This document shows positions 1 to 64,000 of a stretch of 64,000 nt of DNA, piece after piece. Location: NCBI RefSeq assembly GCF_029338255.1, contig NZ_CP119787.1, forward strand, positions 1,612,001 through 1,676,000, given 5' to 3'. The translations under genes were made by a program, and so were the position numbers. The notes below the pieces were generated by a model that ran no database searches, had not been told where the DNA came from, and saw nothing but the letters and a program-made list of their open reading frames with translations. The stretch is from Haloarcula halobia. GTDB lineage: Archaea; Halobacteriota; Halobacteria; Halobacteriales; Haloarculaceae. Each line of letters begins with the position of its first letter. The stretch's first letter is position 1.

Positions 1-234
1 CACCTCGCCGAGCGGTTCGCCGTAGATGACCTCGGCGACGTTACACTCCTCCGGGTGCTCGCGCCCCATCGAGAGCCAGCAGGCGTCACACGGGTCGACC
101 ACCCGGTCTGCCAGCACCAGGATGCGCTGGCGTGTATCGGGTTCCATGGTCTTCAGCGGGCGGACGCGCCCGTTGGAGTCCAGGACGTCCGCGTCGAACC
201 GCCAGCCCCGCAGACCGATGCTCACCTTGTCCAT
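1..234 (-). CDS. Conserved haloarchaeal protein, 3' end cut off by window
   Basis: The reading frame starts at an ATG at 234 and stays open to the left edge, giving the first 78 residues. It begins [13 protein letters not shown] and has three cysteines in the visible part, two in a CDAC motif and one further on, which could bind metal or form part of a zinc site. I do not recognise a characterised family. Codon use is typical for the window. The gene lies downstream of doxX on the same strand, 52 bp away, so the two may share a transcript. Only the N-terminal part can be judged. Confidence 0.6.
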
Positions 235-286
235 ACCGGTGGCTAGTCGGTTGCGAGACTAAAAGAGCGCGATGTGGCTGCTGGTA

Positions 287-859
287 CTAGCCCAGCAGGA
301 GTTTCAACCACTTGTTGTTCTGCACGAACGACAACTGCTCGATGCGGCTGTCGAGCCCGAGGATGCGGCCGGAGCCGAACGCGCCGAGACCGAACAGCAG
401 GGCGGCGTAGACGATGTGGTCGTCGACGACCCAGCCGTGTGCTAGCGGGAGACCGGCCAGCAGACCGCCCTGGAGCGCAGCCATCCAGTAGAATATCATC
501 ATCACGGCGCCCCAGAACGCGGCGAACCGGACCGCCGCGCCCAACAGGAGTGCCAGGCCAGCCAACGTCAGGCCGAGCATGTTCAGCCAGTCGATGAGCG
601 GGTTGCCGGCCATCGCGGCGAACAGGCCCGTGAAGGGGTTGCCCTCGGGGACAGCGTTCAACAGGAACCCGGCGGCTGTCCAGTTGTTCTCCGGGTTCGC
701 GTCCATGTAGGTGACGAGTTTCGTGATGCCGCCCTGGAACAGCGTCCAGCCCATCACGATGCGCATGAAGAACAGGGAGTAGCCGACCCAGTTCTCCGAA
801 TAGTCGAACTGTACGTCTCGGCCGAGGATTTCCGACTGTAGGGTTTGGCGAGTCGCCAT
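287..859 (-). CDS. DoxX family membrane protein
   Basis: This 190-residue protein has about four hydrophobic segments, near residues 25-45, 93-113, 114-132 and 148-166. The pattern, with a short MRIVMGW segment at the start of helix 1 and a conserved extramembrane loop after it, is that of the DoxX/DoxD family. DoxD/DoxA is the thiosulfate:quinone oxidoreductase of Acidianus, but most haloarchaeal DoxX proteins have no assigned reaction, so only the family can be called. The ATG at 859 is preceded at the right distance by a TATA box, so translation is probably leaderless. Confidence 0.8.
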   Translation of the reverse strand: MATRQTLQSEILGRDVQFDYSENWVGYSLFFMRIVMGWTLFQGGITKLVTYMDANPENNWTAAGFLLNAVPEGNPFTGLFAAMAGNPLIDWLNMLGLTLAGLALLLGAAVRFAAFWGAVMMIFYWMAALQGGLLAGLPLAHGWVVDDHIVYAALLFGLGAFGSGRILGLDSRIEQLSFVQNNKWLKLLLG

Positions 860-879
860 GTATAGTAGTTCAACAAGTC

Positions 880-890
880 AGTATATTATT
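880..890 (-). promoter_or_regulatory. TATA box of doxX gene
   Basis: An AT-rich element reading aataatatac on the minus strand is centred about 26 nt before the ATG at 859. This is the spacing expected for a leaderless haloarchaeal transcript. Confidence 0.55.
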
Positions 891-1168
891 CTTTTTCCCG
901 TTCTCGGTGCCTGAGAAGAGAACTCGACGGGTGATTTCGTCCCTCAATAGTGCGGTTTCGGCTGGTCTCGGGGCTTTCTGTGCCCGCCGCGACGGCTCGA
1001 TCGCCGATGTGTGCGTCGCCGGGCCTCGACCGGCCACGCGCTTCTCGCTCGCACCGGTCGTATGACCGATGCTCCCTCGTTGAATGCGCTGACGACGCTA
1101 CACGGCCGTATCAGAATACTGGTAACTAATCCGAACGTTCAGGACAAACAGGTGGCAGTAAGAGAAAA

Positions 1169-1249
1169 CTTATACCGGTGGCCTCGAAAACGTGTGATGA
1201 AAGCCGAAAGGGCACCCGGGTAGGGGTACACGGACGTGCCACTTCGGCT
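1169..1249 (+). other. TATA-like box followed by long nested hairpin; candidate small RNA
   Basis: The rest of the 860-1291 gap shows no gene. Inside it, a TATA-like cttatacc (1169-1176) is followed, 27 nt on, by a nested hairpin. Stem agccgaa (1202-1208) pairs with ttcggct (1243-1249), ggcac (1211-1215) pairs with gtgcc (1236-1240), and short inner stems ccg/cgg and gta/tac close a gggg tip. It ends just before the separate mptE TATA box. It is too short for a tRNA and resembles no RNA family I know. It could be a small RNA or an element of an upstream mptE transcript. Confidence 0.3.
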
Positions 1250-1258
1250 CAAAACTCA

Positions 1259-1266
1259 CTTTATCG
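1259..1266 (+). promoter_or_regulatory. TATA box of mptE
   Basis: The element ctttatcg is centred about 29 nt before the ATG at 1292, which supports that ATG over the longer in-frame extension and suggests a leaderless mRNA. Confidence 0.5.
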
Positions 1267-1291
1267 AGAGACGACCCTGAGAGCACCTGCT

Positions 1292-1975
1292 ATGGAGTTC
1301 GAGACGTGGGAGCCGGTCTACGAATCGCTGCTCGCCGACTTCGGGTATCCGCGGCCCGGCGACGAACGCGCCCGTGACCGACTGGCGACGCTCCTGGCCG
1401 ACCAGTCGACCTACGACCTCGCGGACCTGTCGCTGGAGGGCGCGAGGGTGGCCATCGCCGGCGCCGGCCCCTCGCTCGAGGCCGAGGCCGACCGTGCCAG
1501 CGCCGCCGACGTCGTCCTCGCGGCCTCGACGGCGACTGACCGCCTCGAGAGAGTCGGTATCGCCGTCGACTGCATGGTGACCGACCTGGACAAGAACCCC
1601 GGGACCGGGCGGCAACTGACGGCGTCCGGACGTCCGGTCGTCGTCCACGCCCACGGCGACAACGTCCCGGCCCTCGAGCGGTGGGTCCCCGAGTACGACC
1701 CCGCGTTCGTCGTGCCGACGACGCAGGCCACACCGGCGGGACCGGTCCGGAACTTCGGGGGGTTCACCGACGGCGACCGGGCGGCGTTCCTCGCGGACCA
1801 CTTCGGCGCCGCAGAACTCGAGTTCGTGGGCTGGGACTTCGAGGACCCGAGCGTCGACGCAGCGAAGCGGCACAAACTCCGGTGGGCGGAACGCCTGCTC
1901 CACTGGCTCGAGCGGCGCCGCGGCGAACGCTTTCCCGTCCTGGACGGCCGGCGCGACGCCATCGACCCGATCTGA
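1292..1975 (+). CDS. mptE: 6-hydroxymethyl-7,8-dihydropterin pyrophosphokinase, MptE type
   Basis: This 227-residue protein matches the archaeal MptE/DUF115 family, which transfers pyrophosphate from ATP to 6-hydroxymethyl-dihydropterin, the step before dihydropteroate synthase. Family hallmarks are visible: the glycine-rich GAGPSL (residues 57-62), VTDLDKN (96-102), HAHGDN (119-124) and a late VGWDFEDP segment. The ATG at 1292 was chosen over an upstream in-frame start because a TATA box lies 29 nt before it. The gene ends one base before the convergent LLM oxidoreductase. Its neighbours on the other strand include dihydropteroate synthase and dihydrofolate reductase, which fits a folate role. 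Confidence 0.85.
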   Translation: MEFETWEPVYESLLADFGYPRPGDERARDRLATLLADQSTYDLADLSLEGARVAIAGAGPSLEAEADRASAADVVLAASTATDRLERVGIAVDCMVTDLDKNPGTGRQLTASGRPVVVHAHGDNVPALERWVPEYDPAFVVPTTQATPAGPVRNFGGFTDGDRAAFLADHFGAAELEFVGWDFEDPSVDAAKRHKLRWAERLLHWLERRRGERFPVLDGRRDAIDPI

Positions 1976-1976
1976 G

Positions 1977-2975
1977 TCAGGGCGCGAGGACGTCCATGGT
2001 CGCGTCGATGGCCTCGCGGTCTGCCGCCCGCGGGAACGAGACGTTGATCGCGTCGACGCCCTCGATGGCCTCGAACTGCGCCAGTCGGTCGAGACACTCG
2101 TCGGGCGTGCCGGCGACGGCGATCTCGTCCAGCAGCGCGTCGTCGATGGCGTCGATGGCGGCGTCTTTCTCGCCGGAGGCCCATCGCTGGGATATCTCGT
2201 AGGCCGTCTCCTCGTAGCCCTGTCTTTCCAGCGCGTCCCGGTAGAAGGTCCCCATCCCGCCGACGTAGAACGCGACGTGCTGGCGGGTGAGGTGACGCGC
2301 CCGCTCGCGGTCGGCCAGCGCACAGCAGGGCAGTGACAGCGTCACGCGCTGAGCCGACCGGTCCCGGTCCCCTAGCTCCGCGCCGGTGTCGAAGTCCGCC
2401 AGTCGCTCGCGGATGCCGTCGGCCGTCAGCATCAGTGCGTGCCAGCCGTCGGCAAACCGGCCCGCCAGTTCGACCGACTTGGGTCCCATCCCGCCCGCGT
2501 CGACCGACGGGACGGGGTCGGGCGGATCACAGCGGAGCCGGAAGCCCGACAGCTGGAAGACGTCGCCGTCGTAGGTCACCGTCTCGCCCGCGAGGACCTG
2601 CTTGACGACGTCGACGACCTCGCGGGTCCGGCGCAGCGGGCGCTCGAAGTCGACGCCGTGCCAGCCCTCGACGACGATGGGACCCGACGGCCCGAGGCCG
2701 ACCCGGAGGCGGCCGTCGGACACCTCCTGGAGCGTTGCGGCGGTCTGCCCGATGAGCGTCGGTGAGCGAGAGTAGACGTTGAGTATCGAGGTCCCGATGC
2801 CGACCTCGTCGGTCTCTCTCGCGATGCTCGTGAGCGTGGTCACGGCGTCGCGGCCCCACGTCTCGGGCAACCAGACGCGCTCGTAGCCGCGGTCCTCGGC
2901 GCGCTGGCTCATCCCGACGAGCGTCTCGACCGACGGCTGGGCGGCCACCGGGAGGTAGACGTCGCGGACTGTCAT
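1977..2975 (-). CDS. LLM-class, F420-dependent-type oxidoreductase
   Basis: This 332-residue protein has the bacterial-luciferase-like (LLM) TIM barrel. The YERVWLPETWGRDA segment near residue 33 and the GIGTSILNVYSRSPTLIGQ segment near residue 60 are typical of F420-dependent members. It belongs with the haloarchaeal set often labelled methylene-tetrahydromethanopterin reductase-like (Mer). Haloarchaea use folates, and a methylene-tetrahydrofolate reductase role has been proposed for such proteins. The position beside mptE, dihydropteroate synthase and DHFR supports a C1/folate link, but cofactor and substrate cannot be proved from sequence. It ends one base from the convergent mptE. Confidence 0.75.
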   Translation of the reverse strand: MTVRDVYLPVAAQPSVETLVGMSQRAEDRGYERVWLPETWGRDAVTTLTSIARETDEVGIGTSILNVYSRSPTLIGQTAATLQEVSDGRLRVGLGPSGPIVVEGWHGVDFERPLRRTREVVDVVKQVLAGETVTYDGDVFQLSGFRLRCDPPDPVPSVDAGGMGPKSVELAGRFADGWHALMLTADGIRERLADFDTGAELGDRDRSAQRVTLSLPCCALADRERARHLTRQHVAFYVGGMGTFYRDALERQGYEETAYEISQRWASGEKDAAIDAIDDALLDEIAVAGTPDECLDRLAQFEAIEGVDAINVSFPRAADREAIDATMDVLAP

Positions 2976-3135
2976 CCACGGGCCTCCGGCGCCGCCGTGG
3001 CGTTGGACATGGAGCCCACTGTGGTCGGGCGTGTGATAAACCCACAGGCGCGTGGCACGGCCGCCGTTGAAACGGGTTTCAACAGCCCGATGGTTGACAG
3101 ACGTACCTCCGGCGTACCGCCGTCCGCCCGGGCTC

Positions 3136-4245
3136 TCAGTTCGCGTCGCCGTCGACGGCCCGCGTTCGTGCCTCCCGGGCCGTCTCGACGACCGTCGCGG
3201 GCGCGAGGTCCACGGCGGTCCAGGGGGGGAGTCGCATGTCCCGACCCGGCGGCTGGATGCCGACGGCGTAGGCTTCGACCTGGTCGAGCTCGGCCGCCCG
3301 GTCGTGGGTCAGGCCGTTGAACGCGGCGTCGGCGGCGTACTGGTCGACCAGGCGCTCGCCGGCCGCGAGGTACCGCTCGGTCAGGCTCCCGTAGTCGGGG
3401 TCGACGCCGGCCTCCTCGACGGCCCGAAGGAGGGCAGCGCCGACCTGCTCGGACATCGACGAGAGACCGCCGCGGCCGCCGACGGGTTTGTGGTCGTGCC
3501 GGTGGACGCCCAGGTCGACCTGTGCCGACTTCGCGGGCCCGACCTTCCCGTAGGTCTCCCCGAGCATGCCGACCTCGAGCCCCCAGGCTCGCTGTGACCG
3601 GAGCCGGCGTGCCGCGTCGGCGGTGACGGCGAACTCGCCGGCCAGCGGGTAGCGGAACGCCGCGAGATAGCGGACGAACGGGTGGGGGTGGCGCTCCTCG
3701 AGCGCGCGCACCAGCGGCGCGATGAACAGGCGGACGAGCCGACCGTAGAGTCGGCCCTCCTCGACGCGGGCGTAGTAGCCCTTGACGAACTCGTGGTCCA
3801 TCGTCAGCGGTGCGAGCAGTCGGGGCACCGTCGACTCGTCGTAGGTCGTCGCGTCGGCGTCGTGGACTGCGACGTAGTCGGCCCGGTCGGCCGCGATACC
3901 GAGGCCGAGCCAGACGTCACGGCCCTTCCCCGTGGGCCCGCCGAGGCCGTGGTCCTCGAGCAGCGTCGCCAGCGCCGGGGCGTCACACCACACCGTCGTC
4001 ACCGACAGGTCGAACCGGGCGACCCACTCGCGAAAGCCCTCGGCTACCGCCGCGGGCGCCCGCAGCGGCACCACCACCTCGGCCGGACCCACCGCCTCCA
4101 GCGGGCCGAAGACGAACTCGGGCGTGACGGCCTCGAGTGTGTCGCCGGCAATCGGGACGACGACGGCGCTGTCGGCCACCGGCGCGTCGGGCGTCGGGTC
4201 TGTGAGGTCGTGCAGCGTCGTGACGAGTTCCTGTGCGTAGTCCAT
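3136..4245 (-). CDS. Glycosyltransferase, glucosyl-3-phosphoglycerate synthase-like
   Basis: The protein has 369 residues. A GKGRD motif (106-110) and an HDAD metal-binding motif (128-131) match the GT-A fold of GT81 enzymes such as GpgS, which transfer glucose to 3-phosphoglycerate. A later WGLEVGMLGE segment and an HRHDHKP histidine cluster also fit this group. GpgS products lead to glucosylglycerate, a compatible solute, or to other glycosides; the haloarchaeal substrate is unknown. It starts four bases after the stop of the dihydropteroate synthase gene, so the two are almost certainly cotranscribed. Confidence 0.75.
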   Translation of the reverse strand: MDYAQELVTTLHDLTDPTPDAPVADSAVVVPIAGDTLEAVTPEFVFGPLEAVGPAEVVVPLRAPAAVAEGFREWVARFDLSVTTVWCDAPALATLLEDHGLGGPTGKGRDVWLGLGIAADRADYVAVHDADATTYDESTVPRLLAPLTMDHEFVKGYYARVEEGRLYGRLVRLFIAPLVRALEERHPHPFVRYLAAFRYPLAGEFAVTADAARRLRSQRAWGLEVGMLGETYGKVGPAKSAQVDLGVHRHDHKPVGGRGGLSSMSEQVGAALLRAVEEAGVDPDYGSLTERYLAAGERLVDQYAADAAFNGLTHDRAAELDQVEAYAVGIQPPGRDMRLPPWTAVDLAPATVVETAREARTRAVDGDAN

Positions 4246-4248
4246 CGG

Positions 4249-5427
4249 TCAGGTCCGGAGTGCGTCGACGAGGGCGTCACAGTCGGCTTCTGCGGGGAGG
4301 CGGTCGGCGAGCGCAGAGAGCGTGTCCCGGCGGCCGCCGACCAGGAGGCTCCCGTCGCCGGTCCGGACGACGGCACCCGTCTCGCTGGCTGCCTGCACGA
4401 GCGCGTCCCTCGCCTCGGGGTCCAGTCCCCCGACCTCGAACACGGGGCCGGCGAACGGGTCCCCGTCGCGGTCGGCGGCGCCGATCCGCTCGAGGTGTCG
4501 GGCCACCTCGCGGGACTGGCGGACGTCGAGCTCGGTGACGGTCACGCCGTCGCGGACGACCTCCCGGCGGTCGGTGAACGCGGCCCCGATGGTCGCGGCG
4601 TCGACCGTCTCGCGGACGTCGTGGGTCCGCACGACGTGGGCGCCCCGCTCGACGGCCATCGAGGTGGCCGCCAGGCTCACCGGCAGCGCCTCGTCGGTCG
4701 AGCGGTCGGCCAGCTCCCGGAGGAAGTTCTTGCGGTTGATCGAGACCAGTATCGGGAGGTCGAAGGCGCGGAACTCCCGCAGGCGCCGGAAGGTCTCGCG
4801 GTCGTCCCCGGTGGTCTTTCGCTCGCTCCAGCCACCGAACGCCGGGTCGACGATGGTCTTGTCCGTGAAGCCGTTCTGCTTGAGTGCCTCGTAGACGCGG
4901 TCGACGTAGTCGGCCTCGCTGGCCCACTCGGGGGACTTCCGCTCGGCCCAGTCGACGTCGTCGACGGCGCCCGGGCGTTCGAGGTCCGGCGGACTGGCCA
5001 TCTTGCCCACGGCCACGTCGTACTCCCGGCAGACGACCGGCATCTCGGGATCGGCGAACCCACAGATGTCGTTGACCATGTCGAAACCGCGTTCGAGCGC
5101 CGCCTCGGCCACCTCGGCGTACCGGGTCTCGATGGAGAAGACGGCGTCGCCGCTGACCGACTGGATGGTCTCGACGGCCGTGTCCAGGCGGTCGAGTTCC
5201 TCTTGGGCCGAGAGCACGTCCAGGCGCTTGTTGGCCGACTCCAGGCCGACGTCGACGATGTCCGCGCCCTCGTCGATGAGGTCCTCGTCGACGAAGGCCG
5301 CTGCCTCGCCGGGGTCGTCGAAGACGGAGGGCTTGTAGGGCGACTCCTCACTGACGTTCAGCACTCCCATGATGCGCGGCGGGTGGTCGTCGCCGATCCC
5401 CAGACCGGCCGCGTCGACACGTCGCAT
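4249..5427 (-). CDS. folP: Dihydropteroate synthase
   Basis: This enzyme condenses hydroxymethyl-dihydropterin pyrophosphate with p-aminobenzoate. The 392-residue protein starts with the family signature IMGVLNVSEES (19-29). It then carries GADIVDVGLES, where the strand-2 Asp binds pterin, VNDICGF, and ILVSINRKNFL, with the usual pterin-site Lys. The family is normally 260-290 residues; here about 100 extra C-terminal residues form an additional domain I cannot name. In Haloferax DHPS is instead fused to FolC. The glycosyltransferase follows directly and DHFR lies 48 bp upstream on the same strand. Confidence 0.85.
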   Translation of the reverse strand: MRRVDAAGLGIGDDHPPRIMGVLNVSEESPYKPSVFDDPGEAAAFVDEDLIDEGADIVDVGLESANKRLDVLSAQEELDRLDTAVETIQSVSGDAVFSIETRYAEVAEAALERGFDMVNDICGFADPEMPVVCREYDVAVGKMASPPDLERPGAVDDVDWAERKSPEWASEADYVDRVYEALKQNGFTDKTIVDPAFGGWSERKTTGDDRETFRRLREFRAFDLPILVSINRKNFLRELADRSTDEALPVSLAATSMAVERGAHVVRTHDVRETVDAATIGAAFTDRREVVRDGVTVTELDVRQSREVARHLERIGAADRDGDPFAGPVFEVGGLDPEARDALVQAASETGAVVRTGDGSLLVGGRRDTLSALADRLPAEADCDALVDALRT

Positions 5428-5475
5428 ATCCTGCCTGTAGGACCGGGCAGGGTAATCGTTGGCGGTTGCGGCGGC

Positions 5476-5976
5476 CTACGCTGCCTCCGCGTCGCCCGGC
5501 GGGCGGGGGCTCTCGTGGGTGTACTTGACGACGTCGAACTCGTCGAAATGGTCCCGACCGGTCACCGACCAGTCGGTCCCGAGGTAGGGAAACACCCTCG
5601 CGCCCGTGGCACGCTCCGGGAGTTCCGAGACCAGTGCCCGGTCGGCGTAGGGGAGGAACGTCGAGTACACGTTCTGGCCGCCGATGACGTAGCCCACGGC
5701 GTCGCGTGACGCGACGGCGTCGACGGCGTCGGGGACCGTCGAGACGAACGTCGCGTTCGCGGCCTCGTACTCGCCCGGGTCCCGGGTGAGGACGACGGGG
5801 TGGGTCCCGCGGACATCGGTCATCCCCGCCCAGGTCTTCCGGCCGACGACGACCGGGTGACCGGCCACCCGCTCCTTGTACTGCCGTTCGTCCTCCTCGT
5901 AGTACCACGGGATGGTCTCGCCGTCGCCGATGGCGCCCGTCTCGGCCACCCCCGCGATCAGCACGAGCTCTGTCAT
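5476..5976 (-). CDS. folA: Dihydrofolate reductase
   Basis: DHFR reduces dihydrofolate to tetrahydrofolate with NADPH. The 166-residue length is normal. Visible motifs are IPWYYEEDE (22-30), where acidic residues replace or surround the usual substrate-binding Asp, VVVGRKTWAGM (42-52), which contacts NADPH, and YVIGGQNVY (96-104), the conserved Gly-Gly of the cofactor site. The ATG at 5976 gives the expected N-terminus MTELVLIAGV. The gene heads a probable operon with dihydropteroate synthase and the GpgS-like enzyme. The symbol follows the family; a hdrA or hdrB assignment as in Haloferax was not attempted. Confidence 0.88.
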   Translation of the reverse strand: MTELVLIAGVAETGAIGDGETIPWYYEEDERQYKERVAGHPVVVGRKTWAGMTDVRGTHPVVLTRDPGEYEAANATFVSTVPDAVDAVASRDAVGYVIGGQNVYSTFLPYADRALVSELPERATGARVFPYLGTDWSVTGRDHFDEFDVVKYTHESPRPPGDAEAA

Positions 5977-6162
5977 ACCTCCGCTACGGCCCGACGTGTA
6001 AAGTCAGTGTCCACGGGACGCCGCTCGCGTCACCCGGCGACTGTGCTGGTCCGGACGGGGACTATCCCCGGGAAGGAAATACACTAGCTACGGCGAGAAA
6101 CCAAACAGACGTAGCGAAGGAACGAGACGGAGACGGCCGGCGACGTGTGATTCGCGTCGGAC

Positions 6163-6675
6163 TCAGGCGGTGATCTCGACGCCGGGTTCGAGCCACGGTT
6201 CGGTACGGCCCACGGTGACAGACTGGAACTGGGAGAGCCAGTTCTCGTCGCCGCTCTCGAAGGCCTCCAGCGCGTCGCCGACGGTGAACGTCCGTTCGGC
6301 GTCGCTGCAGGGGAACACCGCCTCGAGCTTGGTGTCGTCGTAGATGGCCAGCGAGACGACGGGGAAGACGACGACGTCCTCGACGCGGTCCATGCCCATG
6401 TACGTCCGGTTCCGGCGCTCGAACGCCGGTTCGAGCGTGTGTCCGTTGCACTCGGCCCAGTCACGGAACTCCTCGTAGGTGGCCAGCGCGCCGGAGCGCT
6501 TGTCCTCGGCCATCGTCCGGATGCGCTGCCACTCGCCGGAGACCATCGAGTCGGTGAACACGCCGTTGGCCTCCAGGCGCTTGACCCGGTTCAGGACCTG
6601 TTGCTGGGCGTCGAATGTGCCGTACGTGTCGCCTCGGAGATACAGTTCCGCCCGAAGCTGTGAGTCGACTGTCAT
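6163..6675 (-). CDS. Conserved haloarchaeal protein of unknown function
   Basis: From the ATG at 6675 the product is 170 residues, starting MTVDSQLRAELYLRG. The first 60 residues are charged and helical (QQQVLNRVKRLEANGVF), which suggests a small DNA- or protein-binding module. The C-terminal half is a mixed alpha/beta region with EDVVVFPVVSLAIY and WLSQFQ. An in-frame extension to 6825 exists but its codons are AT-rich and unlike the rest, so the shorter start is preferred. I recognise a protein type that recurs in haloarchaea but know no function. It stands alone, with non-coding DNA on both sides. Confidence 0.6.
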   Translation of the reverse strand: MTVDSQLRAELYLRGDTYGTFDAQQQVLNRVKRLEANGVFTDSMVSGEWQRIRTMAEDKRSGALATYEEFRDWAECNGHTLEPAFERRNRTYMGMDRVEDVVVFPVVSLAIYDDTKLEAVFPCSDAERTFTVGDALEAFESGDENWLSQFQSVTVGRTEPWLEPGVEITA

Positions 6676-7015
6676 GGTTCTCTCGTACCAAAATTCATCA
6701 GATACCAACATAACTCTTTCCCAGGGATAATCATGACTCACTCTATAAATTCTCACCAAGGAACTGCGCCAGAGGAAAATCCAGTACTGGGAAAATAGCG
6801 ATTCTGGGTGTTTCGGACTTGCCAAATTGTGTCAACTGGTGCCAATTATATTACCGCGGTGGTCGATGCCGGTTTCGGCCAGCGTCGAACAATTTGCGGA
6901 CGAGGCCACGGACTTCTATTACAATTCTGAAACCAGTGAGTCCGGCGTGTTCCGGTATTCGGACCTTCACACGAGGGTAATTATCGGCGACAGGAGAACG
7001 GTACCACGGGGCCCG
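6676..7015. other. Non-coding, relatively AT-rich gap
   Basis: No convincing gene is seen here. The base composition is more AT-rich than the surroundings, with a small palindrome (ccagtactgg, near 6782). An open frame on the plus strand crosses this region, but its codon use is poor and its second half is simply antisense to the duplicated metE tail. The gap ends at the truncated metE copy. Confidence 0.5.
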
Positions 7016-7110
7016 TCAGTCGTCCGCGCTGGCTTCCGCACCACTTCCGACGACTTCTATCTCGCCGGCGTCGAGTTCCTCCTCGATCTCGCGGGCGGCC
7101 TGCACCATGT
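7016..7110 (-). pseudogene. Duplicated 3' end of metE
   Basis: This minus-strand segment encodes the last 30 residues of the neighbouring MetE protein, starting at MVQAAREIEEELDAG and ending EASADD, then a TGA stop. It is identical over 91 bp to the authentic metE 3' end, which instead ends in TAA. It has no start signal and no upstream coding part, so it is a remnant, not a gene. Confidence 0.85.
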
Positions 7111-7334
7111 CGCTACCACTTTTTACCTCGTCGGGAAGCCTCGCTGCGCTCGGCTCCCACTCCTCGCAAAAACATGGGGAAAAAGACCCGAATCGCTTCG
7201 TGATTCGCGGGAACCGCTTCACGATGCTCTCTATCTCTCTTAATCGTCCGCGCTGGCTTCCGCACCACTTCCGACGACTTCTATCTCGCCGGCGTCGAGT
7301 TCCTCCTCGATCTCGCGGGCGGCCTGCACCATGT
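7020..7334. repeat. 91-bp perfect direct repeat (7020-7110 and 7244-7334)
   Basis: The two copies are identical over 91 bases with an offset of 224 bp. One copy is the 3' end of metE, the other is an orphan fragment. The 133 bp between them (7111-7243) hold no gene; they contain a small hairpin (gaatc gcttcgt gattc, near 7189-7205). The downstream repeat boundary falls inside the last sense codon of metE, next to the stop codon. Confidence 0.9.
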
Positions 7335-8313
7335 TCTCCATCTTGCCGTAGGCGACCTCGCGCGGGAGCAGTTTGACGCCACAGTCGGGCGAGATGGTCA
7401 ACCGCTCGGGCGGGACGACCTCCAGTCCCTTCAAAATGTTCTCCTTGATCTCCTCGACCGACTCGACTTCGGCGACGTGGGCGTCGACGACGCCCATCGC
7501 GAAGTCCTTGGTGAACTCGTGCTCTTTGAACACGTCGAGTTGCTCGTAGTCGCCGTTGGCCAGTTCGAGGTCGTACTCGTGGACGGGGTAGTCCAGGATC
7601 TCGGGGTAGATCCGGGAGTAGTCGCCGTAACAGACGTGCAGGCCGAGGCGGACGTCGTCGGGAATCTCGTCGACGATGCGCTCCAGACACTCGCCGACGA
7701 TGGCGTGGTCGTCGGGCGTCGTCGCCAGCGCGGGTTCGTCGATCTGGATGTAGCGCGCGCCGGCCTCGACGAGCGCCTCGATCTCCTCGTTGACGAGGTC
7801 CGCGAGGTCGTAGGCCAGCGCCTCCTCGCTTTCGTAGATCTCGTTGAACGACCAGTTCGCGAGCGTGTACGGGCCGGTGATTGGCACCTTGACCGGGCGC
7901 TCGGCGACCTCGTCGGTGAACTCGAACTCCTCGACGAGCCACTGCTCGCCGTACTCGACCTCCTCGGCGACGGAGGGCTTGTCGAAGTAGTTGTGACCCC
8001 ACACCTTCACGCGGCCGTTGAACTCGTAGCCGTCGATGCGGTGGGCGAAGTACTCGACCATCTCGTTGCGCCGCATCTCGCCGTCACAGACGACGTCCAG
8101 GCCACAGCGCTCGTGCTCGTGGGTGATGAGCCGCGAGGCGTCGTCCTTCGATTCTTCCCACTCTGTCTCACCGAAGTCGGCGTCCTCGTCCTCGTACAGC
8201 TCGCGGGCGCGGTCGTGCCACTTGGGTTTGGGGTACGAACCGACGACGGTCGTCAGCAGGAAGTGGTCGTTGGGGTGATTCTCGGGCTTGAACTGGTCAC
8301 GTGGTCCTGTCAT
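7240..8313 (-). CDS. metE: Methionine synthase, MetE catalytic-domain type
   Basis: This 357-residue protein corresponds to the C-terminal, zinc-bearing barrel of cobalamin-independent methionine synthase, as in the short archaeal MetE proteins. Zinc ligands are present: His226 and Cys228 in LGLHVCYGDY, and Cys311 in ISPDCGVKL. IDEPAL (191-196) lines the homocysteine site. The ATG at 8313 lies one base after the stop of the upstream MetE-like gene, so the two are cotranscribed and probably act together. The methyl donor in archaea may not be the polyglutamylated folate used by bacteria. The last 91 bp are duplicated downstream. Confidence 0.88.
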   Translation of the reverse strand: MTGPRDQFKPENHPNDHFLLTTVVGSYPKPKWHDRARELYEDEDADFGETEWEESKDDASRLITHEHERCGLDVVCDGEMRRNEMVEYFAHRIDGYEFNGRVKVWGHNYFDKPSVAEEVEYGEQWLVEEFEFTDEVAERPVKVPITGPYTLANWSFNEIYESEEALAYDLADLVNEEIEALVEAGARYIQIDEPALATTPDDHAIVGECLERIVDEIPDDVRLGLHVCYGDYSRIYPEILDYPVHEYDLELANGDYEQLDVFKEHEFTKDFAMGVVDAHVAEVESVEEIKENILKGLEVVPPERLTISPDCGVKLLPREVAYGKMENMVQAAREIEEELDAGEIEVVGSGAEASADD

Positions 8314-8314
8314 G

Positions 8315-9307
8315 TTAGGCCTCCACAGCGAGGTCGGTGGCGTTCGCGAGCGATTCGAGCTTGGCTTCGAACTTGTTGACCGGCAGGTAGAACAGCTCCG
8401 TGTTGGCCGTCGCGTAGACGGTGTCGTAGGCGGTGTTGGTCTGCTGTTCGAACCAGTCGACGCGGTCCCGGATGGTCTCGGGGGACTCGACGAGCGTGTT
8501 CTGGCCGTCGACGACGCCGAGTGCGACATCGTCTTTGGTCCCGTACTCCTGGACGTTGTAGACGTTCTGGTCGTGGTCGGCCACGAGGTCGAAGCCGATG
8601 GCGTCGACGTCGGCGTCCATCAGGTGGGCGTACACCTTCTCCTCGATGGCACCCCAGTAGGTGTGGGCGACCACGTCGGCGTCGGTGGCGCCGGCGACGG
8701 CGTCGATGGCCTCGCTGGCGCGTTCGTCCGGGCCGTCACCGGGAGCATTCTCGACCAGCGACGGTTCCAGCAGGAACAGCGTCTCGACGTCGGGGAACTG
8801 CTCGACCTCGGCGGCCAGAAAGTCGGAGACGGCCTCGAGGAACGCGGCCTCGTCGCCGTAGTGCTCGTCGGTCGCGAGGTCCGAAAGCGAGTACGGCCCC
8901 GGAAGCACGGCCTGCAGGCCGTCGTCGACCAGTTCGCTCGCGGCGTCGAGTTCGGCGGCCACGTCGCCATCGGGCGTCAGGTCGCCCTGGACGACCGGCT
9001 CCCGATAGAAGTTGTTGTTGTCGTAGTAGCGGACGATGCCCCGTGTCTCCACGCTGTCGTGGACCGCCAGCGGGTGTGCGAGCATGTCGTCCCAGCGGAG
9101 TTGCCCCTCGACGATACGGTCGAGGCCGGCGTCCTGCTGGACCGCGACGACCTCCTCTCGGGCGCGCCGGTAGGCGTCGACGACGTCGTCGCCCTCGTCG
9201 CCCGCGATGAGGTCGCTCTTCTGGTGGCCCTTCAGGTCGGACAGCTCGTCTTTGGCCCAGTCCGGTAGCGGGAACAGGCCCGGAGTCGTCGCGACTAATT
9301 GTGTCAT
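8315..9307 (-). CDS. MetE-like protein lacking zinc ligands
   Basis: The 330-residue product resembles the MetE barrel family: it starts MTQLVATTPGLFPLPDWAK and has LPGPYSLSDLATD, the counterpart of the ITGPYTLANWSF segment in the next gene. The His-x-Cys zinc motif is replaced by VVAHTYWGAI and the later Cys is absent, so it cannot bind catalytic zinc in the usual way. It is likely the counterpart of the N-terminal, non-catalytic half of bacterial MetE, made as a separate subunit and partnered with the following metE. Paired genes of this kind occur in other haloarchaea. Confidence 0.75.
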   Translation of the reverse strand: MTQLVATTPGLFPLPDWAKDELSDLKGHQKSDLIAGDEGDDVVDAYRRAREEVVAVQQDAGLDRIVEGQLRWDDMLAHPLAVHDSVETRGIVRYYDNNNFYREPVVQGDLTPDGDVAAELDAASELVDDGLQAVLPGPYSLSDLATDEHYGDEAAFLEAVSDFLAAEVEQFPDVETLFLLEPSLVENAPGDGPDERASEAIDAVAGATDADVVAHTYWGAIEEKVYAHLMDADVDAIGFDLVADHDQNVYNVQEYGTKDDVALGVVDGQNTLVESPETIRDRVDWFEQQTNTAYDTVYATANTELFYLPVNKFEAKLESLANATDLAVEA

Positions 9308-9371
9308 TACGCCCGGCTATGAAATGACGGGCTTTAATATTTCCTATTCAAGAAAATACCTCACAGTAATC

Positions 9372-9995
9372 TCACTGGACGAACCGCAGGACGACGAGTT
9401 CCTCGTAGGGATGGTTCTCGCTCGCGGCGCGCTCGCTCTCGAGGCCCCTGTCTCGGGCATACGAACGGACGGCAGCGGGGTCGGTGAGGCTGCTGACCAG
9501 CAGGAGCGCGTCGCCGCCGGGCGCTAAGACCCTCGCGATGTCGTCTAGGAACGGGTCGATCAGGCGCCGGCCGTCCTCGCCGCCGGAGAGGGCGTGTTCC
9601 ATCCAGTCGTCCCACTCCTTCTCCTCGGGCGTCGGGAGGTAGGGCGGGTTGAACACCACGAGGTCGAAGACGCCGTCGCGGAACGGCGCGACGAGGTCAC
9701 CGCGGACGACGTCGACGCCGTTCGCGGCTGCCTGGCGACAGGCCAGCGGGCTCACGTCCACGCCGACAGCCACCGCCCCGGATTCGACGAGCACCGACGC
9801 GACGTAGCCCGACCCGGTGCCGACGTCCAGGGCCCGCTCGCCCGCCTCGACGTACTCCTCGGCGGTCCGTGCCAGCAGGGCCGAGTCCTCGGCCGGCTGG
9901 TACACCGACTCGACGCCGCGCGCGTCGGCGAGCGCCGGTCGGCCCCCGCCGTCTCTGTCCGTGTCTCCGTCGTCGTCGGGGCTCCCCTCGTCCAT
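9372..9995 (-). CDS. HemK2/PrmC-type N5-glutamine methyltransferase
   Basis: The 207-residue protein is a class I SAM methyltransferase. DVGTGSG (57-63) is the SAM loop and FNPPYLP (115-121) is the NPPY motif that binds the glutamine side chain. A VYQPAEDS segment near residue 31 is typical of the HemK2/Mtq2 branch, which methylates the GGQ glutamine of archaeal/eukaryal release factor 1. About 25 acidic N-terminal residues are extra. The start lies one base after the stop of ksgA, and the gene closes an operon of translation and transcription genes. Confidence 0.82.
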   Translation of the reverse strand: MDEGSPDDDGDTDRDGGGRPALADARGVESVYQPAEDSALLARTAEEYVEAGERALDVGTGSGYVASVLVESGAVAVGVDVSPLACRQAAANGVDVVRGDLVAPFRDGVFDLVVFNPPYLPTPEEKEWDDWMEHALSGGEDGRRLIDPFLDDIARVLAPGGDALLLVSSLTDPAAVRSYARDRGLESERAASENHPYEELVVLRFVQ

Positions 9996-9996
9996 C

Positions 9997-10854
9997 CTAC
10001 TCCTCCGGGTCGCCGACGTCGTAGGCCAGCGTCGCCAGCGCCGCGAAGTCGGCCGGTGCGAGTTTCCCGGCGCGGGCGCCCATCAGGTCCTCGTCGGCGG
10101 CGTTGACGACGGCGTCGGGGTCACCCAGCCCGGAGATGTGGGCGGTGTTCCGAACGGCGTTGCGCATCGTCTTCCGGCGCTGGGTGAACACCGCCTTCAG
10201 GAAGTCCATGAAAAAGTCGTCGCTCGGGACGCTGTAGTCTGGCTCTCGCGGGGTCGTGCGCACGAGCGCGCTCGTGACCCGCGGCTGTGGGTCGAACGCC
10301 TCCGGCGGCACCGTTTCGACGACCTCCACGTCGGCGTAGTGCCCGGCGGTCACCGAGAGGCGGCCGTAGTCGTCGGTCGCCGGGTCGGCGGCCATCCGGT
10401 CGGCGAACTCCCGCTGGAACATCAACACGAGCGGGCGACCCGCCGGCAGGAGGCGGAAGGCGATCTCCGAGGACGCACCGTACGGGAGGTTCGAGATGCT
10501 CGCGGTGAACGCGGGCAGATCGACCTCCAGCGCGTCGCCCTCGACGACGGTGAGACGGCCCGCCTCTCTCTCCGGCGCGAACTCCTCGCGGAGGTGGGCG
10601 GCGAAGGCGGGGTCGCGCTCGACGGCGGTCACGCGGTCGGCGACGGCGAGCAGGCGGTCCGTCAGCGCCCCCGGGCCGGCGCCGACCTCGAGGACGTGCG
10701 AGAGGTCCACCCCCGCGTCGATGGCGTAGCCGGGGATGCGGTCGAGCACCCGGCCGTCGACCAGGAAGTGCTGGTCCCGTCGGGTGTCGGCACGTTTCCC
10801 GGCGCGTCTGACGAGTGCGTCCGGGTCGCGGCTACCGGTCGCTGTGTCGGTCAT
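9997..10854 (-). CDS. ksgA: 16S rRNA adenine dimethyltransferase
   Basis: KsgA/RsmA dimethylates two adjacent adenosines near the 3' end of 16S rRNA during small-subunit maturation. The 285-residue protein carries RRDQHFLVD (25-33), EVGAGPGALT (56-65) for SAM and NLPY (122-125), the adenine-binding motif. TQRRKTMRNAV in the C-terminal domain is also conserved. The ATG at 10854 is 37 bp after the DUF655 stop. The order L21e-rpoF-DUF655-ksgA-hemK2 is a conserved archaeal cluster. Confidence 0.92.
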   Translation of the reverse strand: MTDTATGSRDPDALVRRAGKRADTRRDQHFLVDGRVLDRIPGYAIDAGVDLSHVLEVGAGPGALTDRLLAVADRVTAVERDPAFAAHLREEFAPEREAGRLTVVEGDALEVDLPAFTASISNLPYGASSEIAFRLLPAGRPLVLMFQREFADRMAADPATDDYGRLSVTAGHYADVEVVETVPPEAFDPQPRVTSALVRTTPREPDYSVPSDDFFMDFLKAVFTQRRKTMRNAVRNTAHISGLGDPDAVVNAADEDLMGARAGKLAPADFAALATLAYDVGDPEE

Positions 10855-10891
10855 CGCCTGGGCCTAGATGGTCGGCGGTGAAAAGTGACGC

Positions 10892-11464
10892 CTATTCGCT
10901 CTCCTCGCGCCGGACGAAGATGCGGTACTTCAGGTCGTTCTCGCGCAGTTCCTCGAGGATGCGCTCGACGAGGATCTCCTTTGGCTTGTGGAGGCCGCTG
11001 ACCCGCTCTTCCAGTTCCTCGAAGCTCTCGAAGGGCTTTCGCTTTCGCTCGTCGAGGATGGAGTTGCGCAGCTTCTTGCCGATGCCCGGCAGGAGGTTCA
11101 GCTGGTGGAGTCGCAGCGTGATTGGCTGGGCGTCGTTGTAGAAGTCGACGAAGCGCCGCTCGTTGCCCTCGACGATCTCCTCGACGGCGTACTCGACCTC
11201 CGACTGGGTGCCTCCGGGCAGGTCCTCGAACTCGACCTCGGTGATGCGGCCGAACTCCGTCAGGTCGACCCGGTCACCGAAGGAGACGTCCGAGTCCTCG
11301 TCCAGCACGAGTTCGTAGATAGAGAAGTCCTGGACGTCGAGCGCGAACGCGAGCGCCGCTTTCTTATGCTGTGGGCGGTCGTCGTCACTCCGTCCGTGCG
11401 GGAGGACGTCGAGGACCGCGCCGACTATCTCGTCGCCGCTGTCCTCGGGTTCCGTGGTCGTCAT
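10892..11464 (-). CDS. DUF655 protein, predicted nucleic-acid binding
   Basis: The 190-residue protein has an OB-like N-terminal region with a predicted strand-rich core (residues 12-80). It then has a helix-hairpin-helix motif around LLPGIGKK (124-131), followed by ERKRKPFESFEELEERV. HhH motifs bind nucleic acid without sequence preference. DUF655 proteins sit between rpoF and ksgA in many archaea, suggesting a role in rRNA or RNA metabolism, but no activity is established. Confidence 0.82.
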   Translation of the reverse strand: MTTTEPEDSGDEIVGAVLDVLPHGRSDDDRPQHKKAALAFALDVQDFSIYELVLDEDSDVSFGDRVDLTEFGRITEVEFEDLPGGTQSEVEYAVEEIVEGNERRFVDFYNDAQPITLRLHQLNLLPGIGKKLRNSILDERKRKPFESFEELEERVSGLHKPKEILVERILEELRENDLKYRIFVRREESE

Positions 11465-11560
11465 ACCGGTCCGTACGGTCAGAACCTACTTAATGTCGGC
11501 GGGTGGGACTGATTTCCCCGTCGACGGTGCCCCGGAGAACTGCGGTGGGGCGTCGGAATC

Positions 11561-11917
11561 TCAGGCGTACTGCCGGACGACGTTGAGAATCTCGTCGAGT
11601 TCGTCGCCGTCCAGGGAGTACCGCTCCTGGGCGAAGACGGCGCGGAGCTCGTCCCGGTCGAGCGGCCGGAGGTTGGCGATCTTGTAGGCCGTCGCCTCGT
11701 CGACCTTCTCCAGTTCCTGCAGCTGGTCGACGAACTCGCGGGACTCCTCGGGGTCGAGCAACGCGAAGCGGTTGACGTGTTCGATGGCCCGCTTGAGCTC
11801 GTAGCGCATCTCGCGGTCCTCGTCGGCGGCCCGCTCCATCTCCAGGCCCTCGAGTATCTCCTTGGTCTCGGCGACGGTGAGATACTCCTCGGAGACCTTC
11901 TCTTTGAAGATGGTCAT
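11561..11917 (-). CDS. rpoF: RNA polymerase subunit F (Rpb4)
   Basis: RpoF pairs with RpoE to form the stalk of archaeal RNA polymerase. The 118-residue product has the expected length and starts MTIFKEKVSEEYLTVAETKEIL. Its C-terminal HRDC-like part includes EKVDEATAYKIANLRPLDRDELRAVF, a strong family hallmark. The ATG is three bases after the stop of the L21e gene. Confidence 0.9.
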   Translation of the reverse strand: MTIFKEKVSEEYLTVAETKEILEGLEMERAADEDREMRYELKRAIEHVNRFALLDPEESREFVDQLQELEKVDEATAYKIANLRPLDRDELRAVFAQERYSLDGDELDEILNVVRQYA

Positions 11918-11920
11918 CGC

Positions 11921-12214
11921 TTAGTTCTCTTGGCGACGGAGGTGGGCGGGCTTGACGATGATGGTCTTCTCCTTGTTGCCGTCGACGATCTGGACCTTGT
12001 AGGCCGTGCCCTGTTCGCCGATGACCTCGCCGGTCTGACCGTCGAAGCGCGGGTGGAACCGGCCCTTCGGGACGGACGGGTCGATCTTCATGTGGACCTT
12101 CTCGCCGACCTCGTACTGCTCGACGGCGCGCTGTGGCGGGGAGGTCCCGCGGTCGCGGGGCTTGTTCTTGAGTTTGTCACGCGTCCCTTCGAGGGGTCCG
12201 TTGGAACTAGGCAT
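11921..12214 (-). CDS. rpl21e: Large-subunit ribosomal protein L21e
   Basis: The 97-residue basic protein, with the family core [20 protein letters not shown] and a TGEVIGEQG turn, is L21e of archaea and eukaryotes. The ATG at 12214 gives [15 protein letters not shown], the usual N-terminus; longer in-frame starts lack this support. It heads the L21e-rpoF-DUF655-ksgA-hemK2 operon. Confidence 0.92.
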
Positions 12215-12240
12215 TCTTGACCTTCGCTTGTCCACTCGCC

Positions 12241-12250
12241 CTAATAAAAC
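12241..12250 (-). promoter_or_regulatory. TATA box of the L21e-rpoF operon
   Basis: On the minus strand gttttatta lies about 31 nt before the L21e start codon, implying a leader of only a few bases. Confidence 0.5.
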
Positions 12251-12329
12251 GTGCGTTCCGCGGCCGTCGGGCGTCGACTGTGGCAGCCGCTGACGGGGCG
12301 CGTGGCCGAAAAGACGCGAGCCAGTCCGT

Positions 12330-12596
12330 TCAGAGGCGGCCGACGCTGTCGACGTCGACGGATTCGACGCCCTCGACCTCCGCGAAGGCCTCCTCGACGG
12401 CCTCGGTGCCACCGGTGTCGTCGGGCACGATGACGGTCGGGAACAGGGCGACGAGACCGAAGGCGACGTCGTCTCGCTCGAAGCCCTTGATCTTCGCTCC
12501 TTCGGGAAGCGCGCCCTCGAGACGCTCCTGGAGTGCGTCGAGGTCGACTTCCGGGCTCTGCGGCATGATCTTGATCTTGGCGGCGACTTTCCCCAT
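12330..12596 (-). CDS. ef1b: Translation elongation factor aEF1B (EF-1 beta)
   Basis: aEF1B exchanges GDP for GTP on aEF1A. The 88-residue protein starts [19 protein letters not shown] and shows the ferredoxin-like fold typical of the C-terminal domain of eukaryotic EF-1 beta, including [15 protein letters not shown]. The ATG at 12596 is preferred because it matches the family N-terminus. It follows the zinc-finger gene by two bases on the same strand. Confidence 0.9.
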
Positions 12597-12598
12597 CG

Positions 12599-12778
12599 TT
12601 ATGGTCCTCGGAATCCACAGTCGGGACACTCATAGAGGTTGCTCTGCTTCCGGCAGGTGGCACACCGATAGATCTGGTGCCCGCAGTCCGGGCACTTGAA
12701 CGCGGCGGCGTTCGTGCCGGCGATGTTGATGCCACACGAGACGCACTTGCGCGCCTGTTTCTGCTGGCTCTCGCTCAT
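12599..12778 (-). CDS. Small zinc-finger protein, HVO_2753 type
   Basis: The 59-residue protein has four CPxC/CxxC pairs: C12/C15, C29/C32, C39/C42 and C51/C54, enough for two zinc sites. Length, cysteine layout and the position before the aEF1B gene match the Haloferax micro-protein HVO_2753, which binds zinc and affects swarming. It is probably cotranscribed with aEF1B. No molecular role is known; binding to RNA, DNA or a protein partner is plausible. Confidence 0.85.
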
Positions 12779-12800
12779 ACCTCCCCGTATCCCACCGCGA

Positions 12801-12808
12801 CTTTTAAC
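12801..12808 (-). promoter_or_regulatory. TATA box of zinc-finger/aEF1B operon
   Basis: Minus-strand gttaaaag is centred 27 nt before the ATG at 12778. A ggagg also lies just before that ATG. Confidence 0.5.
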
Positions 12809-12854
12809 GATTGCCAAACGTCTCGGGGGGCGAGACGGGGTGACACACCGTCGC

Positions 12855-13451
12855 CTAGCTCCCCGGGAGGATGTCCCCCAGGGCGGCCCCGATGGCCATC
12901 GGGACGAACGCGACGCTACAGACACACAGCGAGACCCAGGTCACCCGCGGGTCGGTCGACCACTCAACGACGCCCCAGGCGGTCAACACCGCGACGGCGG
13001 TCAGAAAGGCGGTGAGGGTGACCCCGACGAGTCGGCGCGGGACGACCCCGAAGAGCCGGTCCGCGACGCGGACGTCCTGGAAGTCGGCGACGTAGAGGAT
13101 ACCGACCACCATCGCCACCGCCGCCGCGACGGTGCCCGCAAAGTACAGCGGGTGACGGGCGATGTGGCGGCCGGCGTCGACGGTGCCGCTCTCGACGGCC
13201 ATCGGGATGCCAAAGAGGAGCGACCCCAGCACCGCCTCGGCGAAGTCCGCCCGGTCGAAGCCCCAGACGACGCGCCCGAAGACCGGCGTCTCGTGGCCCT
13301 GGACGTCTATCGCGGCTCGCATCGCCTCGCGGACCTGCTCGCGCTCCATGGGAGTGTCGACGATGTCCTCCAGCGCTTCGAGTTCGTCGAACAGTGCGCC
13401 GATGGCGTCTTCCTCGTCGACGTCGGGTTGGTGGTTGTCGTCCTCGCTCAT
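12855..13451 (-). CDS. DUF2391-type membrane protein
   Basis: The 198-residue protein has an acidic, helical N-terminus ([20 protein letters not shown]), a charged [13 protein letters not shown] segment, and about five membrane helices from residue 70 on. This layout matches the DUF2391 family found in haloarchaea. No function is known. It is convergent to nothing and lies 256 bp from the divergent TFB gene, with non-coding DNA between. Confidence 0.65.
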
Positions 13452-13671
13452 CCGTCGCCCCGCGCAGTCGACACCGACGCTGTTCGTCGGTGAACTTGTT
13501 GTCCGAGCGAGTGGGCAACGGCGACGGCGTCTCGCCCTCGCAGGCCGGCCACGGATTCGGCCACTTCCATGCCGACACCACTGACTGGGACCGGGTTAAG
13601 CCTTTACGCTGGGGTAGGAAGCCAGCGTCGCCGGATTTTCGACCGGCGACTCCCCTGGAACCACCCAAACA

Positions 13672-13679
13672 TTTATATG
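13672..13679 (+). promoter_or_regulatory. TATA box of the TFB gene
   Basis: A strong tttatatg element is centred about 32 nt before the TFB start codon, predicting a 5' leader of about five bases. Confidence 0.65.
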
Positions 13680-13707
13680 TAGTTGGCTGTTCTCCGTAAA
13701 AGAACAC

Positions 13708-14667
13708 ATGGAACGTCCGACGCGCCAGCGCAACACCGAACAGGAAGAGCGCGAGCAGGAGTCCGAGGCCACAGGACAGCAGACCTGTCCGGAGTGTGAG
13801 TCGGAGTCGATATCCAGTGACGGCGGGGGAGAACTCGTCTGTGAGGACTGCGGGCTGGTCATTGAGGACGAGAACATCGACCGGGGGCCTGAGTGGCGGG
13901 CGTTCAATCACTCCGAGCGACAGTCGAAGTCGCGCGTCGGCGCGCCCACCACCCAGACGATGCACGACAAGGGGCTGACCACCCAGATCGACTGGAAGGA
14001 CAAGGACGCCTACGGGCGCTCGCTCTCCTCGGAGAAACGCAGTCAGATGCACCGCCTGCGCAAGTGGCAAGAGCGCATCCGGACGAAAGACGCCGGCGAA
14101 CGGAACCTCCAGTTCGCCCTCTCGGAGATCGACCGCATGGCCTCCGCGCTGGGCGTCCCCCGGTCCGTACGCGAGGTCGCGTCGGTCATCTATCGTCGCG
14201 CGCTCAACGAGGACCTCATCCGCGGCCGTTCCATCGAGGGCGTGGCGACCGCCTGCCTGTACGCCGCCTGCCGACAGGAGGGCATCCCGCGCAGTCTCGA
14301 GGAGGTGTCGGACGTCTCCCGCGTCGAGCAAAAGGAGATCGGGCGCACCTACCGCTACGTCGCCCAGGAACTCGAACTGAAGATGGAACCCGTCGACCCC
14401 AAGCAGTACGTCCCCCGCTTTGCCTCGGAACTGGAACTCTCAGAGGAGGTCCAGTCGAAGGCCAACGAGATCATCGACACCACCGCCGAACAGGGCCTGC
14501 TCTCGGGCAAGTCCCCGACCGGCTACGCCGCCGCCGCCATCTACGCCGCCTCGCTGCTGTGCAACGAGAAGAAGACCCAGCGCGAGGTCGCCGACGTGGC
14601 CCAGGTGACGGAAGTCACCATCCGCAACCGCTACCAGGAACAGATCGAAGCGATGGGAATCCACTGA
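13708..14667 (+). CDS. tfb: Transcription initiation factor TFB (TFIIB)
   Basis: TFB bridges TBP bound to the TATA box and RNA polymerase. The 319-residue protein has the N-terminal zinc ribbon (C27, C30, C45, C48), then the B-reader/linker region GPEWRAFN. Two cyclin-fold repeats follow, around residues 120-205 and 215-305, including [22 protein letters not shown] and [17 protein letters not shown]. Haloarchaea encode several TFB paralogues that direct different gene sets; which paralogue this is cannot be told here. Confidence 0.95.
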
Positions 14668-14788
14668 GTCGGCCGGCCGCTCTTCTCTCGAAGGTCCACC
14701 TGTCCGTGAGCCACGCGCCGGCGCGTGCTCATGGGGTCACGATTCGACCGAAAAGATCGCCGTCTGCCAGGACCGCCGCCGGACCCGT

Positions 14789-15496
14789 TCAGTCGTCGGC
14801 CGGACGTGCCGTCGCGGTCTGTCCGCCACGCGACGATATCGTCGAGAGCCCGTACATCGCGATGAGGCCGAAGCCGACCTTCGTCACCACGTCGAGGTAA
14901 CTGATGACCAGCGACGACGTCTCGACGTCCATCAGGCCGATGCCGGCCAGCCCCAGGAGCCAGACGACCGGGTAGACGAGCCACAGGACCACGACGAAGT
15001 TCCGCAGGGTCCGATAGAGGCTCAGTTCGAGGTCGCTGAGCGCCCGTCCGGCGGCATCGTCGACGGCGCCGTAGAGCAGGTAGACGACGCCGGCGAAGGC
15101 GAGCGCGCCGAGGCCAAACAGGCCGTAACTCAGCGGCGTGGCGGTCACCGCCCCGGCGAACCCGAAGACGATGGTCAGCGCCTGCAGGCCCACCAGCTTG
15201 ACGAGGTCCTCGCGGGCCGCGTTCGCGAGCAGACCCAGGAAGAGGACGTTGATGGGCGTCGTCAACAGCCAGTCGACGTAGCGGACCACGTACACCGTGT
15301 GGCTCTCCGTCTGGACGGTCCCGACCCCGAGCACCAGCAGGGCGTACGCCACGATGGCGATGCCCGGAATCGCCACCAGCAGGAGGTAGCGCCGTCGGGT
15401 CGATTCGGGGACGAGCCGGTAGCCGTAGGCCAGGACGGCCGTCCCGAGCAGTTCGCCGAGCAGTCCCAGCGTGAACCAGGTCGTTATCGTTGCCAT
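14789..15496 (-). CDS. sopII: Sensory rhodopsin II
   Basis: This 235-residue seven-helix retinal protein is the photophobic receptor for blue-green light. Retinal Lys is K206 in VVTKVGFG. R72 and the counterion D75 sit in VRYVDWLLTTP. F86 occupies the place of the proton donor Asp96 of bacteriorhodopsin, as in Natronomonas SRII, so it should not pump efficiently in complex. Y175 and T205 match the Tyr174-Thr204 pair needed for signalling to HtrII. The ATG is two bases after the htrII stop, so receptor and transducer share an operon. Confidence 0.92.
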   Translation of the reverse strand: MATITTWFTLGLLGELLGTAVLAYGYRLVPESTRRRYLLLVAIPGIAIVAYALLVLGVGTVQTESHTVYVVRYVDWLLTTPINVLFLGLLANAAREDLVKLVGLQALTIVFGFAGAVTATPLSYGLFGLGALAFAGVVYLLYGAVDDAAGRALSDLELSLYRTLRNFVVVLWLVYPVVWLLGLAGIGLMDVETSSLVISYLDVVTKVGFGLIAMYGLSTISSRGGQTATARPADD

Positions 15497-15498
15497 TG

Positions 15499-17820
15499 TC
15501 AGTCGTCGGTCTCCGCGGTCGGCGTGTTCGCGCCGACCTCACCGCTCGAGTCGACACGGAAGCGTTCGAGGAGCGATTCGAGGTCCGCGGCGCGCTGGCC
15601 CAGCTCGTCGGCGGCGTCGGCGACCTGTCCGATGGCGGCCTCCTGGTCGTCGGCCGCGCCCGCGACGACGTCGGCCTCCGTCGCGGTCTGCTGGCTGATC
15701 TCCGAGAGGTCGTCGATGGTCCCCATGACGTCCTGTGCGGTCCGGGCCTGTTCGGCCGTCGCGTGGTCTATCTCCTGGATACCCGTGTCGACCTCCTCGG
15801 TGTACTCGACGATGGTCTCCAGCGCCTCGACGGCCTCCTCGACGGTATCGACGCCCTCGGTGATGCGCTGGCTCGTCGACTCCATCGTCTCGACCGTGTC
15901 GCCGGCCTGGGCCTGGATGCGTTCGATGCGCGCCTCGATGTCGCTTGCGGCCTCCTTGGTCTCCTCGGCGAGGCCCTTTATCTCGTCGGCGACGACGGCG
16001 AAGCCGTCCCCGTCGCCGTCGGCGTGTGCCGCCTCGATCGAGGCGTTCAGCGCCAGCATGTTCGTCTGTTCGACGATAGAGGTGATGACGCTGACGATTT
16101 CGCCGATTTCGTCCAGGTCGTCGTCGAGGGCGTTGATCTCGGCGACCGTCTCCTTGGTCACGTCGTCGATCTCGCTCATCTCCTCGATAGCCGCCTGTGC
16201 GGCCTCGCGTCCGTCCTCGCCGACGTTCGCGGCCGACTCGGAGGTGTCGGCGACCTGCTGGGCGGCCGAGGCCACCTCCTCGGCCGTCGCCGAGAGGTTC
16301 TCCATCTCCGATGCCGCCGAGTCCAGCCCCTCGTTTTGCTCGGTCGCACCCTCGAATATCTCTTCGATGGACGAGGCGACCTGCTTGCTGGCCTCGTCGA
16401 CCCGGTCGGCGTTGGACGCGACCCGGTCGCTCGACTGCATGACGTTCGCGGCGAACGTCTGCATGTTCGCGATGGTCGACTCCAGCGCGGCCAGCGTGGC
16501 GTTTATCTCCTCGCCGACGGCCGCCATCGCGTCGCTCATGCTATCGGTGTCGACCCGCGCGGTCAGGTCGCCGTCCGCGGCCGCGTCGAGCGCGTCGCTG
16601 TACTCCTGGGCCTTCAGTTCGAGGTGGCTGCTGAGCGCCTCCATCTCGTTGCGCTCCTCCTCGACGTCCGCCCGCGCCGCTTCTGCCTCCTCGCGGGCCG
16701 ACTCGGCCGTCTCACGGGCGGATTCGGCCTCGGCGATCTGCTCTCTGAGGTTCGTCCGCATGTTGTCGAAGGCGTCGTAGAGCGTCCCGAACTCGTCGGT
16801 CCTCGAGGTATCCAGTTCCACATCGAGGTCGCCATCGGCCATCGCCTCGGCCTTCGCGGAGAGTCGTCGGAGCGACGCGATGGTGTTGCCACCGATGGTG
16901 ACACCGACGAGTCCCAGGTTCACCACCGCGAGCAGGATGAGTCCCACCAGGTCGGAGTTTATCTGGTTGCTCAGGGCGTAGGCCTCCGACGGCGCGGAGT
17001 GGGTCATGACGATCCAGTCCTGGTCCTCCAGTCGGGAGAGCCCCATCACCATCGAGTCCGTCTCGACGAACGTGCTGTTGCCGGGTTCGAGTTCGCCCAG
17101 CGGGTCGCCGTCGAGCGTCGAGACCGGTGCGACCGTCCCGACCTTCGACGTGTTGTGGTGGAAGACAAACCGGCCGTCGGTGCCGACGACGAGCGTCCGT
17201 GACCCGGTACGCTGCCTGGATATCTCGCCGGTCTTCGCTTCCAGGTCGGTCATGTACACGAGCAGGCGGTCCTCGGCGCCCGGAACCGGTGAGACCACGG
17301 CGACGATGGGGTGGTCGACGACGGAGACGGAGAACGGCCGCGTCACGTAGGTGTCGTCGGGCCCCTCGAAGGTGGGGGTGTCCGTCGCGAACGGCGCGCC
17401 CTGCTCGGCGGCGTTGACGTCGACGAACTGCTCGTTCGAGCTCGCGAGTATCTCGCCCGACGCCGTGTCCACGTAGTGGACGGCGACGACGTCCGGCGGG
17501 ACCGCATCGTCCGCGACCATACTCTCGAGGCGATTCTGTATCTCCGTGTTCGACCCCGTCGCGAACACCGGCCTGCTCGATGTCGTCCGGGCCTCGCGTC
17601 GCGTCGTCGACAGCCAGGCGTCCAGCTGGTCGGCCTGGGTGTCAGACAGGGCGGTCAGCTCGTCCGAGACGTCTGCTTCCAGCGTGGCAGACGCCTGGAC
17701 GCTGACGAGCACCCCGAAGGCGACGACGACGACGATCGCGAACGCGAGTGCGGCGCCGAGCCGGCCGGCGTAACTGTCGCTGACAAAGTTCGGCAGCGGT
17801 GACGCGCTGTCTGATGCCAT
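15499..17820 (-). CDS. htrII: Sensory rhodopsin II transducer HtrII
   Basis: The 773-residue methyl-accepting protein passes the SopII signal to CheA/CheW. TM1 is at about 20-41 and TM2 at 290-312. The 250-residue region between them forms an extracellular domain. A HAMP domain follows (312-365), then a long coiled coil with the signalling tip NMLALNASIEAA and methylation-type Glu/Gln runs. Natronomonas HtrII lacks a large extracellular domain; Halobacterium HtrII has one and senses serine, so this protein may also be a chemoreceptor. The ATG at 17820 gives a short N-terminus before TM1. Confidence 0.9.
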   Translation of the reverse strand: MASDSASPLPNFVSDSYAGRLGAALAFAIVVVVAFGVLVSVQASATLEADVSDELTALSDTQADQLDAWLSTTRREARTTSSRPVFATGSNTEIQNRLESMVADDAVPPDVVAVHYVDTASGEILASSNEQFVDVNAAEQGAPFATDTPTFEGPDDTYVTRPFSVSVVDHPIVAVVSPVPGAEDRLLVYMTDLEAKTGEISRQRTGSRTLVVGTDGRFVFHHNTSKVGTVAPVSTLDGDPLGELEPGNSTFVETDSMVMGLSRLEDQDWIVMTHSAPSEAYALSNQINSDLVGLILLAVVNLGLVGVTIGGNTIASLRRLSAKAEAMADGDLDVELDTSRTDEFGTLYDAFDNMRTNLREQIAEAESARETAESAREEAEAARADVEEERNEMEALSSHLELKAQEYSDALDAAADGDLTARVDTDSMSDAMAAVGEEINATLAALESTIANMQTFAANVMQSSDRVASNADRVDEASKQVASSIEEIFEGATEQNEGLDSAASEMENLSATAEEVASAAQQVADTSESAANVGEDGREAAQAAIEEMSEIDDVTKETVAEINALDDDLDEIGEIVSVITSIVEQTNMLALNASIEAAHADGDGDGFAVVADEIKGLAEETKEAASDIEARIERIQAQAGDTVETMESTSQRITEGVDTVEEAVEALETIVEYTEEVDTGIQEIDHATAEQARTAQDVMGTIDDLSEISQQTATEADVVAGAADDQEAAIGQVADAADELGQRAADLESLLERFRVDSSGEVGANTPTAETDD

Positions 17821-18001
17821 CGCCCAGTGGTACGAAAAAAACCACCTAAAGGATTCGTCCCCGATTCTCAACAGTGATAGAAAGGTCCGGTACTGCTCGA
17901 GGTCACGACGGTCCGGATGAACCGTCGGAACCGGCGTTCGCCCCGGTCGGTACTACCACAACAGTCATGCGGGACGCTTCTAGAGTGTACTGTCACGCAC
18001 T

Positions 18002-19408
18002 ATGTCGCCGGACGAGCGCGGCCCGAAGGACCCGCGGACGCTGGTCGCCGAGGTCATCACGGCCCCCGAGACGGGGCGTACGCAGCTCCCGGCCCTGCTG
18101 GGGTTGCTCGACGTTGGCGACCGGCAGGTCCGACTCGGCGCGGTGACGGCCCTCTGTGTCGTCGCCGAGGACCACCCGGCCACGGCGGACTACATCGTGC
18201 GCCGCCTGCTCGACCGGACCGGGGGCGACCAGTCCCTCGAGGTGGCTCTGGCGCTCGAGTACCTGGCCGCCCGGTATCCCGGGGCGGTCGAAACCGAGCT
18301 GGACGCCTACAACGCGACCCACGACGCGGACCGCGACCTCGGTGACCTGACGGCGGAGTTAGGCAGCGCGACGCTCCACGAATCGTCGCTGGGCCTCGAC
18401 GTGGGTCGGACGACCGCCGTCGGCGACGCCACCACCGGGCGGCGGACCGACGACGACCCCGAGGACGTCGAGACCGACGACGATGCCGACGAGGCGGACG
18501 CCGACGGGACGATAGGCGGCGGTTCGACCGCCGATCTGTTGCCGGGCCGTACCGACTGGATCGCCATCGTCGAGCACGAGAGCTCGTTCGACCGCCTCTC
18601 CGTCCTGGCACCCCGCGACAGGCGGCGGTACGGGGACGTCTACCGGACGCTCGGGGCCGTCGACGGCACCGACGTCGCCGTCGCGATACGCCTGCTCGAC
18701 ACGCCCGATCCGGACACCGACGCCTTCCGGTCGGCCGTCGGGACACGACTCGACGACTGGGCCACCGTCGCCGGCCTCGACAACGTCGTCTCGCTGTACG
18801 ACTGGGGCCACGAGCCGCACCTCTGGGCGACGACGGAGTACACCGACGAGACGCTTGCCGACCGCGGCCGGTTCGACCTGGCAGAGGCCGCCTGGCACGC
18901 CGAACAGCTGGCCCTCGCCGTCTCGTCGCTCCACGAACGGGGCGTCGTCCACGCGAGCATCGACCCGGAGAACGTCGCCTACTACGGGAACGTCCTGGCG
19001 GCCGACGACCGACAACCGCCGCTGCTGGACAACGTCGGGGCCATCCAGGCCTACCGGCACGTCACCGACCCGGCGAACTACCTCGACCCGCGCTACGCCG
19101 CGCCCGAGTTCTACGACCGCCGCTTCGGGCGCATCGACCACGCGACCGACCTCTATCACCTCGGTGCGGTCTGCTACCGCCTGTTCACCGGCGAGCCACC
19201 CTACGCCGGCGAGTTCGAGACGATCCGCGAGCGCGTGCTCCAGGACCCCCCGCCGACGCCGAGCGAGGCGGCCGACGTCCCCGCTGCCGTCGACGCCATC
19301 GTCGGCAAGGCGATGGGCAAGCGGAAACTCGCGCGCTACGAGTCGGTAACCCACCTAACACAAGAGATACGTACGCTGAAAGCGAGTCTCGAAGACGATG
19401 GTGGGTAA
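18002..19408 (+). CDS. Degenerate protein kinase with helical-repeat N-terminus
   Basis: The 468-residue protein has HEAT-like helices (1-110), an acidic linker (150-170), and a kinase-like domain (about 200-460). Key catalytic residues are altered: the VAVK lysine is R230 in VAVAIRLL, the HRD motif is HAS (317-319, with DPEN following), and DFG reads LDNVG (342-346). The APE motif (367-369) and the LYHLGAVCYRLFTG helix remain. It is therefore probably a pseudokinase or scaffold, though unusual activity cannot be excluded. It overlaps the next membrane gene by 11 bp. Confidence 0.75.
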   Translation: MSPDERGPKDPRTLVAEVITAPETGRTQLPALLGLLDVGDRQVRLGAVTALCVVAEDHPATADYIVRRLLDRTGGDQSLEVALALEYLAARYPGAVETELDAYNATHDADRDLGDLTAELGSATLHESSLGLDVGRTTAVGDATTGRRTDDDPEDVETDDDADEADADGTIGGGSTADLLPGRTDWIAIVEHESSFDRLSVLAPRDRRRYGDVYRTLGAVDGTDVAVAIRLLDTPDPDTDAFRSAVGTRLDDWATVAGLDNVVSLYDWGHEPHLWATTEYTDETLADRGRFDLAEAAWHAEQLALAVSSLHERGVVHASIDPENVAYYGNVLAADDRQPPLLDNVGAIQAYRHVTDPANYLDPRYAAPEFYDRRFGRIDHATDLYHLGAVCYRLFTGEPPYAGEFETIRERVLQDPPPTPSEAADVPAAVDAIVGKAMGKRKLARYESVTHLTQEIRTLKASLEDDGG

Positions 19409-20123
19409 GGTGGCCGTCGAGCTCCAGTTCGTGGCAGGGAATCCCAACCTCACGTTCATCTTCTTCATCGCTCTGACCCTGCTCGCGACGCTGGGGCTTC
19501 GCTTCGCGTTCTACGCTGTCCGGAACCGCCGCGCCAGCGACCTGGTGGCGGAACACCGGCTGTGGGACTTCCTCGCCGTCGTCGGCCTCCTGTCGGTCCT
19601 GTTTGCCGTGCTCGGCCTGCTGGAGATCGTCACGACGCTCACCTTCCCGTACAAGGGGGCGCTCGTTTTAGCGCAGGTGCTGCTGCTGGCAGTGACGATG
19701 CGGTTGCTCTACCGGAACGTCGTCCCGTCGACCGGCGACCCCCACCGGTTCACGCGCCCCCTGACGTGGGCGGCCCTGCTCGTCGTCGGGGCCGTCTTCG
19801 TGGGCCTGGTCGTCGTCGGCCGCCACCCCGCGCTGGTCGGCGTGCTCGGCCTGAGCGCACTCGTGTTCGCGGCCGCGGGGTTCGCGTTCGGCCGGCGCGG
19901 TGCCGCGGCGACCCGCGTCCAGGGGACGGTGGTCGACACCTTGCTCCGGCACCTCCTGCCGGTCCTGCTGTTTGCCGCGCTCGTCCCGGCGGTCGACCTG
20001 GCGACGCTGGCCGGCCTCGACCGGGCCGTCGTCTTGCACGTCCAGGTCGTCTTCGTCATCATGACGGCGACCACGCTGATGACCGCGACCATCAAACTCC
20101 GGCAGAACCTCGCGAGCCTCTGA
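19398..20123 (+). CDS. Multi-pass membrane protein of unknown function
   Basis: The 241-residue protein has about seven hydrophobic segments, beginning NLTFIFFIALTLLATLGL, and no recognised domain. The start overlaps the 3' end of the pseudokinase gene by 11 bp, so translation is likely coupled and the two products may work together at the membrane. A cytosolic loop with RNRRASD follows helix 1. No family is recognised. Confidence 0.7.
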   Translation: MVGKVAVELQFVAGNPNLTFIFFIALTLLATLGLRFAFYAVRNRRASDLVAEHRLWDFLAVVGLLSVLFAVLGLLEIVTTLTFPYKGALVLAQVLLLAVTMRLLYRNVVPSTGDPHRFTRPLTWAALLVVGAVFVGLVVVGRHPALVGVLGLSALVFAAAGFAFGRRGAAATRVQGTVVDTLLRHLLPVLLFAALVPAVDLATLAGLDRAVVLHVQVVFVIMTATTLMTATIKLRQNLASL

Positions 20124-20180
20124 CCGGAGCCGGTGGTCCGGCCAGTAGGGTCTGTCCGGTCGACCACCCGCGTGCTGAGC

Positions 20181-20188
20181 ATTTATCA
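20181..20188 (+). promoter_or_regulatory. TATA box of the SDR gene
   Basis: The element atttatca is centred 27 nt before the ATG at 20212, consistent with a leaderless transcript. Confidence 0.55.
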
Positions 20189-20211
20189 CGTTTCCGACCG
20201 TTACGTCGGGT

Positions 20212-20922
20212 ATGTCAGTCGAATTCGACTTCGACGGTGACGTAGCGCTCGTGACCGGCGTCGGCGGTGCCCTCGGAAGTGCGGCCGCACAGGCCTTCCT
20301 GGAGGCCGGGGCGACGGTCTGTGGGGCCGACGTCGTCGACCCCGAGAGCGAGGACTTCCTGCTCGAAGCGCCCGAACGTATCGACTTCCACCAGGGTGAT
20401 TTCACAGCAGAGGCGGAGGTCGAACGCGTCGTCGGCGATGTTATCGACGAACACGGCCGGCTGGACTACCTGCTCAACATCGCCGGTACCTGGCGCGGCG
20501 GCGACCCGGTCCACGACACCGACGTCGATACCTTCGATTTCCTGTTCGACGTCAACCTCAAGACGATGTTCCTGGCATCGAAACACGCCCTGCCACACCT
20601 CCAGGAGACGGAGGGGGCCGTCGTCTCCGTCTCGGCCAGGTCGTCGCTCGAGGGCGGCGAGGGCGACGGCCTCTACCGGGCGACGAAGGCCGGCGTCCGC
20701 CTGCTGACCGAGACCATCGCCGAGGAGAACCTCGGGACGGTGCGGGCAAACGCCGTCATGCCCAGCGTCATCGACACGCCGATGAACCGCGAGATGATGC
20801 CCGACTCGGACCACTCGAAGTGGGTCGACCCGGCCGACATCGCCGCGATGATGCTGCTGCTGTGCTCGGACGCGACGTCGGTCACCAGCGGTGCGGCCGT
20901 GCCGGTCTACGGCGAGGCCTGA
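20212..20922 (+). CDS. Short-chain dehydrogenase/reductase
   Basis: The 236-residue protein is a classical SDR. The cofactor loop is VTGVGGALG (residues 15-23), LLNIAGT is the NNAG equivalent, SVSARSS carries the catalytic Ser, and YRATKAG is the YxxxK catalytic motif. The tail SGAAVPVYGEA closes the Rossmann fold. The substrate cannot be predicted; these enzymes act on sugars, alcohols or acyl intermediates. It has its own promoter and stands alone. Confidence 0.85.
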   Translation: MSVEFDFDGDVALVTGVGGALGSAAAQAFLEAGATVCGADVVDPESEDFLLEAPERIDFHQGDFTAEAEVERVVGDVIDEHGRLDYLLNIAGTWRGGDPVHDTDVDTFDFLFDVNLKTMFLASKHALPHLQETEGAVVSVSARSSLEGGEGDGLYRATKAGVRLLTETIAEENLGTVRANAVMPSVIDTPMNREMMPDSDHSKWVDPADIAAMMLLLCSDATSVTSGAAVPVYGEA

Positions 20923-21402
20923 CCGCCGGGCCTGCGCGTCGCCACCCTCGCCGGCCACCACCCCGGAGGTGGTGGGGTCGATGTGGCCGGGGCCTGTCGA
21001 CAGCAGTGGCGCCAGCAACTCGCGCTCCCAGACCGGCCAGGAATCGGGTAGTCGGCTGGCGGGACCGGGTCCGCAACGGTCCCCTTGAGGTCGGCCCACG
21101 TCGCGGGACTCTCGTGGACCCACAGGGCGGTGACCGTCCTCCCGACGTCTCTCGATGCCACGCCGGACCCGGCACTCGACGAGACCGGAGAGAACGAACC
21201 TCCCCGTCGCGCCGCCTCCCGGACCGCCGCCAGGGACTCCGCTGCCGTCGCCGTCACGGCGAGGTCGTAGTCGTGGACGCTCACGAGCAGATGTCGCTCC
21301 CGCGGGGCTACGGGCGGCCGGAGGAGGTCCCCTCGGCGACGGTCAGTCGCGTCCGAACCGATGCGATTTTACCACGATGCGAGAGACTCCCCAAGATAGA
21401 GC
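20923..21402 (-). other. Gap with possible decayed minus-strand gene
   Basis: No intact gene is seen. On the minus strand a GTG at 21284 opens a frame beginning VSVHDYDLAVTATAAESL with good codon use to about 21050 (up to ADYPIPG). It then becomes poor and runs into the SDR gene, while a neighbouring frame looks better from there on. This may be a frameshifted, decaying gene of a type I do not recognise. A perfect 8-bp hairpin (ccaccacc/ggtggtgg, 20955-20975) lies just after the SDR stop and could act in termination, though no T-run follows. Confidence 0.3.
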
Positions 21403-22746
21403 ATGTCCGAGCGAGAGACGTGGGCAACGAGAGTTGGATTCATCCTCGCGGCCATCGGGAGCGCAGTCGGTCTCGGGAACCTCTGGCAGTTCCCGTTCAA
21501 GACCGCGACCAACGGCGGGGCGGCCTTCGTCGTCTTCTACCTGGTGGCGGTGGTCCTCGTGGGCTTCCCGGCGATGCTGGCGGAGTTCGTGCTCGGTCGG
21601 CGGACCAACGTGAACGCCGTCGACGCGTTCGCCGAACTCGGCCACCGCCAGTGGCGCGTCGTCGGTGGCCTCGCGGTGTTCACCGGCTTCTGGATCCTGT
21701 CGTACTACAACGTGGTCGGCGGGTGGGTCATCCGCTACATCCTCGGGAGCGCGACGGGCGCGTACTTCGCCGACCCCGGCGGCTACTTCGGGGCCGTCTC
21801 CTCCGGGCCGGGTGCGGTCCTGGCACAGGCGGCCTTCCTCGCCGTCGTCGTCGGCATCGTCGCGCTGGGCATCGAGGACGGCATCGAGAAGGCGACGAAG
21901 GTGATGGTCCCCAGCATCGTGGTGCTGATGGTGGCGCTGGCCGCCTGGGTCGCCACGCTGCCCGGGGCCGCCGAGGGGTACGCCTTCTTCCTCTCGCCGA
22001 ACGTCGACGCGATGATGGCCAACGCCGGCAGCATCATCCCCTTCGCGGTCGGCCAGGCCTTCTTCACGCTCTCGCTGGGGATGGCCATCATGATTACCTA
22101 CTCCTCGTACGTCGGCAGCGACGACAACCTCGTGTTCGACGGCGGGATGGTCGTCGTCACGAACACCCTCGTCGGCGTCCTCGCCGGGCTGGTCGTCTTC
22201 CCCATCCTGCTGACCATCGGCGCGGAGATCACCACCGAGAGCGGCGGCGCGGGGGCGCTGTTCGTCGCGACGGCGGCCGGGTTCAGTTCGGTCCCCTTCG
22301 GCCGCGTCTTCGGCGTCGTCTTCTTCGGCGTCGTCCTCATCGCGGCGCTGTCCTCGGCCATCAGCCTGCTCGAGGTGACCGTCGCCTACGCCAACGACAA
22401 CTTCGGGATTCCGCGGCCCCACCTCGCGTCCGCCGTCGGCCTCGTGTTGTTCCTGCTCGGCCTCCCCTCGGCGTGGGACACCAGGTGGCTGACGTGGTTC
22501 GACGACGTCGCCTACCAGCTCTTTCTGCCCGTCTCCGTGCTCGCGCTGGTCGTCTTCGTCGGCTGGGTCGTCGGCCGCGACGCCGTCGACGAGCTCCGGC
22601 AGGGGAGCGAGGGGCTCGGCCCCGTCGGGCCCGTGTGGCTCTGGACGCTGCGGCTGGTCGTCGTCGCGGCCATCGTCGGCACGCTCGTGCTGGGAGTAAA
22701 CGAGCTGTTCCTCGTCGAGGACGCCGCCTTCTTCCAGCCCTTCTGA
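21403..22746 (+). CDS. Sodium:neurotransmitter symporter (NSS/SNF) family protein
   Basis: The 447-residue protein has about 11 membrane helices and starts with the family hallmark GSAVGLGNLWQFPF (residues 19-32), which in LeuT forms sodium and substrate sites in the broken helix 1. A later AALSSAISLLEVTVAY motif marks helix 8. Prokaryotic members carry amino acids into the cell with sodium. A second, related gene follows 54 bp later, suggesting local duplication. Confidence 0.88.
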   Translation: MSERETWATRVGFILAAIGSAVGLGNLWQFPFKTATNGGAAFVVFYLVAVVLVGFPAMLAEFVLGRRTNVNAVDAFAELGHRQWRVVGGLAVFTGFWILSYYNVVGGWVIRYILGSATGAYFADPGGYFGAVSSGPGAVLAQAAFLAVVVGIVALGIEDGIEKATKVMVPSIVVLMVALAAWVATLPGAAEGYAFFLSPNVDAMMANAGSIIPFAVGQAFFTLSLGMAIMITYSSYVGSDDNLVFDGGMVVVTNTLVGVLAGLVVFPILLTIGAEITTESGGAGALFVATAAGFSSVPFGRVFGVVFFGVVLIAALSSAISLLEVTVAYANDNFGIPRPHLASAVGLVLFLLGLPSAWDTRWLTWFDDVAYQLFLPVSVLALVVFVGWVVGRDAVDELRQGSEGLGPVGPVWLWTLRLVVVAAIVGTLVLGVNELFLVEDAAFFQPF

Positions 22747-22800
22747 CCGATCTGGGCCGCTCTCGACACGTTTTTACCGGCGAGCGAGGACCCTGCAACG

Positions 22801-24201
22801 ATGACGAGAGCCACCTGGCGGACTCGACTCGGGTTCCTGCTCGCCGCCGTGGGCAGCGCCGTCGGCCTCGGGAACATCTGGCGGTTCCCCTGGCTGACCG
22901 CGACCAACGGCGGCGCGGCGTTCCTGTTGCTGTACGTCCTCGTAATCGTGCTCGTCGGCGTCCCCGGACTGCTCGGCGAGATGGTCATCGGTCGGCGCTC
23001 GCGCCGGAACCCGGTCGGCGCGTTCGGGGCGCTGGGCGGTCCGCGCTGGCGCGCCCTCGGCGGCGTGGCGCTCGTGGCCTCGGTCGTCGTCCTCTCCTTT
23101 TACTCGGTGGTCGGCGGCTGGATCCTGCGCTACACGGTCGCCAGCGCGACCGGCGCGTACTTCGGCGCGCCCGCCGAGTTCTTCGGCGCCATCGACTTCG
23201 GCGTCGGCGCGGCCGGCTTCCACGTCCTCTTCCTGCTGGCGACGGTCGCCGTCGTCTACGCGGGCGTCGACCGCGGCATCGAACTGGCCACGACGGTGAT
23301 GGTCCCCGGCATCGTCGTCCTCTTCGGCGCGCTGGCCGTCTGGGCCGCGACGCTCCCCGGCAGTTCGGGCGGCTACGACTTCTTCCTCTCGCTGGACGTG
23401 GCCTACCTCCGGGCGAACTTCGTCGACGTCCTGGTGGCGGCGGCCGGACAGGCCCTGTTCACGCTCTCGGTGGGCGCTGGCGCGATGCTCACCTACGCCT
23501 CCTACGTCGACGAGGACCGGTCGCTGGCGGCCGACGGCACCGTCATCGCGGCGCTGAACACCGGCATCGGCGTCCTCGCGGGGTTGGTCATCTTCCCGCT
23601 GCTGTTCTCGCTGGGCGTCTCGCCCGGCGAGGGCGGTCCCGGCGCGCTGTTCGTCAGCCTCGCGGGAGCCTTCGCTGACCTGCCCTACAGCCGCCTGGTC
23701 GGCGTCGTCTTCTTCGGCGTCGTCCTGCTGGCGGCGCTGTCCTCGGCCATCAGCATCCTCGAGGTGCTCGTCGCCTACCTCGTCGACGAACGCGACATGG
23801 CGCGCTCTCGGGCGACCCTCGGCATGGGCGGGCTCTTTCTGGTCACCGGGACCGCCGCCGCGCTGTCGCCGTCGCTGTTCTCCTTGCTGGCGGACACCAT
23901 CGCCAACCTCGCGCTGACCGCCGGCCTGCTCGGCTTCCTGCTGTTCGACGGGTGGGTGCTCGGCCGCCTGGCCCTAGAAGAGTACGAGAAGGGCGCGGGC
24001 CCCATCGCTCGCCTGGCGGGGCTCCCGTGGTACTACGCCGTCGCCGTCGTCCTCCCGCTCTTTCTGGCGTTCACGCTCGTCTCCGGCCTCGCCGGGGTCG
24101 TCGGCGTCTCGGTCAGTCCCCCGCAGGCAGTGGCCGTCGCCGTCGTCGGCGTGGTCACGGTCATCGCCCTCATGCGGACCCGTGCCGACCCCGCGCCCTG
24201 A
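22801..24201 (+). CDS. NSS family transporter, second copy
   Basis: The 466-residue protein is a paralogue of the preceding transporter. It shares the GSAVGLGNIWRFPW helix-1 motif and the AALSSAISILEVLVAY helix-8 motif, but differs in loops and C-terminus. It should import an amino acid or similar solute with sodium. A TATA-like gtttttacc is centred about 27 nt before the ATG at 22801, so it may be transcribed independently of the first copy. Confidence 0.87.
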   Translation: MTRATWRTRLGFLLAAVGSAVGLGNIWRFPWLTATNGGAAFLLLYVLVIVLVGVPGLLGEMVIGRRSRRNPVGAFGALGGPRWRALGGVALVASVVVLSFYSVVGGWILRYTVASATGAYFGAPAEFFGAIDFGVGAAGFHVLFLLATVAVVYAGVDRGIELATTVMVPGIVVLFGALAVWAATLPGSSGGYDFFLSLDVAYLRANFVDVLVAAAGQALFTLSVGAGAMLTYASYVDEDRSLAADGTVIAALNTGIGVLAGLVIFPLLFSLGVSPGEGGPGALFVSLAGAFADLPYSRLVGVVFFGVVLLAALSSAISILEVLVAYLVDERDMARSRATLGMGGLFLVTGTAAALSPSLFSLLADTIANLALTAGLLGFLLFDGWVLGRLALEEYEKGAGPIARLAGLPWYYAVAVVLPLFLAFTLVSGLAGVVGVSVSPPQAVAVAVVGVVTVIALMRTRADPAP

Positions 24202-24252
24202 CGCCGGCCCGGATGGAAACCCGGAAAGGCGTCCGGGTCCTCCGGTCGGACG

Positions 24253-25167
24253 ATGCACCGGAGTACCATCGACCTCGCCGCGCTCGCGGGCGACTTCGAC
24301 CTCCAGTCGACCGTCGAGAGCGGGCAGTCGTACCTCTGGGACCGCGAGGACGGCCGGATGTACGACCGGGACGGCGAGACGGGGAGCGACGCCTGGTACT
24401 GGACGACGGCCCGGGTCGACGGCGACCCGGAAGTCGTCCGCGCGCGCCAGACCGATGGTGTCCTCGACTGGGAGGCCTCGTTCGACGCCGAATCACACCT
24501 CCGGGCCCGCCTGGGGCTCGACGACGACCTGCCGGCCATCCGCGGGACGGCCCCGCCCGACGCCGTCGTCGAGGAAGCCTACGACGCCTACTGGGGGATG
24601 CGCATCGTGCGCGACCCGGCCTTCCCGACGCTGATCTCGTTCATCTGCTCGGCGCAGATGCGCGTCGCCCGCATCCACGGGATGCAACAGGCGCTGCGCC
24701 GCGAGTTCGGCGACCCGGTCGCGTTCGACGGCCGGCAGTACCGCGCCTATCCGACGCCAGAGGCGCTGGCCGCTGCCAGCGAGGCCGACCTGCGAGATCT
24801 GAACCTGGGCTATCGCGCGCCCTACGTCAAGCGGTCGGCGGAACTGGTCGCCGACGGCGAGGTACATCCCGAAGACGCTCGGGGACGCGACTACGAGGAC
24901 GCCCGCGCGGCGCTGACGGAGTTCGTCGGCGTCGGCGAGAAGGTGGCCGACTGCATTCTGCTGTTCTCGCTTGGCTACCTCGAAGCGGTCCCCCTGGATA
25001 CGTGGATTCGCACCACCATCGCGGAGTACTACCCGGAGTGCGACCGTGGCAACTACGGCGACACCTCCCGGGCCATCCGCGAGGCCCTCGGCGGCGAGTA
25101 CGCCGGCTACACGCAGACCTACCTGTTTCACTACCTGCGCTCGGGCGGTCGGGACACTAGAACCTAA
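24253..25167 (+). CDS. ogg: 8-oxoguanine DNA glycosylase-like protein (Ogg type)
   Basis: The 304-residue protein belongs to the HhH-GPD superfamily. The hairpin LTEFVGVGEKVADCILLF carries the catalytic lysine K230, and PLDTWIRTTI carries the conserved Asp D249, so it is a predicted bifunctional glycosylase/AP lyase. The N-terminal domain with VESGQSYLWDRE matches the Ogg1 N-domain rather than AlkA. It would remove oxidised guanine in base excision repair. A role as 3-methyladenine glycosylase cannot be ruled out from sequence alone. Confidence 0.83.
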   Translation: MHRSTIDLAALAGDFDLQSTVESGQSYLWDREDGRMYDRDGETGSDAWYWTTARVDGDPEVVRARQTDGVLDWEASFDAESHLRARLGLDDDLPAIRGTAPPDAVVEEAYDAYWGMRIVRDPAFPTLISFICSAQMRVARIHGMQQALRREFGDPVAFDGRQYRAYPTPEALAAASEADLRDLNLGYRAPYVKRSAELVADGEVHPEDARGRDYEDARAALTEFVGVGEKVADCILLFSLGYLEAVPLDTWIRTTIAEYYPECDRGNYGDTSRAIREALGGEYAGYTQTYLFHYLRSGGRDTRT

Positions 25168-25192
25168 CTTTCGGCCCCCGCAACCTCGACCT

Positions 25193-25468
25193 ATGTCACG
25201 CACGCGAGCGCACGTCTTCGTCAGCGGCAGGGTCCAGGGCGTCTACTTCCGGGCGACGACCCGCGAGACCGCACAGGATCAGGGCGTTAACGGCTGGGTG
25301 AAGAACTTAGACGACGGACGGGTCGAAGCCGTCTTCGAGGGCGAGGCGGCCGACGTCGAGGCGATGGTCGAGTTCTGCCACGAGGGGAGCACGCGGGCGA
25401 ACGTCACCGACGTCGAGGTGACCTACGAGGACCCCGACGGGCTCGAGGGGTTCGAGGTCCGCTGGTGA
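25193..25468 (+). CDS. acyP: Acylphosphatase
   Basis: The 91-residue enzyme hydrolyses carboxyl-phosphate bonds. Catalytic residues are visible: R20 in GRVQGVYFR and N38 in GWVKNLDDG. The length is normal for the family. The gene lies between ogg and nnr on the same strand with short gaps. Confidence 0.93.
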   Translation: MSRTRAHVFVSGRVQGVYFRATTRETAQDQGVNGWVKNLDDGRVEAVFEGEAADVEAMVEFCHEGSTRANVTDVEVTYEDPDGLEGFEVRW

Positions 25469-25520
25469 CCCGGCCCGCCGTCCCCGTACCGTTAGGAGGG
25501 TGGCCGGCGAACCCTCGCGC

Positions 25521-26954
25521 ATGATCACTGGCTCAGCGATGGGCGTCGTCGACGAGAACGCGGCGGCGCTGGGCGTGCCGCGCAAGCAGTTGATGGAGTC
25601 CTCGGGGAACGCCGTCGCGGGGGCGGTCCGGGACCTCGTCGACCCCGGCGACTCGGTCACCGTCGTCGCCGGCCGGGGGAACAACGGTGGCGACGCGCTC
25701 GTGGCGGCCCGCTTTCTCGACGACGTCGACCTCCGGGTCCTCCTGCTCGGACGCCCGGAGACCATCACGACCGACATCTCGCGGGAGAACTGGGACGCCC
25801 TCCAGCGCGCCGAGTACCCCACGGAACAGGTCCGCGACGCCTCGGCGTTCGACCTCGGGAACCCGGACCTCGTCGTCGACGCGATGCTCGGGACTGGCAT
25901 CAGCGGGGCGCTCCGTGAACCGGCCGCCACGGCGGCGGCCGCGATGAACGCGAGCGACGCGACGGTCCTCTCGGTGGACGTCCCCTCGGGCCTCGACGCC
26001 GAAGACGGATCGCTGGCCGAGAACGCCGTTTTCCCCGACCACGTCGTCACGTTCCACGACACCAAACCCGGCCTCCCGGACCTCGATGCGGGCGTGACCG
26101 TCGCGGACATCGGCATCCCCGACGCCGCCGAACTGTTCGTCGAGCGCGGCGACCTCCAGCGACTCGACCGCGACCCGGCCAGTCACAAGGGCGACAACGG
26201 CGAGATGCTGGTCGTCGGCGGCGGCCCGTACACCGGCGCGCCGGCCCTTTCCGCTCAGGCCGCGCTCCGTGCCGGCGCCGACCTGGTGCGCGTGGCGTGC
26301 CCGTCGGCCGTCGCGCGCGAACTCCAGGGCTACAGCGAGAACCTCATCGTCCGGCCCTACGACGGCGAGCGACTCGAACCCGCTGACGTCGACCGGGTCG
26401 CTTCCCTCGCGGCCGAGCACGACACGCTCGTCCTCGGGCCGGGGCTGGGCGACGCCGACGCGACGATTGACGCCGTCCGGGACCTCCTCTCGCGGTTCGA
26501 CGGCACCGCGGTCGTCGACGCCGACGCCCTTGCGGTCGTTCCCGAAGTTGACACCGACGCGACCCTGGTCTGTACGCCCCACCAGGGGGAACTCGTCGGG
26601 ATGGGCGGCGAGACGAGCGACGACTGGCGCGAGCGGGCCGACCTCGTCGAGTCCTTCGCCGCCGACCTCGGCCAGACGCTGCTGGTGAAAGGGCCCTACG
26701 ACGTTATCTCGGACGGCGAGGTGACCCGCGTCGGCCGGACGGGCAACGCCGGGATGACCGTTGGCGGGACCGGCGACGTCCTCGCGGGCGTGACCGGCGC
26801 GCTCGCGTGCACGCAGGAGGCCCGCCACGCGGCCGCCATCGCGGCCTACGCGACGGGCGCCGCCGGCGACCTGGTGGTCGAGGATCGCGGCTTCGGCCTC
26901 GTGGCGACGGACCTGCTGGACGCGATTCCGACGGTGTTCTGGGGAGAACAGTAG
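25521..26954 (+). CDS. nnr: Bifunctional NAD(P)H-hydrate repair enzyme Nnr
   Basis: The 477-residue protein fuses an epimerase domain (YjeF_N type, GRGNNGGDA at 51-59) to an ADP-dependent NAD(P)H-hydrate dehydratase (GMTVGGTGDVLAG, about 411-423). Together they repair hydrated NADH and NADPH. ATG 25521 (MITGSAMGVVDENA) was chosen over the GTG at 25500 because it matches the family N-terminus. It converges with hflX, 12 bp away. Confidence 0.92.
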   Translation: MITGSAMGVVDENAAALGVPRKQLMESSGNAVAGAVRDLVDPGDSVTVVAGRGNNGGDALVAARFLDDVDLRVLLLGRPETITTDISRENWDALQRAEYPTEQVRDASAFDLGNPDLVVDAMLGTGISGALREPAATAAAAMNASDATVLSVDVPSGLDAEDGSLAENAVFPDHVVTFHDTKPGLPDLDAGVTVADIGIPDAAELFVERGDLQRLDRDPASHKGDNGEMLVVGGGPYTGAPALSAQAALRAGADLVRVACPSAVARELQGYSENLIVRPYDGERLEPADVDRVASLAAEHDTLVLGPGLGDADATIDAVRDLLSRFDGTAVVDADALAVVPEVDTDATLVCTPHQGELVGMGGETSDDWRERADLVESFAADLGQTLLVKGPYDVISDGEVTRVGRTGNAGMTVGGTGDVLAGVTGALACTQEARHAAAIAAYATGAAGDLVVEDRGFGLVATDLLDAIPTVFWGEQ

Positions 26955-26966
26955 GCGCGACCGCGC

Positions 26967-28277
26967 TCAGGCCGACGCGCCGACGAGGTCGCCCGCCTTC
27001 GCGCGCGAGCGCTCGACGATCGCCGGGCGGGCCTCGAACTCGATGACGACCTGGTCGCCGTAGTCGACGGTCTCGACGTGGGCGTGGTCGTGGATCCACG
27101 AGACGAGGCTCATGGTGTCGTCGGTCATCGGCAGCACGAGGCGTTCGCGCTCGTAGTCGGGCAGTTCGGCGTCGATGCGCTCGGCGAGGGCCTCGACGTT
27201 GAGGCCCTCCTGTGCGCTGACTGCCACGGGGTTCGGGGCCAGTGCCGAGAGGGCCTCCTTCTTCCGGCGGACCTCCTCGTCGTCGACCTTGTCGGTCTTG
27301 TTCAGGACGGTGACGATGGGGGCCTCGTTGCGCTCGTAGAGGGTGTCGTGGCTGGTCACCAGCTTCTCGCGTATCTCCTCGACGGACTCGGAGACGTCGA
27401 CGACCAGCAAGACCAGATCCGCGCGATAGACCGAGTCCAGCGTCGACTTGAACGACTCGACCAGCCAGTGGGGCAGGTCCTGGATGAACCCGACGGTGTC
27501 GGTGACCAGTACCTCGCGCTTGCCCACTTCGGCGCGACGGGTCGTCGTCCCCAGCGTGGTAAAGAGGCGGTCCTCGCTCTCGGCGGTCGTATCGAGGTCC
27601 GGGTGGAGGTCCTCGTTCTCGTCGACCTCGAGGTCGGCCGCGAGACGGCGCAACAGCGTCGACTTCCCGGCGTTGGTGTAGCCCGCCAGCGCGACCAGGT
27701 CGAACCCCGACTCGCGGCGCTGCTCGCGGCGGTGTTGCTCGGTCTCCTCGATGGACGCGAGCTCGTCCCGGATGTTCGAGATCTGCTTTTTGATGTCCTC
27801 CTCGCGACTCTCGTCGTACTCGCCGAGCCCCATGAACCCGGGGCGCTCGTCGCGCTTCGCGAGGCTGGCCTTGGCCTCGGCGCGCGGGAGCTCGTAGCGC
27901 AGTTCGGCGAGTTCGACCTGGAGCTGGGCCTTCCGCGTGCGGGCCCGTTGCCCGAAAATCTCGAGGATGAGCCGGAACCGGTCGATGACGCGGACGCCGC
28001 TCATCAGCTCGTTCCCGATGTTGTAGGTCTGGTAGGGGCCCAGCTGGTTGTCGAAGACGACGATCGTCGCGTCCTCGCGAGCGACCGCGTTGGCCAGGCG
28101 CGCCACCTTCCCCTCCCCGATGTGGTAGGCCGGGTCCTCGGTGCGCGTCTGGGTTATCTCCGCGACGACGTCGTAGCCCGCCGCGCGCGCGAGGTCACGT
28201 ATCTCCCCGGTGTCTGCGGTGCCGCTGTCGACTCGTTTCGCGATGACCGCTCGTTCCGTGGTGTCTGTCGCCGTCAC
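26967..28277 (-). CDS. hflX: GTPase HflX
   Basis: HflX binds ribosomes and can split stalled ones. The 436-residue protein has the N-terminal HflX domain with VVFDNQLGPYQTYNI, a coiled-coil linker, then the G domain with AGYTNAGKSTLL (G1), DTVGFIQDLPHWL (G3) and LNKTDKV (G4). Start GTG 28277 was chosen because a TATA box is centred 27 nt before it; an in-frame TTG at 28286 is less likely. Confidence 0.9.
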   Translation of the reverse strand: MTATDTTERAVIAKRVDSGTADTGEIRDLARAAGYDVVAEITQTRTEDPAYHIGEGKVARLANAVAREDATIVVFDNQLGPYQTYNIGNELMSGVRVIDRFRLILEIFGQRARTRKAQLQVELAELRYELPRAEAKASLAKRDERPGFMGLGEYDESREEDIKKQISNIRDELASIEETEQHRREQRRESGFDLVALAGYTNAGKSTLLRRLAADLEVDENEDLHPDLDTTAESEDRLFTTLGTTTRRAEVGKREVLVTDTVGFIQDLPHWLVESFKSTLDSVYRADLVLLVVDVSESVEEIREKLVTSHDTLYERNEAPIVTVLNKTDKVDDEEVRRKKEALSALAPNPVAVSAQEGLNVEALAERIDAELPDYERERLVLPMTDDTMSLVSWIHDHAHVETVDYGDQVVIEFEARPAIVERSRAKAGDLVGASA

Positions 28278-28299
28278 TCGCTTCAAGGTACGTCGTCCG

Positions 28300-28310
28300 T
28301 TTATTTAATC
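28300..28310 (-). promoter_or_regulatory. TATA box of hflX
   Basis: Minus-strand gattaaataaa is centred 27 nt before GTG 28277 and fixes the hflX start. Confidence 0.6.
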
Positions 28311-28587
28311 TGCAGGGTGGGGTCCGGTCGTGTGCGCACACCGGCCCGCACCCGGAGGCGTTGCACCGTCGCGCGGGTAGCCGTGGTATAGACGAGTCGC
28401 ACCGTTCCTGCCGGTGCTGTGGCGAGCGACCGGTGACCGGCCTCGTCGCGACGTCGCGCAGACGCCGTTGTCTCAACGCGACACCCGCCGTCGGGGCCCG
28501 TCCGGAACGGGCCTCTCGACGCCGTCGAGCAGTGACCTGGCGTCGGTAGCGACTTCTGACGCACCGCTACTCGGCGTCGCGCTGTGG

Positions 28588-28592
28588 AAAAA
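28588..28592 (-). terminator. T-run after the candidate small gene
   Basis: Five T residues on the minus strand lie 15 nt after the stop codon of the 35-residue gene. Short T-runs are typical archaeal termination signals; no hairpin is needed. Confidence 0.35.
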
Positions 28593-28606
28593 TGGGTCGC
28601 AGGTGG

Positions 28607-28714
28607 TTACGCGGCAATGCTCGCGGCCGCGATGAACGACCAGCGGGTACCGCTGGAGGTCTCGGTTTCTTTCTTCGCTGCCTTCGTCGTGTTTCGGGGG
28701 TGTTTCCAGTTCAT
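28607..28714 (-). CDS. Candidate 35-residue protein
   Basis: The frame runs ATG 28714 to TAA 28607 and encodes MNWKHPRNTTKAAKKETETS followed by SGTRWSFIAAASIAA. The basic N-terminus and short hydrophobic end suggest a small soluble or membrane-associated protein. Support is indirect: a TATA box centred 28 nt before the ATG, as in leaderless haloarchaeal genes, and a T-run after the stop. No homologue is recognised. It could also be a small RNA transcribed from the same promoter. Confidence 0.4.
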   Translation of the reverse strand: MNWKHPRNTTKAAKKETETSSGTRWSFIAAASIAA

Positions 28715-28737
28715 CACGACTACATACTCCCTCTGTG

Positions 28738-28746
28738 CGTATAAAG
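28738..28746 (-). promoter_or_regulatory. TATA box of candidate small gene
   Basis: Minus-strand ctttatacg is centred 28 nt before the ATG at 28714. Confidence 0.5.
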
Positions 28747-29212
28747 TGTTCGATATCTTATATATTGTCGTGGTTATTGATTAACAACGAGGACTGTGAA
28801 AGATATGTTTTCAGGCGTATCGACGCGAAATCCCACGACGGTACCGACGTATCGGACGGGGCAGCCCTGGTACCTATCGGAATTTCGACCTGTCCTGGCA
28901 CCCCGTCAGGAGCCGTTTCGACTGCTCGGCGAGTCCGACGCCTGTAGTCGAGTCCGCTGCAACCGCCCTGCGCATCCGGCTGGATGGGAGGTACCAGTCC
29001 CCGCCGGCCGCCTGCCGATGGCCCGTCGGGTGAGGGGCCGGAGTCCGGTGTCTCTCCCCTGTGACGTGCACTTCGGCGCTGTTTTCACTCCTGATACTCC
29101 AGGTTACCCCGCTTTTGTTCCCCAGTCTCCAGAATCGGCACCCAATTCTCCCCTTCGATATCTTGAACCCGCCCAAACTGAGCGCCAAATCGTGGTAGTA
29201 TGTGGCAAGATA

Positions 29213-29221
29213 GTACTATAA
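29213..29221 (+). promoter_or_regulatory. TATA box of UPF0058 gene
   Basis: gtactataa is centred about 30 nt before the ATG at 29249. Confidence 0.55.
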
Positions 29222-29248
29222 CCCTCCGTCTGTTATGCTGTTGTATCC

Positions 29249-29485
29249 ATGAGGAAGCAGGAGCTCATCCATCTTCACAGCCTGCTCGCGCAGGTACAGA
29301 ACCACTACGAAGCCGACACAGGATCCGAGGTCGCCCAAGCGGAGTACACGGCGCTCGGCGTCAAGCCGACGTCCATCCACAAATCGAAGACCGACCACAA
29401 AGACGCCGTTTTTGCGCTCGCCGACGGCCTGACCGACGACATGCTCGAGCGCAGCGACGAACCGCTGACGCTCACCGCCGACTGA
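29249..29485 (+). CDS. UPF0058 family protein
   Basis: The 78-residue protein starts MRKQELIHLHSLLAQV and ends its conserved part with GVKPTSIHKSKTDHKDAVFAL, matching the archaeal UPF0058 family. The function is unknown. Several histidines could bind metal. It has its own TATA box and probably a T-run terminator, so it is a single-gene unit. Confidence 0.88.
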   Translation: MRKQELIHLHSLLAQVQNHYEADTGSEVAQAEYTALGVKPTSIHKSKTDHKDAVFALADGLTDDMLERSDEPLTLTAD

Positions 29486-29517
29486 ACCCTTCTGTGTCGG
29501 TATCCACAGTCCCCCCC

Positions 29518-29523
29518 TTTTTT
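29518..29523 (+). terminator. T-run after UPF0058 gene
   Basis: Six T residues follow a run of C residues 33 nt after the stop codon; a weak 4-bp stem precedes them. Confidence 0.4.
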
Positions 29524-29586
29524 CCGCCAGCCACCGGCTTCTCGCCCACCGGCGTCCTCACGTCCGCTCGCTGCCCTGCCACTACG

Positions 29587-29596
29587 TTTAAATATA
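29587..29596 (+). promoter_or_regulatory. TATA box of ribbon-helix-helix gene
   Basis: tttaaatata is centred about 31 nt before the ATG at 29623, implying a very short leader. Confidence 0.6.
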
Positions 29597-29622
29597 CCCT
29601 TGCTGAACCCCAGGGTAGTCAG

Positions 29623-29853
29623 ATGCCGAAAATAGAGATCTCCGTTCCGGAACACCTCGAGATGCAGATTTCACAGCTGGTCGACCAGGGCGAGTTCCTC
29701 AACCGCGAGGACGCCTTCGAGAGCCTCCTCTCGACCGGACTCAAGGCCTACAAGGTCAGCGGCCCCAGCGAGGAAAACGACGAACCGGGCTTCGAGGACG
29801 ATCCGCTGGAGGACAGCGGGATGATGGGCCACGACGACGAGTACGTCTTCTGA
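29623..29853 (+). CDS. Small ribbon-helix-helix-like protein
   Basis: The 76-residue protein begins MPKIEISVPEHLEMQISQLV, then QGEFLNREDAFESLLSTGLKA: a beta strand and two helices as in CopG/MetJ-type DNA-binding dimers. The last 25 residues are strongly acidic and end GMMGHDDEYVF, a tail that recurs in haloarchaeal homologues. A regulator role is inferred; no target is known. The TATA box supports this ATG over the longer frame. Confidence 0.75.
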   Translation: MPKIEISVPEHLEMQISQLVDQGEFLNREDAFESLLSTGLKAYKVSGPSEENDEPGFEDDPLEDSGMMGHDDEYVF

Positions 29854-29892
29854 GTGTGCAAGTGTGGTACGCGGTACCTCAACCCTCAGTCA

Positions 29893-29900
29893 ACTTATAG
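29893..29900 (+). promoter_or_regulatory. TATA box of aIF1A
   Basis: acttatag is centred 26 nt before GTG 29923 and selects that codon as a leaderless start. Confidence 0.6.
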
Positions 29901-29922
29901 GCCGTGGGGGCGTAGTCTACCC

Positions 29923-30219
29923 GTGAGCGAAGATACAGGGCGACGGAACCTCCGTATGCCTACAAACGACGAGCTGTTCGCGGTCGTAACTGAACACCTG
30001 GGCGGGAACCACGTCCGAATCCGCTGTGAGGACGGCGAGACGCGTCTGGGCCGCATCCCCGGCCGGATGAAGTTCCGCACGTGGATCAACGAGGACGACA
30101 TCGTCCTCGCCGAACCGTGGGACTGGCAGGACGAGAAGGCAAACATCGAGTGGCGCTACACCGGCCAGGACGCCGACCAGCTCCGTGCCGAGGGCCACGT
30201 CGACTCGCTGACCGCCTGA
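29923..30219 (+). CDS. eif1a: Translation initiation factor aIF1A
   Basis: The 98-residue OB-fold protein promotes scanning and subunit joining at the small-subunit A site. [36 protein letters not shown] and [19 protein letters not shown] are family hallmarks. The start is a GTG at 29923, supported by the TATA position and by homologues that begin just before GRRNLRMP; the ATG 12 codons in would cut this conserved part. It is the last protein gene before the rRNA operon. Confidence 0.92.
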
Positions 30220-30447
30220 AGTTTTCTGTACCCTGTCTCGATGCGTCCGAGCGACAGCTCCAGGTCTCCTGTGAGTCGGCCGTGTGCCGACGGTCGCTGC
30301 GCCGCCGGCCCCGACACACTGGCCCGACGCAACCGGCAGTCCGTCCGCGAGGGGCTCTGGACGCGCGTGACCACTCGTGCGCACGCGGACGAAAACTCGA
30401 CTGCGCGTTCGCGGGGCGCAACCTGCCCGTCTGCGACGACGTAGGCC

Positions 30448-30455
30448 TCTATATC
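30448..30455 (+). promoter_or_regulatory. Possible upstream rRNA promoter
   Basis: tctatatc lies about 200 bp before the main rRNA promoter. Haloarchaeal rrn operons often have tandem promoters, but no start-site consensus is visible here. The remaining 30220-30650 DNA shows no gene. Confidence 0.3.
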
Positions 30456-30653
30456 TCTGTGTACTCCGGGAGAGACTATTGTCGGTCTCCGGTCCCGCCG
30501 CTGGATGCCCGGCGAACCGTGCGTCGGTGTATCAATCAGAACGCGAACCATTTCTACCACCGACCCTCCGCTGTCGTGCGGTTCGGTGTGTGACGGCGTG
30601 ACGGCACGTACGAGCCATGTGGGGTCTGCACAGGGTGGGTCTGAGACGAGTCA

Positions 30654-30663
30654 TTTATATATA
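30654..30663 (+). promoter_or_regulatory. Main rRNA operon promoter
   Basis: tttatatata is followed about 26 nt later by aatgcgaagg (30680-30689), which resembles the TGCGAACG-type start site of haloarchaeal rRNA promoters. The distance to mature 16S is about 290 nt. Confidence 0.7.
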
Positions 30664-30846
30664 CCCCTCTCCTCGGAAGAAATGCGAAGGTCGCACGGGG
30701 CACCACCCCGGGCGAACACGGTCCGACGCGTCCTCGCGACGTTCGGGCCGTTCGCAGAGAGCACGTCGACGTCGCTTCGGCGACACCGACTCTCTCGACC
30801 GATGAGGATTCCACCCCTGCGGTCCGCCGTCAAGATGGAATCTGAT

Positions 30847-30872
30847 GTGAGCCCACGGACCCATACAGCAGT
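30847..30872 (+). other. 16S processing stem, 5' strand
   Basis: This segment pairs with 32509-32535. Nine pairs (gtgagccca), a one-base bulge opposite, three pairs, an A/C mismatch, then thirteen pairs (cccatacagcagt). It would loop out the whole 16S. A separate perfect hairpin (ccatcgat/atcgatgg, 30875-30897) follows. Confidence 0.75.
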
Positions 30873-30971
30873 TACCATCGATACTGGAAATCGATGGGTT
30901 ACGCTTCCGACGGAGTGATACCACACTCAGACGTTGCATCGCGCAACGCCCGCCGCTGACTCAGTCAGCAC

Positions 30972-32439
<1,468 letters not shown>

Positions 32440-32508
32440 ACAGAACGGGACTGGGGCACTGCCCCAGCCCACAATCGTTGTCGGCATCCGCCGACGACAC
32501 CGAAGCGG

Positions 32509-32535
32509 ACTGCTGTATGGGCCCGCTGGGCTCAC
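32509..32535 (+). other. 16S processing stem, 3' strand
   Basis: This is the complement of 30847-30872 and begins 70 nt after the 16S 3' end. At first sight the part from 32520 looks like a tRNA acceptor strand, but it belongs to this stem. Confidence 0.75.
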
Positions 32536-32769
32536 GAGACCTATCCGAGGCGGATACCCCTCGCGGGGTGTCGGGTGCAACTCCCGACGGGTCCGTATCT
32601 CGTGTCACGCCCGAACCGAGCCCCTTAAGTGTGGGACGGCGCTCGGACGTGATACGACGACTGATGCACCAACCCGGGTGAAACCGCGGTTGGGAAGGGT
32701 CGACTCGCCCACCTCTCCCACCTTGGGGGCGAGAATGAAACCGTGTGTACGTGCGATCCAGGCGTCCAC
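32536..32769 (+). other. 16S-23S spacer without tRNA gene
   Basis: The spacer folds into several hairpins, for example acccc/ggggt near 32560, gtcggg/cccgac near 32570, ccaacc/ggttgg near 32670 and tcgccc/gggcga near 32707. None combines an acceptor stem, anticodon arm and T-arm, so the tRNA-Ala usual in haloarchaeal spacers is missing. Confidence 0.7.
32624..32630 (+). promoter_or_regulatory. Possible internal spacer promoter
   Basis: cttaagt in the spacer, flanked by ccgagc and gctcgg, resembles the internal promoters reported in haloarchaeal rRNA spacers. The evidence is the motif only. Confidence 0.3.
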
Positions 32770-32801
32770 TGGACTCGTTCAACTACAGTTCAACGAGTCA
32801 C
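32770..32801 (+). other. 23S processing stem, 5' strand
   Basis: The outer part tggactcgttcaa and inner part cgagtcac pair with 35758-35770 and 35740-35747. The middle is interrupted, with only tac able to pair; this is where a bulge-helix-bulge endonuclease site would be expected. Confidence 0.7.
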
Positions 32802-32809
32802 AATTGACG

Positions 32810-35727
<2,918 letters not shown>

Positions 35728-35739
35728 ATCATACGCACT

Positions 35740-35770
35740 GTGACTCGTCGAGAGTATTTGAACGAGTCCA
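35740..35770 (+). other. 23S processing stem, 3' strand
   Basis: Complement of the segment at 32770-32801; gtgactcg and ttgaacgagtcca are the paired blocks. Confidence 0.7.
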
Positions 35771-35854
35771 GGCGCAAACTGGATCGCACGATTACACACG
35801 GTTCTAGGACCGACCGAGACCGGTATCATCACGGTTCGACTCCGTGACTCGGCG

Positions 35855-35976
35855 TTAAGGCGGCCATAGCGGCGGGGTTGCCTCCCGTACCCATCCCGAA
35901 CACGGAAGATAAGCCCGCCAGCGTTCCGGTGAGTACTGGAGTGCGCGAGCCTCTGGGAAACTCGGTTCGCCGCCGA
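35855..35976 (+). rRNA. rrf: 5S ribosomal RNA
   Basis: The 122-nt sequence starts ttaaggcggccatagcgg and contains cccatcccgaacacggaag and gcgcgagcctctgggaaa, all typical of haloarchaeal 5S. It lies about 130 nt after 23S. No tRNA-Cys follows it. Confidence 0.95.
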
Positions 35977-35992
35977 CCACTCATACCTTATT

Positions 35993-36035
35993 GCTCGCAC
36001 GGAGAGCCATCTGCGGCTCTGCGTGCGGGCTTTTT
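35993..36035 (+). terminator. rRNA operon terminator
   Basis: A 16-bp stem with one mismatch (gctcgcacggagagcc with its partner at 36015-36030) and a 6-nt loop is followed by five T residues. It lies 16 nt after 5S. Confidence 0.8.
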
Positions 36036-36061
36036 GTATTTATACAGCGACCTCGACAGCC

Positions 36062-36220
36062 GTGAGTGCCGGATTTGTCTGTGCCGGCCGACGCTCGCAC
36101 GTGCTCGACCGCGGCGTCACCGTCGTCTCCTGTCGGGACTCGCTGGACGGTCGTGACGCCGACGCGGTCGACCTGCTCGAGGGCGTGACGGCCGTCCCGA
36201 CGGCGATATGGGGGAGTTGA
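36062..36220 (+). CDS. Possible 52-residue protein after rRNA operon
   Basis: A GTG at 36062 opens a frame ending TGA at 36220. Codons are GC-rich at the third position like real genes, and the product includes VTVVSCRDSLDGRDADAVDL. A TATA-like tttatac lies only about 20 nt upstream, too close for a normal promoter. It may be a small gene or the tail of a lost gene. No family is recognised. Confidence 0.3.
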   Translation: MSAGFVCAGRRSHVLDRGVTVVSCRDSLDGRDADAVDLLEGVTAVPTAIWGS

Positions 36221-36238
36221 CCCGACGGCAGGCCCCGA

Positions 36239-37021
36239 TCACTCGATGAGGGACAGGATCCGGTCGTAGTACGCCCCGAAGTCCTGGTCGGAGCGCGACC
36301 GGGGGCGTTCGACATCGATGGCGACGATCTCGCGGACCCGCCCGGGTTCCTTGGCCATCACGACGACGCGGTCGGCCAGTTTGACGGCTTCTTCGACGTC
36401 GTGGGTGACAAAGAGGACGGTCTTGCCCGTCTCCGACCAGATGTCGAGCAGTTCGTCCTGGAGCATCTTCTTGGTCTGGGCGTCGACGGCCCCGAACGGT
36501 TCGTCCATCAGCAGGAGGCCGGGGTCGACCGCGAGCGCGCGGGCGAGCGCGACCCGCTGTTTCATCCCGCCCGAGAGGTCCCGCGGGTACCTGTCGCCGA
36601 AGCCGTCGAGGCCCACGAGGTCGAGCAGCGCGTCGACGCGCCGGCGCCGGTCGGCTTCGGGGACGCCCTGTTTCTCCATACCGAAGGCGACGTTGCCGGC
36701 GACGGTGCGCCACGGGAAGAGGTGGTACTCCTGGAAGACCAGGCCCAGGTCGGGGCCGGGCCCGTCGACTCGGTCGCCGTCGAGGAAGACGCCGCCCGTG
36801 GTCGCTGCTTCCAGCCCCGCGATGATACGGAACAGCGTGGTCTTCCCACAGCCGGAGGGGCCGACGATACAGACGAACTCGCCGGGCTCGACCTCGACGG
36901 AGACGTCGTCCAGTGCCTGCACGGGCCCGTTCCCGCTCGACCCGGGGTAGCGCTTGCCCACGCCGTCGATGCGGACGCGGGGGGTCTCGTCCGGACCGAG
37001 GCCGGCGTCGGTCAGCGCCAC
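36239..37021 (-). CDS. ABC transporter ATPase, SsuB/TauB type
   Basis: The 260-residue ATPase has Walker A GPSGCGKTT (54-62), the VFQEYHLFPWRTV Q-loop, signature LSGGMKQR, Walker B LLLMDEPFGAVD and switch His in THDVEEA. This pattern is that of the nitrate/sulfonate/taurine group. The GTG at 37021 overlaps the permease 3' end by 10 bp, so translation is coupled. It completes an importer with the two genes upstream. Confidence 0.88.
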   Translation of the reverse strand: MALTDAGLGPDETPRVRIDGVGKRYPGSSGNGPVQALDDVSVEVEPGEFVCIVGPSGCGKTTLFRIIAGLEAATTGGVFLDGDRVDGPGPDLGLVFQEYHLFPWRTVAGNVAFGMEKQGVPEADRRRRVDALLDLVGLDGFGDRYPRDLSGGMKQRVALARALAVDPGLLLMDEPFGAVDAQTKKMLQDELLDIWSETGKTVLFVTHDVEEAVKLADRVVVMAKEPGRVREIVAIDVERPRSRSDQDFGAYYDRILSLIE

Positions 37022-37815
37022 GCCAGAACCCTCCGCTGGACCGCCCGGAAGGAGACGTCGACGATCAGGAAGAGCAGACTCAACACCAGGATGTAGGTGA
37101 TGACGACGTCGACCTGGAGGTTGTTCGAGGCGCGCAGGATGCGCCGGCCGATGCCGGGGACGCCGAATATCTCGGAGGCGACGACGAGCATCCAGCAGCG
37201 GCCGATGCCGGTCCGGATGCCGGTCGAGATCTCGGGGAGCGCGGCCGGGATGACGACCGCACGGATCTGCTCGACGTCGCCCTGGACGCCGAGGCTGCGC
37301 GCGACGTCGAGCAGGTCCTCGGAGACCCCCTCGACGCCGCCGTAGGTGGCGTAGAAGTTGATCCAGAACGCGCCGACGGCGATGATGAACGCCGCGCCCG
37401 CGTGGTTGATGCCCAGCCACGCGATGGCGAAGCCGATGAGCGCTAGCGGCGGCACCGGCCGGAGGACGCGCACGACGGGCGCGGTGACGTCGTCCAACAG
37501 CGGACTCCAGGCGAGCGCGATACCGGTGGCGACGCCCGCGGCGGTGCCGACGACGGCCCCCGGGATCCAGTGGAGGATGCTGTTGCCGAGCGCCGTCGCC
37601 ATCCCGCCCGAGGTAGCCTCCTCGAAAAACGTCGCCGCGACGGCGACGGGCGAGGGGAGGACGTACGACGGCTGGACGAGCGAGACGGCAAACCAGAGGC
37701 CGACGAACGCGGCGACCCCGACGACGCCGCGCAGTGCGCGCCGCCCGTCGAGGCCCCCGAACGGGTCGCCGCTCTCCTCGGACCGCTCTACTGTCTCTCC
37801 GACGTCGATAGCCAT
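37012..37815 (-). CDS. ABC transporter permease, SsuC/TauC type
   Basis: The 267-residue protein has about six membrane helices, with the first near residue 33-50. ARSLGVQGDVEQIRAVVIPAALPEISTGI is the EAA loop that contacts the ATPase. The family imports sulfonates, nitrate, taurine or thiamine precursors; the substrate here is unknown. It follows the binding-protein gene by 13 bp. Confidence 0.87.
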   Translation of the reverse strand: MAIDVGETVERSEESGDPFGGLDGRRALRGVVGVAAFVGLWFAVSLVQPSYVLPSPVAVAATFFEEATSGGMATALGNSILHWIPGAVVGTAAGVATGIALAWSPLLDDVTAPVVRVLRPVPPLALIGFAIAWLGINHAGAAFIIAVGAFWINFYATYGGVEGVSEDLLDVARSLGVQGDVEQIRAVVIPAALPEISTGIRTGIGRCWMLVVASEIFGVPGIGRRILRASNNLQVDVVITYILVLSLLFLIVDVSFRAVQRRVLAWR

Positions 37816-37828
37816 GCTCGTACCCCTC

Positions 37829-38839
37829 CTACAGGCTCTCGTAGGCGCCGTAGTCGAATATCTCCTCCAGCGCCAACTGCGACTCTATCTGTCCGTTTTG
37901 GGCAGCGAACTGGGAGAATATCTCCGTCCCGTTCTCGATCTCCCGCGGGTCGGTCACGAAGTTCGAGAGCGGTCCCTGGAGCGCCGAGAGCGCCTGGTCG
38001 GCGGGCATCCCGATGCCCGTCTCGACGATGTCGGCGGTCCGTTCGGGGTTGTTCTGGATGAACTCCGTCGCGCGGACGTGCTGTTCGAGGAACTGGGTGG
38101 CCACGGTCGAGTCGCGGACGTCGTCGCTCATCAGCGTCACCGCGGCCGGCTGGCCGGGCATGACGTCGCCAGCGAGCCTGAACACCTGGACCGGCGCGTC
38201 GGCCGCTTCGGCCCGGGTCGGGACCGGTTCCATGATGGAGGACCCGTCGATCTCGCCGTTGGCGATGGCCTGGAAGACGGCGTTGGCCCCGTTGATCTCG
38301 ACGATGTCGACCTGCGAGGTGTCGACCTCCGCTTGCTGGAGCCAGTAGCGCAGCAACACGTCGGGGACCGACCCCTGCGGGAAGGTCCCGAAACGGAACT
38401 TCCGGCCCTTCTCCTCGCGCCAGACCGAGAACGCGTCGGCCCCGTGGTCCTCCCACAGCGCCTGGAGGTCCTCGTGGGCCATGATTGCCATCGGTTCCTT
38501 GATGTTGGCCGCCGTGACCTTCGCCGGGATGCCCCGGTCGATGACGATCATCGAGGGGACGATGCCGAACATCGCCACGTCGAGTTCGCCGCCGCCGTAG
38601 GCCTGGACGATGGCCGGGCCGTCGGTGAACTCGCGGGCGTCGATGGTCGCGTCGACGTCGTCGAAGTACCCCTCCTGGTCCATCACGAAGTACTGGAGGT
38701 CCGGGAAGATGGGCATGTACGCGAGGGTCACCTCGTCGCTCCCGCCCAGCCCGAGACATCCGGTGAGACCCACCGTCGCGGTGGTACCGGCACCGGCCAG
38801 AAACGCGCGCCTCGAGACGCTTGCTGTGTTGTCTGCCAT
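37829..38839 (-). CDS. Substrate-binding lipoprotein of ABC importer
   Basis: The 336-residue protein has a Tat signal (SRRAFLAGAG) with lipobox TGC, so it is exported folded and anchored by C28. The mature part is an NMT1/SsuA/TauA-type binding protein, with LAYMPIFPDLQYFVMDQEGYF and QAYGGGELDVAMFG. Thiamine-precursor, sulfonate or similar small ligands are possible. It is the first gene of the three-gene importer. Confidence 0.87.
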   Translation of the reverse strand: MADNTASVSRRAFLAGAGTTATVGLTGCLGLGGSDEVTLAYMPIFPDLQYFVMDQEGYFDDVDATIDAREFTDGPAIVQAYGGGELDVAMFGIVPSMIVIDRGIPAKVTAANIKEPMAIMAHEDLQALWEDHGADAFSVWREEKGRKFRFGTFPQGSVPDVLLRYWLQQAEVDTSQVDIVEINGANAVFQAIANGEIDGSSIMEPVPTRAEAADAPVQVFRLAGDVMPGQPAAVTLMSDDVRDSTVATQFLEQHVRATEFIQNNPERTADIVETGIGMPADQALSALQGPLSNFVTDPREIENGTEIFSQFAAQNGQIESQLALEEIFDYGAYESL

Positions 38840-38860
38840 TGACTGGAGCTAGCGGTGGCG

Positions 38861-38870
38861 CCGTTTATCC
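38861..38870 (-). promoter_or_regulatory. TATA box of ABC importer operon
   Basis: Minus-strand ggataaacgg is centred about 27 nt before the ATG at 38839. Confidence 0.5.
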
Positions 38871-39093
38871 GGACGGTCGGGGGCAAGGACTTCGACAATC
38901 GGGAACGACGCGGGGAGGGTGAACTGGTGGGTAATCCCCCCGTTCCGGCCACTCGAGGGCGTCTCGGCTCGAGCGGGCCGTCCCAGGTAGTGGACCTATT
39001 TGCCGGTAAACGCCACAATTCAAGTCAGAGGACCGACGAGATGCCGGTTTCAGGTTACGTCGAGGTTACCGGCCGTGACGGCGATTGCCGCCG

Positions 39094-41184
39094 TCACTCC
39101 TCGAGGGTCGTCGTGGTTCGCACGTCGGCCGCGGACCGGCCGACCTCGACGGTGTAGGTCCCCGGGTCGACGGTCCACCCGTCGTCGGGGTCGTACCGGG
39201 ACCTGGAGAGGTCGGCGAGGTCGACGGCGACGGTCCGTGACTCGCCCGCGTCAAGTTCGACGGCGGCGGCCCCGGCGAACTCGCGGACCGGCCGGTCGAC
39301 GCCCTCGACCTGTGGTGGACGGACGTAGGTCTGGACGACCTCCCGCCCGCGGCGGTCAGAGACGTTCTCGACGGTGACCGAGACCGTCTCGCCGTCGACC
39401 GACGCCGGGCCGTACTCGAAGGTCGCGTAGGAGTGGCCGTGACCGAACGGGTAGGTGGGCTCGGCGTCGGTGGCGTCGAAGTGGCGGTAGCCGACGAAGA
39501 CGCCCTCGTCGTAGGTGGCCACGCCGTCGACGCCGGGGAACCGCCGTTCCTCGCTCGTGGGGTAGGCCGCCTCGGGGGCGAAGGTGACCGGGAGGCGCCC
39601 GCCGGGGTCGCTGTCGCCGTAGAGCACCGACGCGACGGCGTCGCCGTCGGCCTGTCCGGGGTACCAGGCCTCGAGGACGGCGGCGACGTCCTCGCGCCAG
39701 GGCGTCTCGACGGGACCGCCCGAGCGCGCGACGACGACGGTCCGGTCGTTCGCGGCGGCGACGGCCTCGACCAGTTCGTCCTGGCGGCCGGGGAGCGAAA
39801 GCGAGTCGCGGTCCCGCGCCTCCGTTGTCGTGTCCCGGACGAACACCACCGCGGCGTCGGCGGCCTCGGCGGCGGCGACGGCGTTCTCCAGCGACGGCTC
39901 CGTGTCCGGCGCCTCCGTCTCGGGTTCCTCGCGCCCGCCCTCGACGAACGGCAGGAGGTCGAACAGCGAGACGTCCTCGATCTCGGGGACGCCGCGGGCG
40001 ACGGTCACCTCGCCGTCCGCCCGGGCCCGGACGCCCTCGACGGGGGTCACCGAGTGGAACGGCGTGGTCTCGGAGGACCCGCCGCCGCCGACCTTCGCCT
40101 CGTAGACGTGCGGGCCGACGACGGCGACGTCGGCCCCGTCGTCGAGCGGCAGGACGCCGTCGTTCTCGAGCAGGACCGTCCCGCGGGTTGCGACGCGCTT
40201 CGCGAGGTCGCGGTGTCGCTGGCTGTCGAGTTCCCCCTCGCCGCGCTCGCCGTCGAGGTGACCGGTCCGCGAGAACTGTCCGAGGACCCGCCGGACCATG
40301 TCGTCGAGACGCTCGGCGGGCACCTCGCCGGCCTCGATGGCCGCCGCCAGCGGGTCGCCGAACAGGCCGGCGTGGGTGGCGTCCGGGATGCCGTCGGGCC
40401 ACTCGACGTCCGCGAGGTCCTCGTCGGGCGCGGCCGGGACGCCGGGCATCTCCATGTCGAGGCCCGCGTTCGCCGCGCCGACGGTGGTCTCCAGGCCGTA
40501 CCAGTCCGAGACGACGTAGCCCGAAAAGTCCCACTCGCCTTTGAGCACGTCGCCCACGAGGCGCCCGTGGTCGCTCATGTGGGTCCCGTTGACCCGGTTG
40601 TAGGCGGTCATCACCGACCCCGCGCCGGCCTCGACGGCCGCCCGGAACGGCGGGAGGTAGAGTTCGCGCAGCGTCCGTTCGTCGACATCGGCGCTGACGG
40701 TCGTCCGGTGGGTCTCCTGGTTGTTGGCGACGTAGTGTTTCACGGTCGCGACAACGTCCTCGGACTCGATGCCCGAGACGAGCGACGAACCCACCGAACT
40801 CGCCAGCACGGGGTCCTCCGAGAGGTACTCGAAGTTCCGGCCACAGTGGGGCACCCGGACGACGTTCACGCCGGGCGCGAGCAGCGCGTCCTGGTCCAGC
40901 GCCGTCGCCTCGCGCGCCATCGCGGCGCCCTGCTCGCGAGCCAGGCCGGGATCGAACGTCGCTGCCGTCGCCAGCGAGGCCGGGAAGGCCGTCGCTCGCT
41001 TTCCTTCGGCGCGGATGCCCAGTGGTCCGTCGACGAGCCGGATGGGCGGAATCCCGAGCCGGTCGACGCCCGGCAGGTAGCCCGTCGCGGTGCCATCGGG
41101 GTCGACGGCCCCGTGGACGAGCGAGCGTTTCTCCGCGGGGGTGAGCGCCTGCACGGGGGCCTCGACCCCGTCCGTGTCAGTCAT
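39094..41184 (-). CDS. Glycoside hydrolase family 3 (beta-glucosidase-like)
   Basis: The 696-residue enzyme has a GH3 N-terminal barrel, with KHYVANNQE (149-157) and the nucleophile D227 in VVSDWYG. The alpha/beta C-domain runs from about 310 to 560, and a fibronectin type III-like domain, with PFGHGHSYATFEYG just before it, ends the chain. No signal peptide is seen, so it should act in the cytoplasm on beta-linked glucosides or xylosides. The ATG at 41184 is supported by a TATA box 26 nt upstream. Confidence 0.88.
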   Translation of the reverse strand: MTDTDGVEAPVQALTPAEKRSLVHGAVDPDGTATGYLPGVDRLGIPPIRLVDGPLGIRAEGKRATAFPASLATAATFDPGLAREQGAAMAREATALDQDALLAPGVNVVRVPHCGRNFEYLSEDPVLASSVGSSLVSGIESEDVVATVKHYVANNQETHRTTVSADVDERTLRELYLPPFRAAVEAGAGSVMTAYNRVNGTHMSDHGRLVGDVLKGEWDFSGYVVSDWYGLETTVGAANAGLDMEMPGVPAAPDEDLADVEWPDGIPDATHAGLFGDPLAAAIEAGEVPAERLDDMVRRVLGQFSRTGHLDGERGEGELDSQRHRDLAKRVATRGTVLLENDGVLPLDDGADVAVVGPHVYEAKVGGGGSSETTPFHSVTPVEGVRARADGEVTVARGVPEIEDVSLFDLLPFVEGGREEPETEAPDTEPSLENAVAAAEAADAAVVFVRDTTTEARDRDSLSLPGRQDELVEAVAAANDRTVVVARSGGPVETPWREDVAAVLEAWYPGQADGDAVASVLYGDSDPGGRLPVTFAPEAAYPTSEERRFPGVDGVATYDEGVFVGYRHFDATDAEPTYPFGHGHSYATFEYGPASVDGETVSVTVENVSDRRGREVVQTYVRPPQVEGVDRPVREFAGAAAVELDAGESRTVAVDLADLSRSRYDPDDGWTVDPGTYTVEVGRSAADVRTTTTLEE

Positions 41185-41205
41185 ATCTCGACCGCCGACC
41201 CGCGC

Positions 41206-41213
41206 GGATATAG
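41206..41213 (-). promoter_or_regulatory. TATA box of GH3 gene
   Basis: Minus-strand cctatatc is centred 26 nt before ATG 41184. It is back to back with the VOC gene promoter. Confidence 0.55.
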
Positions 41214-41230
41214 GCGTTGGGTACGCGTCG

Positions 41231-41237
41231 TTTATCC
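41231..41237 (+). promoter_or_regulatory. TATA box of VOC gene
   Basis: tttatcc is centred 26 nt before ATG 41260. Confidence 0.55.
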
Positions 41238-41259
41238 CCCCGCCCCACGACGGTATCGT

Positions 41260-42102
41260 ATGACCGACGCCGGCACCATCCACCCGGAGACGACCGTCGG
41301 CCGGGTCGCACTCACCGTCGCCGACCTGGACGGGGTCGCCACCTTCTACGAGACGGTCGTCGGCCTCGTCGTCCACGACCGGACCGACGCGCGGGTCGTC
41401 CTCGGCGACGGGACGACGCCGCTGCTCGAACTCGTGGCCGCCCCGGACCGGCCCGAACGGGGCCGCGACGAGGCCGGCCTGTTCCACGTCGCCGTCCGCG
41501 TCCCCACGCGAGCGGCGCTCGGCGCGGCACTGGAGCGCGTCGAAGCCGGCGCGCGCCTCGACGGGGCGTCCGACCACCACGTCAGCGAGGCACTCTACCT
41601 CTCGGACCCGGAGGGCAACGGCGTCGAGATATACCGCGACCGGCCGCGTGACGAGTGGCCCGAGCGCCCCGACGGCCGGGTCCAGATGGACACGCTCCCC
41701 CTGTCGCTGGACGGGCTGCGCGCCGAGAGCGACGGCGGCGGCCGGGCCCCCGTGGGGACCGACGTCGGTCACGTCCATCTCGAGGTGACTGACCTCGAGG
41801 CTGCGCGCTCGTTCTACGTCGACACGCTCGGGCTGTCCCTCCGGCAGGAGATGCAGGGAGCGCTGTTCGTCGCCGCCGGCGACTACCACCACCACCTGGG
41901 CCTGAACTCCTGGCGACGACGGACCGCGCCACAGCGCGGGCGGGGGCTGGCGTGGTTCGAGCTCCGCGTTCCCGACGCGGCGGCCCTCACGGCGGTCAGG
42001 GAGCGACTCGAAGCGGCGGGCCTGGCGGTGGCAGATCGAGACGACGGCATCGCCGTGACGGCCCCGGACGCCGTCTCGCTTCGCCTCCGGGCGGTCGAGT
42101 GA
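41260..42102 (+). CDS. VOC-superfamily protein, CatE-like (glyoxalase/dioxygenase)
   Basis: The 280-residue protein has two glyoxalase-fold halves. The first starts VGRVALTVADLDGVATFYE and the second VGHVHLEVTDLEAARSFYVD. A GDYHHHLGLNSW segment adds histidines for metal. This layout matches the catechol-2,3-dioxygenase (CatE) branch, but haloarchaeal substrates are not known, so a ring-cleaving activity is a guess. It is divergent from the GH3 gene. Confidence 0.8.
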   Translation: MTDAGTIHPETTVGRVALTVADLDGVATFYETVVGLVVHDRTDARVVLGDGTTPLLELVAAPDRPERGRDEAGLFHVAVRVPTRAALGAALERVEAGARLDGASDHHVSEALYLSDPEGNGVEIYRDRPRDEWPERPDGRVQMDTLPLSLDGLRAESDGGGRAPVGTDVGHVHLEVTDLEAARSFYVDTLGLSLRQEMQGALFVAAGDYHHHLGLNSWRRRTAPQRGRGLAWFELRVPDAAALTAVRERLEAAGLAVADRDDGIAVTAPDAVSLRLRAVE

Positions 42103-42163
42103 CCCACTCCCCTGGCACGGACCAGAGGAAACGACTCAAGAGCGTCGGGCCGGTACGGACGGT

Positions 42164-42205
42164 ATGACCGCAACTGACAGCGACGTGTCCCCGGAGGCGA
42201 ACTGA
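42164..42205 (+). CDS. Possible 13-residue upstream ORF of esterase gene
   Basis: ATG 42164 to TGA 42205 encodes MTATDSDVSPEAN. Its stop is directly followed by the ATG of the esterase gene. It may be a translated leader peptide or chance. Confidence 0.25.
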   Translation: MTATDSDVSPEAN

Positions 42206-42850
42206 ATGTCGGGTCCGCATCAGGATCAGCCCCTCGTCACGGCGGGGACGCCGCTGGCGGACGCCCGCGCCGCCGCGATTCTGGTCCACGGACGGGGCGC
42301 GACGGCCCGCAGCATCGTCCAGATGGGCACGGAGGTCCACCAGGACGGCCTGGCGTTGCTCGCCCCGCAGGCGGCCCGGAACACGTGGTATCCCCAGTCG
42401 TTCCTGGCGCCCGTCGAGCAGAACGAACCGGGCCGCTCGTCCGGCCTGCAGGCGATTCGGGACGCCCTCGAGGACGTCGAGGCGGCTGGCATCGACCCCG
42501 AGCGGGTGATGCTGCTCGGGTTCTCCCAGGGCGCCTGTCTCGCCAGCGAGTTCGTCGCGCGCAACCCGCGCCGCTACGGCGCGCTCGTGGTGCTGAGCGG
42601 TGGCCTCATCGGCGAGTCGGTCGACCCCGACGACTACGAGGGCGACCTCGAGGGGACGCCGGTGTTCGTCGGGTGTAGCGACGTCGACCCCCACATCCCG
42701 CTCGAGCGGGTGCAGGTAACGACCGAGGTGTTCGAGCGACTGGGCGTCGACGTCGACGAGCGCATCTACGAGGGAATGGGCCACGGCATCAATGAGGACG
42801 AGCTTGAGTACGTCGCGGAACTCGTCGTCGACCTGGTGGGCGGGGAGTGA
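42206..42850 (+). CDS. Phospholipase/carboxylesterase family hydrolase
   Basis: The 214-residue alpha/beta hydrolase has AAAILVHGRGA (22-32), the nucleophile S107 in LGFSQGA, an Asp in CSDVDPH (D159 or D161) and the catalytic H193 in GMGHG. This is the YpfH/phospholipase-carboxylesterase group, which acts on short esters or thioesters. It follows the VOC gene and could be cotranscribed with it. Confidence 0.85.
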   Translation: MSGPHQDQPLVTAGTPLADARAAAILVHGRGATARSIVQMGTEVHQDGLALLAPQAARNTWYPQSFLAPVEQNEPGRSSGLQAIRDALEDVEAAGIDPERVMLLGFSQGACLASEFVARNPRRYGALVVLSGGLIGESVDPDDYEGDLEGTPVFVGCSDVDPHIPLERVQVTTEVFERLGVDVDERIYEGMGHGINEDELEYVAELVVDLVGGE

Positions 42851-42988
42851 GGCGCCGGGAACGGTCCACCCCGTCGACGTCACGGCAGGGGACCGGCCTG
42901 CCGTAGTAGTATATAACTGTTGGGGCGGTCGTGTGTGGGTACCGGCCCCTCACCGCGAGGTTTTGTCGCTGGCACGACCAGTAGGTGT

Positions 42989-44112
42989 ATGGACACGAAA
43001 CGCCGGACCTTCCTGCGCGCGCTCGGTGCCGCAGGCGTGGCCGGCCTCGCCGGCTGTACCGGAACCGGGGGCTCGGGGGGGCCCGCGGCCACCGAGACCG
43101 AGGGCGGCGGGACGGCAACGACGAGTGCCGGTGAGGCGACGACGATCAGCGCGGACGATGCCCGGCCGCCGACGGTCGACCGGCGCCTGTTCCTGGGCCA
43201 CGACGTCGAGACGATTCGAAGCGAGATCACGAGCGGCGGCGTCCCGAAAGACGGCATCCCGGCCATCGACGACCCGCAGTTCGGGCCCGCCGAGGAGGCG
43301 GCGCTGGACCCGGGCGACCCGGTATTCGGGGCCGTCCGCGACGGCGAGGCGAAGGCCTACCCCCAGTCGATACTCGTCTGGCACGAGATCGTCAACGACG
43401 TGCTCGGCGGGGACCCGGTGGCGGTCACCTACTGTCCGCTGACCGGCACCGCCCAGGGCTTCGAGCGGGGACCGGTCGAGTTCGGGACGTCGGGCGACCT
43501 TGTCAACTCCAACCTGGTGATGTACGACCGCGGGACGGACAGCCGGTGGCCCCAGGTGACCGGCACCGCCGTCGAGGGCCCGCTGGTGGGCCAGTCGCTC
43601 CGGGAGTTCCGGGTCGTCTGGACCACCTGGGAGCACTGGCGGGCGGTCTACCCCGACACGGTGGTCCTGACCGACGAGACTGGCTTTTCGCGGCGCTACG
43701 GGTCGGACCCCTACGGCCAGTACAACCCGGAGCGGGGCTACTACGCCAACGACCGGACCATCTTCTCGCCGCTGGTGAGCGACGACCGAAATCGACCGAA
43801 GGACGTCGTCATCGGCACCCGGACGACGGAGGGCGCACTCTCGTTCGACAAGAAGTCGCTGCTGGACGAGCGCGTATTGGGCGGGGCCATCGGCGAGACG
43901 GAGTACGTCGCTGTCGCCGACCCGGCCCTCGAGACGGGCTACGTCTACGAGACCAGCGACGGCCTGACGGTCGCGGCCGCCGGCGACGGCTACCGCGTCG
44001 ACGGCGAGACCTACGCCGCCGCCGAACTCCCGCTCGACCGGACGCTCGCGTTCGACGGCATGTGGTTCGCGTGGGCGGGCTTCTACCCGGAGAGCTTCCC
44101 TATGTCGAATGA
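42989..44112 (+). CDS. DUF3179 lipoprotein, 3' end uncertain
   Basis: The protein starts MDTKRRTFLRALGAAG, a Tat signal with lipobox GC (C23), then a Thr/Gly-rich stretch and the DUF3179 domain (VAVTYCPLTGTAQGF, NSNLVMYDRGTDSRW). The function is unknown. The frame as written has no stop at the domain end and runs on through the next gene start to 44782, becoming nonsense. One extra base near 44097 would give a natural end FYPESFPYVE at the TGA at 44110-44112. I place the end there, but an in-frame fusion is possible. Confidence 0.7.
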
Positions 44113-44711
44113 GAGGTCCAAAGAGGGCCCGACCGTCGCCGACCGCACTGCGCGACTGCTGGGCAACACCGTCGTCGCCATCCGGGGCGCGCTGTCGCGC
44201 CGCGACGGACGGGGCGCGTTCCTCCTCGCCGCGGCGGTCTACGTGGTGGTCTACCTGTACGGCCTCTCGCACCCTGGGTACCGGCCCGTGGGGCTTCGAG
44301 CTCTCGGTCGTCGAGAACCCGCTGACGCGGGCGTTCCGCCCGGTCGGCCCCTTCCAGTGGGAGCCCGTCGGCCTGCTCGTCGTCGGCCCGGTCGAACTGC
44401 TCGTCGCGCCGCTGAACCTCGCGCTCGGGGGCATGCTGGCCGCCCTGGTCGGCCTGAACTTCGCCGTCTCGCTGGTCGCCTGGCGCGGACCGAAGGCCTG
44501 CCGCATCGGCCCGGGCGCTGGCGCGGCAGCCGGGATTCCGGGGCTGCTCTCGGGCGTGGTCTGCTGTGGGCCGACCATCCTGCTGATCGTCGGCGTCCAG
44601 GCGAGTGCCGGCGTCCTGACGGTGTTCCAGTGGCTCCTCCCCATCGCCGTCGTGGCCCTGCTGGGGACGCTGCTGTGGGTCGGGACGAACGTTCAACCGG
44701 AAGCCGTCTAG
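44102..44711 (+). pseudogene. Membrane protein gene with frameshift
   Basis: A reading frame from ATG 44102 (MSNERSKEGPTVADRT) codes a first membrane helix up to YLYGLSH. It continues one frame away, from about 44280, with GPWGFELSVVENPL and three more helices including GVVCCGPTILLIVGVQAS, and ends at 44711. Dropping one C from caccctggg near 44271 restores the frame. It is either a real decayed gene or a sequence error. The cysteine pair could bind metal. No family is named. Confidence 0.7.
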
Positions 44712-44730
44712 GCGCGTCGTCCGCGGGGTG

Positions 44731-45159
44731 TCACTCGACGTCCGCCAACGTGCCGAAGTCGTCGACGGGGACGACGGAGTAGTCGATGTTCAGCGTGTCT
44801 TTCGTCGCGCGGATCTTGCCCACGAACGACGAGATCTCCTCTAAGTCACCCTCGAGGACGAACAGTTCCATACAGCGGTGTTCCCCGACGTGGCTGTGGA
44901 AGTTCGAGGCGACGATGCCCTCGTGTTCGTGCCGGAGGTGCATCATCTTCTCCTCGACGCTCGTGGTCTCGTAGTCGAACAGGACGGTGACGATGCCCAT
45001 CAGCTTCCGCCCCTCGAGGCGCTTGTCCTCGAACTCGCCCAGCAGGTTCCGGCTGGCCTCCCTGATGATCTCGCTGCGGCCGGTGTAGCCGTGTTCGTCG
45101 GCGAACTCGTCGATGCGCTCGAGCAACGATTCGGGCATCGAGACGCTGACAACGGTCAT
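44731..45159 (-). CDS. nikR: Nickel-responsive-type regulator NikR
   Basis: The 142-residue protein has an N-terminal ribbon-helix-helix (1-45) and an ACT-like metal domain. H77, H88, H90 and C96 match the high-affinity nickel ligands H76, H87, H89, C95 of E. coli NikR. It should repress genes when nickel is present. No nickel transporter lies next to it here. It is divergent from the VWA gene, so it might also touch that promoter, which is inference. Confidence 0.9.
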
Positions 45160-45181
45160 GTATTAACGGGAGGGGGTTGAA

Positions 45182-45190
45182 CTATTAAGG
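45182..45190 (-). promoter_or_regulatory. TATA box of nikR
   Basis: Minus-strand ccttaatag is centred 27 nt before ATG 45159. Confidence 0.55.
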
Positions 45191-45243
45191 ATTATCGAAC
45201 TCCGGTGGTCGCCGCGAGACGCCCCCTCGCCCTCCGGGGAAAG

Positions 45244-45250
45244 CTTATAA
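45244..45250 (+). promoter_or_regulatory. TATA box of VWA-kinase cluster
   Basis: cttataa is centred about 30 nt before ATG 45277. It is the only clear TATA box before the five-gene cluster, although the later genes may have their own. Confidence 0.6.
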
Positions 45251-45276
45251 TCGGATAGTCTGACCAGCTTCACAGT

Positions 45277-46461
45277 ATGACTGCGAACGTCGTGACGGAC
45301 GTCAACCGCCCGTACGTCCCGGGAGACGGGGCGAAACTGACCGCGGAGATAGAGGTCGACCCGGGCCGACGGGCGGGGCGTCCGACGCGACAGCTTGCGC
45401 TGTGTATCGACTCGAGCGGGTCGATGGCCGGCGACGACATCCAGCAGGCCCGCGACGGGGCCGAGTGGGTGTTCGGCCTGCTCGAGGACGACGACTACGT
45501 CGCCATCGTCACGTTCGACACCGAGGTCGAGACGGTGCTGGGCGCGACGCGCTGGGGCGACATCTCCCGTGACGAGGCCCTCGACCGCGTGGCGAACGTC
45601 ACGGCGGGCGGCGGGACAGACATCTACCGCGGCCTGGTCGCGGCTCGCGACGCCTTGCACCACCTTCCGGCAGACGACCAGACCGCGCGGCGCATCCTCT
45701 TTCTGTCCGACGGGAAAGACCAGAGCCACGGCGAGGCCGAGTTCCAGACGCTGGCCCGTGCCATCGACGAGGACGGCATCCGCATCAGGTCGGCCGGCAT
45801 CGGGTCGGACTACCGTAAAGAGACCATCCGGACGCTGGGCGAGACGGCCCGCGGCGAGTGGACCCACCTCGAGTCGGCCGGCGACATCGAGTCGTTCTTC
45901 GGCGACGCCGTCGAGGCAGCCGGGACCCTCGTCGCGCCCGACGCGTCGCTCGAACTGGACGTGGCCGACGGCGTCGAGGTCAGCGAGGTGTACCGCGCGG
46001 TGCCACAGACCCAGCAGGTCGACGTCGAGTGGGCGGGCAACGCGACGGAGATTCCGCTTCCGGACCTGCTGGAACGAGAGGCCCAGCGCGTCGTCCTGAA
46101 GATCCACGCGCCCCCTCGCGAGGTCGGACAGACGGTGACCCTCGCCGACGTGACGCTTTCGGCCCGCGGCGAGACAGCACACGGTGCCATCGAGGTGGCG
46201 TACACCGACGACCCCGAGCAACTCGCCGTCCACAACGAGGGCGTCGACATCGACCACCGACAGACGGTCATCAAGACCGAACTCGGCAAGGGCAACGTCG
46301 CCGAGGCCCAGACCCAGGTCGAGAAGATGACCAAGGTTCACGGCGCGGACACGCAGGCGGTCAAGTCCGCCGAGCGCGAGACCCGGATCGTCGCCGAGGG
46401 CGGCCGGGCCGAGGAGAGCGAGGCGACGAAGATCGTGACCGACGAGGGGCTCCAGCAGTGA
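45277..46461 (+). CDS. VWA-domain protein of kinase/phosphatase cluster
   Basis: The 394-residue protein has a VWA domain with a complete metal site: DSSGS (D45, S47, S49), T113 in GGGTDIYRG and D144 in FLSDGKD. A beta-rich region (220-320) and a helical C-terminal tail follow. There is no signal peptide, so it is cytosolic. VWA proteins bind partners through the metal site. It is first of five codirectional genes with kinase, phosphatase and FHA domains, and likely a scaffold or substrate in that pathway. Confidence 0.88.
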   Translation: MTANVVTDVNRPYVPGDGAKLTAEIEVDPGRRAGRPTRQLALCIDSSGSMAGDDIQQARDGAEWVFGLLEDDDYVAIVTFDTEVETVLGATRWGDISRDEALDRVANVTAGGGTDIYRGLVAARDALHHLPADDQTARRILFLSDGKDQSHGEAEFQTLARAIDEDGIRIRSAGIGSDYRKETIRTLGETARGEWTHLESAGDIESFFGDAVEAAGTLVAPDASLELDVADGVEVSEVYRAVPQTQQVDVEWAGNATEIPLPDLLEREAQRVVLKIHAPPREVGQTVTLADVTLSARGETAHGAIEVAYTDDPEQLAVHNEGVDIDHRQTVIKTELGKGNVAEAQTQVEKMTKVHGADTQAVKSAERETRIVAEGGRAEESEATKIVTDEGLQQ

Positions 46462-46526
46462 CCGGTCCCACCGCACGTCGACGACACCCGACGGCGGGTT
46501 CGGGCGAGTGTCGACGCCAGTGACCC

Positions 46527-47762
46527 ATGACCTGGGAACCCGAGCCGGGCGACGTCATCGCGGACCGCTACGACCTCCAGGAGTTCCTGGGCAAGGGCGG
46601 GTTCGCGAAGGCCTACCGGGCCACGGACCGGGCGACGGGCGACAACGTCGTGCTGAAACACCCCAACTACACGGAGTCCCAGAACGACCCCGACGTCATC
46701 GAGGCGTACTTCCGGAAGGAGGCCGAGTCGCTCCTGAAGATTCGGGAGGCGGGTGGCCACGAGAACGTCATGGACCTCTACGACCAGGTGACCGAGCGCG
46801 ACGTTCCCTTCCTGGTCGTCGAACTGGTCGCCGGCGGCATCGAACTCGACGAGGTCATCGACCGCCACGGCCCCATCGAGGACACCGACCAGGTCCGGCA
46901 AATCGGCATCGACCTCTCGGACGCGATGGGCTTCCTCCACGAACACGAGATCGTCTACCGCGACCTGAAACCCGAGAACGTGATGCTCACGTCAGACATC
47001 ACGCCGACGCTCATCGACTTCAACACGGCGACGGGGTTCGACGCCGCTGGCGACCCGTCGACGGGCAACTCCGGGACGACCATCCTGGGGCCGTTCAAGC
47101 CCCGCGAGGTCGCCGAGGCCAGTCGGACCGACGTCCGCCAGGGGCCCTGGTCCGACGTCTACTCCATCGGGAAGATCCTCCTCTTTCTCCTGAAGGGGAG
47201 CGTCCCGAAGAAGGACGGTGTCGACCCGCGGGACTTCGGGGCCGACTGCGAGGACTACCTGGCCGAAATCGTCGAGCGGGCCACCCAGACGGACTACCGG
47301 GACCGCTACCGGAACGCGACGGTCCTGAAGGAGGTGCTCCAGACCCGCGACCCCGAACCGCCGGCGCGGGCCTCTGTCCGGTACGTCCAGGCCGACGAGC
47401 GGTTCACCGTCGAACCCGGCGACACCATCGGCCGGCAGGGGGCACGTGGCCCGTCGGCCTCCATCGCCATCGACGACCCGCAGGGCGAGTACATATCGTC
47501 GGTCCAGGTCCAGTTCGACACCGCGGACGGCGACTGGCACCTCCACGACCGGAGCCTCAACGGGACCTTCGTCCAGCAGGGACGGGGCTGGCAGCGGGTC
47601 CTCTGTGCGGCGGGGCGGGAACGCCTGCGAGACGAGGGCGAGGACCCCACCGACCGGCACGGGCGGGTCCCCCCGGAGTCGGTCCGCCTGCACGACGGCG
47701 ACCTGGTGTCGCTCGTCCACCCCACCTACGGCGTCACGTTCGAGTTCCATCCGGAGACATGA
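46527..47762 (+). CDS. Ser/Thr protein kinase with C-terminal FHA domain
   Basis: The 411-residue kinase has a glycine loop LGKGGFAKAYRA (21-32), lysine K44, glutamate E65, and YRDLKPEN (144-151) with the catalytic D146. The metal-binding motif is DFN (164-166) instead of DFG, a variation known in active kinases. The APE region is unusual (KPRE). The FHA domain (about 300-405) has DDPQGEYISSVQVQF and LHDRSLNGTFVQ and should bind phosphothreonine. The product is probably an active, autophosphorylating kinase. The PP2C gene overlaps its stop by four bases. Confidence 0.9.
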   Translation: MTWEPEPGDVIADRYDLQEFLGKGGFAKAYRATDRATGDNVVLKHPNYTESQNDPDVIEAYFRKEAESLLKIREAGGHENVMDLYDQVTERDVPFLVVELVAGGIELDEVIDRHGPIEDTDQVRQIGIDLSDAMGFLHEHEIVYRDLKPENVMLTSDITPTLIDFNTATGFDAAGDPSTGNSGTTILGPFKPREVAEASRTDVRQGPWSDVYSIGKILLFLLKGSVPKKDGVDPRDFGADCEDYLAEIVERATQTDYRDRYRNATVLKEVLQTRDPEPPARASVRYVQADERFTVEPGDTIGRQGARGPSASIAIDDPQGEYISSVQVQFDTADGDWHLHDRSLNGTFVQQGRGWQRVLCAAGRERLRDEGEDPTDRHGRVPPESVRLHDGDLVSLVHPTYGVTFEFHPET

Positions 47763-48829
47763 CCATGCGATACAGCACCAACTACGACATCGGCGAGCGG
47801 AAGCGCGGACGGGGAATCAACGAGGATAGCGTGGCTCTGACCGTCTTCGAGGAGGGGCACCGCGAGGGCTACCGCGAGGGGACCCGCGACGACGGGCGGC
47901 CGACGAACCGCTCGGCGGCGGCGTTCGTCCTCGCGGACGGGGCCGGCGGCCACGACGCGGGCGACGCGGCGTCCTACATCGCGACGACGAGCGTCGCCGA
48001 ACGCCTGGCGCCGGTGGCGATACGCGCGGCCCGGCGCCACCCCGACCAGTTCGACGTGGACGTCGACCGGTCGGTTCTCCCCGACGCCCGCGGCGAGGAA
48101 GGCATCCAGGCCGCCGTCGAGGATGCCATCGTCGAGGCCCACCGGGACGTCATCCGGTACGCTGCGGCCGCCGGCACCCAGTCGTACACTACCGTCGTCG
48201 CCGGCGTCTACGCCGACGGCGCCCTCCACTACGGCTGGGTCGGCGACAGTCGGGCCTACGTCGTCAACGAGGCCCGCGAGACCATCGACCGGCTGACCCG
48301 GGACCACTCCGTGGTCCAGGACCGGGCGGACGGGGGCGAACTCGACGCCGTGGCGGCTCACGTCCACCCCGACGGCAACCAGATAACCCGCGCGCTGGGC
48401 GGGTCTGGCTACGAGGACCCCGCGGAGGCGTCTGTGGAGGTCGACACCCGGAGCGTCCGCCTGTACGCCGAAGACACCCTGGTGGTGACCAGCGACGGTC
48501 TCGTCGACGCCCAGACGGACGCCCCCGACCTGTACGACGAGTACGTCGCGTCCGGTCGGTCTGCGGCGGTCGCAGAGCGCGTCCGGGAGGCCGTCGTCAC
48601 CGACGCCGAGATTCGGGACGTCGCGCTCGAGGCGACCACGCTCGACGCGGCCGCCCGCGAGTACGTCTCGCTGGCCAACGACCGGGGCGGCAAGGACAAT
48701 GTCTCCGTCCTCCTGTTCGAGGACCCGGTGCTCCCGGCTACGCCCGAATCCGGCGGCCTGCCGGTCCGTGCCGTCGACTCCGACCTCGACGTCCGGGACC
48801 GGGACACCGTCGTCGTGACCGATAACTGA
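47759..48829 (+). CDS. PP2C-type protein phosphatase
   Basis: The 356-residue phosphatase has the PPM metal motifs: INED (20-23), LADGAGGHDAGDA with D60, GWVGDSRAYVV, TSDGLVD and GGKDNVSVLL. It should remove phosphate from Ser/Thr. ATG 47759 overlaps the kinase stop (ATGA), so the two are translated together and likely act on the same target. A helical insert follows the GDAA motif. Confidence 0.9.
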   Translation: MTMRYSTNYDIGERKRGRGINEDSVALTVFEEGHREGYREGTRDDGRPTNRSAAAFVLADGAGGHDAGDAASYIATTSVAERLAPVAIRAARRHPDQFDVDVDRSVLPDARGEEGIQAAVEDAIVEAHRDVIRYAAAAGTQSYTTVVAGVYADGALHYGWVGDSRAYVVNEARETIDRLTRDHSVVQDRADGGELDAVAAHVHPDGNQITRALGGSGYEDPAEASVEVDTRSVRLYAEDTLVVTSDGLVDAQTDAPDLYDEYVASGRSAAVAERVREAVVTDAEIRDVALEATTLDAAAREYVSLANDRGGKDNVSVLLFEDPVLPATPESGGLPVRAVDSDLDVRDRDTVVVTDN

Positions 48830-48879
48830 GGGGTATCGCGTGGGCAACTGTTTTTGCCCCCTGGGAGGTACCGACAGCC

Positions 48880-49971
48880 ATGGCCGACACAGACGACGGA
48901 GACGCGGTCGAGTGCCCACTCTGCGGGCAGCCCTTCGACCCGACCGCCGCCGGGGGCTGGTGTACGAACCCCGACTGCGGTGAGTGGCAGTACGAGGGCG
49001 CGGCGGGCGACGGCGACGAGGCGAGTGAGGACGCCGCGCCGGCCGCCGACTCCGAGACCGGACCGACAGACGAACTGGGTACGGAGGCCGCCGACGCCGA
49101 TTCCGCCGACGCCGACCCGGAGGCCGGACCCGCCGAGCCAGACCCGGCCTCCGGCGAGGCGAGCTGGGAAGACGTCGACCCCGCGCCCGAGGGAACAGCT
49201 TCGGCGCCCGAGGACGAAGACGACGAGTCCGACGTGGACGCCGCCGACGATCACGGGGACGAGACCCCGGCGACCGACGACGCGGACGCGTCGGAACCGG
49301 CCGGTGCCGAGTCCGCGTCGACGTCGGCGGAGACGGGCCCCTCGGACACGGACGACACTGGGGCGGACACCGACGCGGTCACGGCCGACACGCCCGCGAC
49401 CATCGAGTGTCCCGACTGCGGGACCGAACTCGACGCGGACGCGAACTTCTGTATCGAGTGCGGTGCCGACGTCCAGGCCGTCGAACCCGGTGGGGACGAC
49501 CTCACAAAGTGTCCGTCCTGTGGCACCGACCTCGAGGGCGACGAGCACTTCTGTGCGAACTGCGGCGAGGACCTCGAGGCCCACCGGGGCGGGTCCGGGG
49601 ACGCCGAGGCGGACGTCGACGCCGTCGACGCACTCGCCGCGCAGTCGGCGGACGAGACGGCGGCCGTCCCGGACTCGCTCGTCCTCTCGGTGGCCGGTAC
49701 CGACATCACCGTCGCGGACGGTGACAGGGTGGGCCGGGCGGTCCGGGCGGCGCTCGCCGACGCCGGCCGCCCCGAGGACGAGGCGGTCCGCATCCACCGC
49801 GAACACGTCCGGTTCGTCCGCGAGGCCGACGGGTTCTACCTCGTCGACCTGGGCGAGAACCCGACGACGCTCAACGGTCGCTCCCTGCGGAAGGGCGACC
49901 GGGAACCCGTCGGGCCCGGCGACGAGCTGGAGCTGTCCGGCGTGGCGACCATCACCATCGAGGCGCCGTGA
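48880..49971 (+). CDS. Zinc-ribbon protein with C-terminal FHA domain
   Basis: The 363-residue protein begins with a CPLC...CTNPDC zinc ribbon (12-33). A long acidic, low-complexity linker (about 40-170) follows, then two more zinc ribbons (CPDC...CIEC and CPSC...CANC) and an FHA domain (about 265-360) with RIHREHVRF and NPTTLNGRSL. It looks like an adaptor that reads phosphothreonine made by the upstream kinase. No catalytic domain is present. Confidence 0.82.
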   Translation: MADTDDGDAVECPLCGQPFDPTAAGGWCTNPDCGEWQYEGAAGDGDEASEDAAPAADSETGPTDELGTEAADADSADADPEAGPAEPDPASGEASWEDVDPAPEGTASAPEDEDDESDVDAADDHGDETPATDDADASEPAGAESASTSAETGPSDTDDTGADTDAVTADTPATIECPDCGTELDADANFCIECGADVQAVEPGGDDLTKCPSCGTDLEGDEHFCANCGEDLEAHRGGSGDAEADVDAVDALAAQSADETAAVPDSLVLSVAGTDITVADGDRVGRAVRAALADAGRPEDEAVRIHREHVRFVREADGFYLVDLGENPTTLNGRSLRKGDREPVGPGDELELSGVATITIEAP

Positions 49972-50019
49972 CCGGGATTTCACCCACACTTAAGCGCCCG
50001 CTGTAGAAACCACTGACCA

Positions 50020-51207
50020 ATGTGGGGCGGCTCCCTGTCCGCTGAACTCCGCGACTCCGTCCGCCTGGTCGGCGCCGAGCGATGGTTCTTCGCCGGCGGC
50101 GTCCTGGGTACTGTCGTCTACGGCGGCTGGGTCCTCGGGACCGGAACGCTCGCCGACGCCGTCGCCCCGTCGCTCGCCGGGTCGACCCTGTTCTCGGTGG
50201 GGTCGGCCCCCGTCGATGCGCTGGCGGTGCTGGCGGCCGTCGGCTGGGTAGTCGTCCCGGCGCTCGTCGCGGCGGCGCTGCTCGACCGCGCGCTGAAGAA
50301 CACGCGAGGGAATCTCGCGTCGCGCTACCGGTTCGACCACCCGAGCGCGCTGGTCGCGCCGTCCGGTCTCGTCGTGTTCGCGGTGGTGGCCGTCGGCGCC
50401 ACGGCGGGGCCGTCCCCGCTGCTGGCCGCCGCCGGCGCCGTCGCCGCCGCGCACCTGTTCGTCAGGACGCTCGCCTACGGCTACCGGGTCTACACGTTCT
50501 CGGTGCCGCCGCTTCTCTCCCTGCTCTCGGTCCTCGCTGCGGCCAGTCTCGCCGTCGCGTGGCTGGTCCACGCGCCGGCGCTGGGAACGTTCACCGGGTC
50601 ACTCGGGGACCGACTCGCCGCCACGGGCGTCGCGTCCGTCGCCGAGACGGTGGTCGCAGCCAGCGGCGTCGACGCCGGCACCGCTCGCTCGGCCGCCGTG
50701 ATGGGACCCGCGGTGCTCGCGGCGGCCTACCTGGTGCCCCAGTCCGCCGTCGGCCTGGTCGTCGCGCTGCGCGCGCCGCTCGAGAATCCGCGACCGCGGC
50801 CGGGTCAGCGCTACCCGAGTGCGGGCCGTCGTACAGCGGCGCCATCGGCTGACGCCGGTGGCCCGGGCCGGGACGACGGGGCGGCCGAGACGGACGCGGA
50901 CCCGGACGAATCCGCTCCGGCGGGAGCCGACACGGCCGACGATACCGACGACGCGCCGGCTGACTCCGACGAGTCCGGCGGGACCCGCGTGTTCACGCCG
51001 GACGAGCCGCTTCCGGAGGAGACGGCGGCGGCCGACGAGCCGACGCCCGACGGCACGACCGCAGACGAGTGGTTCGCCGACACCGCGGTGTACACCGACG
51101 ACGCCGCGGGCGAGGGAACGTCCGACCGGTGCCCAGCGTGTCACGCGGACGTACCGGCCGATGGGTCGGCACGGTTCTGTCCGAACTGCGGCGAGCGCCT
51201 CGACTAG
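50020..51207 (+). CDS. Membrane protein with acidic tail and zinc ribbon
   Basis: The 395-residue protein has about six membrane helices within residues 20-255. Next come an acidic disordered stretch and a C-terminal zinc ribbon CPAC...CPNC. It is the last gene of the kinase cluster and could be the membrane anchor or output of the pathway. The zinc ribbon resembles those in the previous protein. Its stop overlaps the convergent archease stop by three bases. Confidence 0.75.
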   Translation: MWGGSLSAELRDSVRLVGAERWFFAGGVLGTVVYGGWVLGTGTLADAVAPSLAGSTLFSVGSAPVDALAVLAAVGWVVVPALVAAALLDRALKNTRGNLASRYRFDHPSALVAPSGLVVFAVVAVGATAGPSPLLAAAGAVAAAHLFVRTLAYGYRVYTFSVPPLLSLLSVLAAASLAVAWLVHAPALGTFTGSLGDRLAATGVASVAETVVAASGVDAGTARSAAVMGPAVLAAAYLVPQSAVGLVVALRAPLENPRPRPGQRYPSAGRRTAAPSADAGGPGRDDGAAETDADPDESAPAGADTADDTDDAPADSDESGGTRVFTPDEPLPEETAAADEPTPDGTTADEWFADTAVYTDDAAGEGTSDRCPACHADVPADGSARFCPNCGERLD

Positions 51208-51614
51208 ACGTCGAAGACGACGTAGGCGCGCCAGCCGTCGGCTCGGTCCTCCAGGGCCATCTCGGAGTAGGTCACCGCCTTCACCTCGCGGGCCTCGACG
51301 GCCGGCAGCGGGACGCCGCGTGCGCTCCCCTCGAGGTGCCACTCGTCGCCGTCGGCGCGCACCGTCGCCTCGTTGTCGACGGGGAGCACCGAGCGCACGT
51401 CGCGTTCGTAGATGAGCTGATCGAGGTAATCGAAGAGGAGCGCCTCGCCGGACTCCGCGGTGACCGTCACCGAGAAGCGCTCGCCCGCCGGGGGAACCTC
51501 CTCACACATCGCGGCCGCGAGGCCGTCGGCCACGGCGGCAAAGGTGGCACCGAGGCTCTCGCCGGTGGCTTCGACGGCCACGTCCGCGGTGTGCTCGCGG
51601 AGGTCGAACGGCAT
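51204..51614 (-). CDS. Archease
   Basis: The 136-residue protein starts MPFDLREHTADVAVEATG and contains LLFDYLDQLIYERDV, hallmarks of archease, which helps RtcB ligase join tRNA and other RNA halves. Acidic residues near the N- and C-termini form the metal site. No rtcB is in the window. Confidence 0.92.
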   Translation of the reverse strand: MPFDLREHTADVAVEATGESLGATFAAVADGLAAAMCEEVPPAGERFSVTVTAESGEALLFDYLDQLIYERDVRSVLPVDNEATVRADGDEWHLEGSARGVPLPAVEAREVKAVTYSEMALEDRADGWRAYVVFDV

Positions 51615-51641
51615 GGGAGACTCCTCGGCGACTACCGTCCG

Positions 51642-51983
51642 TCAGTACTGGACGTCGACGGTGTGGTGTTCGGGCCCCGAGTCGCTCACCGGGGCCGTCA
51701 CCGTCAGGACGCCGTCCTCGTACACCGCCGAGATGTTCCCCTCCTCGATGGCCTTCGGCAGGCCGATGCTCCGGTGGACCACGCCGCTCCGGCCGGTCGC
51801 GTCGGCCTCGACGGCCTCGACGTGGAGGCGGCTGTCGTGCCATCGGACCTCGATATCGGCGGGGTCGTGGTCCGGCAGGTCGAACAGTACGACGTACGCA
51901 TCGTCTTCGCGGTACAGCTCCACGCCTTTCCGGGGATGATGTGTCGTCACGTGTGTCACCTCGGGTGGCAGTTCGCCGGCCAC
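51642..51983 (-). CDS. Hsp20/alpha-crystallin family protein
   Basis: The 113-residue protein has a core alpha-crystallin domain, with YVVLFDLPDHDPADIEVRW and GVLTVTAPV near the end. The C-terminal IxI motif of many Hsp20 proteins is not evident, and the N-terminal arm is short, so oligomer size may differ. It is likely a stress chaperone. It lies 27 bp upstream of the archease gene. Confidence 0.85.
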   Translation of the reverse strand: MAGELPPEVTHVTTHHPRKGVELYREDDAYVVLFDLPDHDPADIEVRWHDSRLHVEAVEADATGRSGVVHRSIGLPKAIEEGNISAVYEDGVLTVTAPVSDSGPEHHTVDVQY

Positions 51984-52007
51984 GCTAATAACTTGTGTGC
52001 GCGCTTT

Positions 52008-52565
52008 TCACTGGTTGGAAACCGGGATGTCTCCCAGTTCGACTGTGTAGCCCGTCGAATCCGTCCCGCCGTCGGACGTGGCGGTGACGACGGTCACCGA
52101 GACACTGGCCGGGCGCTCGCCGGACGGGAGCATCCACGACCCGGTGACCTGGCCGGTCTCGCCGGGTTCGAGGTCCCCGGTCGTGCCCGTCCCCGCCACG
52201 GTCGCGCCGTTGTGGGCCGTGGCCGCACCGACCTGTACCTCGGCCGGCCGCTCCCCGTCGTTCGTGACGTTCAACGTCAGGAGGAACTGCCAGCCGTCGT
52301 CGGTGGTGAGCACGGACGCCCGCGAGATGTGGGCGGTGGGTTCGGCCTGTGTCAGCACCTCGTCGCCGGCGTGGGCCCCGGTCACCTCCGGGGTGGGCGT
52401 CTTGGCGCTCGCCGTCGCCGCGTCGCCGCCGTCACCGCCGGCGACGTAGTGGCTGAGCATCCCGCCGAAGGTGGCGACCTCGATGAGTATCGGGAGGCCG
52501 ATGCCGATGACTATCAGGACTCGTATCAGCGTCGTCTGGTCGGGGCCGGAGACGTCGTCGAACAT
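52008..52565 (-). CDS. Membrane-anchored protein of oxidase operon (CbaE-like)
   Basis: The 185-residue protein has one N-terminal membrane helix (13-35) followed by a Thr/Ala-rich linker and a beta-rich extracellular domain. It sits just after the oxidase subunit I gene, the position of cbaE in the Natronomonas cbaDBAE operon. Sequence similarity to CbaE is not proved here, so the name rests on position. No metal motif is evident. Confidence 0.6.
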   Translation of the reverse strand: MFDDVSGPDQTTLIRVLIVIGIGLPILIEVATFGGMLSHYVAGGDGGDAATASAKTPTPEVTGAHAGDEVLTQAEPTAHISRASVLTTDDGWQFLLTLNVTNDGERPAEVQVGAATAHNGATVAGTGTTGDLEPGETGQVTGSWMLPSGERPASVSVTVVTATSDGGTDSTGYTVELGDIPVSNQ

Positions 52566-52595
52566 TGGTGAGCAGATGGGGGAAAACTGGTCGGG

Positions 52596-54281
52596 TCAGA
52601 CCGGAATCGGCGGACTACCGGGCGCTGTGATGCCGTCGGCGAGCATGGCCGCGAGCGGCGGGCCGTAGGCGATGACGATGAGGACGAGCGCGATGGCCGT
52701 CCACAGTTTGTAGTTGTCGAGGATGCGCGGGCTGTGTTCCGGGCCGGACAGCGGGTCCGGGAACACGCTGTTGACGCGCAGGCGCCCGCCGCGGTGGGCG
52801 ATCCAGGTCTCGGCCATCACGACGAGGAACAGCGCCGCGCCGACGAACAGGAGCGTCCCGCCGATGGCGATCTGCAGGCGCATCTCCCCGACCGTGCCAG
52901 CGACCCCCTCGAAGGAGAACTCGCTGTAGGTCGGCTCTGCGGTCCGGCGCGGGATGCCGGCCAGGCCAGCCCGGTGCATCGCGTTGGACATCAGCGCCAT
53001 GCCGATGAACCAGATGTAGGGCTGGATGGCCGCAAGCCCCCGCCGCTGGAGCTTCTTGCCCGTGATCTGGGGCACCAGCCAGTAGCTGATGGCCATCGCC
53101 GTCAGCGCGAAGGCCGTGCCGACGGTGAGGTGGAAGTGGCCGGGCACCCACAGCGTGTTGTGGATGAGGTAGTTGATGTTCATCCCGGCGTTGATCATCC
53201 CGGAGAACCCGCCGGCGGCGAACATCAGGCCGGCCAGCGCACAGCCGGCGAAGGCCGGCTCGCCCCACGGCAGGTTGCGGAGCCAGCTGAAGTAGCCCTT
53301 CCCGCCGTTCTGTCGGGCCCCGTGTTCAAGCGAGGCGACGACGGTGAAGGCGGTCAAAAGCGAGGGCAACAGCAGGAACATCGTGTTCGTCATGGCGATG
53401 AACTTGAAGCCCTCGGGGATGCCGGGGTCGACGTACTGGTGGTGGAAGCCGACCGGGGTCGACAGCAGCAGGAACAGCACGAAGACCACGCGAGCCAGCG
53501 GGTCGCTGAACAGCCGGCCGCCGGCCAGCTTCGGCAGGATGGTGTACCACACGAGGTACGCCGGCATCAGCCAGAAGTACACGACCGGGTGACCGAAGTA
53601 CCAGAACAGCGTCCGGGTCAGCAGCGGGTCGACGTTGCTGATGAGACCCAGCGACCACGGGATGAGAAAGACGACAACCTCGACGGCGACGCCGATGGTC
53701 GAGATGTACCACATCAGCATGGTCGTGATGACCATGAACGTCTTCAGCGGGATGCGCTCGCCGGCGTTCTCGGAACGCCAGTTCCACAGCGACTTGAAGT
53801 AGGCGTAGCCGGCGATCCACGAGCCGACGATGATGAGCGCGGCACCCAGGTAGAACGCCGGGTGGGCTTTCATCGGCGCGTAGAACGTGAACAGGACGTC
53901 GGCCTTCAGCGAGTGGCCGAGGATGGACGGCGCCCCGAAGAGGCCGCCCAGGATGGCCACGGCGGCCAGCACGGTGCCGACCAGCATCAGCCAGAAGGCA
54001 CCCCACGCGGCCCGCTGGGGGAGCACGCGCTCGAGACTGTTGCTCACCGCCCACCCGAACAGGCCGGCGATGAAGAACGTCGTGAACACCAGCGCCAGCA
54101 GGACGCCGTGCCCGGTCAGGATGGTGTAGTAGTCCGCGGAACTGAATATCCGGAACGTACCGGTGCGGTGCAGCGCCTGGACGATGCCAAAGACGGCACC
54201 GAGCGCCAGGGCGATAAACGAGACGATGAACTGACTGCGGATGAGTTTCGAAGTCTTGGGGTACTCGTCGACGAAGACCAT
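52596..54281 (-). CDS. cbaA: ba3-type cytochrome oxidase subunit I
   Basis: The 561-residue protein has about 13 helices. Heme and copper ligands are visible: H in LTGHGVLLALVF, WYFGHPVVYFW and GFHHQYVDPG for CuB, and the heme histidines in VPGHFHLTVGTA. This is the B-type (ba3) heme-copper oxidase subunit that reduces oxygen. The ATG at 54281 shares one base with the subunit II stop (TGATG), so translation is coupled. Confidence 0.93.
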   Translation of the reverse strand: MVFVDEYPKTSKLIRSQFIVSFIALALGAVFGIVQALHRTGTFRIFSSADYYTILTGHGVLLALVFTTFFIAGLFGWAVSNSLERVLPQRAAWGAFWLMLVGTVLAAVAILGGLFGAPSILGHSLKADVLFTFYAPMKAHPAFYLGAALIIVGSWIAGYAYFKSLWNWRSENAGERIPLKTFMVITTMLMWYISTIGVAVEVVVFLIPWSLGLISNVDPLLTRTLFWYFGHPVVYFWLMPAYLVWYTILPKLAGGRLFSDPLARVVFVLFLLLSTPVGFHHQYVDPGIPEGFKFIAMTNTMFLLLPSLLTAFTVVASLEHGARQNGGKGYFSWLRNLPWGEPAFAGCALAGLMFAAGGFSGMINAGMNINYLIHNTLWVPGHFHLTVGTAFALTAMAISYWLVPQITGKKLQRRGLAAIQPYIWFIGMALMSNAMHRAGLAGIPRRTAEPTYSEFSFEGVAGTVGEMRLQIAIGGTLLFVGAALFLVVMAETWIAHRGGRLRVNSVFPDPLSGPEHSPRILDNYKLWTAIALVLIVIAYGPPLAAMLADGITAPGSPPIPV

Positions 54282-54808
54282 CAGTTGCTCACCTCCTGTG
54301 GTTCGTACTGGTCCTTCGGGACCACTTCGACGGACCCGCCCATCGTGTGGTGGGCGGCCCCGCAGTACTCGTGACATACCAGCCCGTAGGTCCCCGTCTC
54401 GTCGAAGACGGCGGTGACCTCGGCGACCTGTCCGGGGATGACCATCGTGTTGATGTTGGTCTCCGTGATGGAGAAGCCGTGGACCACGTCCGCGCTGGTG
54501 ACCTTGAACGTCACGCGCGTGTCCGCGGGCACCCGGATGGGGGTGTCACCGCTGCCGGGCCGGAACTGGAACTGCTGGGCGACGACGTAGACGACGACCT
54601 GATCCTCGCTCGCCTGGACCACGCCGGGGTCGTCGAACTGTGTCCCGGTGTTGCCGTTCTGGACCGCCTGTGCACTGATCTGCCCTCCGGAGTCGTCGAC
54701 CATCGAGATGCCGGCACCGACGGTGCCATAGGAGATGGTTGCTATGAAGCCGACGATGAGGAGTATCGCTGCGCCGAGCCAGACTTTCTCGAAGTTGTGA
54801 ACCTGCAT
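54281..54808 (-). CDS. cbaB: Cytochrome oxidase subunit II with CuA
   Basis: The 175-residue protein has one N-terminal helix (10-30) and an extracellular CuA domain. Ligands H110, C145, E147, C149, H153 and M156 lie in VVHGFS and CHEYCGAAHHTMG. It receives electrons from the halocyanin-type protein encoded just upstream and passes them to subunit I. Confidence 0.93.
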   Translation of the reverse strand: MQVHNFEKVWLGAAILLIVGFIATISYGTVGAGISMVDDSGGQISAQAVQNGNTGTQFDDPGVVQASEDQVVVYVVAQQFQFRPGSGDTPIRVPADTRVTFKVTSADVVHGFSITETNINTMVIPGQVAEVTAVFDETGTYGLVCHEYCGAAHHTMGGSVEVVPKDQYEPQEVSN

Positions 54809-54812
54809 GTTA

Positions 54813-56033
54813 TCACCCGATCACCGACACGCGGCCGAGGAACTCGACGAAGTACATGAACGCCCACAGGAGCGCGATGAGGACGAAGTAGAAGGCGACC
54901 AGTGCCGCCGTCCCCTTGGGGTCGTACTCGTCGTGTGGCAGCTCCACCGCCGGTTCGGTCTCTGCCGCTTCTTCGACCGGAACCGGCCCGGTCGCACGTT
55001 CCAGGTCGTCGTCGGTCCCCATCTGGGGCGGCCGTTCCCGGTAGCGGCGCCGCATCACCGCCGCGAACAGCAGCGGCGAGAAGAACGCCAGCAGGACGGA
55101 CCCGCTCAGGAGCCACTGGGGCCCGGAGAGTTCGATGCTCCCGCGGCCACCGCCGCCACCTTCGCCGCCGCCCCCGCCCCCCTCGAGGGGGCCGCCGACG
55201 ACGACGGCGCCTTTCATGCCCAGCGACTCGTGGGGGACACAGACGTACTGGTAGACGCCCATCTCCTCGAAGGTGTAGGAGTAGGTGGTCCCCGATTCCG
55301 CGACGGGGGACCCCGAATCGAGGGGTCCGTCGCCGTCCGAGACGACGTTGTGGCCACCCCCCTCGCCGGTCCACGTCCAGACGACTTCGGTGCCCGGCGA
55401 GACTCTGACCGCCGGCGGGTCGAAGGCGAACGCGCCGTTGTTCCCCTGGGCACCGACCGATATCTCGACGGTGTCCTGGCCGGTCCTGTCGACGGTGGTC
55501 CCGTCGAAGTTCGAGACGTCGTCGAAGAAGCCGCCGTAGTCGGGGTTGGCGGGCGGTCCCTGGGGCTGGCTACTGCCGCCACCGCCCGACCCGCCGGGAC
55601 GGACGACGACGGCGCCTTTCATCCCGAGTGCCTCGTGGGGGACACAGACGTACTTGAAGATCCCCTCGGATTCGAAGGTGTAGGAGTAGGTGGTCCCCGA
55701 CTCCGCGACGGGGGACCCCGAATCGAGGGGCCCGTCCCCGTCCGAGACGACGTTGTGACCGCCGCCCTTGCCGTTCCACGTCCAGACGACTTCCGTGCCC
55801 GGATTGACCATCACGGCCGGGGGGTCGAACGCGAAGTTACCGTTGTTCCCCTGGGCCCCGACGGTGATCTCGACGGTGTCCTGTCCGCGTTTGTCGACGG
55901 TTCCATCGAAGTTCGAGACGTCGTCGAACCAGCCACCGTAGTCGGGTTCTTCCTGTGCCGATGCTAGTCCTGCCGCACCGAGCGCGGTCGCGCCGGCCGC
56001 GCCTTGCATGAATTGTCTCCTTCTTAGTGACAT
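54813..56033 (-). CDS. Tandem halocyanin fused to CbaD-like oxidase subunit
   Basis: The 406-residue protein has a Tat-type signal (SLRRRQFMQGAAG) and two blue-copper domains. Copper ligands are H93, C130, H133, M138 and H228, C265, H268, M273. A Gly-rich linker leads to a membrane helix (308-328), an acidic linker, and a second helix (375-398, YDPKGTAALVAFYFVLIAL) like the small oxidase subunit CbaD. ATG 56033 was chosen because a ggagg sits about seven bases before it. In Natronomonas halocyanin and CbaD are separate. Confidence 0.85.
   Translation of the reverse strand: MSLRRRQFMQGAAGATALGAAGLASAQEEPDYGGWFDDVSNFDGTVDKRGQDTVEITVGAQGNNGNFAFDPPAVMVNPGTEVVWTWNGKGGGHNVVSDGDGPLDSGSPVAESGTTYSYTFESEGIFKYVCVPHEALGMKGAVVVRPGGSGGGGSSQPQGPPANPDYGGFFDDVSNFDGTTVDRTGQDTVEISVGAQGNNGAFAFDPPAVRVSPGTEVVWTWTGEGGGHNVVSDGDGPLDSGSPVAESGTTYSYTFEEMGVYQYVCVPHESLGMKGAVVVGGPLEGGGGGGEGGGGGRGSIELSGPQWLLSGSVLLAFFSPLLFAAVMRRRYRERPPQMGTDDDLERATGPVPVEEAAETEPAVELPHDEYDPKGTAALVAFYFVLIALLWAFMYFVEFLGRVSVIG
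55200..55950 (-). repeat. Internal duplication encoding the two copper domains
   Basis: The two halocyanin domains share long identical DNA blocks about 0.4 kb apart, for example around 55274-55325 and 55680-55730, where only scattered bases differ. The duplication is therefore recent or kept uniform by gene conversion. Confidence 0.75.
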
Positions 56034-56169
56034 CCACATCCCTCCACTGCAGGAGGCCGATCCGTCACTGTCGTCGCTCCAACGGTCTGTCGGCCCATAT
56101 CCACCCGAACCAACGTCATCGACTAAAAAGCACCCAGTGTTTTCAGCGGATAGGAACGCCCCATCCATT

Positions 56170-56176
56170 TTTATAG
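56170..56176 (+). promoter_or_regulatory. TATA box of small membrane protein gene
   Basis: tttatag is centred 26 nt before ATG 56199 and selects it as a leaderless start. Confidence 0.6.
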
Positions 56177-56198
56177 ACGGTCCGCCCAAGCGTTGTCC

Positions 56199-56381
56199 AT
56201 GTCGATGTCGAACCCACGTATCGTGACGCTGCTTGCACTCGCCGGGCTGGCCCCGGTCGCCTACTATCTGCAGGGGACAGGCCGGACCATCGTCGCGCTC
56301 GCGCTCGTCAACGTCGTTCTCATCGCCGCGAGTCTCTACTGGATGACGGCGAAGGGCGCGTCGGAGGGTGCCCCGGCCTGA
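56199..56381 (+). CDS. Small two-helix membrane protein
   Basis: The 60-residue protein has two hydrophobic helices, IVTLLALAGLAPVAYYL and IVALALVNVVLIAASLYWM. It is divergent from the oxidase operon and directly precedes the SafE-like gene, so it may help oxidase assembly or copper handling. No family name is certain. Confidence 0.7.
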   Translation: MSMSNPRIVTLLALAGLAPVAYYLQGTGRTIVALALVNVVLIAASLYWMTAKGASEGAPA

Positions 56382-56382
56382 G

Positions 56383-57153
56383 ATGGGCCCCGGGCTCCCG
56401 GTGGGGACAGGCGAGACAGCGGGCCTACTGGCCTTTGCCGGCCTCGGCCTCGTCGGCAGCGTCCACTGTCTCGGGATGTGCGGGCCGCTGGTCACCACCT
56501 ACGCCGACAGACTCGACGACGGCGGCCCGGTCTCGACGCACGAGATCCGACAGCAGGCGCTTTTCAACGTCGGCCGCACGCTGAGTTACACCGCCGTCGG
56601 CGCGCTGCTCGGGGCGCTCGGGGCCGTCCTCTACGACATCGCCGGCCTCGCACAGATCGGTACTGCCGTACGCGGCGCCGTCGGTGTGCTCGTCGGCACG
56701 TTCATCGTCGCCGTCGGTCTCGGGTACCTGACCCGCGGGAGCGCCGTGGACCTGGCCGCCTCGGTCCCGGTCGTGGGGACCGGATTTCAGCGGGTCTCGG
56801 CGGCGCTCGTGGCGAGGATCGACGCCTGGGTCGACGGTCCGGGGATGGTGGCACTGGGGGCGATGCACGGCCTGCTCCCGTGTCCGCTGCTGTACCCGGC
56901 GTTCCTGTACGCCTTCGCGACGGGGTCTGTGGTGACCGGCGCCCTCTCGCTCGCGGCGCTGGGCCTGGGGACCATCCCGCTCGTGTTCGCCTACGGGACG
57001 GCCTTCGGGACGCTCTCGCCGACCCGCCGTTCGACACTCCACCGGGTGCTGGGCGCCGTCTTCGTCGTGCTCGCGCTCGTGCCCCTCGCGAACGGCCTGG
57101 CGGCCTTCGGCGTCTCGATCCCCAAGCCGCCGCTGCCGATGCCCTGGATGTGA
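56383..57153 (+). CDS. SafE/UreH-type membrane protein, oxidase-copper context
   Basis: The 256-residue protein has about six helices and the family motifs HCLGMCGPLV in helix 1 and GAMHGLLPCPLLYP in a later helix, both Cys/His/Met-rich. Members of this family (sulfite exporter TauE/SafE and UreH-like) next to copper P-ATPases are tied to heme-copper oxidase assembly. A GTG 15 bp upstream (56368) is an alternative start. Six bp separate it from the P-ATPase gene. Confidence 0.82.
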   Translation: MGPGLPVGTGETAGLLAFAGLGLVGSVHCLGMCGPLVTTYADRLDDGGPVSTHEIRQQALFNVGRTLSYTAVGALLGALGAVLYDIAGLAQIGTAVRGAVGVLVGTFIVAVGLGYLTRGSAVDLAASVPVVGTGFQRVSAALVARIDAWVDGPGMVALGAMHGLLPCPLLYPAFLYAFATGSVVTGALSLAALGLGTIPLVFAYGTAFGTLSPTRRSTLHRVLGAVFVVLALVPLANGLAAFGVSIPKPPLPMPWM

Positions 57154-57159
57154 CGACCG

Positions 57160-59538
57160 ATGGCCGACTGTACGCTCTGTGGCCTGCCGGTCGACGCCGC
57201 GGTCAGCGACGACGACGTCGAGGGGACCTTCTGCTGCCGGGGCTGTCTGGAGGTCGCACGGACCCTCGACGACCCGGCGACGGCGTCCGTCGCGGACGCC
57301 GACACCGGCACCGACCCCGACGACGCCGCGGGCGAGACGGCGTACCTCGCCGTCGACGGGATGCACTGTGCGACCTGCGAGACGTTCCTGGAGGCCCGCG
57401 CGACAGACCACGAGGGCGTGACCGGCGCAGCGGCCAGTTACCCGACGGGGACGATGAAAGTCACCTACGACCCCGCCGTCCTCGACAGCGAGGGGCTCCC
57501 GGACGTCGTCGCCGGCACCGGCTACGACGCCAGTCACCGCCACGACGAGGACGACGACGAGTACGAACTGGAGGGGCGTCTCATCGTCGGCGGTTTCTTC
57601 GGGATGATGACGATGCTCTGGTACGTCCTCTTTCTCTACCCGGCGTACCTGGGCGTCGACGGGTCGCTCCTGTTGCTGGACCCGGCCGGTCCGGCGGGCG
57701 ACTACCTCCTGTGGAACATGGCCGTGATGACCGCCGTGGTCGTCGGCTACACCGGGTGGCCCCTGCTCCGGGGCGCCTACGTCAGTCTGCGGGCCGGCCG
57801 GCCGAACATGGACCTGCTGGTCGCGATGGCGGCGACGACGGCCTTCGGGTACAGCGTCCTCGCCGTGCTGCTGGGTCACACCGAGGTGTACTTCGACGTG
57901 GCGACGGTCATCGTCATGGCCGTCTCACTGGGCGATTACTACCAGGACCGGGTCCGGCGGGGCGCGCTCGAACGGTTGACCGAGTTCACGACCCAGCGGG
58001 CCGACACGGCCACCCGCCGGACGGACGGCGGGACGGAGACGGTCGACGTATCCGACCTCCGCCCCGGCGACGAAGTGGTCGTCCGGAGCGGCGACCGGAT
58101 TCCGGTCGACGGCACCGTCGTCTCCGGCGACGGCGCGGCCGACGAGTCGCTCGTGACTGGGGAGTCCCGGACGGTCCGCAAGACGGCGGGCGACGAGGTG
58201 CTCGGCGGGTCGCTGCTGACTGAGGGCGGCGTCGTCGTCAGCGTCGGCCCCGACGCCGAGAGCACCATCGACCGCCTCACGACGCTGCTGTGGGACGTCC
58301 AGAGCGGCCGCGGGGGCGTCCAGCGGTTGGTCGACCGCATCGCCGCCGTGTTCGTCCCGCTGGTGGTCGTCCTCGCCGTCGTCGCCACGGGCGCCCACCT
58401 CCTGTTCGGCGCGGGGCCGACCGACGCACTGCTGACCGGCCTCGCGGTGCTGGTCGTCTCCTGTCCCTGCGCACTGGGGCTGGCGACGCCGCTCGCGACG
58501 GCCGCCGGCATCCGCCGGGCCTTCGACGCCGGCGTCGTCGTCACCGGCGAGTCGGTCTTCGAGACGGCCACCGACCTGGACGTCGTCGCCTTCGACAAGA
58601 CGGGGACGCTGACGACCGGCGAGATGGAGCTGCTAGAGCGCGCCGACGAGCCGGTGATGCGCCGGGCGGCTGCCGTCGAGCAGTTCGCCGACCACCCGCT
58701 GGCCGCGGCCGTGACAGACGCCGTCGCCGTCCCCGACGCCGCCGTCGAGGCGTTCGAGAGTCACCCCGGCCGCGGCGTCAGCGCCGCCGTCGACGGCGAG
58801 CGGACGGTCGTCGGCACCGTCGACCTCGTGAAGTCGCTGGAACTGGCCGTCGACGACGACCTGCGAGACCGGTACGACCGTGCGCGCGAGGCGGGGCACG
58901 TCCCGGCGCTGGTGGCCTGGGGCGGCCGGGCCCGCGGCCTCGTCGTCGCCGGCGACCGGCCACGGGACGACTGGGAGACGACGGTCGACGCGCTGGCACG
59001 CGACCACGAGGTGGTCGTCGTCTCGGGCGACAGTCCCGACGCGACCGCCGCATTCGAATCGCATCCGGGCGTCGACGAGGTGTTCGCCGGGGTCCCGCCG
59101 GAGGCAAAGACCGAAGTCGTCCAGCGCCTCCAGTCCCGCGGGACGGTAGCGATGGTCGGCGACGGGAGCAACGACGCGCCGGCGCTGGGCACCGCCGACA
59201 TCGGCGTCGCGATGGCCTCGGGTACCCAGCTGGCGGCCGACGCCGCGGACGCCGTCGTGACCACCGACGACCTGGCGGCCGTCCCCGAACTGCTGGACGT
59301 GACCGCGGCGACGCGGTCGCGGGTCCGCCAGAACCTCGCGTGGGCCTTCTGCTACAACGCCGTCGCGCTCCCGCTCGCGCTCCTCGGACTGCTGAACCCG
59401 CTGTTCGCGGCGGTGGCGATGACCGCGAGCAGTCTGCTCGTCGTCGGCAACTCCACGCGCTCGCTGGCCGGGCAGCCGTCGTCGGCAGGGCGGGAGTCGA
59501 CCCCGGGTCCTGCTCGCCCGGTCCCGGAGAGCGACTGA
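57160..59538 (+). CDS. Copper-type P1B ATPase (CcoI/CopA-like)
   Basis: The 792-residue ATPase has an N-terminal cysteine cluster (C4, C7, C25, C26, C29), a heavy-metal domain with GMHCATC (C70, C73), and eight membrane helices. The helix motif SCPCALG binds Cu+. LVTGESRT, DKTGTLT with the phosphorylated Asp, DHPLA and GDGSNDAP are all intact. The extra N-terminal cysteine domain matches CcoI/FixI, which feeds copper to oxidases. It probably supplies the ba3 oxidase encoded divergently. Confidence 0.93.
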   Translation: MADCTLCGLPVDAAVSDDDVEGTFCCRGCLEVARTLDDPATASVADADTGTDPDDAAGETAYLAVDGMHCATCETFLEARATDHEGVTGAAASYPTGTMKVTYDPAVLDSEGLPDVVAGTGYDASHRHDEDDDEYELEGRLIVGGFFGMMTMLWYVLFLYPAYLGVDGSLLLLDPAGPAGDYLLWNMAVMTAVVVGYTGWPLLRGAYVSLRAGRPNMDLLVAMAATTAFGYSVLAVLLGHTEVYFDVATVIVMAVSLGDYYQDRVRRGALERLTEFTTQRADTATRRTDGGTETVDVSDLRPGDEVVVRSGDRIPVDGTVVSGDGAADESLVTGESRTVRKTAGDEVLGGSLLTEGGVVVSVGPDAESTIDRLTTLLWDVQSGRGGVQRLVDRIAAVFVPLVVVLAVVATGAHLLFGAGPTDALLTGLAVLVVSCPCALGLATPLATAAGIRRAFDAGVVVTGESVFETATDLDVVAFDKTGTLTTGEMELLERADEPVMRRAAAVEQFADHPLAAAVTDAVAVPDAAVEAFESHPGRGVSAAVDGERTVVGTVDLVKSLELAVDDDLRDRYDRAREAGHVPALVAWGGRARGLVVAGDRPRDDWETTVDALARDHEVVVVSGDSPDATAAFESHPGVDEVFAGVPPEAKTEVVQRLQSRGTVAMVGDGSNDAPALGTADIGVAMASGTQLAADAADAVVTTDDLAAVPELLDVTAATRSRVRQNLAWAFCYNAVALPLALLGLLNPLFAAVAMTASSLLVVGNSTRSLAGQPSSAGRESTPGPARPVPESD

Positions 59539-59540
59539 GG

Positions 59541-59897
59541 CGACGGCCGGACACCGTCTGCCGGCAGGTCCTCGAGAACGCCACGGAGCACAACACCGGA
59601 CCGGGCCCACAGGTGTGGGTGACCGTCGAGACGGGCGAGGACAGCGTCACCATCACCGTGGCGGACGACGGCCCCGGCATCGAGGAAAACGAACTCAGCA
59701 TCATCGAAGAGGGGACCGAGACGCCGCTGCGACACGGCAGCGGGTTCGCGCTCGCGCTCATCGCCTGGGGGACCGACATCGCCGGCGGGTCGGTCAGTTT
59801 CGAGGCCAACGAGTCGACTGGGACGGTGGTCACCATCGACGCCCCGACGCTATCGGGGCCGGACCCGGCGACGGCGGCGTCGGCCGACGACGGCTGA
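59541..59897 (+). pseudogene. Histidine kinase ATPase-domain remnant
   Basis: The frame encodes VLENATEHN (N-box), VTVADDGPGIEENE (G1) and a G2-like GSGFALALIAW, the core of a histidine kinase ATPase domain, and ends normally at 59897. No start codon or upstream domains exist; the frame emerges just after the P-ATPase stop. It looks like the 3' end of a kinase gene whose front was lost. A standalone ATPase from an upstream start is unlikely. Confidence 0.65.
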
Positions 59898-59905
59898 CGG
59901 GCCGC

Positions 59906-61660
59906 CTACTCCGTCCAGCGCGCGTCCGAGAGCGTCCGCTGGACGGCTTCCTCGCCGACGGCGTACGCGAGCGTCTCGAAGCCCGAGCGCTCGACCGGGT
60001 CCGAGGCGTTCGCGACCAGTCGGGAGACGATGAACTCCGGCGTCGACTTCCCGACGGTGCCAAAGCGGGGCTGGTAGTCGACCTGGAGCTCGAGGTCGGT
60101 GCTTAGGCCCTCGGCGAAGATGCCGTCGACGCGGGCGACGTCGGGCAACGGTTCGAGGTCCTCGGCCAGGTGGGTGACGAACACGCCCAGCGCGTCCCGG
60201 TCGACGGTCAGGGTCACCAGGCCGTGCAGCAGGTTCGCCGCCGACCCCGGTTCCGTGATAGCCTCGAACTCGTCGACCAGCATCAGGGTGCGGTCGCTGT
60301 CGGTCAGCGGCGGGACGACCGACCGCAGCGTGGACTCGAGAACGCCGGCGTTGAACGATGCGTGACGGCGGTGGAAGACGACGGTGTCGACGACCCCCAC
60401 CTCGGCGGCCGTCGCGGGGACCGGGAGGCCCATCTGGGCGAGCAACTGGACCTGACAGAGCGTCTCCAGCAGCGTGGTCTTCCCGCCGGAGTTCGCCCCG
60501 GTCAGCACCGCGACCCGGTCGCCGGTCGGCGGGGCGTTCGCGCTCTCGACCGCAAGGTCGTGGTCGCCGACGGCGTAGGTCACCGGCTGGACGTCCTCGA
60601 CGTCTGCGAGCGCGAGGTTGCGGGCCTCCCGGACCGCGATGGTCGAGCGGTCGTCGACGAACGTCGGGCGCACCAGGTCGAACGCCAGCGCGAACCGGGC
60701 CAGCGAGACCGAGAGCGCGATGTCCCCGACCGCCTCGACGGCGGCGTCGACGTCCTCGCGAGCGGCCGCGAGGTTCTCCTCCAGCCGGTCGGCCACCTCC
60801 GCCTCGCGGGCGTCCAGGTCACTGCGGAGCGCACTCCGCAGGTCGCGCAGGGCCGTCGCCACGAAGTCGCGGGCGTCCGTCGCCTCCCCGGGCATCGCGT
60901 CGCGGACGCTGGCCGCCTCCAGGCCCGTCTCGGCGACGACGTGGCGCACCAGCGCGTCCTGGAACTCGGCGGGCCGGCGGGCCTCCTCCTGGACGGCCTC
61001 GACGACGCTCGCCGACCCCGCCGCGAGGTCCTCGACCTGCCCCAGCTGCTCGCGGAGGCGGTCGAGTTCGTCGTCGGCCCCCTCGCCGACCCGGTCACCG
61101 CCGCCCGCGAGGCCGGCGAGTGCCGCCCGGGCGTCGGCGAGTGCGTCGCCGTCAACCTCGGCGAGCGGTTCGAAGACCCCCGCCTCGACGCCGGTCTCGC
61201 GCAGCCCCAGCGCCGTCTCGACGGCGGAAAGCTCGCCGCCCTCGGCGTCGTAGCCCTCGAAGGCGGCGATGATGGCCTCCCGATCGGCGTCCGGGAGGGC
61301 CGCCCAGGTGTCCCTGGCTTCGAGCACGTCGTCGAGCCGGCGCTCCATCTCCTCGCGCGTGGGAAGCGGTGTCAGCACGCGGATCCGGTCGGCGGCGTCC
61401 GCCGTGACGGCGTACTCCTCCGCGAGGTCCAGCAGTTCCTTGTAGACGTCGCGGGTGTCCCGGGTTGCGAGCAGATCCATCGACTCCGCCCCGGTGGCCC
61501 GCCGCAGAATCCGGGTCGCCCGCCCGCGCGAGAGTCCCGCTGCCGTCAGGGTCCGCGTGTCCGCCGACTCGATCGCCTCGATGGCCCGCTCGACGCCCAG
61601 TGCCTCACTCAGCAGGTCGGACGTCTTCGGCCCGATGCCCCAGTACTCCTCCAGTCGCAT
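59906..61660 (-). CDS. MutS-related ATPase
   Basis: The 584-residue protein opens with helix-hairpin-helix-like segments (WGIGPKTSDLLSEALG). Long coiled-coil helices follow, and a MutS ATPase domain near the C-terminus with Walker A TGANSGGKTTL and Walker B LMLVDEFEAIT. It lacks the mismatch-binding N-domain of MutS1 and the Smr nuclease tail of MutS2. It belongs to archaeal MutS-like proteins of unsettled function. It converges with the kinase remnant, eight bp away. Confidence 0.82.
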   Translation of the reverse strand: MRLEEYWGIGPKTSDLLSEALGVERAIEAIESADTRTLTAAGLSRGRATRILRRATGAESMDLLATRDTRDVYKELLDLAEEYAVTADAADRIRVLTPLPTREEMERRLDDVLEARDTWAALPDADREAIIAAFEGYDAEGGELSAVETALGLRETGVEAGVFEPLAEVDGDALADARAALAGLAGGGDRVGEGADDELDRLREQLGQVEDLAAGSASVVEAVQEEARRPAEFQDALVRHVVAETGLEAASVRDAMPGEATDARDFVATALRDLRSALRSDLDAREAEVADRLEENLAAAREDVDAAVEAVGDIALSVSLARFALAFDLVRPTFVDDRSTIAVREARNLALADVEDVQPVTYAVGDHDLAVESANAPPTGDRVAVLTGANSGGKTTLLETLCQVQLLAQMGLPVPATAAEVGVVDTVVFHRRHASFNAGVLESTLRSVVPPLTDSDRTLMLVDEFEAITEPGSAANLLHGLVTLTVDRDALGVFVTHLAEDLEPLPDVARVDGIFAEGLSTDLELQVDYQPRFGTVGKSTPEFIVSRLVANASDPVERSGFETLAYAVGEEAVQRTLSDARWTE

Positions 61661-61711
61661 GGGCGTGGCGACGGGCGGGCCGCGTTTAGTCGTTTATGAA
61701 CGACGCCTGAC

Positions 61712-62518
61712 TCACCCCTGTCCGCCCCGGTTCGCCGACAGGGCCTGCCAGGGCACGCGCCCCTGTTCCACGATGTTCGCCGGTTCGAGCGCCGGGTCGG
61801 TGAGCGTCACCCGCGCGAGGCCCACCGGCCCCGCACGCGGCGGTGCCAGGTTGTCGGGGGTCGACGTCTCGAAGGGTGCCTCCTCCACGTCGCCGACGAC
61901 GACGCGGAGTGTCATCCCGAACCCCTCGTGGGGCGAACAGAGGATGTCGTAGACGCCCTCCGTCTCGAAGGCGTGGAGCCAGGTGCTCGGCACCGGGGCG
62001 CTTGCCTCCTCTTCTTCCTCGTCGCCGTTCTCGCCGTCCTCGTCGTCCTCACCGGCTTCCTCATCTTCGTCGTCCTCGTCGGCTTCCCCATCTTCGCCGG
62101 GTTCCGCGGGCGGTTCTATCTGGTCGTCGGCGATGGTGTCGGCTCGCCACCCCTGCAGCGGCGAGGAGAAGGCGTCCACGCCGACCGGGACGCGCCGCCG
62201 CATCCCGAACGCCGGGTGGTACGACACAACGTTGTGGTCGGGCGTCGTGAAGACGAACTTCACCACGTCGCCGGGCTGGACGTGGAGCCCGGTGGGCTGG
62301 AAGAAGAAGTCCGCCGGCCGCTCTGGGTTCGTCGGCGGGCCGGAGATGAGCGTCCGGACCGTGTGGACAGTCCCCGAACCGTGGTCCATCTCACCTTCCG
62401 CTCCCTCGTCGTCGTCTTCCTGGGCCATCGCGGCCCCGCCGAGGACCGACACTGCCGCGCCCGCGCCGATGGTCTTCATCACGTCGCGCCGGTACGGGCC
62501 GTGTGTGTCTCTCGACAT
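61712..62518 (-). CDS. Cupredoxin (plastocyanin-like) with acidic insert
   Basis: The 268-residue protein has a Tat-like signal (YRRDVMKTIGAGAA) and a blue-copper fold: H95 in TPDHNVVSYHP, then C194, H197 and M202 in ILCSPHEGFGM. Between strands lies a highly acidic stretch (residues 134-172) that is almost only Glu, Asp and Gly. Its job is probably electron transfer outside the cell membrane. The ATG at 62518 is near a TATA box. Confidence 0.83.
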   Translation of the reverse strand: MSRDTHGPYRRDVMKTIGAGAAVSVLGGAAMAQEDDDEGAEGEMDHGSGTVHTVRTLISGPPTNPERPADFFFQPTGLHVQPGDVVKFVFTTPDHNVVSYHPAFGMRRRVPVGVDAFSSPLQGWRADTIADDQIEPPAEPGEDGEADEDDEDEEAGEDDEDGENGDEEEEEASAPVPSTWLHAFETEGVYDILCSPHEGFGMTLRVVVGDVEEAPFETSTPDNLAPPRAGPVGLARVTLTDPALEPANIVEQGRVPWQALSANRGGQG

Positions 62519-62548
62519 GGCGCGTAGGCCGTCGAGCGGGTGATCTAT

Positions 62549-62557
62549 TGTTATATA
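62549..62557 (-). promoter_or_regulatory. TATA box of cupredoxin gene
   Basis: Minus-strand gtatataac lies about 35 nt before ATG 62518, giving a leader of about ten bases. Confidence 0.5.
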
Positions 62558-62780
62558 CTTGATATTTTTTGCGCGCCGACAGCGAAGCACCGATTACTCT
62601 CGTTCTGCACTCGCTTACCGGTCGACAACGCGCTCTTACCACCGAGACGTCGAAGTACGGTGGCATCTGGGGCGTTCCCACACCGACTGGCGCCCGCTTC
62701 GCTGCCGGCTGGAAAGTGGGGCTTTCGGCCCGCCGTGACGCCGGCGCATCACTCAAGCCCCTCGGGACGCAACCGGAAGT

Positions 62781-63398
62781 ATGGCTCCACAGGGGTCCGA
62801 CGACCAGGTCTGTGCCGACTGTGGCGAGGCGGTCGACCCGAACGCGGTGCGCTGTCCGGTGTGTGACAGGCCGCTGCTCGCGAACCTCGACCCTGCGGCC
62901 GTCACGGCCCGCCTGGACGCGACGGGCGGCGACCTGGAGACGGCGCCGCGCTGGGCCGTGCTGTTGACCGGACTGGCGCTGGGCATCGCCATCGCGCCGC
63001 TCGTGACTTACGCCGTCGTCATCACCGTCGGCGGCGTCCCCCTGCCCCTGCTGGCCACCCTCGCGCTTCTCGGCTGGCTGGTCCCCGCGGCGTACCTCGC
63101 CCGTCTCCCGAACCCGAGCGCCGCGCTCGCCCGTGGCCTCTACCTGGTGGTCGGCGGGGTCGTCGCCGTCCTGGCCGCCGTCGTCGTCGACGCCGGGCGC
63201 GGCCAGTCGACCGTCGAGTCGAACGTCCTCGTCCTCGGCGTCGTCGCGCTGGCGGTACCGGCCGTCCTCGCGCTGGTGCTCGCCCGGCGCGTCGCCGCCC
63301 GTGCGGCCCGACAGGCCCGGGGCGAACCAGGCCGGTTCCACGAACTCGCGGGGCGAGCGCCGAGCGACCGCGATCAGCCCGACGAACCCGACTCCTGA
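62781..63398 (+). CDS. Zinc-ribbon membrane protein
   Basis: The 205-residue protein has an N-terminal zinc ribbon (C11, C14, C25, C28), then about four hydrophobic helices from residue 58 to 170, and a basic-acidic tail. It resembles other haloarchaeal zinc-ribbon membrane proteins of unknown role, including the last gene of the kinase cluster. It converges with the helicase gene, 13 bp away. Confidence 0.72.
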   Translation: MAPQGSDDQVCADCGEAVDPNAVRCPVCDRPLLANLDPAAVTARLDATGGDLETAPRWAVLLTGLALGIAIAPLVTYAVVITVGGVPLPLLATLALLGWLVPAAYLARLPNPSAALARGLYLVVGGVVAVLAAVVVDAGRGQSTVESNVLVLGVVALAVPAVLALVLARRVAARAARQARGEPGRFHELAGRAPSDRDQPDEPDS

Positions 63399-63411
63399 CG
63401 GCTCGCCCGAC

Positions 63412-64000
63412 TCAGCCCCAGAACGATTGCGTCCGGGCGTACTCTCGCTCCTGGCGGAGGATGTCTCGGTAGAACTCGTCCTCGTCCTCGCGCAGGCGGT
63501 TGATGATACGTGCGGCGTTGTGCGGCCCGACCCCGCGGGCCGCCAGCGCGACGACGGCCCGGCGCCCGTGGGACTGGACCAGCGACCCGGCGCGGTAGGC
63601 CCGCTCGGTCATCTTCTCCTGTTCCTCGTCGCGCTCGTCGGCCCGGACCGCCGACACCACCTCGTCGGCCCACGGGTTCAGCGCCGCGATGCGGGTCGAC
63701 CCACACTCCGGGCACTCGGGCTGGTCGCGCACCCGCTTTACCTGCTGTGTGCGGTCCCACCCCTTGCAGTGGAGACAGCACAGCAGGACGCGGTCGTTCT
63801 GGATGCGCTCGCGGACCGTCTGGATGACGCTCGCGTCGGCGTTCTCCGGTGAGAGGAGCTCCCGGCCCGAGGAGCGCCCACCCAGGCCCACCGGCGTGCG
63901 CTCGGCGACCGTCTCGAGGGCGATGTCCCCAGACTGCAGCGCCGCGAGGATCTCCGCGGCCGCGTCGACGGCGAGGTCCTCGTGTTTGACCTCCCGGAGC
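63412..64000 (-). CDS. Lhr-type ATP-dependent helicase, C-terminal part
   Basis: The frame is open to the right window edge and encodes the last 196 residues of a larger protein. A zinc-finger-like CCLHC...CPEC segment and the ending YARTQSFWG, after a VGPHNAARIINRL helix, match the C-termini of haloarchaeal Lhr-like superfamily 2 helicases. Helicase motifs themselves lie outside the window, so the family call rests on the C-terminal region. Confidence 0.65.
   Translation of the reverse strand, partial: LREVKHEDLAVDAAAEILAALQSGDIALETVAERTPVGLGGRSSGRELLSPENADASVIQTVRERIQNDRVLLCCLHCKGWDRTQQVKRVRDQPECPECGSTRIAALNPWADEVVSAVRADERDEEQEKMTERAYRAGSLVQSHGRRAVVALAARGVGPHNAARIINRLREDEDEFYRDILRQEREYARTQSFWG

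Follow-up and report, generated by a model that had tools for sequence, protein, structure and literature searches.

To our knowledge, little has been established about what Hanks-type kinases of archaea act on and what they control. A block of five genes in Haloarcula halobia, in which the gene for such a kinase lies among those for a VWA protein, a PP2C-type phosphatase and two zinc-ribbon proteins, raises the question of what the kinase may act on and which known system the block most resembles. The block was analyzed within a window of 64,000 nucleotides, and all features described here lie on its forward strand. An open reading frame check confirmed that the five genes, here called A to E, run in one direction from 45277 to 51207 and that B shares 4 bp (ATGA) with C, as an earlier note on this DNA had described. 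A Pfam scan identified a VWA domain in A, Pkinase and FHA domains in B, PP2C in C, zinc ribbons and FHA in D and, below the cut-off, a C-terminal zinc ribbon in E. A TATA-like CTTATAAT (45244-45251), noticed by eye about 26-33 nt before the start codon of A, is consistent with a single leaderless promoter for the operon.

The closest known system is the ArnA/ArnB phospho-switch of Sulfolobus, not the TerY-P triad. ArnA and ArnB, with the kinases ArnC and ArnD and the phosphatase PP2A, form the archaellum regulatory network of that organism. Gene A (45277-46461) encodes a protein of 394 amino acids, whose model (pLDDT 93.7) has a beta-sandwich split by the VWA domain (residues ~37-215), a helical bundle (321-383) and a floppy tail. 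ArnB likewise has a VWA domain inside a split beta-sandwich and a C-terminal helical bundle. In a Foldseek search with this model, 4fx5 was matched first, followed by ArnB (8s05; TM 0.73/0.75, E 2e-27) and an ArnB paralogue (5a8j; TM 0.65/0.69), after which the matches drop. Sec24c was also among the matches. The Pfam scan, taken up to E 0.1, gave no ArnB_C match in A, and the best phmmer match was chain A of the ArnB structure (8s05_A, 8e-8). The MIDAS residues D45, S47, S49, T114 and D145 are present in all 36 orthologues.

The protein encoded by D (48880-49971) resembles ArnA in its zinc-ribbon/linker/FHA layout, as judged by Pfam and alignment. As with ArnA and ArnB, the two partners are encoded by neighbouring genes. 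It possesses three zinc ribbons, one before an acidic linker and a pair after it, and terminates with its own FHA domain (Pfam-matched part, 49786-49935). Its best phmmer match is weak (8s05_C, 0.046); with that caveat, A and D match two chains of one PDB complex. In the FHA domain, G285, N327 and T329 are found in 31/31 sequences and R286 in 28/31, and alignments read by eye show a His at the canonical Ser position of SRxH in the Haloarculaceae.

Gene B (46527-47762; Pfam, alignment) encodes a Hanks-type Ser/Thr kinase with a C-terminal FHA domain (Pfam-matched part, 47424-47579), and gene C (47759-48829; ORF, Pfam, alignment) encodes the PP2C-type phosphatase. The kinase residues K44, E65, D146, K148, N151 and D164, the pThr-pocket residues R303, S324 and N345 of the kinase's FHA domain, and the phosphatase residues D23, D60, D163, D246 and D313 are each invariant in 36/36 orthologues. 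The earlier statement that all catalytic residues are visible thus holds for the MIDAS, kinase and PP2C residues but requires two small corrections. The DFG position of the kinase reads DF[N/T], being DFN in this protein and never DFG among the orthologues, and the FHA domain of D has the His noted above in the Haloarculaceae. PADLOC matches gave generic kinase similarity only and were rejected as a defence lead. A genome-level Pfam search for PP2C missed even C, so claims of absence are not rested on that search.

Gene E (50020-51207; model, alignment) encodes a membrane protein. In its AlphaFold model, about six long helices are accompanied by a linker that is disordered and by a zinc ribbon at the C-terminus. 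Foldseek gave no PDB homologue, and no Pfam or NCBIfam family was found apart from the ribbon (C371-C390; 51130-51189), whose four Cys are present in 17/17 aligned sequences.

What is new here is a common Thr tag, Thr-x-[VI]-[hydrophobic], on the C-tails of A and C and the disordered linker of E, conserved against non-conserved surrounding sequence. In A the motif TKIVTDEG (46426-46449; orthologue alignment, model) begins after the last helix and runs into the disordered end, and its candidate phosphosite, Thr384, is Thr in 34/36 orthologues and Ser in the other two. The tail of A deviates from the motif in three divergent loci (L052, L053 and L066). A tails in Thermoplasmata carry the same kind of motif. 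In C the alignment places a candidate phosphosite, Thr350, in the C-terminal motif TVVVTDN (48806-48826); this Thr is present in 36/36 orthologues, even in proteins whose tail now connects to an additional FHA domain, and the motif is missing from the PP2C tail in one Thermoplasmata clade. The only E linker residues with at least 94% identity are the T, R, V, F and P of the aligned motif TRVFTPDE (50983-51006; Thr322), and TR[VI][FY] occurs in 26/26 E proteins. A second aligned motif, TAVYTDDA (51082-51105; Thr355), belongs to a DT[AS]V[FY] pattern that is found in every E copy of the genus and is absent from other genera. The tag is also retained in unlinked E copies, occurs in 10/10 divergent membrane zinc-ribbon proteins of the Natrialbaceae type, and marks several zinc-ribbon neighbours at two loci, but no motif was found in a Chloroflexi relative (L135). 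By chance it would be expected at 3.3% of Thr in the window proteins and was seen in 6/403 unrelated C-termini, although the first statistics on the motif are post hoc because it was recognized after A, C and E had been viewed. A search of the organism's own genome with the DNA pattern TR[VI]F[ST]P returned E and two raw DNA matches with unusual A+T-rich codons, so this narrow pattern yields no further obvious clients.

The tags fit the rule for GarA/OdhI-type ligands, namely a Thr in a flexible segment, followed by hydrophobic residues at positions +2 and +3, as is known for the bacterial FHA self-ligands OdhI, GarA and DgcB (PMC6733907). From its sequence, the shared tag looks like a ligand of the operon's FHA readers. 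In GarA and OdhI the tail Thr is phosphorylated by a Hanks kinase, and the same is proposed here for the candidate sites; in those proteins and DgcB, however, the ligand tail belongs to the FHA protein itself, whereas here the tag occurs on several separate proteins.

Taken together, the operon probably encodes a phospho-switch of the ArnA/ArnB type that includes a writer, an eraser and a membrane anchor of its own, a reading to which we assign a probability of about 0.6. A and D would form a resting complex through one of the zinc ribbons of D, as in ArnA/ArnB. Kinase B would phosphorylate the tag Thr on the A tail, the C tail and the E linker, and the tags would be bound by the FHA domain of D and by that of B. 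As a consequence, the A-D complex may be tightened and brought to the membrane protein E together with the kinase and the phosphatase, while C would be recruited through its own tag and reset the state. Synteny, co-occurrence across genomes, the intact residues of the catalytic sites and FHA domains, and the common Thr motif all favour the relay from cytosol to membrane suggested earlier; we infer its signal, its output and every phosphorylation and binding step.

Several features set this putative switch apart from ArnA/ArnB. The kinase and a PP2C are encoded within the same operon, whereas the Arn phosphatase is PP2A, and the operon kinase bears its own FHA domain. The C-terminal region of the VWA protein is the likely phosphosite in ArnB and, judging from the conserved Thr384, in A, but the candidate phosphosites of A are in the tail beyond the bundle. 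In addition, a tag common to the VWA protein, the phosphatase and the membrane zinc-ribbon protein is found only here in this comparison. In Sulfolobus, phosphorylation-dependent VWA/FHA modules control the archaellum and pili as well as DNA-damage genes (PMC6509490, PMC10470591, PMC12852372), so the view that the output is unknown in archaea applies to haloarchaea but not to Sulfolobus. No link to archaellum or pili genes was seen in the operon neighbourhoods, and no neighbour or co-occurring gene in the neighbourhoods and genomes compared fixes the input or output. By analogy with Sulfolobus, one may guess that the switch responds to a nutrient or energy signal by regulating a transcriptional or surface programme.

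The tags might instead be structural elements, or docking sites for the kinase or the phosphatase, rather than phosphothreonines that FHA domains read; the operon could in that case still be one signalling unit. The presence of the motif on the phosphatase itself and the lack of the canonical Ser in the Haloarculaceae D FHA domain would suit this explanation, but it is rather unlikely given that the Thr is the most conserved position of the tag, that the FHA pocket of B is invariant and that known FHA ligands show the same hydrophobic pattern at +2/+3.

A reading as a TerY-P triad acting in metal, tellurite or phage stress would suit the adjoining genes for the same three enzyme/adaptor classes (VWA, PP2C and Ser/Thr kinase), and the earlier note had chosen that triad for comparison. 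That comparison is replaced by ArnA/ArnB on the basis of fold and partner layout. The VWA protein is ArnB-like, with its split beta-sandwich and helical bundle, and its partners carry FHA domains and zinc ribbons; the genome has no TerD family members, the Pfam scan gave no C-terminal TerY domain, and the PADLOC similarity is generic. Furthermore, 16/16 sampled genomes of the genus carry the cluster, unlike a defence island, and nothing was found that points to metal or oxidative stress. A role of the TerY-P kind is therefore improbable. Kinase, PP2C and stand-alone VWA genes, with zinc ribbons, also adjoin in actinobacterial GAP1-N2 neighbourhoods, but these are tied to a GTPase-centred conflict system, and a shared tag is not described in the parts of that account considered here (PMC7159879). 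Among haloarchaea, the Halo_FHA ESCRT group (arCOG13166) likewise links FHA proteins to Ser/Thr kinases, although there the FHA protein carries a CdvA-like domain at its C-terminus, which D, ending with its FHA domain, lacks (PMC10936438).

ArnB has a Sec23/24 core architecture (PMC12852372), which, with the Sec24c match of A and the presence of zinc ribbons and a membrane partner, would accommodate a minimal coat or membrane platform in which A and the D zinc ribbons are recruited to E and phosphorylation controls assembly, not gene expression. This is very improbable, as the fold is widespread and neither a gelsolin domain nor a Sar1-like GTPase or vesicle gene was observed beside the operon.

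The synteny proposed earlier as a check proved to be conserved far beyond chance, which runs against the outcome that the earlier note had named as refuting, a lack of conserved order. The order A-B-C-D-E is kept in Haloarcula and other Haloarculaceae, D-A-B-C is found in Natrialbaceae and other haloarchaea, and A-D-B-C, with the ArnA-like gene next to A, in Thermoplasmata. Of 292 Halobacteria genomes, the same 39 contain both A (E<1e-58) and C (E<1e-60), and the E protein (E<1e-60) is confined to 26 of those 39, being unlinked in four. L184-L187, four ArnB-like VWA genes that are more distant, lack a neighbouring B, C or D. E and D sit apart from A-B-C in a few genomes, but accidental neighbours with separate functions are strongly disfavoured, since the detached copies occur only alongside A-B-C in the same genome, still with the tag motif, and the block stays constant while its flanking genes vary between genera.

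As late as 2023, FHA proteins were described as conserved only in Crenarchaeota and occasional elsewhere in archaea (PMC10470591), and no paper describing the present operon was found in the haloarchaeal FHA/PP2C literature. In the operon described here, a writer and an eraser are found together with two readers and with three proteins that are likely substrates, whose candidate phosphothreonines can be named, and all this in culturable Haloarcula relatives. Because three operon proteins share the Thr tag, archaeal signalling wiring that is otherwise hard to trace becomes directly testable. More tentatively, the tag, as Thr-x-[Val/Ile]-[Phe/Tyr/Val] and often just before a C-terminal zinc ribbon, may be a portable phospho-recruitment code, widespread in archaea, that marks unrelated proteins as clients of one kinase/FHA/PP2C module. 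Possible clients would be membrane proteins, PQQ propellers, a HEAT-repeat protein, a TBP-domain protein, the phosphatase itself and the ArnB-like hub. The tag also predicts further clients in other genomes, among which the TBP-domain protein hints at a transcriptional output.

The operon is real and conserved, and an expanded ArnAB-type phospho-switch describes it better than do the bacterial TerY-P triads to which the earlier note compared it. Its five open reading frames lie exactly where that note had placed them, and the domains proposed there match domain scans. All on the forward strand, they encode an ArnB-like VWA protein (A, 45277-46461), a Hanks-type kinase-FHA protein (B, 46527-47762), a PP2C phosphatase (C, 47759-48829), an ArnA-like Zn-ribbon/linker/double Zn-ribbon/FHA protein (D, 48880-49971) and a multi-helix membrane protein with a disordered linker and C-terminal Zn-ribbon (E, 50020-51207). 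For E, domain and family scans found no named family beyond a weak ribbon match. Halomicroarcula sp. SYNS111 is the nearest named relative, with 92% identity in C. Intergenic distances are 65 bp (A-B), 50 bp (C-D) and 48 bp (D-E), and B and C share a 4-bp ATGA overlap. The TATA-like CTTATAAT, located by eye 26-33 nt 5' of the A start codon, is placed as would be expected for a leaderless haloarchaeal operon. Upstream lies a divergent NikR gene, and the stop of E is overlapped by a convergent archease gene. A DUF3179-like lipoprotein gene (42989-44111, forward strand) on the upstream side likewise precedes the operon in Haloarcula. Elsewhere in the window, the G+C of 28000-36000 is 0.57-0.61, compared to about 0.70 in the rest, and few long ORFs were called there.

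Among 292 Halobacteria genomes, C matched 46, strongly (E<1e-60) in 39, and A recovered the identical 39 at E<1e-58. Gene order was compared by tblastn over 40 loci. The order A-B-C-D-E, all in one direction, occurs in Haloarcula and several further genera of its family. A second family, which includes Halovivax, has D-A-B-C, in most cases with C followed by an additional kinase-FHA gene. Variant arrangements are present in others. These orders were borne out at named loci of Haloarcula, Halosimplex, Natrinema, Halovivax and Halobellus. Homologues of E (E<1e-60) were found in 26 genomes, each with A-B-C and all from one family. In genomes G041, G059 and G114, E is located away from A-B-C, and in G199 a D-E pair lies ~70 kb from it. 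That such detached copies have been retained argues strongly for E as a member of the system.

Several variants were also observed. At loci L055-L065, the PP2C is extended C-terminally by an FHA-like region (Pfam FHA match in L055), and at several loci another kinase-FHA gene follows downstream. A distinct PP2C paralogue of haloarchaea (L067:5448-8738, L068, L069, L070, L071) is accompanied by a recurring set of other neighbours (clusters c42, c43, c44, c25). Genomes without the operon encode more distant ArnB-like VWA proteins (L184, L185, L186, L187), near which no match to B, C or D was found.

The AlphaFold model of A (23 aligned orthologues, pLDDT 93.7) consists of a VWA-split beta-sandwich, a helical bundle (321-383) and a floppy tail. 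Foldseek against the PDB ranked the actinobacterial VWA protein 4fx5 first, followed by ArnB of the ArnAB complex 8s05 (TM 0.73/0.75) and the ArnB paralogue 5a8j, with a clear drop beyond. By sequence, the best PDB match of A is 8s05_A (8e-8), and that of D is 8s05_C, a weak match to the Zn-ribbon. ArnA consists of a Zn-ribbon, a flexible loop and an FHA domain (PMC10470591), and D shares this layout. In Sulfolobus, ArnB is held loosely by the ArnA Zn-finger until ArnC phosphorylates Thr within the C-terminal domain of ArnB, and tight binding by the ArnA FHA follows (PMC12852372). ArnB-like structures have been mentioned in Halorubrum, so the fold is not new to haloarchaea (PMC12852372). A literature search found no published account of this operon, of the kinase and PP2C that it encodes, or of the motif described below.

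Orthologue alignments revealed a near-invariant short segment, Thr-x-[VI]-[hydrophobic], within variable, disordered parts of A, C and E, a candidate phosphosite in each. At the C-terminus of A (..SEATKIVTDEG..), Thr384 is conserved in 34 of 36 orthologues and is Ser in two. At that of C (..DRDTVVVTDN), Thr350 is present in 36/36, including orthologues whose former tail now connects to an additional FHA domain. In the E linker (263-368, AlphaFold pLDDT <50), the T, R, V, F and P of TRVFTPDE are the sole positions at >=94% identity. All 26 E proteins, detached copies included, possess TR[VI][FY], and those of the genus have a second copy, DT[AS]V[FY], closer to the ribbon. In the D-A-B-C family, a gene for a divergent membrane/linker/Zn-ribbon protein adjoins the cluster. 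Profile comparison tentatively linked its membrane part to E, but the two alignments are shallow and rich in hydrophobic helices. Ten of the 11 members found have T[RQ][IV][FY] ~20-27 residues N-terminal of the ribbon; the other (L052) is short (209 aa), with neither linker nor motif. As background, this spacing is seen for 31 of the 951 Thr in the remaining proteins of the window and in 6 of 403 unrelated C-termini.

Relatives outside the haloarchaea provide an out-of-sample comparison. A was found in 17 of 300 Thermoplasmata genomes, which fall into two clades. Most of the loci fetched show a readable A-D-B-C order, and in one Pfam-annotated Thermoplasmata MAG (L124) it runs in a single direction. 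The C-terminal sequence of A in Thermoplasmata is DTVILTDEE and STTVILED, or QATTIIGKKK, and first-clade PP2C proteins end in RDTVMKI, KTVV or NTLI. On a Chloroflexi contig (L135:6971-11060), kinase-Zn-ribbon-FHA, Zn-ribbon-PP2C and A-like VWA genes are consecutive, and the tag was not found in this row. A contig labelled Phycisphaerae (L086), with B and C at 44-45% identity, is probably a mis-binned haloarchaeal contig.

At two D-A-B-C loci, several unrelated neighbours, which are possible clients, are tagged with T-x-[VI]-[FY], most with a C-terminal Zn-ribbon (L051:2099-5142; L052:311-8204). They include PQQ propellers (DTEVFE, NTKIFAP), a HEAT-repeat protein (RTEVFNPNE), a beta-rich protein (ETRVFTGG), an FHA protein and a membrane protein without a ribbon (C-terminal NTKIYDPD). 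Adjoining D, a TBP-domain and Zn-ribbon protein ending in NTQVYNPSE (L051:12867-13574, reverse strand) is a possible transcriptional client. With the A-E families excluded, ribbons occur in 7/10 tagged vs 9/421 untagged proteins (Fisher p 2.5e-9). This association is only a lead because two loci supply nearly all tagged proteins and the filter thresholds were chosen by the authors.

In the known FHA self-ligands OdhI, GarA and DgcB, the +2 and +3 positions relative to the Thr are hydrophobic (PMC6733907). The FHA pocket residues of B are invariant, and those of D are mostly retained, with Ser replaced by His in Haloarculaceae. A Hanks-kinase search of this genome returned B as the sole strong match, with two weaker kinase-like matches elsewhere. 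In the simplest model, whose binding and phosphorylation steps we infer, B would write the phosphorylation, D and B would read it by binding, C would erase it and E would serve as an anchor. The shared tag is the new, testable part of the finding.
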